NCBI GenBank assembly: GCA_002224055.1
Contig: AZLU01000051.1
Location: 124,001-188,000 of the forward strand
Source: Pezizomycotina sp. ARF18
Lineage: Eukaryota; Ascomycota
Direction: 5' to 3'
Length of the DNA: 64,000 nucleotides
The notes beneath the pieces are model-generated. The model was given only the letters and a program-made list of their open reading frames with translations. It searched no databases and was not told where the DNA came from. Positions within the stretch are counted from its first letter, which is position 1, and every line of letters begins with the position of its first letter. The translations under genes and the position numbers were made by a program. Shown here in pieces: positions 1-64,000 of this stretch.

Positions 1-3000
1 CGTTTTTTTTTTTTTTTTTTTTTTTACTATGCGTTTATATTACAGTTTTTCTCGCATCTACCTTATTGCATGTGTTTTCTATATCGCACTCTACTCCTTT
101 CCTTTGCATTGTATAGTGTCGCTTTCATGATGTTCAAGCCTGTATGGATTGTTGCTTATTGCCGTTCTTGCGGGTCTCCAAGGTGATGTTTCTTGTTTTC
201 ATGGACGGAGTAATTAGAGCATGGTGTGGACAGGGCAGTTTTCTTACATTTAGTACGACTTTTTCTCACGGTATATGTAATAACAATGTCACTATTGGCT
301 TTCTGGGATTCATTTCTAGTTTCTATGTTTTCAGACAAAAAGCGTTTTCCTTTCGAATACATGCCAATATCTCTATAATTTCCAGTCTCGTAAGCAGACC
401 TTTTTTATTTGTTTAAATCTTCGAGATTTCCTAAGTGTATACCTTTCCACCTCTTGAATAGGCCACTCTTGAAAACTTCGTCGCCTTTGCGCGAAGTTTA
501 GAATGACACCAGGCAAGCGATCGGTCAGTTACAATGTGTGTCTTCGATCCAAGTTTCCAGTCTCTTGAGCTATTGTATTATGAATAATACTCGTAGGCAA
601 CGGCGACCATCAAGGAACCTAAATTACAAAGCTTCCAAAAAAAAAAAGGTACTGGTTTCAAGATTGTGAAAAATGCCTTATCGATTTTATCCGTTCCTTA
701 AAAATGTCGGAATGAATAATTCTCCATAGCCATGTTGCGAGATTTTCCCTGCAAAGGGTAAGCCCAAAATTATGCACATTCGGTTCTTTAACCCCATTGG
801 CAAAAGAAAAGTGGGTAGTTGGCTTGAGACAGGAACGACTGCGTATGCGCACAGTGAAGGATTTCTTCAGCTCCTTGCCCCAAACATGGAAAAAAGGATC
901 GCCCGCCTATCGCATGTGAGATCGGCAAGCCCGTTTAATCGACTGCGAAGATATCTCGGGGTCCGATTAGCCATCCTCGGGGAATTATTTTCAATTGATT
1001 GAGTAGGCCATGGAAAAGAGTTATGCAGAAAAAATTTGATCGATAGGTTTCTTTTTTGTGCAAGGGTATTCGTATTCGCCAAAAAGTCTCTTACGGGATC
1101 AAGGCTAGGATTCTGAAGCAGTTCATCTAGAAAGAGATACGAGATACCAACGACTATACCAGTACGATCTCTATATTCATCCGCGGAGATCGAGTTCTTC
1201 CGGTTTGCCGTAGGAAACATGGCTAGCTTGGATATTAAAACCGTGGAGACACAAGGTAAACACGATATATGTTAGTGTGGATACGAACGGACAGTGTTCC
1301 CGTGGTGCCCTTTAGATATTATAGAACGTCATCGGCGGATACGTCAATCACAATCACTGGTCCACCTCAAGCCCTTTGGCACTTTGGCGTAGTTGTATCC
1401 AAAATTTATTTGTCCTTTTAGCATTCCCTAATTGAGATTCTGAGACAGTCTATTTCCAAGTGAACTCGAGCGAAAGACAATGCAGACGACTGTGGTAAGG
1501 CTATGTTAGCGGTTTTTCTTTCTTGGTCCAAACCCTGGAAAATTCCATTCACAAGTCGTTTTTAACGTCTTTTCAGCCAATGGAGTGTATTTGCGAATAT
1601 AGAAAATGCGATTAAACCTCAGCAAACGCAGTGGACGCTCGTAAAGCAATAGATCTTCATGATATCTTAAACAGATACCCAATAATAAAACTTTGTGACA
1701 CTTATAATAACGTAAAGCACAGGTTCTGGTATCGGAGGCTTAAAAATAAACTTGAAAACATCTGGGGGTCGCCTTTGTATTGCGATCGAAACGCCATATT
1801 GACGCCCCCACGTTTTTTTTCCCCACTACGATGTTTAACGAAAAATTTGCAACTGGCGGCGACTTGGCTACGGGCACCTTTACTTTAACTGCCGAACCCA
1901 CCCAAGTGCAACATACCGATATTAGCGGCTTTTTGCCTCGCGTTTCTCTTTTTGGTGAATTCGTCCCGTTCAATCAACGTCTCGTTTTGTCTTCCAGTCC
2001 CGAAGGGGTTCGGCGTTTTAATGTTTTCTCGCAAAAGTTTTGTACTTACGGATAGTTGCTCTGAGTATAAGAAGGAAAGGTGTAGTCTTAGTGGCAAGGG
2101 AATAGCCTGATCTATAATACATCCGGCCGATATATCAAATCGGCTTTCACCGTCCTAACGTTCGAGCTGTACAAGTACAGTATTAGTATTGAAATCCGGC
2201 TGATAGAAGTCGGAACTTTCTCATAGAGCACCGACGTTCGCGGAGAATCTCGATAATACGAGAAAGAAAAGCCATCGCAATTTTAAAGACATCATGGAGA
2301 AATATATGACATCGGAGGCATATCAAGCCTGATATCCGTTGTGCACTCGCCGTTTACAAAGCTATTTGGGGCTTTGGGGTTGTTATAAAGGGAACCAGAC
2401 CAGACTACAATTTATGTCCTGAACTATGACTTATGGAAACGAGAGACATGAAGGTCTCCGGTTTCTTTTTTTACGTCGCATACTTGGGCTTTTGGGTGCT
2501 CCTGAAGACACCTTTATCGCCTGCTTAGATATATCGATGATGCCCCGAAGGTTCCCCACGTTACCTTGGAAGATACTGCTCTATCCCCACGATCGATCCC
2601 TTCTCAATTCCGGCAGTGGAGTTCTTACAGCCACATACGGTGAGCTTTAAGTGAACAAACATGGAGACGATCGTTAACGTGATCGTTACATCTTTATGTC
2701 AACGGAGAGTCATGAGCAGGCATATCTTCGCAATTCTGTGTCGCTCGCTCACTGCAGACTTCAAGCATACAACGGCGCGATTTTATGGAGTGGCTTATAT
2801 ATCCGCACGAGGCCGGGGACCAATACCGGGGACACATCTATCTATCACTTCTCGGTCCGGCCTATGAAACCTCTACCGTCCCCAGAGTATCTATATTTGA
2901 TTCGAAACTGAGGGAATTCCTTGGTTAAAATAAGAAACCGACTTTGCAGTCTTGATATTTTATATCACGACAGAGATCATATCACTTCATTGCAATTGGC

Positions 3001-5450
3001 AAGAAAGAGAGCTCCGCGCCTCGTAGATTGCGTGGTCTTTTTGCTAAATCTACGATCTAAAGCGTAGTGGAGTCTGCAAGCCCGCTGATCATGTTCGTAT
3101 TGCTATTACTCACGGCGCAAGTTGACTGCTATTTCGATCCAAACAGAAACATTTTTCTTTTTGGTTCTTACTTTACGTGTAAGCCACGCTGTCAGATAAA
3201 GCTATACATTATTGGACCTTAGACGTCCGCTCATTTGAAAGGATGAGTACATATGAAATCACGGGCTGCAAAGCACATGAAGGGTACAGCTTATCTCGTA
3301 TGTCTTCGGTTTTAAGTCGTATATCTCACATTTTCGATATCATGCTTTGAAATATCTATTGGTCAAAGATTGAAGCTTCTTTGACAAGGTTCGAAATACC
3401 CCCTTTATAGCGAACTCGAATATTCCCCGAAGCTGATCAGTGTGGGGGAGAAGCGGAAGGAGTGACGGATAGACATAGTTCATGCTGAAGAGAGTAATAT
3501 CGACGCCAGTCTATGCCGATGCTTTTCACTCGGTGAGTCTATCATACACGTAACACCGCTGACGCGTACGTGCACAGACACTTTAGCATTCTTGATTACA
3601 AATTTATCTACAGTTTTTTGCTCTAGAGAACGGATTACTTGAAACGTCTATCTATTGTGCTTGTGATACTTCTGTTTTTCAATCGGAACAGCTCTTTACA
3701 AGTTCGTTTGTGAAGACAAAAGTTCACGTAGATATCCACGCCGAGAAAGTTATATTTCGGAAGATTTTAGTAGGTTGTTCCCGCACGATTATATAAATAC
3801 GTCTACAGTCTCAAAAAAAAATTTTAATACCACAATATCCTCATTTAGAAGTACGGAAAACGCCGTCTGCGAACTCCAAATCGGGAAAGAACAGTTGATA
3901 TATAGATTTCCCGATCAGATCTTCCAGGGGCTTCTAGCACCGCTCGCTTCCTTGTGGACAAGCCGAGTCCTGAATACGAACCCGAGCACCTATAAAGCTG
4001 GCGAGCGTGTTTCAATAAGAGTATTTTTTAACGAAGATTGAACTACATCAAGATCGACGGCGATCCACGGGTTGTGTGGAAGTAAGATGAACATGTCTTA
4101 GACACTTGTAGATCCACATTTTGTCTTGAGACCGCAGATTCCACGTCAAACTGCCACCTCCAGCAGCGTGCTAAGCGCTATACTTGTTTATTTAGCCAAA
4201 TATCGTTCAAATGTGGGTTTTTTGTCTCGTCTCTCCCGGATTATTAACCATTAGTCTCCCATGGATATGTTTTTCCGTATCACAGAATAATATAACCGCT
4301 GTTAATATAATGCGTCTTTTCCGGGTTAAGATCAATATCAAGGAAGGGTATTATCAAATATCCTAAGAGTATATATATAGATATATATATATAGTTCTAC
4401 CTGTTTAGGAGATGCAAACTAGAGTTATTTCGCCAAGAAATTTAACGGAGTTCTCCTTTTGTGTAACCCAACTTGTGAGCGGGTTAGGGGATCTACGGAG
4501 CTCTATTATTATGGATCCTACGGAGCCAATCGCCGCTGAAACATTTTATCGGGTGATTTAATAGCCAGGCCGATTGAAGATCGAATTGGACAAGGGCTAC
4601 TACGCCTATCAAGAGCTGACGAGCACTTTTCAAATATAATAGAGATATATCTCGGTTTCTTTCATATACGATAAATCCCTCCTATACCTCGAATTGTAGA
4701 GATATATCTAATTTTATTATGCTCGTCTCAGAAAAATCTCACCTTTTAGTGAGCGCGTTGCTCTAAAAATAAAGCTACCAACTCTTTTCAAAGCTACATA
4801 TTACTTAAGAAAGGAGTATCCTTCAAGTCCACCCATCTACGATGTTACCGCTACTTAGGAGCCCTGTTTCTTAAATATTATGAGATCGGAAGGAGATTTG
4901 CGTTCCAAACTTTTCAAATTATATAGTGAGCAAGATAAATTTCATCGAGCATGAAGAATAAAATACACAAAGTACAGGCTACGTCTGCCTTCGAAGATAT
5001 AGGATATTTAGCTAATGAGCTTACTATTACATCAATAGTGTTAATAGTAGGAAGAATGGTCAAGTTCTTTGTCTAAGACTTCAAAAACCTATAGTTTAAG
5101 TTAGATGCATGCAGAGAGATATTACGGGTATATAGGTATTTGCATATGGCGATTGTCAAGGAGAATCAGGCTTTTTAGGGATTGTAAGCCAACACGGTCT
5201 TCTTACTATATATTACCGCTGCACAGCAATTGAACCTTGTCACAGATAGGAGGCCATGTAGCTGCATCGACTTTCATCCTGAGCTACATTCACACATCAT
5301 GAATCGCTTTACCAGAGGTTTCAGGCAAGTCATACTAAATTCTGAACAGCTGAGGGTACACTTTACATTCATGAAGTAAACTGGAGACAAATCAGTCCAC
5401 CTCCAGAAGCAGCTGAAAAGGTGCTACAGGGTGCTACAAATATCGCCTCC
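1..5450. other. Gene-free left flank
   Basis: I see no recognisable gene on either strand. Open frames are short and match no family I know. The stretch opens with a 23-nt T run (positions 3-25). It contains an AT microsatellite near 4370-4393 and two copies of the palindromic word AGATATATCT near 4640 and 4700. The composition is AT-leaning with scattered CpG. It may be decayed repeat DNA, but I could not identify any element. Confidence 0.6.
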
Positions 5451-6112
5451 GTGAATGCCTACACATTAGCTGCTTGACGCTGACTTGGCCATATGGAGTG
5501 ATGATCACGCTCTTTCGAAGATATTATCAGAAGATTGTCGAGCGTCTTTATACACTCTAGGTTCATCCAGTTCACTGACGGTTTTATATACTTCATCACA
5601 TCGAGTATATTATGGGTTATTTGTTTAGAATAGAATCTGTAATATAATTCCTGGACTGCCTCGCATAGAGACCACAGGAAACCCAAGAGTAAAGATAATA
5701 ATGTACATAAGAAACAAGATGAATAAATCCCTAAATATTCTACCCAAGAAAAAGAAGAAAGCAAAGTAAAGTGAAGTTGTAGAATAAGATAAAGAAGAGG
5801 ACAAAAGAGTGAAAGGGGTGAGAAATTTCATAGATCATGAAATTAAAGGTTATATAAACGAACGTGTAGGTGAGGAGATGGAAAGTAAAGGAGAGTAGTA
5901 GTAGTAAAATACACCGAATATCGAACACCGTTTTTTTAAGGGAGAAAAATGTCAGGAGAATTTGAGAATGAAGACCTGATAATAATATAAAAACCGCTAA
6001 AAAGAAGGAAAATAAACCCCAAGCCATTGCATTCCCCGTTTACAAAAGAAAGAACGAAAAAAAAAAAAAAATTCTTTATGAAAAGAATACCTCCCCCAAA
6101 AATGCTTCAAAT
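5451..6112. other. 3' flank of the KCH gene
   Basis: This stretch lies downstream of the minus-strand KCH stop codon. It is purine-rich on the plus strand, so the minus strand reads as a pyrimidine-rich tail. The hydrophobic minus-strand open frames here are a by-product of that T-rich composition and show no family features. A short A run at about 6058-6070 precedes the stop. It probably includes the 3' UTR. Confidence 0.5.
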
Positions 6113-8508
6113 CTACCACCCCGGTCCAGATCCCGCAGTTCCCGGCCTATTTATCGGATTCTGCGGATAGTCCCACGCTGGTCCCTGCGGCCGTTGGCTA
6201 TTCGCCGTTCCGGGCCTTTGCATCGGCGGTTGTTGTGGTGGGTATCCATATCCGCCATTGTCGTAGGCGTCGTTATTATACCCATACCCACCACCTTGTT
6301 GCTGCATCGGCGGCTGCGGACTCGGCTGCCTCGGCGGTCTGTAAAACGCATTACCCTGATCGACCTCCTGCAACCTTGCCGGCATACCATTACCACGGCT
6401 CATCTGCTGCGCGCCTGGTTGCCGGTTCGAAACGCTAGGCTGGCTACGGAGACTAACCGCCGGCGAAGCGGATCGTTGGTATGGGTTTGGTTGCTGCTGT
6501 GGGTATCCTTGTGGAGCGGGCGATTGTGTCCTGAATTGTTGGCTGGGCATGTTATTCGGCGGCGGCGCGGTTCCGGAGCGCGCGGCATGTATCCTAACTC
6601 CACCCCGCTCTCCTCGTCAAATGTGCGCGTGCGGCCGGGTGGTCGATACGCTCCTGCGCCTTCGGGTTGCGGCGTGTACTGTCGCGGCGCGTACGAGCTG
6701 TTGTTGTTGTTCATGTTCGGAACCGGCGCGGTGGCGCTGCGCATCGTCGGCGGAGTGCGCGTGCGCGGTATTATGTCGCCGTCGCTGTTGTGCGGTGCTG
6801 CGACGGATCCGGCTTCCATTTCGAAAACGCGCTCGGGGAGGGTGTTCTCACGCGGTTATTGTCGAACATCTGCGGCGCTGGAGATTGCATGCGCATGGGT
6901 GCGTTAGGACCGAAAGCGGGGCCGTTTGGGCCATTGGGGCCATTGAGGCCATTGGGATTATAATTGGGACCGCGGTTATTGGACAAGCTGCGGATCGGCG
7001 GGACGGCTCCGATGGGTGTGTTGCCGCGCGGTACGGGCGATTGAACGCGCGCCGACATCGGACCGGGTGACATTGTCGTTTCAGGAAGGTAAGTCGGACC
7101 GTTACCGTTGCCGAGGAAGTCGAACGGGACGGGTCCCATGCCGGATTGGTCGGCGTTGAACGGCGTGTTTTGGCGGGAGTATGGGGCCGCCGTGCTGCTC
7201 GTCCCCGCCCGGTTTAATAATGGTCGCTCATCGCCACGTCCATAGCCCATACCACCGTAACCGTCGTAGATACCGAGACGTCGGTGAACGATGTGCTAGA
7301 TCTGCTTCCGGGACCCGGTCTTCCGCTGGATACGGAGTTTTGATACACGTTGGCAGGGATCTTGAGGTCCGGAAGCATGGGTCGCTGGCTGGAGAAACTG
7401 GCGACGGAAGCGTTGCTGTTCTGCAGGAAAGGCGGGTTGGCCTCTAATACTGGCAGCGTCGGCTTCGGCATGTTGTTTCCTTGCTTCTCGTTCTTCATCC
7501 GTTCCTCGGACTCCTTGGCCAGTATCTTCTTATGCTTCTTGGTGACAATGCCGCGGAGACGCTTGTCGATCTTTTCCCTGCAGTAACCCGAGAGGCTCAT
7601 ACCCGGAGGGATGTGGTGCCAGAGGAACAACATCCATAACACGGAAGCGAGGATAAGGCGGAGAACGGAGAAGACCCAGATCACGAGCGTGAACAGCATA
7701 GAGCAGAGGATGACGGCCTGCGTCGTGGACTCTTGCTCGAGCTGCTTGATGTTTAACAGGAACTGGCTGAAGCCATTCTTGTTGACGCCAGGATGAGTTT
7801 GGCCTGGAGCACGGCGTACAACGTTATGCCGTTGAGAACTTGTCTCGGACCGTCGGTGAAGATTATACGGGCCCAACCTATACAACCATTAACAAATCAT
7901 CTACTTCGGAAAAAGTATTTGACGACAGAACATATAACATACCCTTGAACGCGAAGTAGCTGAACAGCATCACGTAGTCCGCCCCGTGCTTACTCTTCGT
8001 CAGAGCCGCGAAGACAAGAAACCGCTTCCAACCCTGACCGCCGAACGACCACCACCTCTGCGCTATAATATTTAAATAACCCCTGCTGATGCTCCTGCTC
8101 CTGATAACCCTGATCGCCCGTACAAGTTCAAAAGCTAGTAGGACGAAGGAGCCGATGATGCACCCGCGAAGATCCACTTGGAGTATTTGAACGGTATCGC
8201 GGGCTTGACCTTCGACGACCAGCGGTTGAAGATGAGCAGGTTCACGGCGGTGTACGTGTCGGCGACATAGCCCGCTATCGATGTTACGATGCCGATGAAG
8301 AAGAAGGCGTAGGCGCCTTGCGACAGGCCGCAGGAGCGTGATTTGAAGTTTTCGAGGTTCTTAAAAAAAAAAAAAAAAAGGTCAGTGACATTCTTGAGTC
8401 TCAAGACATTGTCATAGCGGGGTGTGATTTTCGGTAAACGCACGATGTATTCCCATTTCTGCTCGGCGCGACGTATTCGTCTTTCCCTCTATCGCCGCAG
8501 CAGCCCAT
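6113..8508 (-). CDS. KCH-type low-affinity potassium channel/transporter
   Basis: This is a fungal plasma-membrane K+ transporter of the Kch1/Prm6 family, which carries K+ influx linked to calcium signalling in yeast. The start MGCCGDRGKDEYVAP at 8508 fits the family N-terminus. Exon 1 is 8444-8508; a GT-AG intron at 8360-8443 leads into NLENFKSRSC; a second intron, 7878-7942, splits KG|WARII. Diagnostic blocks are VADTYTAVNLLIFNRWSSK, KWIFAG, ELVRAIRVIRS, GWKRFLVFAALTKSKHGADY, TDGPRQVLNGITLYAVL and TQAVILCSMLFTLVIWVFS, followed by the YCREKIDKRL helix. Several membrane segments lie in the first half. The C-terminal tail is long and low-complexity (P, Q, N, G), with RSASP and RPGTA motifs that suggest phosphorylation. 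About six one-base frameshifts interrupt the locus (near 8470, 8168, 7785, 7250, 6810 and 6555); those I resolved are missing bases. The family assignment is secure. Whether the gene works as sequenced is not. Confidence 0.9.
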
Positions 8509-10500
8509 GATTGTCAGGAATGGAAGAGGCTAGTAATCCGCCTCTTCGATCTTTGGTTTCGTTGATTGTTGTCTCTCCTCTTGTATTATTTTCTCCCTTG
8601 AAATTTGATGTTGTAGATGGTGGTAGAAAAATTTTCCAACGAGCACGTTTTCGACCCCAGAGTGATTCAGAGCAAAAGTTTCTAGAACTCCCTCAATCCA
8701 CTAAGCCCTAATACTTCCTCTCTGGATTCGTGATTGCCGATTTTGAAGAACTGTCGAGAAACGTATATTATCGTCGTTCGGGAAAAAGTTCGTGATTTCC
8801 TCTTGTCGAAGAAAGCCAATCCCACAAAATTCGGTATAAAATCAATTACTACTATTCCCTCGACTATTTCCCGTCTAAATTCGATCCGAAGTTTGGAAAA
8901 GATAACAAAAAAAGCACCAAGAAAATACACACAGGTCCAGCTGTGTCCTCCCTTGGGTGATTGTTAATAAATGAGCGTGATTGTCGGATCGATGGTATAT
9001 GATATAGTTGAAACCCCAGGGGTTGGAAAAGCTCGATAGTGCCTAAAATGAGTGTCGGTGATAAATTTTGTTGGCCGATGGAATTATTTTTCAGCCATAA
9101 ATTATTATTACTGCTGCAAGAACAGTTGTTGACTCGAGTCTCCTAAGGAATGAGCGGACAAGGGCAGGAATATCAACGATCTAAACCAGTCGGAAGTATG
9201 ATCGAGCCCTTGAGATAATAATAATAATAATAAAAAAATAAAAAAAACAAAAGAAAGACTTAGAATCTGTTCCTTCGAGAAGGCATCTGTGTTTTTGATT
9301 GCTGTTTTGCCGCCTTATTGTTGGCTACGAACGAAGCAAAACCTGTGAGATTTAATTTGATTTAAGAGAAAAAAAAAAAAAAAAAAAAAAAGAAAAGGAA
9401 GAAAAGAAAGAAAAGTGGGAGGGGAAATTTTATTTAATTTTATTTAATCTGGAGAGAGCAAGAGATACAAATATAATAAGCAACAAAATATCAAATAATT
9501 TTATTTTATTTGCTATTGGGAGATCCCCCCCTTCGTCTCAGACGGCCAGAACCAGAAGGAAGACGGTGAGAGAAAGAGGAAATGAGTGGAGAGGAACGAA
9601 AGATGATAGTAAAGTAACCAGCGAACGGCGGGCAGTTGCCAGTGAACATGAGGGGAGAACAGATAAGAACCAGGAAAAAGAAAAGAGACATTCGAGTGTG
9701 GGAGGGAGGGAAAGGCTGCAATTGGCTGACCCCTGACAGAACTGCAAGTTGAACCCCTTTCTCGGCGAAGGGGTCGGAATACCGGCCACTAAATAGTGTT
9801 AGCACGAACATACAGGTACTATAGTATAACTCGAGGAGTATCATGGAGAGATACAAGTTCAATAGTTCTAGTTTTCTCAGTGTAAGGAAAGATATAAGAA
9901 GTGATCATGGCTGGCGTCACTATCTAGATATCTATATGGTATATGTCCTTATGGTTCTGAATAGAGGCACGTTGTTGTTCAATTGCTTTCGTAAGTTTTG
10001 CACGATGAAGGACTTCAGATCGTTAACAAGATACTTCTTGGTGCTTTTTTTTTTTGCTCAATTGCGTATATGTAAGACAGTCAGGTTACAGCTTTGATGT
10101 CATTCTCAATTCTGAGGCTTCGGATAATTCCTCATTGTGTTTTCTCAACAATGCAGCACATTGACTGATCTAATCGGTAAGCTCGCATGTAATTGCGATT
10201 TCATATCAAAAAAAAAAAAAAAAAAAAGAGAACTCGTGTCCATGACCATATGGAGCTGCGGAGTTGCAACTTGCAATCAAAACTTAAAGCGTTTAAGAGC
10301 TCTGAGAATCGTAGAGTCTGGTCAATTGAGAATAAAATACTAAGAAAAACAACAGTGAAACATGGCGCTCTCGTGGAAGTATAACATCCAACTGTCGGTA
10401 AGTTCCAGAGCGGTTGACCAGGGAAAAAAAAAAACAGACAGCAAGGGTAGATTTTTTTGAGATCCAGGGATAAACCATCCGTACGTTGCCTATCTTGCAG
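8509..10500. other. Upstream region of the KCH gene
   Basis: This is likely the promoter and 5' leader of the KCH gene, followed by gene-free DNA. It contains an ATA-type microsatellite near 9217-9235, long A runs near 9368-9391 and 10207-10226, and purine-rich tracts. A minus-strand open frame at 9506-9862 has no family features, and I treat it as non-coding. Confidence 0.5.
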
Positions 10501-10943
10501 GGAGACGGGCTTAAGAAAACCCCTCGCTCAAATCAACCGACTCGAGGCTGACTCTTGGTGTACCCATACATTAAATAAGCCTTGACATATCTGTTGGCTT
10601 GGTTTTTATTCCATGCGAGCGTTATTTTCCTACTGTTGCAATTCGGAATATCGGAGGGAGGCGCACATGCAAAATAAGCAATTGCAACTGACCTAGGCCA
10701 AGATTAAAGCCAATGGGGAAAAAAAATCTTTCGGCCACAGAAACGCAAACGATATCGATAAACCAGGTTTGGTGTGAGAACATCTCAAGTTTGAACAGCG
10801 ATCCATTCCTTTAGGCGAAGGTCCGACCGTGAAAATTTGAAATTTATTAAAACTGATAGTCCAAGGGCCTTCAGAGACTCAAAGCTCATGGAACAAGGCA
10901 AATATGCACGAAAGGCGCCGGGTAACCGAAAACGGCAAAAATT

Positions 10944-11147
10944 ATGTATTGCGTCGACGTCGCGCTTTCCTTTTATATTCTAGTTTCTATTCTGGTTGTG
11001 TTGGTAACTTTCTCTATTCTTTTCTTCAGAAAGCTTAGGCAAGAGATGTTTCTTCAAATGCAAGCCCGGCGCCTCGCTTTCGAGATCGATTGTATGGGCC
11101 TCCAAGAAGGCGTTAAATCTTTGTCAACGAACCGGTTAAACTTCTAA
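10944..11147 (+). CDS. Possible small membrane peptide (unrecognised)
   Basis: This 67-codon open frame has a strongly hydrophobic N-terminal half (residues about 7-30, rich in V, L, I and F), then a basic and polar tail beginning FRKLRQEM. That is the layout of a small single-pass membrane or signal-anchor protein. A long T run follows about 40 bp after the stop. I do not recognise it, and it stands alone in a gene-free region. It could easily be a chance open frame, and no intron or neighbour supports it. Confidence 0.15.
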   Translation: MYCVDVALSFYILVSILVVLVTFSILFFRKLRQEMFLQMQARRLAFEIDCMGLQEGVKSLSTNRLNF

Positions 11148-14100
11148 TAAGAACAATAAATACTTCGCGCCCTCTCTTTTTCCACCGGGTTTTTTTTTTT
11201 TTTTTTTTTTTTTTCAATTTCTTCTATTTCGCAGTTTCCATATACAGTCGCGCGGGTGTGTGTGCTTCGTCACACACTTTTAACCGTTGTCGATTGGAGA
11301 GGCGTGTCTTGGTATCTGTTCCGCTAGCGTTTCAGCTCCTTGTTCTTGGCAGGCGATACTTGGGTATCCGATGTCAGAGACAGGCACCAGCAAGCACCAA
11401 GCACACCTGTACTGCATTCTATTCGTTACAGCTTTTAAGGCGCGAAATTCTTTTTTGTATGCTCCAGCTCTTGCGGAATAAACGTGTTTGGCGTGGTGAA
11501 GAATTTTGTAATGAAGAAGTTATTTTGAGCCTTACGGGTTTTGTACTCCGCGTTCCACTAAGCTCTTTCCAGAGAATCTTTTTCAAATATAGATATTGGT
11601 GCTCCACTGGCTCTGGTGTTTACACGAGACGCGGGCAGGGTTCCCGTTTTGGATGTCAGATCTAGATAGGTTTGCCCTCTGCTTCACGGAACAAGTTTCT
11701 GTGACACCCGCGAGAAAAAAAATTCTGTAGGTATTACAGCCCAATAAGAATGCGACATGACAGAGAATCTCTGTTCGATCGTTACCAATTGAGGCTCGCA
11801 AGCGTCATACAGTATACCGTTTTGTGCTCCCATCAGTCGTAAATATTCCACAAACATTAACGTAAAGACCCCCGATTCGCAGATAGAAATTCTGCTCGTG
11901 AACGCCATTTTTTGTTCTGGTTCTCGACATTACCAGTATACTTCGCACGCTAAAAGGAAACGGTTATTCATGGAGAGACTCCTAAAATAACAGCATTACC
12001 ATGTAAATGCGAGATCGTTTTGATAAATGGGAAATTTCGTCGATCGCAGAGTTGATTTTAGAATAGATTAACCGCTGCCCGGTGCAGTGGTTGAGTGGGC
12101 ATAAATTTATAAACCCTGAGGGATGAGGGCGTTAGCGCTGGTTTTTGTCAAACAGTGTAACACCTTGAATCCTCGATTACTATTATTATTACATTAAAAT
12201 TATACAGATTTCCGCGAACGTTTATCAGAAGAATTTGCGATTCTATTTCTAGTTATTCTTTTCATCTGCCTGAAAGGAATCCAAGGAGATATCAACGCCA
12301 AAAACAATAAATTACAAACTGCAAATATCTCACCTGCAGTAACTCCAACCGGCTCGTGCGCACGGTCGTATCGTTATAATATAGCTAATTGACCAGGATG
12401 GAATGGTCACGTTTACGAAACATTCCCCATCCCGGCGCTCCGAATGTTGGGAGCGTCAGGCAAATACTTTGAAACGACCAGCATGGTGAACACGCCCAAA
12501 CGTTGCTATTACGAGATTTGAGCCTATTACAACAATCCACGGGCAGAACCTCGAACAAAATATTTCGTGCATTCTAAAAAAATAACAAGAAAGGAAAAGA
12601 ATAGACTGAACTAGATTTAAAAGTTTCATTATATCATTTTTACACCGTTGAGGCGAGCTTCACAAAGTTGTCAGCACAAGTTTAGCTCGTATTGTAACCC
12701 GTCGCCGTGATTATTTCGTAATTGTTAACGTTTGGAATACTATATTGTGAGTAGAAACGATTTGTTGCTCAGACTGGACGTGGATAGACCTCATTATCAA
12801 ATTCGATAATATGGCGGGGACGGAAGGAATCGCAGTTTAATGGTAGTTAAATTGGAATATCCAATTTGAGAACCTTCCTTTTAGTGGAGAATCTGAAAAA
12901 CCTACGAACAGCGGTCATGACTGTCGTTATATCATCTTTCTGCGCAAAAGCTTCGCGAGATCGATGGATGAATGGCAGGTGCATTTGCGCACTTGAAATG
13001 TTTAGAGGCTAATTTACTTTTGTTACTATGGTAGTTTCATTGTCCAATTGCTCACTGGTTTATCGTTTTGCCTGATGTGAATGGGCTACTCGAAAGTGGA
13101 TAGATCTGGCTTTTTATCGTGGTCGGTTGGGCATCTGCAGCAAGAGGTGATTTGCCATCGAATGTTTGGCTCGGCTTCTCTTTCTTCTGTGTAATAAGTA
13201 AGTCTCAATACATTTCCCCTAAATCTCCAAATGCTTTTGTATGGAGCTCACTGGCCGCGCGCGCCTTGACATGATATCCGAGACCATTACGTTAAGATGT
13301 TTGAGTTATTACAAAGCGGCAACTTATTTCTAATAACTGTCCTTCGTCTTTGGCCGCAATATTCAGTATTGGCCAGAGTCAGTAGAACCGTATACGCAAT
13401 TGTATATTGTCTACTTTGATGTAGATACTCGGTTACTCTTTGTTTTCTTAAATGAAGCCTTGCTCTGTGAGACTTATGCATCATACAGATCCTGTCGCCG
13501 AAGAATTGTCCAATGTTTTTTGCAGTTTTATCACATGTGTGTTCAAGGCAATCACAAGTCGGTCAGGTATAGCTTTTCTCTATGGAAACTGCGAGAATTT
13601 TGTCTACATGGAGTCGTTATTTTGACTATGACATAAGAAAATTGATGATGGGTTTCAATTGGCTGTGCGTATTCGAAGGCGGCAGTATGTACAGGCGAAA
13701 CCGATAGATTCCCTCTATAATAAGCCGTTAGAAGATTTCGATACACGCCAGGACGAGAAGGTTACACAATACTATACAACCAAGGCTACTTCCTCAACTT
13801 GTGTATCCCAGTTTAGCTTCCGGTTTCTCAAGAGGAATCCAACTCCTAACTCTTTCTTGAATGCGTTTTTAATGACCGAAGAATGTATGCGAATGTGGTT
13901 AAAGATCTTCCGTGTTCAAATGCAGCAACTTGCTAATATCAGTTTGTGGCCCTGCTGGATTTTTTTGATCAAACCCAGTGACAAAGTCTTCATAGTTCCA
14001 CTTCAAACCATCTCTACGCGATACTCCACGGATTGAAGGTATAATAGCCCAGAGATTAAGCATAGCGCGACTTGTATTATAGCTTTGGATCGCTCTCTCT

Positions 14101-16084
14101 GATTCAAGAAAGGGCATCAACGACAATGTCGACATGAGCCGGCGTAGGGGCATTATTACGATCCGTATCAAGCTTAACCCACTTGACTGTCGTGACGTAT
14201 GCTCTGTGCGTATAGTTGGAAATGAATTACTGGATATCCTTCAAAAAAAAGGGATTCGGCAATTATTACAGCTATACAGTTCTCGTGTTTCAGCTCTCTA
14301 TAGCTGTTTATCTCCACTCCCGTCGAGTATTCGTTTAATACGCTTCGTGAGGTGTTCGCATTATTTCAAGCTTCGTGGTGGTGGCATTAGCCATCTTGCG
14401 GATTCACCCGGTTGCTACCATTATCCTTATCGGCGTTGTGGAACCTACTACAGTCAGCTTTCCAGACATTGACCACGCCTAGGCCAAGTATCACGAAAAG
14501 CTACCAGCGAGATATTGCTCGGGTATTGTGAACCGGTATGACTGAGGGTAATAGCATGAGGAGTACGGTATCACGGCGCCGATTCACAGTATAGCAGAGA
14601 AATCTAAGAACTTCGATGGTGGTGCAAGAAAAGATTGAGGGCTATATCTAGGAGAACATCCTAGTTAATGGTGATGTGGAAATTCAAAGTCGACGGCGCT
14701 AGCCTACATAGTGTACACGTACTTCACTTATGTGTAGTCGGGCGCGGCTTGTTGAAATTCCCGGTCGTGCATCTATCTAATGCCGCCTGGTACTTCTCAA
14801 CGTCCGAGTAGCTAGAGGGCTTTTGAAACATAGACTATCCAGAGAATACACTTCGTCACCCCAGAGGCTTCCTATGAGTATTGCTCCAGCTTTCTTACAC
14901 CGGTCACTATAGTTTTACTGCCATCTATTCAGCAGTCCATCTTTAACTTCAGCATAAAAAACTGAGCTCGATCTATACAAGCTTCGCGATGAGATTGGCT
15001 AGTATCCTTGGCAGAAACCCTCAACAAGGTGTATAGCGGGTAACTCTGCGTGCGTAAACTTCGACGTATCCCATACGGGGACATCGTGGCAGGGTGGTCA
15101 GATGTTATTGACTAATACCTCTTGCCTTATATATTTTTGTAGTATTCTTCTAAACGAAATGCAGTTTCGTTAGGCTAAGCCTCAAAACAGAAATAATATC
15201 ATCAGGCTTCCTTGCAAATTTCTTCCATTATCTGTCGCGAGTTCCCGCCGTGTAGTAACCCTCTAGTCGGTCTATGCTTGTGCCTGTGCAATATATTTGC
15301 GAATAATTACGGCTTATCCTTTGTTTTTCTTATGGCGCGGCGCGGATCGATCTCAATTGCGCTTATCATACACTCGACTCAGTCTTCCTCAATGGCGTAC
15401 ATCAAGTACTCCTGGAATCTAACTTTACTATCGCACAGTATCGATGGGGAAATTGCTGGGTGAACTCTCTGGCACCTTCTATGTTTCTCTTAGGTGAGCA
15501 GCTCGAACAAGATTACGTTAAAACTGGATCGAGACACAGTAGCCAAAAGGCTATGCGGCGAATGGCGTTTTTTCCCAAGGAAGAAATAGGCATCGTTGCT
15601 AGTAGCCTCTCAAGTCATTTACGGTGTAATTCCAGTGTAATCCCAAGGGATTTTGAAAATAATCAGTTCGTGGAATTAACTTTATCGTTTAAGTAGTCAC
15701 ATGCATAAATATAGCTACTTCTGAATCTAGTCAAGAAAGATGCGGGAAATCTAGCACTCTATGGATGAAATGGAGATGTATTTGTGAACTTTACTCTGTT
15801 CTATCCGTGGAGCATATTGCATCCGTCATCAGGATTCAGTTTGGTCTAATCTGAACGTTAGACTCAAGATATAACCCTTCCATCCGCGGCACAGACGTGG
15901 CCAGATATGGAGCTACCTCGCCCAACCTGCAGAAGCGGAATATATGGCGTGGTCTGTCGAGCTCTAATACGCTTCCCAATAGGAATAACTTTGATATTTA
16001 GTCTTGATATCGAGAGCACCTACTTGTACGATGACCGTCGATAGTAAAAAGGTCGAGTACAAAAAAAAAAGGGAGAAGAGAGAA

Positions 16085-16106
16085 GGGGGAAGGGGGGGGG
16101 GGGGGG
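16085..16106. repeat. Poly-G tract
   Basis: Five Gs, two As and then about 15 uninterrupted Gs lie on the plus strand inside a purine-rich block. It is a simple repeat able to form G-quadruplex, and a place where base counts are unreliable. Confidence 0.8.
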
Positions 16107-19100
16107 AGTACAATTTGTAGCAGGAAGTCCACCGATATTGACACATAATATCCAATGGGTTTAGCTAAATTTGGATGACAGCTCAAAGTAGGTATCGCAA
16201 CTTGTAATCAGCGGAGGACAGTCCACCAGAAAAGCGGATTCTATCCAGAATGCAAGACTACAGAGCAGCTAACGTAGCTCAACCAGACAGTTGTACATGT
16301 TGTTTGGTTTTATGTAATTAATGTTTGGCATTTTCTCGAAGCAATATACCAATAGGGAGCAATGGAGGCGGCGGTTGTATAGTCAGCGACAACTTGAGGC
16401 GCTACTTTTACGGTTTACAACACTGAAATCGTTCGATATCCATTGCCGAAAAAGTTACAACGTCGACACAAGATACACAGCTTTCGCCAAGGCTTGCGAG
16501 GCATATGCGTAGATAGAGCTTCGCGCTCTCGTAATTATGTAGACTTCATCGAGTTCAGACAATCGTTGGCATTGGCGTGAATCGGGTTCTACCCGCTTGT
16601 TGTTGGAACCGTGCTTAAATTTATGGCCCCGGTGTACAAGAAGCTGGATTTTATTATCGCGGTCGAAAGATTACCGGTTTGCAGAGATATTGATTGATTT
16701 CTCGAGCTCGAGTCGATTGAAGTTTGACAAACTTTCGCAAGCTTCTGTGTCTCCGGATTACCTATCAAAGGAATCCCCTCTCTGCGCTGTTCACTCGCTC
16801 TAAGGGGCTCTCAGCTAAAAGGAATCACAAATTAACGCTACAATGGTCTCGGCTTTGTACATTAAGAAGGTTTGGCTTTAAGAACCTCTTATAAGCTTAG
16901 ACTCTTGGTAGGATATTCTTATGCATTGAAATTCTTTATAGTGTTACATATTACATAGAATTGGGGCTATGTATTCTTCGGTCGCACGGAGCACAGAGGC
17001 GTTTTTCCTACCGTATCGGGGCATTGGTAGTCAATATGAAAATCTCTATGGGAGCATATTCTTTGCCTTCGTCCGGTGGGGTAGCCTTTTGATAAATTCT
17101 AGATCGATCAGTGCTATCTGGCGACCGCAAGGTTTTCGAAGATTCCGATTTCTTTAGAAGGAGGAGGTAACAGATCACTGATCCACATATCGTGTCCTTG
17201 CTTTCCTTGTTAACAGGTAGTTAGTCCAGCTAAGGTTAGAGGTTGAATTGTTCAAAAGATATCCACCATTGGAATCTTCTCAGTGATATTTCAGACGGAG
17301 GATCGTTACGGCTCCCACTCACTTGTTTCCTATCTCGGCAGCCTGACTTTAATCGAAACTTTCCATCTCATTCTTCCTCTACCCAAATTATGTGGTCGTG
17401 CATGATGTCTTGGTCTGCGGTCAAAACCGATATCACTCTTCTTTTCGCCGTTTCATTCTAGAATAGTATACCTAGTACCACCCTTTCTGACAATAGCATC
17501 ATTTTCCAACATAATATGGTCTTCAGTGGCATAAAAGAGAAAACTTTTGGATTAAATATGCCCCCTGCGTAGAACCACTTTCGTATTCAAATCTCTAATT
17601 CTTTTTATGCTCTATACTCTGCAAAATTTACGTTTTCAACGGATTTCTTGACTCTATAGTGGTTATCGGGGACTGTCGTCGGCAAGATGACTCTGGTAGA
17701 GGCCTATGCCGCGCACAGAGTGGCCTCGCGCCCGCTCAAGCGCCAAACCGGCCGAAAACAAAAGGATGTTTGCTGCCCGCGTACGAAAGCAGTGGCTGCG
17801 ATTATCTAGTGACCGTGCTCGCGCCCGGGTTTTTCTACTTTAACGAGATACGATCCTTTCGATATGCTGTTTCTCGCCTTCCCTCAAAGATAAAATCCGC
17901 TGTCTCCATATCAGAGGCCTCGAATCACCCTTTCCTCGGATCTTGACTGCAAGCGGACCTAAAGAGATAGGATTTTTTACTGCTCCTATCTTGGTGAATT
18001 GTCTCTTACGGTAACCGTTTTGTTCTATGGATTAGGTAGGCATTCGTTTGCCTAAGTTGAAGAGCGGGCTTGAAACATTCTTCCTCTCTTGTCTTGGGTA
18101 GTTCTATCAATCCAAGAATCAAGATACCTTTCTATTCGTTCTCAATTGATGGAATCGCATCGGAACTTGTATGCATAGTCTCTGAATAGTCGCGCGAAAA
18201 AGTCGATGGGAATATATTACGGGGATTTTCCACCCGCATTACTTGGTGTCTTGGATATTTCTATGACAAGGAACCGTATACTGGATCGATTTGGTTTCAA
18301 TCGTTGTATTAATTATGAAAGGTGGCTCCGATCTCGGACATCGCCAAAAGTTATAATATGTGTACGAACAACCAGGGAGGAGTGAGAAGGAGCTTCTACT
18401 CGAGCGTTAACAGCCTGAAAAAACGAAATATGTTTACGCTCTTGATCTTCCTTGATCCCGAACAGTTATTAAACATTATCTTTCCATCCTCCCCGCTGAG
18501 AATAAAATTTCAGCACATTACTTTACGAGCGATCTCTACATTTCGGAATATGCTTCTCAATAACAATCTTACCGAATGTATAACAATGCTTTGAAGCTTA
18601 CTATACCGTGTGTGCGACCTAGGCAAATAGACCTTCAGAGAAAGTTACATTAGTCCTCTATATTTTGCGCCTTCTCTGATTGTTACCCTACTTGCTTGTA
18701 TGATCGGACATAGTCGCCGAACATTATTCCTCTACACCAGTAGACAGAGCTGAAAATATCCATTTCTTTGGTAACTTTGATTGAGATATACGTGCTAATG
18801 CTTCTCCGGGATCTCGGGTATTGCTATATTAAGTTTATCATCTTGAAGCGGCAAATAATCTATTGATCTCGCAATGATTATGGTGACATCGTGAGCGGCG
18901 GGTTAACTTTAATGGATTCCTTTAATATGAGCGCAGGACCTTTCCCCCAGTTTAAACCAGATTAAAAAATGATATCAGTTTTACGAGACGCTGATCGATA
19001 AAGTATTCTGGCCGGAGACTATCCTTATCTTCACCATCTTCGTCGGTAGCGTAGGACTTAATGATATACTGCTTGCCAGTAACGTCTCACATCCGGAGAC

Positions 19101-21121
19101 GCTGTAATCTGCTCTTGTTATATCTGGCGTATTATAATTTAGATAGCTGTAGAGGCCTTTTTTTTTTTTTTTTTTTGGTTTTGGAATATTGTAGCGATTC
19201 TGTTGGATAGGGCGAACTACAGGCTTAATTACGACTTGAATATGGAAGAACCTTACGATATACTAATTGCTTCCGCCTCGATGTAAAGTTTCCTCCATTG
19301 TTTAACCTGTTTTATCCTACGAAGTGGAGGAGGTTTGCGTTTGTTTGCCTGTTTGAAAAGATGGATCTCGAAGGTTCCTTCTTCTCGTTGTAACGCTTGC
19401 ATATATGACGCAACTAGGACCTACCAGCTATATCGTACCGTGGTCACACTATAATATCTCCTTTGGTCGCACTTCTCATTCCGAAAACGTAACGAATTGA
19501 AAGGTGTTAAGATAAGCGCGAGGATTCCGAGATCTTTTTATAAGTCAAGCGAGATTCCATAGACGATGCAATTTGTCTGTAAGTCTTATGTCACTTTTTT
19601 TTGGCAATGTCGAAATTCGATTGAAATATCCTCCGCGAGCATTGAGTTGAGTGCGCCAGAGGCTGTTATATTATTATCACAGCCAAACAGTGTACCCTCG
19701 AATGGCATGTTGTTCTTAAAACGATTACGTTGATCGAATTCAAAACATTCGCAACTCGAATATAGGAATGACGTAATGGTGTTCTCCGCATCGCCGATAG
19801 AAAATATGAGCAGGTTCTTCATGGCATATGATTCGCAGAAGATTTATTGTATCCTGAGAGGATCTCGGGCTTGGGCCGCCATCATTGTAAGAAGAAAAAA
19901 AATATTCGTATTACCCCTACGCTTGAATATGAAAATACGCTTCGAGTCCAACTACAGATGTCCTATCACGACGTACTATTGCAGGTCGATGCCAATGATG
20001 CTATATGGTGTTTTGTTTCTCCTCCGAATTACGCGCATGTTTTTTTCACGTTGCCAGCAGAATTACTCGGTGGGTATCTATGGAACTTGGTTAAGTCGAA
20101 GACGTACGTGCTTGAGCGCCAGCTGCGTGGAAACAATATCAAACCGCCGCGCAATGACACCGACGAATTACTGTGCGAGCGAAGGCTATCCTCCCTCTCC
20201 TTCAAGAGTGATTCGATGGCTTACCGCTTGCCAGTGGCTCCCACCTCCCCACAGTATAAAGTATCGCCGGCATGCTAGACTCATACTAGAGGTGCATGGG
20301 AAGGCGATTGTCTAAATATCAAGCGAGGTTCCGATGTGACAGTAAGAGGCTCGGTTACGGCTGGGTCCGGAAAGGCCCCGTGAGATACTGGTACTGATTG
20401 CTTGTGGTGTATGTCGGCGAGAGTTTCCCATTCTTTAACCTTTTTGTTTTTATCAAGCGAACTTGCGTCTTTTTGGTTTGCCTTTACCGAAAGGACAGCA
20501 CCGCGAACTTCTCCTTCGTATCGGGCCTCGATGAATACCCGCGACACACAAGTATAATAGAATTTATGAGGCTACTCCAACTTGTACTCGATACTTACTA
20601 CGTTATCATTCGTTTACAGTGTTACTCGCTCCGGAAACCATACCAATTTATGAAGAGCAATTCTTGAAACACACACAGGAGACGTATCATGTATTCAAGG
20701 ACGTTATTCCGCGGAGGGGATTATTCAAACTTGGTTTACGTTCATGATTAATGATGATACCGCTGACGATATCCTTTGTAGCGTGCTGGTATTTTAGTAT
20801 CTAATTTTTGTTTGCTTGGTGTTGAGGAAATGCTAATTATTTTTTTACTACTTGGTGGAGGAAAATTTTAGCGTCGAGCGCCGTTTTGTTTGTTTCTCCA
20901 AGCCAAAAAAAAAAAAAAAAAAAAAAAAAAAATCGAAGAAAAAAAAGAAAAAGGAAGAAAGTGGATATAGAACAAAGAGCCTGGTTGAGATCGCCATTGG
21001 AATATATTGGAATGTATTGGAATCGTGATGTTCCTTCTATCTAGTTCATGATCTTCTAGCTCTTTCAATATAGTCGTTCGTCCAAGGTCCTGGAGTGTTG
21101 AAGTCGAACCTTTCTAGGTCG

Positions 21122-21171
21122 TTAGGGTTACCCGCCAAGATTCAGCCCTAAGCCCTAAGCCCTAAGCCCTA
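21122..21171. repeat. Telomere-like interstitial repeat in facing orientation
   Basis: TTAGGGTTA at 21122-21130 is followed 14 bp later by three copies of the 7-mer GCCCTAA and a partial fourth (21145-21171). The order, G-rich strand first and C-rich strand second, is the one left by an end-to-end telomere join. The tract is very short and the 7-mer is not the canonical TTAGGG unit, so chance or a microsatellite is also possible. Confidence 0.5.
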
Positions 21172-22800
21172 CCCACCGCCAAAAAAAACAAAAAATAAAA
21201 AAAAATTGTTGATATGAGTCATCCTTGGCACTCCCACTCCCACAACTATAAATTAAACCATTTCCCACCCAAATCTTCGATTTCTTCTTCTCTCTTTTCT
21301 CTCATACTTACCTTTTGTGAAGTCCTGGGCTCAAGGTTCCGGGGGCTTTGGGTGAGAACCGCCATTGCACAGCGGCGTTCTTTCTCGCTCATCAGATAGC
21401 TTCGCGTTGTCCGTCACGAGTAATTTTTGTTGTTTGCCTTCTATCGCAATGGGCTTCTCACTTTTTTCGTTCATTTCTTCCTAGGCGCTGTTCCTAGGGG
21501 TGGAAGAAAAAAAAAAGATTTTTGAGAATTTGGTGGATGGGGGGGTTAATGAGGTGAGTGGTTTTCTACACTGCCTTTTGATACTTTTTGTAGCTTAGCT
21601 GTATGTAGTGTTTGCTGATAAGTAGAGATAGAGTACTGCGAATAGTGTTAGACGTATATTGTCCCCTGGAGGTCGTGACGAACAAGCCTGACGAAACGGA
21701 TCGTGAAGTTTTGTTGGCGATGTTTACCGGTTAGAATGCTCTGTTCGATGTGCAGGAACTTCAACCGACTTGCTTTCCAAGTTCTAGGGTTGCTACGCTC
21801 ACTTACGAAGCTCACAGCGATCGGTTTTCGATGGCTTCGGAGATGAAAAAATGGCGATGGTGGTGATGATCGATGGTGATGTTTGGACACGCTGCTCGCA
21901 GTTTGCTCCCCAAGCGTGCACGAAACTTACGACGCCGCCAACACGGCGATGAGTTCTCGAAAGCCTCAGGCATAGATAAAACGACATAGCGATGGCAGCC
22001 GTGATGATAATGATGCGTTGATTCGACATTCTTGAGAAGAAGAGGTTATACACGAAACGGACGAACACAGCGCTATGACAGTACGGCCGCTTTCTACGAT
22101 AGATTCCATCCTACCTTCATCGACCGGCATCTTGTTGCATCACCATAGCATCAGGAAAAGGCTTTTGAATAGCCCTTGAGCATCAACAGCGGCTTTCTAA
22201 GCGGTCTTGGATGACCCTCACTCAACGCGCGACGTGATGAAAAATTTTCACTTTGGAATTTGGAAGAGCTTTACCGCAACCTTCGCCATCGCCCGCATCC
22301 ACGAAATTCCCGCCACCGTTTCTAATCTACAACATAGCTCATCCCCAAAGACCTCAAACCTCTCGAGATGGAATGAACAGGATGATCTGGCCTCGTACCC
22401 GCCGCTCTCATCGCGATCGTAATGCTTCCATAGCGGCGGTGGTGAAGCCTTCAGTACGTACCGTACGTGTGGTGCGCGTTTATCTCAACACGACTGGATA
22501 TTTTTTGGGACCACCTCCTAAAGATCACGAACTTCATCCAAAGGAACAATCCCCGATGCCCACGACCAAAAAATCAAACATGGCATAAATTCAATTTCCA
22601 ATACTGTTACGGGATGTGTTTTGTTCATTTGTCATTTCCTCTAATCTGCACTCCTAAATCTAAATATCCGTTCCACCAAGCTCTTCTGCTAGGCACCTCT
22701 CAGAAAAATCAAACATCTAAGACTGTACATAAACATATCCTGAGCTGCAATAGCATCTGCCGAACTTTGTAGCTATAATGCTGTACTTCCCCTTAAAAAA
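21172..22800. other. Small island of less AT-rich DNA
   Basis: This island looks less eroded than the DNA on either side and contains GTAAGT-type donor words on the minus strand. I cannot assemble a convincing gene. The best candidate is the short minus-strand frame starting at 22029, listed separately. A plus-strand frame at 22253-22588 is proline-, serine- and arginine-rich without family features. Confidence 0.35.
21799..22029 (-). CDS. Possible small signal-anchor protein (unrecognised)
   Basis: The frame starts MSNQRIIIITAAIAMSFYL, a signal-anchor-like segment of about 20 residues, followed by a basic stretch (RLSRTHRRVGG). A consensus donor GTAAGT falls directly after the VGGV codons, and another follows CELR, so the true protein may be spliced onto downstream exons. 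Codon choice is mixed and looks plausible for coding DNA. No family is recognised and the call is weak. Confidence 0.2.
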   Translation of the reverse strand: MSNQRIIIITAAIAMSFYLCLRLSRTHRRVGGVVSFVHAWGANCEQRVQTSPSIITTIAIFSSPKPSKTDRCELRK

Positions 22801-23218
22801 AATCAGTATCATTCTTGCATCCTTTATTTTTTGATGTATATGTGCAAACGCAAAATTTTATGACAAGAGCGCGTAGCGATCGGCAAAAAGTATAATCGGG
22901 GATCTTAAAGCGTTCATGATAGCTTGAGTAGGGTGTTGCTCGTTTTGGGTTCGTGGCTGCGCTAAACAATCCGGTATCTTCTTCCTGGAGAACGCGAGCG
23001 AGCAGCAGATAAACGTTCGCATGATATGCAAAACATCCGTATCGCACGCAAAGAGAAATCCGGTCTTCGTAACTTCTAACGGAGCTATCGCATTAAACTC
23101 CACATTGCACAGGAAGTTCCTTGCGATGGAGAATCCTCATGCATTGAGTCGTAGCGTTTTGTTTTTTGAACCTGATAACAATGGAGACAAATTATGACGG
23201 AAGTAGATATGATCGGCC

Positions 23219-23345
23219 AGTCTACTTCCATTCAAGCGTTCACACGCCTGTACCTATGTGACAAAGGTGACTGACCTGGAGGAGAAACTAGTAGAACGAG
23301 GTTTCTTTCGTTGATCCCAAAGAGATATCGGATACTATCCGTCAT
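23219..23345. repeat. Degenerate repeat family 1, copy 1
   Basis: This segment shares blocks with 23725-23840: CCAGTCTACTT, then CGCCTGTACCTAT, then GGAGGAGAAACTAGTAGAAC, then a GAGATATC word, all in the same order. The two copies lie about 500 bp apart in direct orientation and have diverged mainly by transitions. Confidence 0.75.
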
Positions 23346-23479
23346 CTGTATTTCTTTCTTTTCATCGCCTCTTTTGTACTCGATAGTCCCTGTGAGGCAC
23401 TCCTCCATGAATCTTATCGGTAGTGAGTTTTATCGTTTCGGCAACCAGGTGCGCGAATCCATGCCACCGAGCTTCCTTA

Positions 23480-23611
23480 GTGGAGGGATCATACCTGCGG
23501 ACCAGAAGCCTAAGATTTTCGAGAAGCAGATATGGGTTGCTTTTGTAGCCATGGAAGGCTCACGGGGGTATCGAATGACTTTTGACCTGCTTTATTTGAA
23601 ATCCTGCAGCT
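23480..23611. repeat. Degenerate repeat family 2, copy 1
   Basis: This copy aligns by eye with 24320-24521 and 25995-26153. Shared words in order are TTCGAGAAGC with GATATGG, an AGGCTCAC/CAGGTTCA block, and a closing GGAAATTGTACAGC-like block (here GAAATCCTGCAGC). Differences are largely C/T and A/G exchanges. Confidence 0.6.
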
Positions 23612-23724
23612 AGGGCTATCCTCCTGTTTCGCTCTTCTTCTCGCATTTATAACTATCGAGAAGCGATTGTTGTTGTCTGGATTCTCATTTGTTCTATTAT
23701 CACATTCATTTAACTTATTCCTCC

Positions 23725-23840
23725 AGTCTACTTTCGTTTGAGCTTCGGACGCCTGTACCTATACAATGGCGGCAATTGGGTGGAGGAGAAACTAGTAGAA
23801 CGAAGTATTTTGGTTGTTCCCATCGAGATATCAATATATT
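23725..23840. repeat. Degenerate repeat family 1, copy 2
   Basis: This is the second direct copy of the 23219-23345 repeat, sharing the GGAGGAGAAACTAGTAGAAC block exactly. Similarity continues more weakly to about 23940, so the original unit was probably about 500 bp and tandem. Confidence 0.75.
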
Positions 23841-24319
23841 CGTCGTTGGTGTTTCTTTTCTTTTATCTGTTTGATGGTCTCAGGCGCTTTAGTAGAGCGT
23901 CTCCATACATCATATCTGTGAGCAGCTTAGGTTCTACACTAGATTCTAGAGTCCGGTAGTAGTGTCTTTCCTGTCTTGCCGTTACGATGTGGTGAATATA
24001 AGTAGTCCCGAATAGCACGGTTTTTATTGGCATTCGTAGAGGGTATCGAGAACAGCTTCGCCGTGTAGGGGCACCAGATATTCTTCGGTTTGGACTATAC
24101 TCTCTTTCGATCGACTTCGCGTCAAGTCTGCTATAATCGATGCGGCTAGTGAGATAATTCAAGTTCTCCTTATTCAGTTTATAAGTTTTCCAGAATTTGA
24201 ATCTTTGGATTTAATCTATTGTGGAATACGGGGCTTTGAAGACGGCCATTTATCGATAGAGAGCGCGCTGTGTAGCATTGTTAATGGGGGAATTAACGTA
24301 GCCAATTCCTTCGTATCCG

Positions 24320-24521
24320 ATCATGTTTGCTGGCTGGGCTCGGGGGACCTCTGTGCTACATTATTTATATTATATTTTTTTCTCCCTGAAATTTGGGGTA
24401 TTATCGCTTGACAGCTCCGCGCCTGCGTCTTTACAAGAAATGAATATGTGTCGCACGACCACTCTCCATGGCAGGTTCACAAGAGAGAATTATCCCTATC
24501 GTTACTTTTAAATTCTGCAGC
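24320..24521. repeat. Degenerate repeat family 2, copy 2
   Basis: This is the middle copy of family 2. It shares GGGGTATTATC, a GGCAGGTTCA-AAGAGAG block and the closing AAATTCTGCAGC with the copies at 23480 and 25995. Confidence 0.55.
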
Positions 24522-24884
24522 GCAGCACAGTTTATCCGTCGTAAGCCTAGACATGTTTGCTATCAGACGGCAGCAAGCCAGTCTAAATCATCGCTTATCC
24601 TTTTGCTCCCTGTTCCAGGACGCACGATCGATTGGGCTTGTGCTATGTCGCGTGAGAGGTTGTACACCGTGCATGTGTGGTATTCTTGCACCACGGCTAG
24701 TTGCTGATTGTCGTTTTCGCGGCTAAAAGCTCGTACCCAAATCCAGTAAATATCGAATTTCTCAGGTCAGGTAATTCGAAGATCTTCGGTTTCCGATAGC
24801 GGATGTATGGGGCGACCGGACAGCTAGGTTTATTTACATACGTAGAACATACCGTATCTTCTTCGCTCTCGGCGTTTGGCATTT

Positions 24885-25385
24885 CAGTAGCGGAACTGTG
24901 ATAGTCTTTTATACATTTCTGCGCACATTTACTATCGTTAACGCAGGAGTTAGTCTGAAGCCTCGCCCGTACTGTTAATGTTGTATCTTTTTTGGGCTTC
25001 TTAGTATCCAGGGGAGGCGGATACTACATTGCGTGGAAAGTGGCTGTATACGCTGAGTAGCGCAACTGTGGTAACTACAATTCCATAAATTTAGTATGGC
25101 TATTTGGTCTGTCTAGAGTCTAACGTGTCCATTTCCGACTCCTCCAACTCTCTGAATTAAGTCTATGAGAGCTGACTATTTAGTTCAACCTCAAGGGTAG
25201 CTTGTTTTCCGATTCGAAGTATCTATTGACGCTAGAACGTTCATGGGGCGAGAATATCGAGAGACTTTAATACGTTCTTGTCATTCGGTATTTAAGAATA
25301 CAATTCTTGGCTCAAGTCTCAGTGAAAATCTGCTATGGGCGAGGTGTACGAATGCCGGGACTATCGCTAGTTTGGTCTATGGCAT
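24885..25385. repeat. Degenerate repeat family 3, copy A
   Basis: This copy aligns in order over about 500 bp with 26562-27080. Shared words include GGAGTTAGTCTGA/GGAGGTTAGTCTGA, ATACTACATT, TCTAACGTGTCC/TCTAACATATCC, GAGAATATCGAGAGA/GAGGATATTGAGAGA, CTTGTCATT/CCTGTCATT, AATGCCGGGAC and TATGGCAT. Differences are mostly transitions, as expected for RIP. Confidence 0.75.
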
Positions 25386-25994
25386 TCAACTATCCGCCAT
25401 GGTTCCTGTCTGTGATGGGATGTTTCCCTACTCATGTATTATTGGCGATTTAAGGCTGGGCCCTTACCCACGGTCGCGTGACTCGTTTTCTGTAGGCGAG
25501 TATGGGCCAAGAACTCTATAGAGCCTGCGGGGTTTATGCGGCGTATGTAGAAGATATCAGCTGATCCGACGCATGCTTACCATTCAGTATCCGCAACCCC
25601 TTAAGGTGTTTGTTATCGCCATAACCAGGTGTGTCGTCTTGAAGCTCTCTTGATCTACCTACGGCAACTAATTATTCGATATTGCGTTAAACTACCAGAT
25701 CATGATATGGAGCCAGCAACCGGCTGACTTGGCATTGAAAGTGGTCTTGTTTCTTCTTAATCATATCTCGCCCGTCCGTACTTGTCGTACTCCTTCGAAC
25801 CGTCTAACGCTATCCTACCTGGCGTTGAGGCAGGGTGATAAATGTGTTTATCACCGCTAAACCCGTATCGTGGGAGTACATAGGGTTATCTTTCGGGGTT
25901 GGACCTCATGATTCAGAAACGTATCCTTTTCCTGAACGCCTACATTCGGCTGGTCCTTAGTGGTTCTATCATTCTTGCTAGCCGAACACGCGAA

Positions 25995-26153
25995 ACTTTG
26001 TACTGAGACTTCTTCTGAAGGTTGGGGTATTATCTTTATTACGAGTGTTACCCTTTTTTCCGAGAAGCGGATATGGCTGGTTACTCTCGTCGGCAGGTTC
26101 AAAGAGAGTATCAAGCGACTCTTCTACTCTTTATTGGAAATTGTACAGCTAGG
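25995..26153. repeat. Degenerate repeat family 2, copy 3
   Basis: This is the third copy of family 2, with CCGAGAAGCGGATATGGC, GGCAGGTTCAAAGAGAG and GGAAATTGTACAGCTA. It is about 1.6 kb from copy 2 and lies between the two copies of family 3, so the larger unit was probably duplicated as a block. Confidence 0.6.
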
Positions 26154-26561
26154 CACTATACTTTGTTCTCGACGGTTTCCGTGTCACGTCCGCTATCAAC
26201 GAAGTAGTCGGCGGACGTAGACTTCGACATCTCGCTTGTTCTATGATTTGTCCGGCCCTATCTTCTCGAATGTTGCGGGGCTTGTACTACTACGGAAGCT
26301 GACGACTACGGAAGACTACTACATTGCATCCGAAGTTTATAGGCTGTCTGTATCTATCTACAGCTACGGCCCTACAAGTTTACATGACTGGCCCCTGGTG
26401 ACCCCCGTATTTGAAGGTTACTATAAGTGCATGAATTCAACGCCCGTACGGACTCAATTTCTTATGCCTGTTGGTTCACGGTGCTCCCGTCCCGATAGGG
26501 GATACCAGACGAACTTGGAATAGCCAGCCCATTACACACATAGGAATATTTCCTGCAGTCC

Positions 26562-27080
26562 GGCGCTCCGGCATTTGGCGTTCCTTCAGCCGGACTATTA
26601 TGGGTTCCCGATATACTTCTGTGTGCATTCTCTATGATTAACCCGGAGGTTAGTCTGATTTCTCGCTCGTTCTATGATTCTCGATCTTTTGAGTTTCTAA
26701 TATCCCGGGGTGGCCATGTGTACAAATACTACATTAGATGGGAAGCGGTTGTATGTGTTGTGCTCGATTCCTCATTAAAATTGTACGAATTTGTATGATT
26801 CGCGATTGTTAAGTCTAACATATCCGCGGTCGACTTCTCCGTATCTGAACTGGGTCTAGAAAAGCTCGACGTTATATTCGATCGATAGTATGCTTCAATT
26901 TTTTCGATACGCAGCATGTGCCATACTGTGCCGCTAATTTGGCGTCCGTAGGAGGATATTGAGAGATTTCGATGCTTTCCTGTCATTAAATATTCAAGAA
27001 TATAATTTGTTCACCCACGGTCTCTTGAAAATCTACCATCGCCGGGACGGGGATAGAACCTGAACCATCGCTTGTTCTGT
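26562..27080. repeat. Degenerate repeat family 3, copy B
   Basis: This is the direct-orientation partner of 24885-25385, about 1.7 kb downstream. A hand count of dinucleotides just upstream (26281-26340) gave 7 TpA against 3 ApT and only 2 CpA, in line with RIP. I found no open transposase or polymerase frame and cannot name the element. Confidence 0.7.
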
Positions 27081-30000
27081 GTATGGCATCGGCTAATTAT
27101 TCCGATGCGTCCTATCGAGGAAGATCGGCGCTACGAGAGAATACTATATATATTTCCTCATATCTGCCCGTGGAGTATTTACGAATAAACTACTATTCCC
27201 ACGGCTAGCTCTTTTGAATTATTTCTTTTACAGTTCAGAGCCGCGTATACTATTCTTCAGGCTAAGCCATTATATAGGGCTAGGCAGTATGCTTCCCGTT
27301 TTCAGTAAGCGAAATATATATAGACACCGAATTGCGGCGGCAAACATTTCGCATACGTAGAAAGTACCTATAAGTAACCTCGATCCATAGTTACTCTTTA
27401 ACGATTCTGGACTCTGCTTATAGTACGGAGTATTGTTATTGCGACAGTCAGTCATTGCTGTTTCCCTTTATACCTTCCCCCTGCTTCATTTTGTGCTACA
27501 TTATGGCTACGGGACCGTATAGCTAAAATATCAAATGGTATCTGGCGAATAGGTTCGATGTTTGGGATATCCAGCCCTCCTCCGTACCTATCAGAGCATC
27601 GTTGACTTTGTTGAGCTAGACGCTAGCTGCAGCGTGACAATTATATGCTCTACCACTGCGTAGTGCGTATCGTATCGCTGCATGCGTTCTCCGCACCGAG
27701 AGAAGAGTTCTTGATTAGAAATGTATCGCTGCGGTGCTTTCCTGGAACATTTATAAGAGTTTGACATAATCTCTGCATAGCTGCCTCTCCCATGAAATCT
27801 ACGGACCTGAGCAAACGCATGGGATACGTGCATGCCGTCCTATGTAATGTAGGAAAATTCGTGAAACTTCAATATAGTATGCGTGGAGGTTGAACTCAAG
27901 TATCTCGGCTACATCTCGAAATAATGCCGTGGAGGACGGGGCCAGGAAGTAATCGGTCCACGAGTTGCTGATTTAAGTCGTGAGTAGTGTATCAGTTGCG
28001 CGATCTCTAGCGACGTGACATTCACAATTTACGTGAATATAAGTTTCAACTTGTTGAACAAGTGAGAAAGAGAAGAGATGAAAATTTAGAGGCTCTTTGG
28101 TTATTTCTCGAGTATAGATGTTGCTATTGATTTTCGACGGACGCAGGTACCTCCTTCTACAGTTCCTCTTTTCATGAAAGGCCTCACAGGCTTCGCTAAA
28201 CCGAAAACACTTCCGTCCTCCGTATGATGAGAGTGAGGGAATATAGAGGTTCAAAATCTATGTTGCTACTACTTGAGCTCCTTTCTGCTTGTATATGTCT
28301 CCGTCTCCACATTGGTGTTTACACTAGTTCAGATTTAGTTCAGAGCGGATTTCCACCCTTCGCCTTACACCTCACGGGATAAGATAATTTTGGTACCTAT
28401 CAAACTTTATTCATCTTTGATCAGATTCACATTCCGGAATATTGCTTTGAAGCCGTGTTCTGGTTCTCGTTCGGGGTGAGAACAGGAAAAGGTATATCTT
28501 ATTACCTTTACGAGATATATACTTATGCGGCCTTCCCCGGACGTCTTCATTCTCTAACTCCATCGTCCCGAAAGCAAGAGTCGATATTGAAGAGCGCCAA
28601 AAAAGGTCATATCGTTCTACTCTCGAGACGCTCCGCTAGTTGCTTCATTGCTTATGTAAATATCGTTCGTGATCTTTTCAGTATGGATTCCTGGCGATTA
28701 GATTGCGCACATGAGCGGAAGTCAGACCATGGTTTATTTACTCGATTCTGGGGTTCACACATAAGATATATTTACCGGACGATTTTCGCTTGGATTGACG
28801 TGGCAGCTTCTATGTATATGCCTCTCGTCGCGGTGCACTACCGGTGCACTACCGGTTACACTCATGGGTAGAGCATCCTTCAGCGCGCTCCAATAGCGTA
28901 TATAACGGCTTAACACCGGAACACAGTCGTTTATAGTAAGGGGATCTTTACCTTCATACTTTAGTTGTATAAACACGCTGTGGAGGCACCGCTTCGATTT
29001 CTTCTTATGTGATAGTGGTACGAGGAACCGCGTTGTTCTAGTATCATTCGATTGCTTTATTGAAGGCGATTCATAATGATAATTGGAGATGAAATTGTGT
29101 GTCGATACCCTATAGTTGAAAGTTGAGTAAAAAATACTTCTTATCACTGCCCAACACTTCTCCGTTGTTTGTATGAAGGCAAGGGCGTGGTGAACCTTTT
29201 CTTTCCTTCTTTCTTCGATGACGCGCGGCTAATGGAAGCGCACGCCCGTGGGAACGCAAATGGCGAGTAAAACATGACTTGCTACTACGTCGCCAGACTT
29301 CACATTAAAAGAAATTATGAATCGAATAGCGACTTGGTTACATTGTTGAATACGGAATAGGTGTTATTGTCGGGTAGTCCTGGCCCGTAGGAACGAATGA
29401 GAATATCACAGAAATAATAATGCAATTCTACAGTTTGAGAAGATTTAATTCGCTGACTGGTATCGACTCTCTCGAACTTTCTCTCTTCTGTAGACAAAGT
29501 CTCGAGGACCTAGCAATACGAATCTCTCACCTAAAGATCTAATAAAATATTGTAATAGCATTCACGCTCCATTTTTCATGATTCCTATATCAGCGCTAGC
29601 TTGGCTGCTTCTAGATCGATAGCAAAATTGAATTGCTACGTATCACCTCGATTGCAACGTTGCAGGTTATCCGCCGATCAGTGGAGTCGCAATGGAGATT
29701 CTTTATTAACTAGAGCGGGAGTTTTCATTTTGTCCCTATGTACCGCCGGCTGCACGGGATAAAGAATATTGGCCAAACTGCAAAAGCTAATTAATAATTC
29801 TAGAAACTTGAAGAATTTTCCGTTGTCATTTTGTCATGTATATAGGACGTAAACGGCTGAGAGGGGTAGTTTTGGTATATACTTTCCCTTTTCCTAGCGA
29901 TTTACTATAACAGGCGAAGTTGTGGATGTTTACTCGTTTGTTTACTTTACATTATACAGGTCTACCACTTAGTCTTGATTAAAGCTAATGAATACGACCG

Positions 30001-32108
30001 TATTCTTAGCTGAAGTGGCGTTTCTTATGCGAGGTTAACTTTTCGAGGTTTTCTGGGAATGCCTTCTGGGGTACGACACTTTTGCGGATTCTGGATTTAT
30101 AGCATAAGAAGAGGCACTCTCCGTATGTCTAGAGTTCCTGCTCTCTTCTTCAAGAGCCCATTTTGATACTGATTTTTCCGGAGTGGCGAGAATGCTTCCT
30201 CCTTATGAGCCGAGAAGGTCTTTGTTCAAATGGTAGATCGATAGATTGGAACCCGAATACTTGCAAACAACATTTGGTATGTATCGAACCAAGCCATAGC
30301 TACGCGGATTGGTCTTCATATATGAAAAATTAAATATCCAAACGGAAGATTTGATTGCGTTCAAGTTGGCTTGGCAAGTGAATCAGACCGATTTATGATC
30401 CGTCTGAAAGTCAGGCACAGCATAAATATTTCATCGTTGGGTTCAAGGAGCGTAAAGCGAAAAGTAGAAAATAGCGCTGAAGGGCTAGTAATCCATCTAG
30501 CGAATCTTTCACCCAAACGTATGAGCCCAAATGTCGGTCACGGCAGACTACTCGTCAGCGCGATATCGATATCGAAAGGGTTAAGCAGGATCCTCGTATC
30601 GGTGCCATCGGGAGCCTTTATTTTACTACGAAGCATCGAAGCTTGGTTCTCCCGTACGACAGATCAATGCATAGGTTGACCCACGTAGTACCGGACGGCT
30701 AACCTCCACGATTTGTATGAGCTTCACACCGTCTATTGTCTTAAAGTAGTCTGCATGCTTTCTATCACTCTCAATCGATGTTTAATCACTACCTAAGTAT
30801 ACAAACTCCTGCGGAGTTGTCGTTTACTGTCCTTATGAGATTGCTTTTGTTTATTTACAGGTTAGGTCTCGTGTGGAAGAGGTTTCGTACGTGTACGGTC
30901 CATTTGTTGGATCTCTGGATCGGTATAACCTCAGCCGATATACCGTTGAGCGACAATTATATCAATACATTGCTGGTTTCAACTTGATTTACACATTTTA
31001 CGATCTGAAGATCGTAAATATAAGTAGGTACCGGACATCCTACCGTCGACGTGTCTGTATTATGCAGGACGCACGTTTCGACGCGCCGTATCGTGCATTG
31101 AGTTTTTTAGTGCACTTAAAGGAACTATAGTGTCTTCAACACTTTCTTAGAAATTATAATGTCTTCGGAGCTTCTCATAATCTCATTGAAATTATAGTAG
31201 TTCTTCTCGATACTACTGTTTGTTAGTTTGGGGGTCAAGATGGTTAATAAATTTTGAGTAATTGCTAAATAAACTGTTGGTTTATTGACAAGTTATATCC
31301 TAGAAAAAAAAATTTAAAATAAAGAGAAGAGAATGGTTTGCTAAGGCTTTTTTTTGGCTTATTTTGTATTGTGGTTCTCTACAGAATAATATCAAAGATG
31401 GCAAGAAAGAGAGGTTTCGCTATATCTCTAATAATTCCTCTCACGAAACAAACTTTTCTCAGGCAATATGAACGCAACATTCGAGCTCCTCTATCCATCT
31501 ATCCACCGGCTCCTCGTTTGTTGAGCTCGGACCTGAATTCAGTCCTGCTAATTTCCGGTTCTGCAGGTGGACAAAGAGGCAGATCGTCACTTTTCTCATC
31601 AAACTATCTGCCTGTTACGGATTGTCGAGGCGAGTAAAATATACTCGGAAAATGCGGCACTGTGGAAAATTGAAAGGCTGACAGCGTCTTATATCTTGAT
31701 AGAGGACCGTACTATGGAGCGCAAAAACCGTGCCTTTGGTTGAAACTGAGTCATAGACAGTATCGAAGATGACGGCTATTACATAGGGAGTTTCTTTGAT
31801 GCCCAAGGCGAGTATATAGATCTTATATGGCATATTTACAGTTTATTTTTATTACATTTCTAATATACATGATATTCATATTAACCCTGTAACGACGTAT
31901 AATGTGATTTTTAAAGTAGTCTGATATATTGTGCAGCAGTAAATTTCCAAAAATAACACCAGAATTTCCACCTGTGGCCTTCCAGAGGATGAGGAGAGAG
32001 ACGAATGATGAGCTGAACGAAAAGCGAGAATTTATGACAAGGAAGATACGAGGAGAAAGGGAAATATGTGACGAAAATGTATCAAGAAGAAATTCAAATG
32101 CACCGACC
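27081..32108. other. Gene-free stretch
   Basis: No gene is recognised. A short perfect tandem of the 11-mer CGGTGCACTAC (two copies plus CGGT) lies at 28831-28856. A similar word (CACGGGATAA) near 28374 and 29754 hints at further decayed repeats. Open frames are short and without motifs. Confidence 0.55.
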
Positions 32109-32148
32109 TATATCCCTTCAAGCAATTTTATATGCTTGAAGGGATATA
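32109..32148. repeat. Perfect 16-bp inverted repeat (hairpin) after the CFEM gene
   Basis: The arms 32109-32124 (TATATCCCTTCAAGCA) and 32133-32148 are exact reverse complements around an 8-nt AT loop. On the minus strand the hairpin begins about 16 nt after the CFEM stop codon, so it would lie in the 3' UTR. It could act in 3'-end formation or mRNA stability, or be the relic of a small fold-back element. The position and perfect pairing are seen; the role is inferred. Confidence 0.85.
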
Positions 32149-32163
32149 TTGATCAATGACGCC

Positions 32164-32853
32164 CTACCCTTTATATTTTATGAAAACCCAAGGGAGAAAG
32201 AAACAAAAGGAAACGAGTATTTTATAGCAGATCAACGCCGAAACAACTCCAATAATAGTACCGAACATGAATCCCGCGACCATCTTGATCTTCCCCGCGC
32301 CGCCTGTATATGGCGCCGCCGTTGGTGCCGCACTTGAACTTGTAGCAGTAATATTCGTGGTCGTAGTCGCAGGCGTCTCCGTCTCGGTCACTCGACCGTG
32401 CCATTAGAATCAGCAGTAAAGTCGACATGTCCCGGAATGGAAGCACATTGCGAGTTTGCGGTCTGCGCAGTTGCTGCTCTGCCTGTAGGATCGCATGCCA
32501 TTGTTGTGCAATTTGCTACTGATCGGCGAAGACGATGTCGGTACAGACGCAAGTATCGTTCGTGTATCCACAGTTGTTCGTTATCAGGCAACCGTAGTCC
32601 GTATCCGCGCAGTTATGAGTGGTAGCGCAAGCGGAGTCGGCGGTCCAGCAGGCAGGTTGGGCTGTTACGCCAGCTGTTATACAGGTGAGCTAGAAGAAAC
32701 TCTTAGCATTCTGCTTTACTAGTGGATTATAGTGGGGTCATATGTGTTGAGACTTACAGCACATGGAGGAAACGCCGTGATGTTCGTATGTTGTGTTTCC
32801 TGTGCGAGGACGAGGAGTGGAGAGAGGAGAGAGAGGACGATGAATGCGAGCAT
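32164..32853 (-). CDS. CFEM-domain secreted/membrane protein
   Basis: This is a fungal cysteine-rich surface protein; CFEM proteins serve in cell-wall function, haem/iron capture or host interaction. The start at 32853 gives a signal peptide (MLAFIVLSLLSPLLVLAQ). A 68-bp GT-AG intron (32690-32757) joins FPPCA to LTCITAG, giving the classic PPCAxxC opening. Further cysteines follow in PACWTADSACA, NCADTDYGCL, NNCGYTNDTCVC, VANCTTMACD and NSQC. An S/T-rich linker (TETETPATTTTNITATSSS) leads to a hydrophobic segment (MVAGFMFGTIIGVVSALI). That could be a true membrane anchor or part of a GPI signal; the residues after it favour a membrane span. Two one-base frameshifts lie near 32530 and 32400. 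The family call is firm; the ligand is unknown. Confidence 0.85.
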
Positions 32854-35181
32854 CTTGAATGATGGTTTGTGGTTTTTGTTTAGAGGAAACGAATGACGGT
32901 AAGGATGAATGAAAAACGGCGCAACGTCTTCTCAGTTGATCCAGCCAAGGATAATCAGATACGTCGGTCGATATATATATCTGAGGAAAAAAGGAACGAA
33001 TGGAAAGATCCGAGAGGGAAATCTGAACCAGCCTTACGATGACGAAGTCGGGTTGAATCAAAACAGCGATCGAGATTTCAGGCTCGCAATCCCGAGGAGT
33101 AATCCTGACGAAAAGAATGGAGAGAGGAAAGCGCTTATTTTTAAAAACAGAAGAGAGAGATATATAAATTATAACAAAAGTGTAGGGTATCATCGACATA
33201 TTATACGAGTTTCGGACTGGGGCTCGCTAGTGAAAAAAGGTACCGGCGCACCCTGAAAACAGACTCACTCTCATTCGTTTTCGAAATTGAGGTAACTTTT
33301 CACTGAAAACCAACTATGTTTTCTTTTTCCTCACATTATAGGGTCCACTTCATGAAATAGCGAAAAGGGAAAAAAACCACGAGCCTCTCTCTCCCTATTG
33401 GAGAAAAGGTTGAGCAGTCAAAAGAGGCGTGCCAATGTTACTGATCGACACCCCCGAGCAATCGGTTAATTTGCAAATTCAGGAAAGCCAAAAAGTCTTT
33501 TGTCCCTTCGGGAGACTCTGAGGGTTTGCGAACCTATGGCTGACTCTGCGGAAAGAGGATGTCAAATAAACTGCCAAAAGAACGCTTTGCAATATCGAAG
33601 TCGAAAGAGAGAGTGGGTCGGGTAGTCCGTCGCTACGGCCATGCTTGCAGATCGTAAACGGACAATCCTTCCCAGCGCTCTTTTGGCTGCAGTATCGTTT
33701 GCTCTGCATGCAGGCATGGCTGCATGCTGCAGGGGAAATTTTGGGATTAAAATATTTAACTTATTAGAGGACAAGTGCCGGGTAGGTACATATCAGGCAA
33801 GACTTCTACTGAACAGTACAAGTGTGATACGCCGCCAAGTCTCAACAGAAAAGAGACTAGGAAGTCTGGACGCGAATTGTCCTTTCACTTCTCCGATTTC
33901 TGATTAACCTTTCTTTTGTTTACGAACCAACCGTGTGGCGTGGGTTTTGGGAGAAAAAAAAAAAAAAAAAAAAAAATCGGATCGGATTTTAGCTGTGGGA
34001 AATTACCAGAGTCTGTCAAGCCTCCTTTTTTCGCCAAATAACTTCCCCAACGAGCGTAGGGCAAAATCTGGATAAACGAAACCGACCGGATGTTTACGAT
34101 GAGCAGCACAGACTTCAAGAGTGCTGAGAGACTTGCCCCTCCATCGCGGTCTTTGCACGCAATTATTTCTGGTCTTAGCTTTCGTTTCTCCTTGATTTTT
34201 CAATAGAAATGGGGTCCTCGGTCATAACCGACGTCTGCTGATTGTCCGCAATGCCGAGTCGAGAGAGGCTTTGTAGCTCTCTCATTCGTAAACTGTGGGG
34301 GAGCGCTTTCAAAGAGTCCTCTGGCTTTCAGCTATCAACCATGTAAGAGTTTTGATCCTCCCCATACAGTATCTTTTCATTTACCGTAAAACAAGAAACA
34401 AGAAAACCAGCTTGAGCAGCTATTACGAGTATGATCACTACTGATCAGTCTGTCCCCCGCTTGACAAGCCCGTCGGTGGTCAATAAAACTTGGGTAGATA
34501 ATGGTGGCCGCCGTTAGTCAAGAAAAAGTTCACTTTTGGCTCTAAGTAAACCGGGGGCGACCCCGTTCACAATGCCTTCTTCACCATCACGTGCAGACTT
34601 TTTACTGATCATCGCGCTCATTCATTCGTGAACAGAAAAGCGGTTGCATCTGCACACCCTCTTTCGATATTTCTTTTAAATATATCACATATAAAAGGAT
34701 CTATTTTTCACGCCCCGAAGATGTCAAGCAAGATCTGAAGGTTGAGCTCCGCAGGGAGAACATGAAATAGCGGCCAGAATCGGCGTGGTTCAACCACGTG
34801 AAAGCTAGCGTTTCCCAATTAGGAATAGCGTTCCAGGTGCTTCACACCATCTCCTTTAAATACCTCGAAAATAGCAACCACAATATTTTGCAGCGAAGCG
34901 AGTCGGGCTTGAAATATAGAGTCTCCTGACTTCTGAACGGACAGAGTTAACGTTAGGACTACCAACCATGAATAGTGGTTTAACGCTTAAAAGAGCTGTT
35001 CTGCAGCTCCTTATACTGCACCTACAATTCTTCTATAGCAAGCAGAACTTAAGTGTCCGATCTGTGTCTTGCGTGATGCACCTGATCATGAGGTAATCTC
35101 CGTTGGCTGAAAATCAAAAAGCTCATGTTAAAGTCAGTAACAATGCAAGTTTTTATTTGGAGTCTTTCAAGCTCTTAAATT
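32854..35181. other. CFEM upstream region and gene-poor DNA
   Basis: The first few hundred bases are probably the promoter and leader of the minus-strand CFEM gene; a short TATATATA word lies near 32970. The rest shows no recognisable gene. A run of about 23 As lies near 33954-33976. Short open frames on both strands carry no family signature. Confidence 0.45.
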
Positions 35182-35492
35182 TTAAAGATAATACTCCAAG
35201 TTAAGGGTTGAAAAGTGGAGTATTTGGTTTGTCTTTATCATCGAATCCTTCGAACCCGTAAGTCTATTTACATCACTAGCAGTATAATATTTGACAAGAA
35301 GCACTGGCTCGATAGTAGCTCCACATTCAGCATCGGAGCGAGGAAATCCCTCGCCGGCGCGACTTTTTTGTTCTTCCTTTAGCGCCGTACTCCCGATGGA
35401 CAACAAGACTTTGATGTTGTCTCTCGGGGAAATTTCTCCCTGCTGGTTCAGCGACCGCTGTCTTTCGTCTTGAGCATTTTCAGGGATCTTCC
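35182..35492 (-). CDS. Coding-looking orphan segment (unrecognised)
   Basis: This is an uninterrupted minus-strand frame of about 100 codons. It follows an acceptor-like TTCTTCAG and reads through KIPENAQDERQRSLNQQGE, ISPRDNIKVLLSIGSTALK, EEQKSRAGEGFPRSDAECG and ATIEPVLLVKYYTASDVNRL. The polar, balanced composition and regular mix of codons look like real protein, unlike neighbouring frames rich in C, F, Y and I. No upstream exon or start could be assigned, and I do not recognise the family. It could be the last exon of a decayed gene. Confidence 0.3.
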
Positions 35493-38400
35493 CTGAAGAA
35501 AAACAAGGCGAGCAGTTAAGAAAACTGTAGAGCTTAGAAACTATGTTTCTATTTTTTACTAAGCTGATAAAAATGCAATACGGAAACCTTTTTAGCTTCG
35601 GTTAACGGCGAACTAAACTAGCTAACCAGCTAGTTACGGGAAAGAAGCCGAAAGTTCAAGCAATAATAGGCTAAGTTGATTTATTTCGCCGGCACTTGTA
35701 TACACGATCGCATCCGATGGAGTAAACGTTAAAAAGTTAAACAACCGCTTGCTAAGACCTGGAGATATTGTAAGGGCTGCATTTTGCTTCTGTTTTGTAA
35801 GTTTCTGCTTTCTTGTGACATTGGAGATTCTATTCGCAATTTGCAAAAGCTTCGGAATTCGATAAGAACGACGACGAGGCTGTAGGCAGAGACCAAGGGT
35901 TGTTATCAAATATATAAATTCGTTATGAGCCCGGAAATGGATTGGTTTTCTCCTTGACAACGTTCCTAGATCGTCAAGTTGATCTCTAAAAAACTAGCTC
36001 AATTGATAATATGCTTTCTCGTAGCCTTGAGCACTACTAGCTACTTACGCCAACTTCGGTGAATCATTCTGATGACAATTATCGTAGTAATATTCTCCAA
36101 AACGACGCTTTTGCGAAATTTCCAAAAAGCCAGTCCTAGAATGAACAAGCCTCCCTATGCATGGGATAAGAACGATCGCTGAGCAGTGGGTATTGACATT
36201 ACGCCAAGGTATCAAAATTCGATTCTTTCATTTCACAATTCTACCATATGGTTAGTTCTTTTGTACATGGGGTTAGCAAAAGTCTGGTGGCGTGAGGCCG
36301 TCACATTTAGCATTTGTATTGTATTTCTTTTAGCACGATCTCTAAAATTACTCAATTCAACGATAAGCTAACGACGAGCTATACGTAGGTAAATAGTGAG
36401 GCACTAAGCCTGATTTAAGGTGGGACAAAAAGTCTGGCGATAATTCTTTTGTCGCTACTTTAAAGCGTTATTTATTATTTAAGTCCTGTACCAACCTTAC
36501 ACATTTATATATAATTTCTAACACGTATTATTTATAAAAGAAATAGGTTAAAATCTTTAAAAAAAAAAATGTGGGAATTGGGGTCTTTATAACGCAATAT
36601 ACCACTTGTGCTATTCCCTATAGCAACGATAGAGCCCTCGCAGTGTGATAAATGTGATGCCCCATGGCCACACCACTAGACCTAAGGTAATAATAATGCC
36701 CTGTAGTTTATAACGCTAGTTTTTTACAGTGAGTATTTACCGATATTGAAACACCTTTACACTGGTCTGATCAAAGAGAAAAATGATACCAGTTCTTTGA
36801 GACATCCACTAGTGCTTATTTTCGGTTATTAACTTATTTAATTTCTCTTCACCAGCTCATGGAGATATGGGAATCCAAGAAGCTTCCCTAAGAATATTAG
36901 AGGACTTCCATCGTACGATATCAACTAGATAGCAGTATAGAAAATAAGGTGGCTGGGGTGGCTCTTTAGGATAAAATAAGAGGCATGAAAAACCTGTTAG
37001 GGCCCATTTTTCAATGAGTATCTTCTCAAGAGCGAAGAACCTTCGCTCTAGTTTTTAGTGGATATTGCTCCACTCGTGCCTAGTTGGAGTTTGGATACCA
37101 TGCCTGGACGTCGTATAGTTTTTTATTCGAGTCTGTTGATAATATCTTCTCGGAACGCAGTTGAGTCGGGTTCATAGGTAGGCTATTCTGGAGCAGTGTA
37201 TCTGGAAATAGTCCAAGTTTTGTTTAGGTGTAGGTTCTAGATCTAACTTCTGTCGCGCGCGCTGTAGTTAAATCAAAGAATATATATTCAATCTCATTCT
37301 GTCCAAGAGTCCACCGACTTATCTTTCTAGTGGAGCGATAGAACTACAAATATAGTATAGCTCTATGGGGTCTTCATTGACTGGCAATTTTTGCAAATTG
37401 GTGACCGGTTGCTGGCTTCTTTCGTTGGATATGACTTTTGGGAAACACCTACCAAAACGTATACAATCCATATGACTCGCCCTTGAAGCTAGACGCCTAT
37501 CTCGATGCAAAACTAACTGTGAACTGGTTAAAGAAGGCTAGGGTTTACTCAAACAGCAAGTGCATAGCCTTATATAAAACAGATCTAAAAATATCACTAC
37601 TATGCTTTTATGTATTGAACCGACTTTGCGTGGATTCTGCATGCTATATAACTTGAGAAGGTCATCATTCAATGAGTAAACCAACTAAAAGAGACAGATT
37701 TTTGATTATAAAATCTTGAGTTGAGCAAATTACTTATATGTATAGTGTAATTCTGCTTGTACCTCATGAGCCTTTACTCCTTGTAGGATTCACGTCGGTT
37801 TCGGGCGTATTTACGTGAATATCCCAAAAATTATTCTTATAGTGTAGACGTAGCCTATTCCAGATCTTATGTATGCTCTTGTATGACTTTCGCCAATCAT
37901 ACCTGACGCCGAGCTGGTCATGAACTTCAGCTATTCAATCTTTAAAACCTCCAAGGCTCTAGCTGTAGGTAACTTGCTCGTATGTTCAAAAGCTTTCGAC
38001 ATTCCCAACCTTGTAGCAATAATTTTATCCTTGAGCATTACTTGAACCAGGATTTTGCGAAATGTCTTCAGATATTAGCACGATGAAGGTTTCGATTTTA
38101 TTCCTGGATCATCAAAGGAAGTGGAATCAAGACAAATTAACTAATATATGGAACACACCGACTTAATTTCAATTATAGTATCGTTTTAATGTTCTGTAAA
38201 GTTTCTTTGCTAGGTCGTCACAATTTTCGTATATCTCTAGAAGGTCCACGTGCGCGGTAAGCAACTAAAATAAAGTTATGGTTAATATCAAGTCCAAGTT
38301 AATCAACATCAAGTAAATGATGACTTCACATCATGACCCTGTAGTTTCGTTGGCATCTTAATTAAAGAAGCCGCCTAAAGAGCTCTATTAGCGGCTCGCT

Positions 38401-39883
38401 CAATGGCCTCCAGCTAATTCGAATATATTATTAAACTCCTATTTGATCGCCCTTGCCTCCTGGCATAGCGCTGTGAAAGCCTCTTAGTACGCGTATCAAC
38501 CTCGTAGACAATACTTTCACATGCGTCTAAAGCTCGTCGCTCGGTGCTGATAATTTCTTTGGCTAATATATATTGTTTTTGAAAGAATGATAACTGATCA
38601 TCCTGAAGCTAAGATGCAATGATGTTTTTAACAGCTTTATATAGCTCCAGGCACTTAATATGGAATTCCTGTGATTACATTGCCTCACGCCCATTTATCG
38701 TAACTAGTGCAGATAGAGATCTTTAGATAGTATATGATCGATTCAACGTCTTGAAACTCATGGATATATATATATATATGAAGCCATGTACGAACCGGTC
38801 ATTTTTGACATGTATTCTTCATAATGTTCTGTGATACGTCAAAGGCTATAATGAAATTAGATAAACTGGATCCCGCTCAATAGCTCAGCAACGGAATTTT
38901 GTAAGAGCGATATATGAATATTTCTTGCACAAGGCTTAGGCTCTTATAAAAGCATAATTTTGCGGCCTTGACAGAAAGGATGGTCCGTTAATATAAGTAA
39001 CTATACTAAAGCGCCAACCTAGGATAAACCTCGGTATGATATCGGAGAGATAGTTTCCGTTGACTATTTCTCCGCGATTGTCGGAGAAATACCTATAATT
39101 GGATCAGTTTCCATTTAAATTTTGCGTTATAGAGACTTCAATATTTTTATAACGTCGGGACTGGAGCCGAGAAGAAATCAGAGAGAACTAGGATATTTTT
39201 TAAGCTTACGAATGCTTACGAATCGAAATGCTGTTTACTGAGCAGGTTTGAGAGAATTAAAGCTCTAAAGGGAAAGAATGTCCTGATTCAAGGTCAGTCA
39301 GTATTCGCTAACACAACTGATTCTCTCCAGATTTTCAACACCGTTCAATGAGCTGCTGATGGTTTAACTGTTATTTCAAGAGCTTTTTCGGACGCGATAG
39401 CTCTGAACAACCCGCTTCCCTTGCGATATCGTATGATCGGAATGCATTTCGTATACGTATACGAGCATACCGTCCAGACACAAGTCGCGCGTTATTCGTA
39501 CTGAGATCTCTCACGTGACCTGTCTTTACACATTTGCGGGCTGCATTTGATCCCTGCATGCGGTTAGCCCAGGGTCACGAAGTGGGGATACTTGCGGTTC
39601 GATCAAAGAACCGTTTTCCTAACCGCTTAAGCCTGCCAGGTTCACATATCGCCGATTACTGTTGCTAGTTGGTTGGCCGCGCAATTACTAACTAACTGCC
39701 ACGTTAGACCGCAAGGATCATTGAAAAGCTGTACATATAAAGACCGCTCACGATCCCTCTGAACATTGCAAGCTAGGAGTATAAAGGCTCTACTGCTCTT
39801 TAAAACGGTATCCAATATAGACTTAGTACTAGTTCCTCCACTTTCGCTTTCGGATACGCTTTCATCAACAAAAGGCAAACGCA
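35493..39883. other. Gene-poor stretch
   Basis: No gene is recognised. A 9-bp perfect hairpin, AGAGCGAAG-AAC-CTTCGCTCT, lies at 37029-37049, and a short AT repeat near 38763-38778. A minus-strand frame at 39642-39884 ends against the DJ-1 start codon on the other strand. It has no family features, so I treat it as the DJ-1 promoter. Confidence 0.5.
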
Positions 39884-40681
39884 ATGGCTACCACTACCGG
39901 AAAGCAGACGCTCCGCATCGGCGTGCTGTTTGAAGCCGTGCAGTTCAGCGATATCATGGTGTAGACATTTTCGGCAACATAAGCACAGAGTATGTCGATA
40001 CCGTCGCTGGCCTCGACCCTGCGGTAGCTCCCTTCCAGGAGCACTCGATCCCATGGAATTCTTCTATATCTCTAGCTCTTTAGTGCCTGCGGCGACCACC
40101 GCATCAGCTAGGATCCAGCCAAATGTCACGTACGACGATGCTCCCGCGACCTGGATATCGTCATCATCGGCGGTCCGCTGCCGAGTCACCGCCCCACTGC
40201 GGCGGACAAGTTCATGAAGGAAGCGTGGGAGAGCACTAAGACGTGGATTACTACGTGTATCGGGAGCATATGGCTTGCGAGCTCCGGCGTCTTGAAGGGA
40301 AGAAGTGCACGACGAACAGGATGTTCCTTCCCGTCGCGAAGCAAATGCACCCTGACGTCGAGTGGGTCGATCAACGCTGGTCGTTGATGAGAAGCCTTAT
40401 TCTGGAGAGGGCGGGAAAGGCGAGATTTGGACTAGTGGAGGAGCTGGCGCTGGTACGTAGTGAACCCCTAGATCAGCTCTATTAGCTCAACCTCGAGTAA
40501 TCGAGACAGAACAATGCGCAGATTAGCGTAACATATTTAACGCGAATTCGTCTCACACTTAGGAATCGATATGATCGCAACCTACGCTCTCACAAAGTTC
40601 AACTCCGACTTGGTCCGAAAGGTAGCGCTGGAGGCACTAGAATTCGATCCCGAGATTCGAGGACAGTTTTACAAGCAATAA
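39884..40681 (+). CDS. DJ-1/PfpI family protein (class I glutamine amidotransferase-like fold)
   Basis: This is a cytosolic DJ-1/PfpI fold protein; fungal members of this subgroup resemble isonitrile hydratases and glyoxalase/chaperone-like enzymes. MATTTGKQTLRIGVLFEAVQ starts the first beta strand. Then come VDIFGNISTEYVDTV, the RDLDIVIIGGPLPSHRPT strand-loop, the nucleophile elbow TWITTCIGSIWLASSGVLEG with the cysteine in the catalytic position, DVEWVDQRW, and after the intron GIDMIATYALTKFNSDLVRK. The GT-AG intron 40453-40562 splits GGAGA|GIDMIA. About four one-base frameshifts occur; the first (near 39960) is one missing G in ATGGGTGTAGAC. The family is clear; the substrate cannot be read. 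It is the only plus-strand gene in this island, the others running towards it. Confidence 0.85.
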
Positions 40682-41632
40682 TATCCTAGCATACCTAATG
40701 CATACGTATACATTACAATTCTAGACAGGAAACATAAAGCTACATGTAGGCTAGAAAAAAGACCAGGTATTCTGTCGCATAGATTTAAGAAAAACCTAAA
40801 AAATACACTATGCGAAGATTAATCCTGTGGTCGGGTTATATATTGAGTCCGGATCATGGAAGGTCTGCGTCGCAGCCGTAACGAAACATTACTTCAGTGG
40901 CGTGATAACACGAGAGGTAAGACCGCAGTGTGAGTACTTATTTGCAAGGTATATCCCAATGTTTTCTCGCTAAGAGTAATTTCAGCGGCGTAACTATTAG
41001 GCCGAGATGGAGGAAGAATATAAATTTTAGAACTATCCTGTATTAAGGTACATGATTATGCAGTAATAACTCGTAGGGACTCCCCAGCGATCTGGAGGGA
41101 ATAAGGAATATGGAAATATATAGCTTCGCGCGCAGTAAGATAAACCACCCAAATTAACAATATTTCTAATTATCAGAAATTGTCGAAATATCAACAAGAA
41201 AGAATAAAAAGAGGGGAACTAAATCGCTCGAAAGCAAAGAATAAGGCGCCCAATAAGATGATGAACAATGGCTATCTCATTAGCCAGATTAAAGATCCCT
41301 ATATCCCGCGTCTGGCAAAGGAGACGAAATAATATTAAGAATAACGCTCCCCAAACATTGATGATTTAAAAGAATAAGATTGCATAAAGGCATTAAGCGA
41401 TTGATCCGTGACCCAAAAACTGGTGTTATATTATCCGACGATGCAGCCTTGGTATTTTTGTCGAATATCCTTCCGTTCTAACATGGGTATGCTTTCGCCA
41501 TGGGCTCAGGACTTGGGCAATTGCAGTTTATACACGACGTTCGAACGGTTTCTGCGCGTAAATTACGTGACTATATATTATTAGCTTGAAGTTATGACAT
41601 ATTGCACGATGTAAAAAACTTAAGGTAGCTTA
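40682..41632. other. Intergenic region between two converging genes
   Basis: This is DNA between the DJ-1 stop and the methyltransferase stop, which face each other. It holds no recognisable gene, only A-rich plus-strand DNA. Confidence 0.5.
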
Positions 41633-43443
41633 CTATTCGTTGTATACGTGACATCGCCTCATCCGGAGCGCCTTCTTGACTTCCTCAATGTGGTTTAACG
41701 TCCATTCTCTATCTTTCTGTTTCACCAGGTCATTAATATTAGAAAATAGTCCAAAAGGGTCCAGTTTAAAGTGTAGTATCTGAAAACTTGGAAAGATCAT
41801 ACCCCTAAGAGTCGTATATAAGGCGCTAATATCCAGCCCTCTGTAATTGTTAATCAGTAAGCGCCTATCCAGAGAATATGAACGTATGCGACTTCTTCCT
41901 CTTCCTTACCGACAGCATTCAGCAGGTTAACCAGATACATCGCTCCGAGTATTTTCAGCTCCTTATCCTTCGGCCATGTCCCAATTGGCATCTTGAACTC
42001 GTGCTCGACCAAAGTGTCTTCATCAAACCCCGCACTAATTAGATAGTCCCTCACTTTGTCGTAAACCTTTAGCGGGCGCCCGATCTTATCTAACGCTTGC
42101 GTCGCGAGTCTATTCCACTCATGCAGCACGCTACCGTCCGATAATGTTCCATCGTCGCATTTGAAATCAGCCCTTCGCCACCGATTTCTATCCATCCCCA
42201 GGTTTCAGGACCCTATTTATTATTCCAACAGAACAAAGAAAAATATCAGAAAAACGGTGCCATGGGACTTCATGGTAGAGTACGACCGCTCGGAGACTTA
42301 TTCTAAACGAACCGGTATGCGTTTTTTGTGAACTTGCCCAGTCAGTGACACCAGCATGACATGCTCGGGCGTGCACGAAGTCGAAAGAGTTCGCCGTATA
42401 CGTCCAGTCTTCGTTAAAGTCGTCAACTTCGAATGCGCAATTTGGGGTACCCTAATCAGTTAACAATTAGAGAAAAGCCTGGTATACGAGACTAAACATA
42501 ATGCTGAAGCCATAGTTCCGTGAAGCGGACAAAGTCGAATTATTTGATATGAATTACCATTCGGGTTGTATTGGGGAAAGATCTGGAAATGACAAATATT
42601 AGTTTTCGGGGAGCCCTATAGCATCTCAGAATTTACATCGATTGTTCGTGCATACCGTTTCCTATGACCGCCGCGGAAGGATACTATAGTTTCAAGTTAG
42701 TTTAAACGTTAGAGTCTTTAGAGGTAGGCAGGTTCACGCTTACCATGTCTGCGACCCTCATTGCCCATATTCCTATATTTGAGATCCAATCAATATCACG
42801 TGGTCGCATTGAATAAGCTTGAACGATATTTTTAAATTCTGCATCATACCTGTTCCTGTCCCTAGATCAAGTATTCGCTAGCGTCATCGACGTAGAGTAA
42901 GTAACCGGCGTGGAAAAGGCTACAAACGCTTGGGGAATATTTAGGCCTATACTTGTGGATTTTGATCTATTGGCGCAAGAAACAGTCCATTTTCGGCGTT
43001 CTCGCTCTCGTGTATATTTCGTGGCTAGCGTACGTTTTAAATGAGCAGAATATCCTTCTAGAATAATAGGTTTCTGTCTATATGACTTACAAGAGATCCA
43101 TCTGATCTTGTTGTGCCTATATGGAGATTTACAAGAACTGTCGTTAGTCCAGCATCCTTGTAAGAACCCTGTGATGGCCGAAAGAAAAAGCATACTCACC
43201 TCGTCATTCGGTACTATCCATGATCCTTCCTTATAGGCGTGATATCGTCTTCCATTTTCGTATTTGTAATCTATCCCATGAAATATCACCCTTTTGATTT
43301 AGTGTCACTGTTCAAAAGTTCATGCCAAACAGGTTATACATGTCATGTTGAATATAAATCTCTATGCGTTGCTAACAATAGGCCCTGACCTTTGATACTC
43401 GACTGAAGAGTGTCGGTGATACTCTTTCTGCCCCAGCCGCCAT
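41633..43443 (-). CDS. SAM-dependent methyltransferase (LaeA/UMTA-like)
   Basis: This belongs to the large fungal class I methyltransferase family that includes LaeA-like regulators and small-molecule methyltransferases. The order of motifs is DYKYENGRRYHAYKEG, then IVPNDE; APIDQNPQ-type; SAM-binding motif I LDLGTGTG|IWAMRVADM; DLSPIQPEW; CAFEVDDFNEDWTY; SFDFVHAR; RVLKPGGW; then CDDGTLSDGSVLHEWNRLA, KIGRPLKVYDKVRDYLISAG, MPIGTWPKDKELK and a C-terminal helix ending RRCHVYNE. At least four GT-AG introns are seen: one starting at 43199, 42773-42849 within motif I, and introns either side of DLSPIQPEW; exon 42744-42772 is only 29 nt. The start is uncertain (43443, MAAGAERVSP, or 43289). Several frameshifts, one a shortened C run before CAFEVDD. 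Regulator or tailoring enzyme cannot be decided. Confidence 0.85.
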
Positions 43444-44889
43444 CTCAGCCAATCAGTTCTCCGAATCAACAGGGATAATCGAAATATCATCGGGTAAATT
43501 TCGCAACTAACAAGTCATCGTCCGAATATACAGAATCGTAATCTGATATTCCAGACTATAATTTGAGAGATCGTTAAAATGTTAGTGTTGCTTGGCATCC
43601 TTAAGAAATGAAAATTTCATATAGCTAAAAAGGGGAAGGGGCCAAGGAAGAACTACTTGACAACGTACGTCGTCCGTTTCTATAATAACCTGTTGAGGTT
43701 GCTGCTGCTGCGAGGGCGACCCTACTATAACCATATTTCGTTTATTATTTCTTGAGGCCTCAATATCTTTAAAGAACTTGGTTTGGTCTTTCGGTCGCAC
43801 CAGAACGCAAATTGGATGTAAAGAGTAGATAAGGAGTAGAACGTGAGGAAAGAAACGGGTGAGAGATTTTCGTTCCGCTTTGAAATAATTTTATTTCCCT
43901 GATTAATCTATTTTTGCCCTCGCTTTTCAGGTTTCAACGTAATGCACGCCATAAATGTAAAGTAAGTAGAAACAAGAAAGGACAGTGGGCCTCTCCACTC
44001 TTCGCTCCCGAGCTTTTTTCCTTTTTTGCGAAAGGCTGGAGCGCCAGGGTTAAATTCTTCAGGTTCCAGACTGTTTAAAATCGTCCCGGGCTTGGAGGTG
44101 CCAGTGGAGACCAACACACGGCGGGGCAAGTACCGGTATTCATTGGCTGGCAAATACCGTCCTCTACAAGCCTCCCTTGTTTCCCTCGATTTCCTCTAGG
44201 AACTCAAGGCAAATGTGCCAACGATAAGCGGAACCGGCCACCACTCCGGAAGTTATAACCCAGATTCTCACGAGCGTGGGCGGATCAATACCCAATTTCG
44301 TATTTTTTTTTTTTTTTTGAGCGGTCCAACCCTCAGTTTGACCCGGTTTCTTGGTCATATTAGCGAGAAAGTGTCGATCCTCCGTCAAAAGGTGAAGGGA
44401 AAATGGAAGATTGAGCTAATATACTATGTTGTGTAAATCACGATCGTGACACTAATGAACCCATGGATCTGGGACGCCGGATAAATAGACCTAAGGATTA
44501 AAAAACAGAGGTCAAGACGGCAAACCACGGGGGTAAAAAATCTTTGAACATGGACAACAAGCATGATTTTGAGCGGTAAGGGTTTTATCACGATAGTTGC
44601 ACAATTATAATGATATATACTTAGTAGCCACTTGAGATTTCGAACCGTTCACTTTAAAAATTAATGATTATAAGGCTGAGGACAAAGATCATGGCGCCCG
44701 ATTTAAGCGCCGTGAAGAAGTTTCAACTATTATAAACATCTCCAACAAAACAACAGCCAACTTAATACATCTACAATCCGACCTGTGGTTCAATTTTAAC
44801 GTATCCTCCATATGATTATAATGAATAATATACACTTAATCCAATCCAATTTTCGGGACTTCCGACCAATATTAAAAGGTTTCCGCCTA
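43444..44889. other. Intergenic region with unrecognised open frames
   Basis: This lies between the P450 stop and the methyltransferase start. Three minus-strand frames (44164-44388, 43908-44153, 43582-43800) follow one another and could be pieces of one broken small gene. They include a Q-rich patch (SPSQQQQPQQV). I see no family motif. A T run at about 44306-44321 lies within. Confidence 0.3.
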
Positions 44890-46831
44890 TTACTCCTCGA
44901 CCTTAAGATGCAAGCCGACAGTGCCTTCCGGCGGGTGACCAGCTAGGAAATCCACGTATTCGAGCTCCTGAGTCGATTTATACGTCGTGTTTTCACCGAT
45001 ATTAATCATTTCGGGGAGCATAATGATAGACGCTATGGCGAGGTATATCTCAGACATCGCGAGGCTAGCCTTATTGTTAGCAAAAAAGTCCTTGGTCCTA
45101 TACCCTAAGCGCGCGCTTTCAATGTTTGTTGGTATATATTACTTACTTCAACCCAAGACACGTTCTGGGGCCTTTGCTAAATGGCATCCAGAACTTTTCC
45201 AGCTTGTGCGCGTCAGGGGCTAGCCAGCGCTCAGGCTTGAATTTTTCTGGCTCCGGGAAAACGGCTGGATTCATTTGGATAAACACGCTGCTTTGTGATA
45301 CGACAGTCTGTAAAATTCAGAATTAGTGATTCGTTTAGATAAACGGTAAGATAATCGTGAACTTACACCTAGCGGTAGCTTTTTGCCAAAGAATTCGACA
45401 TTGGGTTCCGTAACAACTCTTGGAAGGCGGGCTGGAAGCGGGCATGCGATTCTGTTATGGAATTTATCCATTAGTTGAGATCGAATGATTAGGCACAGGA
45501 TTGGAAAAACCTTACCGTAATCCTTCTTTGATACAAGCCGTCTATGAGAGGTATGCGTTAGCGGTGGTCACGGCTTCGCACAATGTTTGAATAATTATTC
45601 TTACCAAATAAGGAATCCGTTCCAGCGCCGGCCAGGACATTTGATCAAGTCCACCAGGAAAGGCATCCCCCAGCAGCGACTTGAGCTTTTGGTATCTCTC
45701 CTCATCTTCCAGAATGCCTAGTAGTATAACCTCCATGGAATTGCCAGTCGACTCCGCACCCGCAAAGATATACCCAAGTGCTTCACCAGTCATGTCCCTA
45801 TCGCTAAGCATTGCGGGGGACCGTCCCTTGAACTCGGCGTCCTCCATCTCCGGCCATAAAAACTCGTGAAAGATGGTCCTGTGCTTAGTAGGCACCTTAC
45901 CCTGTTTCCTGATAGTGTTGATATCCTGGTAGAATTTCTCGCGGTACGTATTCAGGAGCGCGGATCCGGGGTCAAGCTTGTTACCTATAGACGGCGGCAT
46001 GTTTACGAGGTTGTAAACGAACCAGATGGTGTCAGCCTGAACATCCAGATGGCCTTGTGAGCGATCTTAGGAGTGTCTGGAAGTCGCGGGCGAGTTTCGG
46101 GTTATCGAGGAATTGATAAGACTCTCCGAAGGTGTAATCTGAAATAATATCGATCGCAAGGGCTCTGAACATGCTGTGGATGTTAAACGACTCCGAAGAC
46201 GCTTTAGATTTTTCGATCAGACCGCAGAGTTTCCGGACGTGTTCTTTGATGATAGGCTCAAGCTCGATGACGCGCTTGCGCCCGAAGAGGGGACTTACGA
46301 CCGCCCGACGCCTTTGGAGTCGTGCGGGTTGATCATAGCGAATGAATTCACAGGGTCTCCGGTAAACCGAAGATAGAATTCGGGATCTTTGGTGAACTTC
46401 GAGCCTTGGTGGAATATCCTATCGTAGGAGCCATCCATAGACATCAAATGCACCTCATCGGGTGTGATACGGATAATAGGACCTGCGCACAAAACATATG
46501 ACAACCGGTTAGTTTCAGAAAACCCTACGATAGTGTCAATAATACAAGTAACACGAACCATATTTCTCATGCCACTTTTCAAACTTATGGAAGTACCGGC
46601 CATCCTGTATGAAATTGTAGTAGAACTCCGTGAGGTAAGTGATTTTCGCCATGGTCGGCCCGGGGATATGCGACAGCGGATGAAACCATAGCCTGTAAAT
46701 GACCTTGCAAAAGCCCGAAACGAAAATGTATAGAGCAAAGACAACCGGGAGCATCGCCACGCCCAGCAGCGGCGTGGGCTCCGGAAGCTCCACATCCCGT
46801 TCCAGGTACGTATGTGTACCGTCATTCCCAT
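44890..46831 (-). CDS. Cytochrome P450 monooxygenase (fungal, trichodiene-oxygenase-like class)
   Basis: This is a haem-thiolate oxygenase of the ER membrane. An N-terminal membrane anchor (VAMLPVVFALYIFVSGF) precedes the hinge YRLWFHPLSHIPGPTMAKIT. Next come GPIIRITPDEVHLMS, RAVVSPLFGRKRVIELEPII, the I-helix oxygen motif YIFAGAESTGNS, the K-helix EGLR (ExxR), the FKPERWL motif, and the haem loop FSKGPRTCLGLNLAMSE with its cysteine. Five GT-AG introns are readable: 46483-46558, 45542-45604, 45452-45515, 45308-45366 and 45065-45146; the last splits CLGL|NLAM right after the haem cysteine. All key residues are present. Frameshifts lie near 46310, around 46030 and near the start, so the start at 46831 is approximate. 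As the neighbour of a methyltransferase and an oxidoreductase, it may serve secondary metabolism. Confidence 0.9.
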
Positions 46832-47800
46832 AGTTGCGGTTCTATTGGAAAGAGGATTAAGAATACTTGTCTGAAGCTGTGAAACCCTTGCCTTTTCCTT
46901 TTTTTACTTCTTAAAATACTTAAGTAACTAAAAAAAACTGACTGTAATTGGGCACGAAAAATCAACAGAATGGGAGGAAAGAAAAGTTCAGTCTTAAAAA
47001 GACAACGCCAGTTCGATGGAAGAAGGCCACTTTGGCCCAAGCAAAAGAGCGCCTTTCTAGTGGCCATTGGCGCCCGCTATTTCAAATTTGCCTAAGATTT
47101 GCCTGATAGCAAAATCTCTTTTTTGCAGCCAAAAATTAGTGCCGGCGCAATTCGACGGGCTCTAATCATTCTGGACGTCCCAGTAATTATTTCGGCACGT
47201 GTGCGGGGTAAAAGATAATTCTGCACGGGGCAGCGATTTTCCGGCAATTTTCTGCAAATCCGGCTAGCAGGGCCTGCAGCCACAAAACTGGATTTCTGAA
47301 CACTTTCTAGTTCATCCAGCCAATCGTTGCTACTACGTAGTCTTCCTTCAGTGGGACCGTTATACTAATGTTATCCCGGTTCCGCGGAATACCACGCTAG
47401 TGGGGGGTCAGTTGGGGTTTTCGTTGTGATCAATTACAAAGCGAGGCCCGAGGCGAGATTTTATAAGGCAAAGTTGGATGCGTATAGGCAAAATCGGGCA
47501 AAGCAGAGAAGGGCGGGTATAGTTAGATTGAGACCGCAAGCATGGTGCCAGCCATCAGGACTTGTAATTGGATAAAGCCTACGGTTTCTAGACGACATAT
47601 AGCTATATAGGTTAGAACACTGGTCCTAGTGGAGGTAAAATAGCTATAATTAGCTTGGTTTTATTCGTAAGTCTATATATATCTCAGGGAGAGTATACGT
47701 TGGATTACACCCTACATTACAAGAAAAGATATCCCGGCCTATCGCGTGGTTCTTTGTGAGCTTTCCCTCGTTTTCAAATACCCATACTCATCCATGCTTT
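46832..47800. other. P450 upstream region
   Basis: This is the likely promoter of the P450. It contains an E-box CACGTG at 47196-47201 set inside CGG-N8-CGG (47193-47206), and a further inverted CGG...CCG spacing near 47240-47265, words used by bHLH and Zn2Cys6 regulators. Such words also occur elsewhere by chance. An open frame reaching 47739 could extend the APH C-terminus. Confidence 0.3.
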
Positions 47801-48955
47801 TCAAGCTCGCGTAGCGCGGGAACACATCGGCCTGTACGTTTTCTCCATCCAGTCTAACTGCTCCAACAATTGAGCCATTTCGTGGCCACTCAATCCTTCC
47901 TTACCCTCCCACCAAGTGCTCAGTACAGCTCCGACCTGCATGATTGTCACAATGGCATCCAGCACTCCATCCGCCTGTCGTAAATCCTCAGGAAGGCTAC
48001 TTCTAAACCCTTCCCACCATGCTTTTGCCATTTGCTCTGATCGAGGCAGTTCGTGCTCCGTTTTTTGTATATTTACGAATGCAATGCGCCTGATCGCCCA
48101 GAGGTTGATACCGAGCGGGAGGATCGACGCTCCTTCCCAGTCTATAAAGCCCTTGATTCCATTCGAATCGTTTAGGATTATCTGAAAAGAAAACCATTTT
48201 AATACTGGCTCTTGCTCGAGATTACAGGGGCAAACTTCACAAAATGAGCTTTTGTCTCAACTTACATTCATAGCATTGATATCTTCATGAATTATCGAAA
48301 GCGGAAGACGATTAACGCTACCGCTCTTAATATTTCAATAAGCCCTGTGATTCGATCCTGCAATCCTTGGTTCTTCGTGTTCACAAACTCTCTCGTGATG
48401 ATATGCTCTAGCCGTGTAGAATATAGCTTTTTAGAACACCCTCGCTTTTTTCATTGATAATGAGCAGCGGCAGCAATGCCGCTATCTGCCTCGCAATATC
48501 CTCATGCTCACCATCGCTAACCTCATCGTAATCGTCCTTGAGGCTATATAATCTTCCGGGTATAAAGTTGGATATATATGCAACAAGGGATATATCTGTG
48601 TGTACTTTTCGCATCGCTGGGACAATGTCTCCGAGCTTTGACCGGGCTAAAGCGGTTTTCGTTGTATCGATCTCATTGTCTCGGAGTTGCACGATCCATT
48701 CGGTATTGTTAGCAAGCTTTACATGGATGGTTTGCTCGCCATGCCTTGGAATTCTGTGAAGCTTGCGGAGACTTCGTCTTGCCCCGTATACCTAGACGCG
48801 ATGGTACAGGCTTCAGAAATCGCTTGGTCGTCCGAGACGTTTTCAATAAGCATAGGCATGATTGAGGTTATAGGAGACCCTGTGAGCGGGCTTCTGGCTT
48901 GATGGCTATACAATATCTTAAAACTTTCTATGTTGGAGAATGAACTGGTTCTCAC
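47801..48955 (-). CDS. Aminoglycoside-phosphotransferase-fold (APH) protein
   Basis: This is a small-molecule kinase-like protein of the APH/choline-kinase superfamily, abundant in filamentous fungi with mostly unknown substrates. N-lobe pieces include TEWIVQLRDNEIDTTKTALA and SLVAYISNFIPGRLYSL. The catalytic loop reads PLSIIHEDINAMN, which has the Asp and Asn of the HxDxxxxN motif. A GT-AG intron (48182-48265) falls immediately after that Asn. Then comes the metal-binding strand IILNDSNGIKGFIDWEGAS (D of IDWE), followed by LPLGINLWAIRRI and a helical C-terminus with AKAWWEGF. Frameshifts lie near 48720, 48410 and 48310. The C-terminus is uncertain: another frame continues to 47739. The start could be 48955 or MPMLIENVSD further in. 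Function beyond the fold is not readable. Confidence 0.8.
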
Positions 48956-49796
48956 GGCTCGTCGTTTGATCTGCTATAAGGAACGTTATTAATTCGCGCA
49001 AGCTTTTGCAAATTAATTATATTATTCCATTCTTTGAATTTTCATTCCGTTAATGTAAATGTCGATGTTCGCGAGGCTCAAGGCTTTCACGGAACTTGAA
49101 TCACGGGATATATGATTCAACTGACAGCATGTTTAGATTCAGCCGCCCATGGCAAATCGAGTAATTCTAACTTAATAAAATGCACGGAGCAGGGTTCCAA
49201 GGATGTTCAATATTTTCACTCAAATTCGTCTTCCCTAAATACATCAAGCTTCAATTTAGACTATCAGCTTGGGTCCAACCGAGAAGTTGGATATTCCCGC
49301 ACATTTAGATTAGCGCTTGTTAAACAATCATGTTGGCTTCATTTTCGATTGTAAGGGGTTAGGCGTATCTAACCGTTAGCCCAAGTACTAACCGCGCGCA
49401 TGATTAAATGAAGAGCTCAAAGCATCATTGATTAATGTAGAAGAAAGCTGATGTGAATATCCTTCAATTTCAATCCCTTGAATTGACACAGTAAACCTAA
49501 AGGTCGGTGAGGCCAGAATGCAGCATGTATTCGTATGGATCGTGTAAATGTCATTACAGCGCTGCCGATGATGAGAACCAAAGTTTGAATTACAAAATGT
49601 ATCAATAGCTACAATGATAGTTGAAGATAAGACTAATAATAAGTATAGAATGAAGTTGTCCTATGCAGAAATTTCGAAGGTAAAAGCAGAACAAAACAAG
49701 TTTAGAGGCAAGCAAATGAGATAGAACAATCAGCTGAAACAATACTATTATCCTACAAGATTACCCTCCATATCACCCCGAAATCGTAATCTCATT
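48956..49796. other. Intergenic region
   Basis: This lies between the FAD oxidoreductase stop and the APH start. No gene is recognised; the DNA is A- and T-rich and probably includes the APH promoter and the oxidoreductase 3' UTR. Confidence 0.5.
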
Positions 49797-50967
49797 TTAA
49801 CCCGATACGTAACCGCGCACCCTCTCCATGAACATCGTCCTTCCTTTTATCAGCCACACGAAGAATGGCCATAACTTCCACCCGAATAGCGATCCGACAC
49901 CGCTCTTTTTCCCGATAGGAACAACGATCATGTCGTAATTCCTAACCTGCACCTTCTTTCCTTCACCCTTAACGGCCTTCGGAGCGACGAACTTCAGCCA
50001 CGACTCCACGGCTACCGGAACGCCATCCAGAACACTAAAGAACGTCCGCGACGACATCGAGGGTATGTCACCGACCGCAAATACTCCGTCTCCAGCCGCC
50101 GTAACGCGCAGCTGATCATCTGTATTAACCCAACCCTTGTCGTCTTTAACGGTATCGGAAGGAAAGAGGAGTTGGGGTGTACGCCCGTCGCATCGATGTA
50201 TAGATCCGCCTTTAGTACGTCACCGCTGGCTAAAGTGATGTTGTACTGCTCCCCGACCTTTTCGACCTTCTCCACCCTCGCGTCCGTCTTAACTTTAATA
50301 CCTGCAGCCTTCATCCTCGTCGCTGCGAGATCACCGAGAGCTTGATCTTTGAGAGTGTGCAGCGGTCTGGGACCGGCCGTTACGAGCGTGACGTCCTTGA
50401 CCTTAGCGCCCGTGAACCATGTCATGATCTCCCCGCTAGTTTCAATCGAAACGGGACCGCCGCCCGCGATAACGATGCTAGAAGCGGCAACGATCTTCTC
50501 GTGCATATCCTGGAGAGCGGCGGTAGAAGCCTCCAGATCCTGCTCCGCATTCAGCTTCCACACGTTGCTCGAGTGATGACTGCCCGACGCGATGAAGAGA
50601 CTGTCGTACTTAAGTCTTTGCTCCTTAGGCGCATCGGTAACGTCCTAGGAGTGAACTCTACGCTCTTGCCGGTAAAGTCACGGCTGTCGCAACGCCGTGG
50701 ATGAAACGGAACTGCTCGGGCGGGTGCTTCGGGAAGTTTCTCTAATGTCGACTTTGATTTTTTCTTGCGGAAATGCTCGGGCGAGACGACGGCGCGCACG
50801 GTGCCGACAGTGAACCAGAAGTGCGTGGAGGCGGAGAGCATGGTTACGCGGTACTTGTTCTTCGTGATCTTCGCGGCTTTGGAGATTTGGGTCTTGAGGA
50901 GGGTGTGGGCCGTACCGAGCGCCGCGGCGCCTCCGCCAATTATAAGAATTTCGTGGGTGTTTGACAT
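49797..50967 (-). CDS. FAD-dependent pyridine nucleotide-disulfide oxidoreductase, AIF2/AMID-type
   Basis: This is an NAD(P)H oxidoreductase of the AMID/AIFM2 (FSP1) group, related to NDH-2 quinone reductases. It appears to be a single exon. MSNTHEILIIGGGAAALGTA holds the first Rossmann GxGxxG for FAD. Next come HFWFTVGTVRAVV, SLFIASGSHHSS, the second nucleotide-binding fold IVIAGGGPVSIETSGEI (NAD(P)H), LKADLYIDATGVHPNSSFLP, and the C-terminal FAD contact DGVFAVGDIPSM. The tail KSGVGSLFGWKLWPFFVWLI is hydrophobic and aromatic, suiting membrane association as in this family. At least three frameshifts lie near 50750, 50650 and 50165. About 380 residues is normal for the family. It may be a redox partner in the locus or an independent housekeeping enzyme. 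Confidence 0.9.
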
Positions 50968-53180
50968 CTCGCGATCGAGTTCTGGTTGCACGGAACGGAG
51001 CGGGGGGAAGATAGTCAATATATCACGAAGGTAAATAGGCTGTAGGCGGTTGGTAGATGTTAATTTGCTCAATTGCTCTTTCGAATGTCGAGTCTAAAAA
51101 CCTCTAACTCTCAATGCACGATACTGGATATCGGAGCAGAGGGAAGAAAATGTCCAGAAGCGAGGTATCGGCCAGCTATATATGTTCAGAACTCTAAAAC
51201 AGAAATAGCCTCTGACCAAGCGCGTCATAGTATCTAGAAATTTCGACGTCGCCATGTCTCCAAACACTAACACGCACAAAGCCGAAAAAGAAAACAAATC
51301 ATACGATCTACTTGCTTTCACCGGATCTCCGAACGACAATCAGCCACAAGGGGAAATCACCTAGCAATTACCGTGCTTTTTAATCAAAAGAAAAACGTAG
51401 GCGAACAAAAATCACTAGGTTGTTTCCAGCATCCAAGGATACGGGAGAGGCGAGGGCAGACTCAATTTTCAAACAATTTTTATGGCAAGGCGAAACGAAT
51501 TCGTCCGAAGATGCTTCTACCGTAACGCTTGTTCTCAATCCATTGGCTCAAATGATGGCTAGTGGCGTATTTCGCGCGATAACACACGATAATTAGATCA
51601 CGACAAAGCCAAGACTTCTAGAGCAGACAGTCTGCCAGGGGAGCTGTGAGCGGCAGATCACGTGCATTCTCGGGCGATACGAGGCCTGCTATTGTCAGCA
51701 AGATTTTGAAGGTCTCAAATTCTCTGAGGGGAAATGATGGGAAATAGGTTTAGATCGCTAATTAAAAAGCTTAAATTAAAACTCAAGTAGGGAAAGTGGG
51801 GCTCCGAAACCCACGGAGAATACCCAAAGTGCCGAAGTTCCGAAACACCGGTCACAATATCCCGGCGTCCTGAGCCTGTATTACATACTCGCTAGTATCC
51901 GTATTTCCTGCGATAGTGTTTCCAAACTTCGAAATAGGGATCTTAAAATTATAGGGACGTTAGATTGGATGTGACACAAGGAATTTTTGGGTGAAAAAAG
52001 CAATGGAAAGCTGCTTACAATAGCATTAGAAACCATAATTCGTCGCAACGGAGATTGTATTTTCTTGATTTGGACCGTTTAAACGCGATATACGGGCTGG
52101 GTTGGACCCTCGAGTATAGTTACTAATACAGAAACCTGAGTTCTATATTGACATCAACCTTTTGTCAACCTTGACGTGTTTCATCCGATCTATAAACACG
52201 GTGTACACTGATTTTTCCGTCCTATTCCTTATTACTGATGAGAGTAACTAATAAAGGAAGCTTACCATTTCTTTGCGGAACCGAGCTTCACATGACGACG
52301 TAGCTGTTTCTAACGCTTCATTAATTAACACTTGATCGCTAAGTTAATACCAGTGTTGCTCTATAGAAGCTTTACACTTCAGTCAATTGCATGGTGTACA
52401 CGGGTCTATATAAGTATCATGCTGACGCTTGGGCAGCAGCAACTGTCATCATCAGAAACCAAACTATTTTTTAGTTCCTCATATCAGAGCTTGCTTTTTA
52501 ATCCGATTTCAAGATTCCTAATAAAAGTCCAGATTGCTCCGCTGTAAATTTTTCAAGACGATGTGCGTATAGTAGATGATATTTAATATTTACAGGATAT
52601 ATCTCAGCCAAAAAAAAATATTAGGACTAGACATTAAACCAAACGAAACACATCATTGGCGTATAGGTATTAGTGGTAAGGTTGTTAGATTTTGGTTATG
52701 CCTTCACAAAGGGTAATATAACGAGCTTCGTACCTATAGATTTGCACCAGATACTCGCGGATTTTTACTTTACAGTGTCATATAACCCTATAGATGGCTA
52801 GTGATTAAGATGTCTTCCAGTAAAATACACCGTGGGAGAACTCGGGCTAAAGTTTAGAATAAGTAAAGAATTCTAAGATCAAATAAATGACTCATTAATG
52901 AATTTTCGGAGCGATTGAAGAATAATACTTAATGATACCAAGTACTATAGTCGCGACTTGAAGATAAAGCCACAGGGCAATCAATGATTTAATAAATAAA
53001 ATAATGAATTAGAGTATTTAATCGTAACTAGAATAGGAATTATAGCTAAGCAGATAAGCAAGCACCTTGCTCCCTTATCCGGGCCGGGTCTCAGCTCAAG
53101 CCCGGCGTAAAGCGTGCAGCTCGACCTCACCTGAAAATATATTGTCAGCTTTCTCCCTTATCCTGCATCCAATTCTAGAA
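50968..53180. other. Intergenic region upstream of the oxidoreductase and tRNA
   Basis: No gene is recognised. It contains CTCCG-N7-CGGAG at 51802-51818 and the palindrome GCAGACAGTCTGC at 51622-51634, either of which could bind a regulator. GCCGGG and CCCGGC arms pair around 53083-53105, about 80-100 bp before the tRNA. The middle is AT-rich and decayed. Confidence 0.4.
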
Positions 53181-53210
53181 CCGATCTTAGCTCAGTTGGT
53201 AGAGCATCAG

Positions 53211-53280
53211 GTAAGCTTCAACAAATCTTCCTTTCCCAAAAATATTTCATGAGTCAATCAACTAATCAATTTCTCTCCAG
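53211..53280 (+). other. 70-bp GT-AG intron-like insertion between tRNA positions 30 and 31
   Basis: It begins GTAAGCTTCA and ends TTCTCTCCAG, with ACTAATC 16-22 nt before the end as a branch-point-like box and a pyrimidine tract. The flanks CAG|GTAAG and CCAG|A are spliceosomal in style, and the size matches the mRNA introns of neighbouring genes (63-84 bp). No such intron is expected in a Pol III transcript. Processing by tRNA splicing endonuclease at a noncanonical site is the alternative. Confidence 0.75.
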
Positions 53281-53287
53281 ACTGTAA

Positions 53288-53305
53288 CTGTTCAATAAAC
53301 AATAT
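53288..53305 (+). other. Canonical tRNA intron (after position 37)
   Basis: An 18-nt AT-rich insert lies between A37 and A38 of the tRNA-Tyr. Eukaryotic tRNA-Tyr genes normally carry an intron exactly here, removed by the tRNA splicing endonuclease and ligase. The exact edges could shift by one base. Confidence 0.85.
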
Positions 53306-53345
53306 ATCTGAGGGTCCCCAGTTCGAGTCTGGGAGGTCGGACGTC

Positions 53346-53368
53346 TTTTTTTTTTTTTTTTTTTTTTT
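53346..53368 (+). terminator. RNA polymerase III terminator (T run)
   Basis: A run of 23 Ts begins four bases after the discriminator base of the tRNA. Four or more Ts are enough to stop Pol III. Confidence 0.85.
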
Positions 53369-53672
53369 AATTCGCTATTCTTTTTACAGTTACATTCAAG
53401 AGCGGTCTTCTTCTGGACCAATCGTGATTTCTGCTTCTTTTCTTTTCGATGCATCGTGATCTATTAGAGAAATCTGGAAGGTTGAGTGAGCGTTGTATAG
53501 ATTGACAGAATACTCCGTGGCGTTCGACTGAATGCATTAAGTCCTCCTATTTCAATGGTTGAAGGTAATTGAACATTTTCATACTTGACTCTTTCTTCAT
53601 GATCCAAAGTCATTCTCTGGTAGAAATATTTCAAGGATATCATCCTTGCGCTTAAGGTCTCACCCCTACAGA

Positions 53673-54439
53673 ATGTCGGAATTCCCTCTTCCAGCTGAGC
53701 TCTGGACTGAAATCTTCAATAGCCTCGACTACCCAGCGCTGAAAAAATTAATGCCAGTTTGCAAACGCTTTAACAGCCTTATCACCTCGGCTTCCTCAAT
53801 ACACGGATCGGCTTTGGAGAGCGCACTTTTCAGAGGCAATCCTGTCAACATACGCCTCGTACCATCCAGAACTCCCGCACTTTGAACTTCACCCATTCCT
53901 CCAGGACGCAGGTTTACCTCAAATCGTCTTTTTTTAAATGGCCAGTTAACTGTATCGAACTTACGATACGCGGGAGGGAAGTACTTTACGCAGACGGTAC
54001 CTACAGTATTGAGAACTTGGCTCTCAGCAGTACTTAGAGAACGCAAGCAAACACTGGACTGAGAATGCTATCTCGCCCGCAATCAATCAGTTCCTTAACC
54101 TTGAAATGTCGGTTCCCATGCTTAGCACTCAAGACCAGATGATCACTCTACGGATCCCATAGAAGAAAAACCCGGTCACAATAGCGGGAGTTCTTGCAGC
54201 TAGGCTTACTGGCTTCACAAATTGCTGAAGATGTTGAGCAAGCACTCACCGGTTCGATCCGTCTCTCCCAGTATACGGACGCATGGGAGGGAGAAGCATT
54301 TTTGGAAGCAACCGCCTGGCTTGTGGGTCGAGGTGGTATGATTCCGAAGGGATTGGAGGAGATGGAGGCTAATGAATATCGCGCAAAGTTGATGGAGGAT
54401 ATCAATTTGCTTGCTACGGAAAATGTATTTATGAATTGA
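53673..54439 (+). CDS. F-box protein
   Basis: This is a likely substrate adaptor of an SCF ubiquitin ligase. The F-box is at the N-terminus right after the start: LPAELWTEIFNSLDYPALKK then LMPVCKRFNSLI (residues about 5-36), with the usual LPxEL and VCKxF positions. The body continues in pieces: ESALFRGNPVNIRLVPSRTP, HPFLQDAGLPQIVFF, IELTIRGREVLYADGTYSIE, HWTENAISPAINQFLNLEMS and, at the end, SIRLSQYTDAWEGEAFLEAT to ENVFMN. About 255 residues is usual for small fungal F-box proteins with no recognisable C-terminal repeat. At least three frameshifts break the frame after codon 70. It lies 330 bp downstream of the tRNA. The target is unknown. Confidence 0.75.
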
Positions 54440-57400
54440 TCAGGCGAAATAATGGATTGAGGAAAGAAGACCTAGAAGGCTTTAGGCTCAATGGTGTTTG
54501 CCTATATCTCAAACTTTCAAAGGCCCGTTAAAAATCCTTCACAGAGTGGTGTAGTATAAGTGACTGAAAGGAAACACTCGATTTCGGGATTGTACTCTGA
54601 AGGTACGTGTAGAATATCACAAACTTCAAGAGCGTATTTATCTAGAACTTGACTGGATAATAATTAAACAGATTTATTTCTTTATTTTCCCCTCCCATTA
54701 GCGTATTAAAAAAAAATTTAATAAATAAATAAAAACAGGTGGACGACACAGGCACCAGAGCAAACAAATTCAGCAAACAAACAAAGGAAGCGAATAAACA
54801 CTCAAATATAAATACTAACAACGAAGTAATAGAACCATTATATAGACTCCAAGATACTACCAATACGGAACCACCGAGCACATTATACCATTATTCCGGA
54901 GCCGTTCTCCTTTTGTAGTAATAGGCAAGCCCAGAAAAATACATGCCTTTGATGTGCTCGCGTGATAAATCGCAACAACCACCAAACAGGTGCGGATACC
55001 TTTAAACGGGGATTCGCCTTAGCTTATGCTCAATATAGACTTCAACACCAGGGCTAATCAGACCGGGGGTCTTAGTGTCATAGACTCTAGAGCTCTAACT
55101 CATTCAGTATACGCTATGGTATTCCGTATCTCTTTGGGATTGTTGCGTAGCGTTCCACCCAACTTGAGGTGCCGGATGAATAGTCCTCCATGACAAGATC
55201 TCGTATCCCTCGCAGTACTTCATCCGCAGCGGGGAATTCATAAATAGATTTGCGACCGTAATCTCACTGAATCGACCAGCTTAGGAGCAGATTCACCGGT
55301 GTACCCATTACTAACCTGTGTTACTATACAAACTAAGGAATCCAGACTAAAGGAAGTCCCCGGTATTTATCAGGGTTTTTTTTTTTTATCAAAAAATACC
55401 GTTCATCGGAGTTCCCGTATATCCTTAGCATTGAGTCCGCTATCTCCGATTTCTTCAAATTAATCCTCATAAGAGTAGTATCACGTATGACGGCTCGTTG
55501 CCCAGAAGAACACTACAGACATCATCTAATAGAATAGTCCAAAATCTCTATGAACGATTGCCTATCTACAGTATGTGTACAGGATTACGTAGTATTGCTG
55601 GATACGTCATCGAAGCACCGCGCGTGTCGAGGAATCATAGACCCAAGCTTCAGATCCATCGATAACAGCCCGTGAGCTTGATGCTTGGCTAAGTCAGTGA
55701 ATGCACGCTCGCCATCGCCCAGAGTTCGGGTTTCGGTTCAAGCTCCGGAGATAGCTACTAACACCCGCGGCGTACCTTGGCTTGATATTTAACGCAACAG
55801 CGGGTTCACTTACAACCACTTGTTTCTTGGGAGGGAATAATAATAAACATTAGTGAAATAACCTCGCCACAACTGCCGTGATAGCTCGAAACCTGTGCGG
55901 CTAATATAGCAGAGAGCCTGACAGAATATGTTAAGTCATGAAAGACGTTGCCCGAAGACTAAGTATACGCTACACCAAGACGCCCTAGCCAAATAGTACC
56001 ATTAGGCAGTAGATAGCGGTCGAACACCTGACCGATAAATGGTTTACTTGCGCTATCCAATCTCCAAATATAATACAAATTTAGCGAATGAGTCCTGAGT
56101 CTTTGACAATTTATCATCTCTAGCGTGAGAATTACATTCCATCGGCTTGTAAAGATTCACGCACCCCGCTGTTTAAATACAATATGCTCCAAACCATCGA
56201 ACATAAAGGGCCAAAAAACGAAGACGCGACGCCCTACGTACAAAGATCATAGGCTTCGAACTAGATCTTTCAATCTCTCGTAAACAGTGGAACCCAGGAT
56301 AATCGAGTTAACAGTGGGCTCTTATCAACTTACGTATACGTAAATCTTTCTGCATCAGACGTTTAGAGTATGAACGGCAGCAACATGAGGAGTTGAATAC
56401 AAATATAGGCAATAGTGCCTTCCTCATAGAAAAAAAATATTCTGATCGAAACTGCTTTAGCGTTTGTAAGAAGCATGATTGATTACCAGTTCGAGCGTAC
56501 CGAGCGAGAGATAACCCGCATCACCCGCCAAATCCTGATTCAAATCGAATAGTAGACCAGCCGATGGACGACACGCCTTTGCCCCGCCGACGCTATCGAT
56601 TCTTATAAACAAGCAATTGTTGCAAATGGACAGCTTAGGACACATAAATTCCACAAAAACCGCAGTACCTTCTCCCGAGTAATACGAAGCACCCATAAAC
56701 GCTACTCGGAAATGCTCCCAATGAAGGAAGAGCTTGCTATAAACCGAGGCCTTGAACGCCATGTATCATCATTACATACATCCTCGCATCCTTTCTCATA
56801 TTCCAATAATCCTAAAGACTTCAAAACCATAGCGTCTAGAAGCTTCAATCCGGAAACATATTTGCATGTCGAGCAATAGCTCCATTAAGTTAGCTCGGGC
56901 GCACCCGTTCATAGCATTGCATGCACTTCCCTAGCCCAAGGATAAGAGTTAATCCCACGATACAAGCAGTATCGTATATTTCGAAGCTATCCAAAATCTG
57001 GAAGCCGATAATCTGATGGTTCAAGGGGGATGACATACTGTACTTGAAGACATTCACTACATTCGATATATTAGTGAGGGAATAGCCTAGCATGACTCAT
57101 AGCCGTGGCTGCCCGGAGGTTCCATTTTCAAGGAATATTTCCTAAGAAGAGGTAGAAAAAGATCATCGAACTTCAAAAATGCCATATGTTGTACGATGAA
57201 GTACCTGAGTTCAACCGGTAATATTTCAGGGAGGTGAGTACCTAAGCCACTACGCAGGAGCTCGAGTAAATACAACTGATGATACAAGAGATGTAACTGT
57301 GCATGCCAAATAACAAAGAAATTCGATTAGGATCTCATAGTTGTATCTTTTCTTCTTGTTAAATGGAAGCGTGGCGCAGAGAGAAGGATATCAGTCTTGT

Positions 57401-58604
57401 AATTGACTCAGTATCCACCGGGACGCGAATGATACTAAAATCAAACTTCGTCGAGTGGTTATACACAGACAAAACCATAAACATGGAGCTCATAAAGTAG
57501 CTTTTGTAGTATTTAAACTATCTATTTGGTTGTTATGGAATTCGCCCAACATAGGGAAACAAGTGGGACATTGGAAAGCTAAGTGCGAAGAACGATATTC
57601 CCAACTACTTCAGGACGTTAATCAAAGAACAATACGTTGAGGGACGCAGCATATAAAAGTTCGAGGCAACGAAATCCAGCCATCCGACTTCGCCGCCATG
57701 CTTGCAAGCGATCCAAAGACTTTCCGTCATACTACTATTTAAAGCTTTCCCTGGCTCCAAATAAGAGTCGAATCCTATAAGACCGAAGACATCTGAGACT
57801 GATGGACGACAAAGCATAATTCGAGTATTACATGCGGAAGGACCGATATTCTATTCAAATTATGGTCCCATGCAATAAAATCCTAAGGTAAAACTATCGC
57901 TCTACAATTTCCAAAGGCTACGAGATGCGTCATCTCTTATCGAACACAGCATACGCCTAAAACTGTGACAATATGACGCAAGAAAGGAGTCAGGTCTAAT
58001 ACTTTATGATAAACTCATCTGAGCTCAAGCGATAATCTTCGACGGTATTTTTATAGGCTAAATTCTAAGCAAAGCAGCAGCGGATACAAAACAGAAAAAC
58101 TTCAATTGAGTACATATTACGAGTCCTAGTAATTCTTGAAGAGGTGGAGGGATTGAGATATGAATTTTCATTGCACAAGAAATCGCCGGTCGTGATATCA
58201 CATCAGAAAAAGAAGCCCAGAAGAAAAGAGGGAAATACTGGCTTGGTTGCGAACGAGGAACACGGTCAGGATATCGAAGAACACCTAGACCAGGTTCTTA
58301 TAGCGACGCACCAACGCCCCCAGGAGAATTGCAAGAGTTATAAGGAAGTTTAGTAACGTTTCTTTAGATTTAGTCTTATAGATACAAGAGGTATAGAAGA
58401 AGGATACTTAAGTATATAAGAAGTAGAAGTTATAACTAGATGTGCACCAATGACGCCAATAAACAACATTAGACTGAAGAAAATGCTAAGGAAATTCGTA
58501 GCCCTCAAGATGAAGCAAAAAAGGCTGTCGTGAAGAATGCGACGGAAAAAAAGAATCGAAGAAAAACAACAGAAAAGCATGCTTTTCGTATCTCACAACA
58601 TTTG
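54440..58604. other. Gene-free stretch
   Basis: No recognisable gene. Composition and lack of motifs resemble the other decayed stretches. Runs of A or T lie near 54708-54717 and 55377-55388. A plus-strand frame at 58144-58353 (lysine-, glutamate- and glutamine-rich, LHKKSPVVISHQKKK) looks the most protein-like but matches nothing I know. Confidence 0.5.
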
Positions 58605-60298
58605 TTATTCACCCTCCGAGAAATAACTGATGTCCGTAGCTTTTACCACAAACTGCTCTTCTTCTTCGAAAGCTTCCCGCCGTTCGCTCCCGGCGCGCTC
58701 GCCGGCGGACCAGCTGCTCGCTATTTCCGCCCCCACCACCGGTCAATATCCTCAAAAAGCTCGAGCTCTTCCTCCTATGGCCGAGCTGCTGCTGCGGCTG
58801 CATCTGCACCACGGGCCCTGTCGGCATCAAACTATTCCCGTATTGATGCGGCCTCGGCGGCTGCTGCGGTCGTCCTCCGTGCATCGCATGGCCGTTATGC
58901 GGTACCGGCGGAACAGGCCTCGAACTGCCCTCGCTATTCCCGCTAAACCCACCGCCGTAGTAACCCGGCACACCGCCCACATGGCCGAAATTATTACTAT
59001 TACTAGTAGGTCCGGGAACGCTGTGGTGCCTCTGCCGCTTGGCTTGCTCCCACGCGGCTTCTTGCTCTTTATACTGCTTCTTCAATCTCTCCGTCTCCGC
59101 GTCTATGGCTGCTTGCTTCCGTCTTCTTTCGCGATCTTCTTCTTCTAGCATTCTTTTTATGCGCTTTTGTTCGGCTTCGGCTTTTTTAGCGTCTAGTTCG
59201 AGTTGTTTCTGTCTTCGTCTTTCCGCTTCGCGCTCTTCGCGCTGTAACCGCGCCGTCTCGGCGTATACGTTCTGGTCGATTAATTTCCCGACTTTCCCCG
59301 TCGGCGGGCTCGGCGCCTTCGTTAGCGTTATCGGACTACCCGCACCGATATTGTGCGCGCTGCTACTACTCCCACCGGCGGCGGCGTAATGACAATACCA
59401 CCAACGCCCGCATTCCCACCCGACGTCCTCCTCGCCGGCACAGGATGCGGCGAAACGTTAAATATCGACGTTGGCGTAGTGTAATATAAATCCGCAATCA
59501 CAGCAGCGCTGAGTACAAGCACTACCTCCAACCCTTCATATCCTCCACGTCGACGCGATGTAAATGCGGCTCGTATATCGTCACGTCTTTTAATTTTTCT
59601 AGTATCGCGACCGTAATATCCGGTTCCGAACCACCCTTTTTTCTAGCGGCTGCATCGTGGGATAGTGCATTCGCGGCGGATAGCAGTACGCAACTTAAAC
59701 TACCCCGCGATAAAACACCACCCTCCCTTCTCCACCTAAACCGTGACATTCCCGCCGTGGGTAGTACATTCGCCCTCGCCGCTTCAACGTCAAGTCTACT
59801 CCCCGTCGGCTGCCTGAAGCTCCGTTTCGGCAGCGAAAACTCCCAGTAATTCCCCGTCCACTTACTATTCTTCTGTGAAACAACTACTTGCGACTCGGGA
59901 TTATACAGCTGTATCGTGAACTCGGTCGGGACGGTTACATTTGGCATGGTAGGTGAACCGCCGTTGGCTTGCCGCCGGATTTCCTCGGCGTTTAGCGTGG
60001 GGGTTGAGATTGTGGGTTTTACGACGACTTGGGCGTATACGATGTCGGGCATGTACGCGTCGAGGAGGGCGACGGAGTACTCATCGGGGTGCTTGGAGCG
60101 CTGCTTGACGTATGCGGGTTCGGGAGCGTGGTAGTTCTGGGAGAGGGAGATGATGGATTTGTACGGGTCCCGGTCGGGGGAGGGTTCGATGAAGAATCCT
60201 ACAATACCACCGCCATCACTGTTAGCACGTTGAATAGATTGAAAGGGTTAAAGGGAAGCTAAGTGTTGCTTACTCGGGAGGCTCTCGTCGAGCGGCAT
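58605..60298 (-). CDS. Conserved fungal protein of unknown function, with coiled coil
   Basis: I recognise the overall pattern as a protein conserved across filamentous ascomycetes without an assigned function. Exon 1 is 60274-60298 (MPLDESLP); the intron is 60199-60273. The N-terminal domain reads FFIEPSPDRDPYKSIISLSQ, NYHAPEPAYVKQRSKHPDEY, VVVKPTISTPTLNAEEIRRQ, TEFTIQLYNPESQVVVSQKN, SKWTGNYWEFSLPKRSFRQP, EPDITVAILEKLKDVTIYEP and EDMKGLEVVLVLSAAVIADL. A linker with KVGKLIDQNVYAETARLQRE leads to a highly charged coiled coil of about 80 residues (ERRRQKQLELDAKKAEAEQK, EEDRERRRKQAAIDAETERL), then a P/G/N/H-rich segment. The C-terminus is conserved: RREAFEEEEQFVVKATDISY to EGE. At least three frameshifts lie near 59530, 59350 and 58690. 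It is probably cytosolic or a scaffold protein; I infer no enzyme activity. Confidence 0.85.
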
Positions 60299-62676
60299 GG
60301 TGAAGGTTGTATTGAATTCGTCAAAACGGTTTAGCTTAAGATGGAAGCTTTGCTTCAAGGGTTTACTTCTAAGATATCCAGATGCGCTTTTGACTCTTGA
60401 CTTCTCTTCGATTGACGATCGTGCCGTTCAGAATGCAAGGTACAGATTGCCTAGAAGGAACTTTGTAGAAAGGAAAGGAACAGGAGGGAGAGATGAAGAA
60501 ATGGAAGCTTCGAGGTCTTATCTGTTCCGACGACGAAACAGCAGAAAAACAAGGCTGTGAGCAGAAGAATAATAATAATGAAAAAAGAGCTTTCTTCAGC
60601 CAAGCAAAAAACCAAGCGGGCCAGGTAAAGCTGCAAACCAACGCAGCTAAAACGAGGGGTCAAGTAAGTGCTAGTATTACCGATGTACAACTGCAGGCTG
60701 CCTTTTTAGCGCCTTTGCAGCGACTGGATGACGCGTGAACGAATGGAGGCTCAGCAAAAGCTCCCACAGGTGTATGAAGGATATGGACGAAAGAGGTGCC
60801 TGCAGGTTCAAGGTCAGGGCTAGCGGATGATAGGAGCAGGCGGACTGGCTTGGTGGTGGACTTGGTGGTGTTTCGTTTTAGTGGGTGATAATTTTTGGGT
60901 GATAGCTGATTTGCGCTGCTTTTTCGGTGGTGGACGTGTGGGGTGGATTTCTAAAAATAGCAGAAATGACCTCCTTGCCTTACCTTGCGGAAGAATTATA
61001 ACAGAGAAATTTATTCCCCGGGTACCTGCCGCTATACGCAAATTCTGTCGAGTTACCATGTACCCGGGCATCATTCCGAGAATATAAGTGTGTGCAATGG
61101 AAGAAAAGCGCAGTGCGACGAACCACAAAGTCAGCCTTGCGCGCTGCACGATAATCCAACTAACCATACGATACGATAACAGACAAACTCTTCAACTGTA
61201 AAGCTGTTACACCGGGCCCTGTCATGTTATCCAAGTCCTTAAAAAGACGAACTGTCGTGGAACACGTTAGTACGGGCATTTTGGGGTCATTCTCCGTCAC
61301 GTTGGTGCTTTCATTTAACCGTGTAACAGAACGGAGTGAGAAACCAAAGCGGCTTGCGCCTCGTTTTTCGTGTTTCAATTACTTACTTCATTCAATATTA
61401 CGCCGAACCGAGGCCGAGTATACGGATATTATCTTTCTTGGGGATTGATTATGAAGGCTTCGGATACCATTATCCATTCTCCTTGTACTCGAACCATGAG
61501 CAGACGCGTGTATCCATGCATGGTTTGTTCGTTATTGGAGAGCATAACAATTATCATGGCCATTAATAATGAAAACGCTCAGATTGGGATGAAGCGACAG
61601 GAACTGCACTGCTCGCGCTCGCGGAGGCCTTGCCTGGGGTCTTAGTATATTTTGTCGCTGATTCATCAGCAGGTGGCAGTGCAAGATATAACCGTTAACA
61701 GTTACCAAGCCAGAAAGCAAGAGATCAGACTATGATAACGCTGTATGAGAGTCTATAGCAAAGAGCTCCTCATTCCACCGTAATTATTTTGAAAGAAAGC
61801 CGTTGTTTTCAATGGAGGCCGCAGCAGAAATTCGGTGCCGAATTGAGGAAAGTGGGGCCGTGGCCGTGAACTCTTCAAATCTTAAGCGACGAGATGCATT
61901 TCATCAAGAATTACTTGAGTTGAAAGGAAAGGCTGATTACGACGACACGGGCCCCACAATTATCGATGTTTGCACGCCTTGATAATAAAATGTTCGTCCG
62001 AGAAAGCACAGCCATACATGTTGGAGAGTCTCAGTCTCGAACGCTTTGATTACCAGTTTGTTATTTCTTTAGTATTTACACTTAATAATGCGGACTCATC
62101 CGAGCGTGTGTAGGTGAAGAAGGCTTGAAGAGAGCCTGAAACGCGGCTTGGCTCCCAATGACTGTAATATAACATATATAGATATATATATCATATCCCG
62201 CGCAAACTCGTTCAGGAAAGTTGTTTTCCGGATCGGATTCGGTCTAGTTTTTATTTTTTTTATTTTTATTTTTATTTTTATTTTTTTTTGGAAAAGGGGT
62301 GGTCCGCCCGCTTTAATATTTCCATCTGTCTTTGAATCGACTTTATCAGGGGTACAAATCCTATACCTGTCGCAGGCTTTCTTTTTGCTTTTTATAATCC
62401 GCAGATTCGCACGTTCTTTCAATCTTCTTACCGAATCGAAAGAAGGGCAGTGCTGGAAAGATTGATATCTCACCTTTCTAATGGGAAAGATCCCTCCGGA
62501 TGTGAAATTTTGAAAATCACCCCCATTAATCGAGGGCTCACCTATCTAAAGTTGCGGACCAATGGGTTTCCACGGCCGCCTGATTCAAAGCTGATGCTCC
62601 CTCCCTATATTGGCTCAAATTTCCTCGACAAAACTATTCGCGTAGGTCGAAACAAACCAATAACATTTCGATAATC
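60299..62676. other. Gene-poor right flank
   Basis: It includes the promoter of the preceding minus-strand gene. No family is recognised. A TTTTTA-type microsatellite lies at about 62247-62289, and an AT repeat near 62173-62192. A plus-strand frame at 60493-60738 is lysine- and glutamine-rich without motifs. Confidence 0.5.
61812..61982 (+). CDS. Possible 56-residue small protein (unrecognised)
   Basis: The frame runs from ATG to TGA and reads MEAAAEIRCRIEESGAVAVN, SSNLKRRDAFHQELLELKGK, ADYDDTGPTIIDVCTP. It is hydrophilic, with a probable helix in the middle, and its composition is more protein-like than neighbouring frames. It could also be a first exon. No homologous family is known to me. 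Confidence 0.2.
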   Translation: MEAAAEIRCRIEESGAVAVNSSNLKRRDAFHQELLELKGKADYDDTGPTIIDVCTP

Positions 62677-63240
62677 CCGCTCAAGGCTCATCATACAGCC
62701 TGAAAAGATATAACGTCACGGCACCGTCGGGCCAGGCCCCACAGTATGAAAAAGATGGGCGAATTAAGGTGGAGCGCTCTCCTATTTAATTTACATTACG
62801 ATCCGTGTTTCAATAAATCGCATTAGAAAGCTCAAGGCTCAGCGAAAAACCTTTGAAACAAAAAAGCTGAGCTGATGACGCGCCAGCTTCCAATACTCGC
62901 CATGATCAGGGAAGGCTCATCGCCCAAAATCGGCGAACTCTTCCTTTATTTGCCATCGAGTAAATCTCATGGTGAGCGTTTAATCAAAAAGACTCTGCCT
63001 TCAAATGCTCACTATAATTAGCGAAGGCTCATCGCTTAAAATTAGATCGGCGAACTCTTTCTTTATTTGCTAATCTTATGATGAGCGTTCAATGAAAAAG
63101 GCTCCCTTATCATCAACGAAAGGCTCACCGAGTAAAAGAGTCGCCCACCAGGCCCTGGAGCTGGCGTGACGCCCATGTAAGGCTCACCATTATTAGTGAA
63201 AGAATCACCGAATAAATTTGAAGTGGCTCACCATTACGGG
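62677..63240. repeat. Degenerate GGCTCA(T/C) tandem repeat array
   Basis: The word GGCTCA recurs near 62685, 62835, 62925, 63026, 63122, 63181 and 63223. The best pair is 62901-62996 and 63012-63105, which share GAAGGCTCATCGC, CGGCGAACTCTT, CTTTATTTGC and ATGAGCGTT-type words in order, giving a unit near 111 bp. The other copies are shorter or more eroded. It could be a decayed satellite or minisatellite. Confidence 0.7.
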
Positions 63241-63640
63241 ATTGGATCATTGATAAAATCGAAACCTCGCCTCTATTTACCGCCAATCCCAGTGAATCAG
63301 TAGCTAGTAGACGCCGTTATACTACTTAAGCGTCCGCGATTCGGCTTGGCCGCGCGACATTCCACGTCGCTGAGAGCGAACGCGGTACGCGCTCGGACCT
63401 GACAAAAGTTCCTCGAGGCATGAAAGTCTTCCCACACGTTCGACAATGGCGAAGCTCAGTTCAATTGTCGCGTCGAGAAACGCAGAATTATAGCTACTCA
63501 CCATAATAAAGACCATCATCAGGCTCACCAAGACGAAATCCTTCCTCCCCTCCCAGCGATTCTTTGAGTCTCATAACCAAAGCTTTTCTCGCAACTCGAA
63601 AGGCGGCACTTCTCTCTACTCTACATTTTTACTCACTACT
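63241..63640. other. Non-coding flank
   Basis: I see nothing recognisable here except one more GGCTCAC word near 63522. Confidence 0.4.
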
Positions 63641-64000
63641 ATAAGCTCTTTACATTTTCACTCTCCTCCGCTCAAGATTATGTGTTCTAACTAAATTGCA
63701 TTTCATAAAATACTCTCTAACAAAACATCCTTCATAACCTTTCTATCGTTCATACTTCTCTCTCTACTCTTAATTCCCTGCTCTTCTCTGCCTTTTTTTT
63801 TTTTTTTTTTCTTTTATTTTTTTTCTCTACTTTACTCTACCTTCTTTTATTTTTTTTTCTTTTATTTTATTTTTCTCTACTTTACTCTACCTTCTTTATT
63901 TTTCTTTTAGAACCCTCCGTACTTTGCTTCCCTTCCGCAGCTTAAACTCATTACCTTTCTTATTCTTTTCCGTATTCTCGATCGTATACTAATCGCTCCT
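63641..64000. repeat. Pyrimidine-rich tract with imperfect tandem
   Basis: This is a strongly T/C-rich strand. TTTCTCTACTTTACTCTACC followed by TTCTTTTATT recurs at about 63817-63850 and 63868-63900, a unit of roughly 50 bp. T runs lie between. Such tracts occur in fungal promoters and as simple repeats. Confidence 0.6.

Follow-up and report, generated by a model that had tools for sequence, protein, structure and literature searches.

A probable spliceosomal-type intron inside an otherwise intact tRNA-Tyr(GUA) gene of Pezizomycotina sp. ARF18

By which machinery could a tRNA be made from a gene that is interrupted not only at the usual intron site but also within its anticodon stem? This question arises from a 64-kb stretch of DNA of Pezizomycotina sp. 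ARF18 (hereafter the window), in which a tRNA-Tyr(GUA) gene at 53181-53341 (+) carries two insertions, one of 18 nt at 37/38 and one of 70 nt at 30/31 (Table 1). The sequence and coordinates of this locus had been reported in an initial annotation and were found to be correct. The splicing of tRNA and that of mRNA are treated as distinct systems, each with its own substrates: tRNA splicing is listed as spliceosome-independent in a 2026 review (PMC13149111, excerpt), and the tRNAscan-SE 2.0 paper limits eukaryotic tRNA genes to one intron (PMC8450103, excerpt). The window looks like fungal nuclear DNA, and encodes a KCH fungal potassium channel (Pfam PF16944), a cytochrome P450 (Pfam p450) and an FSP1/AIF-like oxidoreductase (Pfam Pyr_redox_2; best PDB matches to NADH oxidases/peroxidases, with FSP1 lower down).

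Table 1. Positions in the window of the features of the tRNA-Tyr locus and its downstream flank
Feature	Position	Strand	Basis
tRNA-Tyr exon 1, tRNA positions 1-30 (acceptor 5′ strand, D arm, anticodon stem bases 1-4)	53181-53210	+	sequence, ARAGORN, fold, cut enumeration
A box TAGCTCAGTTG, 0 mismatches	53188-53198	+	assumed consensus
Intron-like insert of 70 nt with GT-AG ends, at 30/31 (donor GTAAGC, acceptor CAG)	53211-53280	+	sequence, slice count, cut enumeration
Branch-site-like ACTAATC; branch A = 53265, 15 nt before acceptor end	53261-53267	+	motif scan; position hand-counted
tRNA-Tyr exon 2, tRNA positions 31-37; anticodon GTA at 53284-53286	53281-53287	+	ARAGORN, fold, cut enumeration
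Canonical 18-nt tRNA intron at 37/38	53288-53305	+	ARAGORN, cut enumeration
tRNA-Tyr exon 3, tRNA positions 38-73 (anticodon stem 3′ strand, variable loop, T arm, acceptor 3′ strand, A73)	53306-53341	+	ARAGORN, fold
B box AGTTCGAGTCT, 2 mismatches	53320-53330	+	assumed consensus
23-T run where a Pol III terminator would lie	53346-53368	+	sequence
F-box ORF just downstream of the tRNA gene	53589-53885	+	Pfam F-box

ARAGORN found no tRNA in the window when introns were disallowed, and Rfam returned no tRNA at the gathering score in the window and none at E<=10 in 52900-53700. The Rfam matches around the gene were weak (best E 0.089, all far below the gathering score) and were taken as chance. 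In intron mode, the raw sequence gave a tRNA-Thr(tgt) with a misplaced 70-nt intron, a call that was rejected because the 18-nt intron was used as an oversized variable arm. When 53211-53280 was deleted in silico, ARAGORN called a tRNA-Tyr(gta) with an 18-nt intron at 37/38. This agrees with the earlier proposal that removal of this segment together with the canonical intron restores a TCAGA/TCTGA stem, U33 and the anticodon GUA in a 73-nt tRNA, and all 21 of the 21 stem pairs form in that product (20 Watson–Crick pairs and T5-G68). The C1-G72 pair and A73 that had been claimed for it were both read in the 73-mer, along with U33, G18G19, A14, U8, G15/C48, T54-T55-C56 and A58 (read from the position index), which we take to be identity or invariant features of tRNA-Tyr(GUA). 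With the insert removed, the locus has the cloverleaf, invariant bases, C1-G72, A73 and anticodon GUA of a nuclear tRNA-Tyr(GUA). The 18-nt insert has the properties of a canonical tRNA intron, as it lies at 37/38 and pairs beside the anticodon in the predicted pre-tRNA fold; if C53288 is kept in place of A53306, the stem is still perfect and position 38 becomes C. The decay of stems, loops and promoter boxes that marks a tRNA pseudogene was not seen in the gene (21/21 pairs, a perfect A box and a B box with two mismatches).

We then asked how far this tRNA dictates the position of the first cut. Positions 1-26 and 44-73 were fixed, and the 105 nt between them were reduced to a 17-nt anticodon arm by one or two cuts. 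Five Watson–Crick pairs resulted from 2 of the 18 single cuts, and U33 was absent from both and from all of the six best that were listed. Among 13,311 double cuts, 15 yielded a perfect stem with Y32-U33-R37, and 12 of these 15 had the anticodon GTA. Only four of the 13,311 passed with the second cut at 37/38, and they shared one product, TCAGA-CTGTAAA-TCTGA, with the anticodon GTA; the remaining 11 comprised eight with the same arm and C38, and three with other anticodons. The four registers of the first cut arise from the CAG at both ends of the insert, which lets it slide by 3 nt (53208-53277 to 53211-53280) with an identical product, and only 53211-53280 is GT-AG. With the second cut at 37/38, the first insert thus measures 70 nt, and its position is settled to within the CAG repeat of 3 nt at its ends.

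In the GT-AG register, the insert starts with GTAAGC, contains AACTAAT with the branch A 15 nt before the end, and terminates in TCTCTCCAG. Its ends (GTAAGC..CAG) are of the fungal GTRWGT-like, GT-AG kind and differ from the U3-intron consensus of PMC5832005 (excerpt) at a single base, donor +6; its ACTAAT matches the RCTRAY branch motif that the same source places 6-36 nt before the acceptor. GT..AG ends were found in 410 of the 127,860 70-nt slices on both strands of the window, and the full grammar in just one, the insert itself; it was absent from the other 127,859. The donor, branch-like box and CAG noted earlier in the 70-bp insert are confirmed. When the length was left free, the window contained 18 occurrences of the grammar, whereas 20 shuffles averaged 18.7. 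The intron motif is thus uninformative by itself, and motif density was dropped as evidence. The evidential weight lies in the coincidence of borders: the cut given by the intron grammar and the cut required by the tRNA are the same to the base.

For comparison we used five introns in the P450 gene (46558-45065), with borders read by eye. These have the donors GTTCGT, GTAAGA, GTAAGG, GTAAGT and GTAAGT, CTAAC or CTAAT branch motifs and CAG or TAG acceptors. The insert falls within their ranges, both in length (70 nt vs 59-82 nt) and in branch distance (15 nt vs 12-26). The borders of the last two P450 introns are supported, because the exon between them (45307-45149) matched Pfam p450 361-413 from its first residue; the other four pieces submitted to the same Pfam search gave no match. 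In the KCH region 7940-7760, where that gene seems to contain an intron, no GT..YAG candidate with a CTRAY branch was among those listed, and local introns are therefore not uniform. The claim that the insert resembles the introns of neighbouring genes holds for these five P450 introns. Absence of TTTT from the insert is a weak sign, since 67% of the 70-nt slices of the window lack it, as does one of the five P450 introns. Elsewhere in the 64-kb window the insert matches nothing over more than 11 bp, and no second copy was found; nor does it have terminal inverted repeats, since none of four inverted pairs in 53100-53420 had both arms inside it. On its anatomy, the insert is well supported as an intron of spliceosomal type in a tRNA-Tyr gene that is otherwise intact.

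Three genes in the window that were read by eye contain frameshifts like single-base indels, several at homopolymers: the P450 (46841-44953, -), the oxidoreductase (50966-49797, -) and KCH (8510-7215, -). The assembly may therefore carry indel errors. These frameshifts are probably uncorrected long-read errors, and possibly mark young pseudogenes. Homopolymer lengths in the assembly, which bear on T runs, are doubtful. No RIP signature was found at 53001-54000 (TpA/ApT 0.82, CpA index 1.2; judged by thresholds we take to be the usual ones), and a region killed by RIP was rejected on these values. An 11-nt sequence, CTCCCTTATCC, was seen by eye twice upstream of the tRNA gene, at 53070-53080 and 53153-53163.

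We also searched for relatives of the gene. A gapped pattern for insert-bearing relatives gave no hits in viral_contigs and none in genome_contigs, an absence that says little because these collections are not fungal. The insert-free arm of the present tRNA was likewise absent from viral_contigs. A looser insert-free tRNA-Tyr pattern matched at least 119 stretches in genome_contigs (78 of the 80 listed with archaeal titles) and one in viral_contigs. Of eight of these 120 stretches that were read, seven show both ends and carry C1, G72 and A73 by eye; the eighth is incomplete. The stretches from both collections say nothing about fungi. By blastn, the tRNA region had no match in plasmids and short tRNA matches in five phage records. 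Two of the contigs encountered are odd in their own right. A contig filed under a Bacteroidales MAG, JAUYGX010000147.1 (L073 3630-3660), bears the start of a tRNA-Tyr that resembles those of eukaryotes and may contain a long intron; it is perhaps contamination. An Opitutia MAG contig, JABGUO010000453.1 (L006 5307-5337), has a tRNA-Tyr very like that of a Euryarchaeota MAG (L001) and is perhaps misbinned.

Could the whole gene be transcribed by Pol III? Promoter boxes were scored against TRGYNNARNNG and GGTTCGANTCC, which we take to be the A-box and B-box consensus sequences. The A and B boxes lie 132 bp apart (start to start), the 23-T run follows, and no internal terminator was seen, as the longest T run within the gene is 3. 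A Pol III transcript spanning the whole gene is plausible on these sequence signals; box pairs of this kind also occur at two other sites in the window (21591/21729 and 40433/40596). Folding was predicted with and without the insert. Once it is out, the minimum free energy (MFE) fold is a cloverleaf in which the 18-nt intron pairs beside the anticodon. With the insert in, the cloverleaf costs 5.9 kcal/mol over the MFE when both introns are present, and 6.8 kcal/mol when the tRNA intron is out. These predictions suggest that the spliceosome would act first and the endonuclease second. The folding evidence for this order is weak, because an alternative fold of the bare 73-nt tRNA is favoured by 0.8 kcal/mol, and the tRNA's pairing probabilities are as low as 0.22 for the anticodon arm and 0.12 for the T arm.

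What we read directly is the anatomy of the gene and the fit of both excisions; its transcription, the two removals, their order and the use of the tRNA would follow a pathway that we propose on that basis. A nuclear tRNA-Tyr(GUA) gene would have gained a U2-type spliceosomal intron at a CAG/A site between 30 and 31, besides its ordinary 37/38 intron. Pol III would transcribe the gene from its A and B boxes and halt in the T run, and the spliceosome would take the 70-nt intron out in the nucleus. This would restore the anticodon stem, so that the cloverleaf with the 18-nt intron could form, and the tRNA splicing endonuclease and ligase would then take out the 18-nt intron. Transcripts other than mRNA can be spliced, because fungal U3 genes commonly carry GT-AG spliceosomal introns, as do those of the vast majority of the Pezizomycotina analysed, and U6 intron cases are cited alongside (PMC5832005, excerpt). 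The main reading, to which we give a probability of roughly 0.58, is that a Pol III tRNA gene here contains a spliceosomal intron, which the spliceosome excises ahead of cleavage by the tRNA endonuclease. Whether a working tRNA-Tyr comes from the Pol III precursor through two unrelated machines, the spliceosome at 30/31 and then the endonuclease and ligase at 37/38, we put at an even chance. Of the original interpretation, the anatomical part stands, a spliceosomal-type intron in an intact tRNA-Tyr gene, and from it we infer spliceosomal removal. As this is one gene in one assembly, selection cannot be shown from it.

Several other explanations of the insert must be weighed. A tRNA gene is usually present in several copies in a fungal genome, so a broken tRNA-Tyr copy could be tolerated. 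On this account, one tRNA-Tyr gene among several would have been broken up recently by an intron, or by an element like one, and would now be a silent copy that makes no tRNA but has not yet decayed. This would explain the anatomy almost as well as spliceosomal removal, and the CAG at both ends of the insert resembles a 3-bp target duplication. Short D/T-arm insertions in eukaryotic tRNA genes mostly affect one of many synonymous genes and are supposed pseudogenes (PMC4090602, excerpt), a view that also favours a silent copy. However, the 21/21 stem pairs, the loops, the A box and the place of the 18-nt intron are undamaged, and the insert's own intron signals are intact. A long-silent copy would have lost some of these features, so their state argues against an old dead copy, not against a young insertion. 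We regard silence of this copy as possible but unlikely.

The initial annotation offered a further option, recognition of an ectopic site at 30/31 by the tRNA endonuclease. The insert would then be an ectopic tRNA intron cut out by that enzyme, comparable to those in tRNAs of Cyanidioschyzon merolae or of nucleomorphs. Such introns exist in some eukaryotes (PMC4090602, PMC3978253, excerpts), and many of those in nucleomorphs form no defined bulge-helix-bulge (BHB) according to the latter. Here, a test for one archaeal-type BHB geometry found none for the 70-nt insert in any of the four registers: 1, 3, 0 and 2 of the four central pairs formed, and the best register (3/4) had 0/3 outer exon pairs. 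Almost no structure is predicted for the insert (MFE -0.3 kcal/mol, z 0.82), whose fit to donor, branch and acceptor, found in 0/127,859 other slices, would be a coincidence. Endonuclease cleavage at 30/31 is therefore disfavoured and, in our view, highly improbable. An overlapping Pol II transcript could instead own the intron, for example as part of the 5′ leader of the F-box gene, with the tRNA carried along. The F-box ORF is on the same strand downstream, with a likely first ATG (perhaps 53673) 332 bases past the tRNA, but the 23-T run lies in between and the base-exact restoration of the tRNA is left unexplained, and we give this account very little credence. An assembly or sequencing artefact would be in keeping with the frameshifted P450, oxidoreductase and KCH genes. 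Single-base indels, however, cannot account for 70 nt of added sequence that obeys intron grammar and sits at the correct position, and we consider an artefact very unlikely.

If spliceosomal removal is true, even the most compact of Pol III products would be open to the spliceosome, and a tRNA would be tied to the mRNA splicing pathway. The gene would also serve as a natural test case for whether abundant RNAs gain introns by reverse splicing. Finally, tRNA finders would miss such genes; here Rfam and intron-less ARAGORN were blank, and intron-mode ARAGORN gave the wrong amino acid.

How does this arrangement compare with known systems? In yeast, U3 is a Pol II gene. Introns in U6 genes were reportedly described by Tani and Ohshima in 1989 and by Canzler in 2016, and Rogers is said to have found mRNA-type introns in fungal nuclear 18S rDNA in 1993. 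U3 is called a Pol III gene in PMC5832005 (excerpt), and U6 is a Pol III transcript (PMC10484740, excerpt). The fungal U3 and U6 introns share with the insert their GT-AG ends and fungal donor, branch and acceptor motifs within a structured non-coding RNA gene, whereas the host here is a tRNA with its own intron and its own spliceosome-independent splicing enzyme. The 18S rDNA introns are likewise of spliceosomal type in a non-mRNA gene, but that transcript is made by Pol I. The 18-nt intron at 37/38 belongs with the canonical tRNA-Tyr introns of eukaryotes, and the 70-nt insert falls outside this class. Like tRNAs of C. merolae and cryptophyte nucleomorphs (PMC4090602, PMC3978253, excerpts), this gene has a second tRNA intron at a place other than 37/38. 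The ectopic introns of C. merolae are held to be removed by the tRNA endonuclease (PMC4090602, excerpt), whereas the insert shows the signals of a spliceosomal intron and no BHB of the geometry tested. Introners and the proliferating (stw)introns of Hypoxylaceae are known examples of introns gained at new sites in Pezizomycotina (PMC8469720, excerpt). The insert has intron gain in common with these, but differs in lacking a second copy in the window, a terminal inverted repeat and a strong fold. A full-text literature search found no report of a spliceosomal intron in a nuclear tRNA gene among the matches listed, which were titles and abstract openings mostly from outside subscription journals. 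Introns of spliceosomal type are thus known from the U6 and U3 genes of fungi, and ectopic tRNA introns from a red alga and from nucleomorphs; the present gene would extend the spliceosomal introns of non-coding RNA genes to a tRNA.
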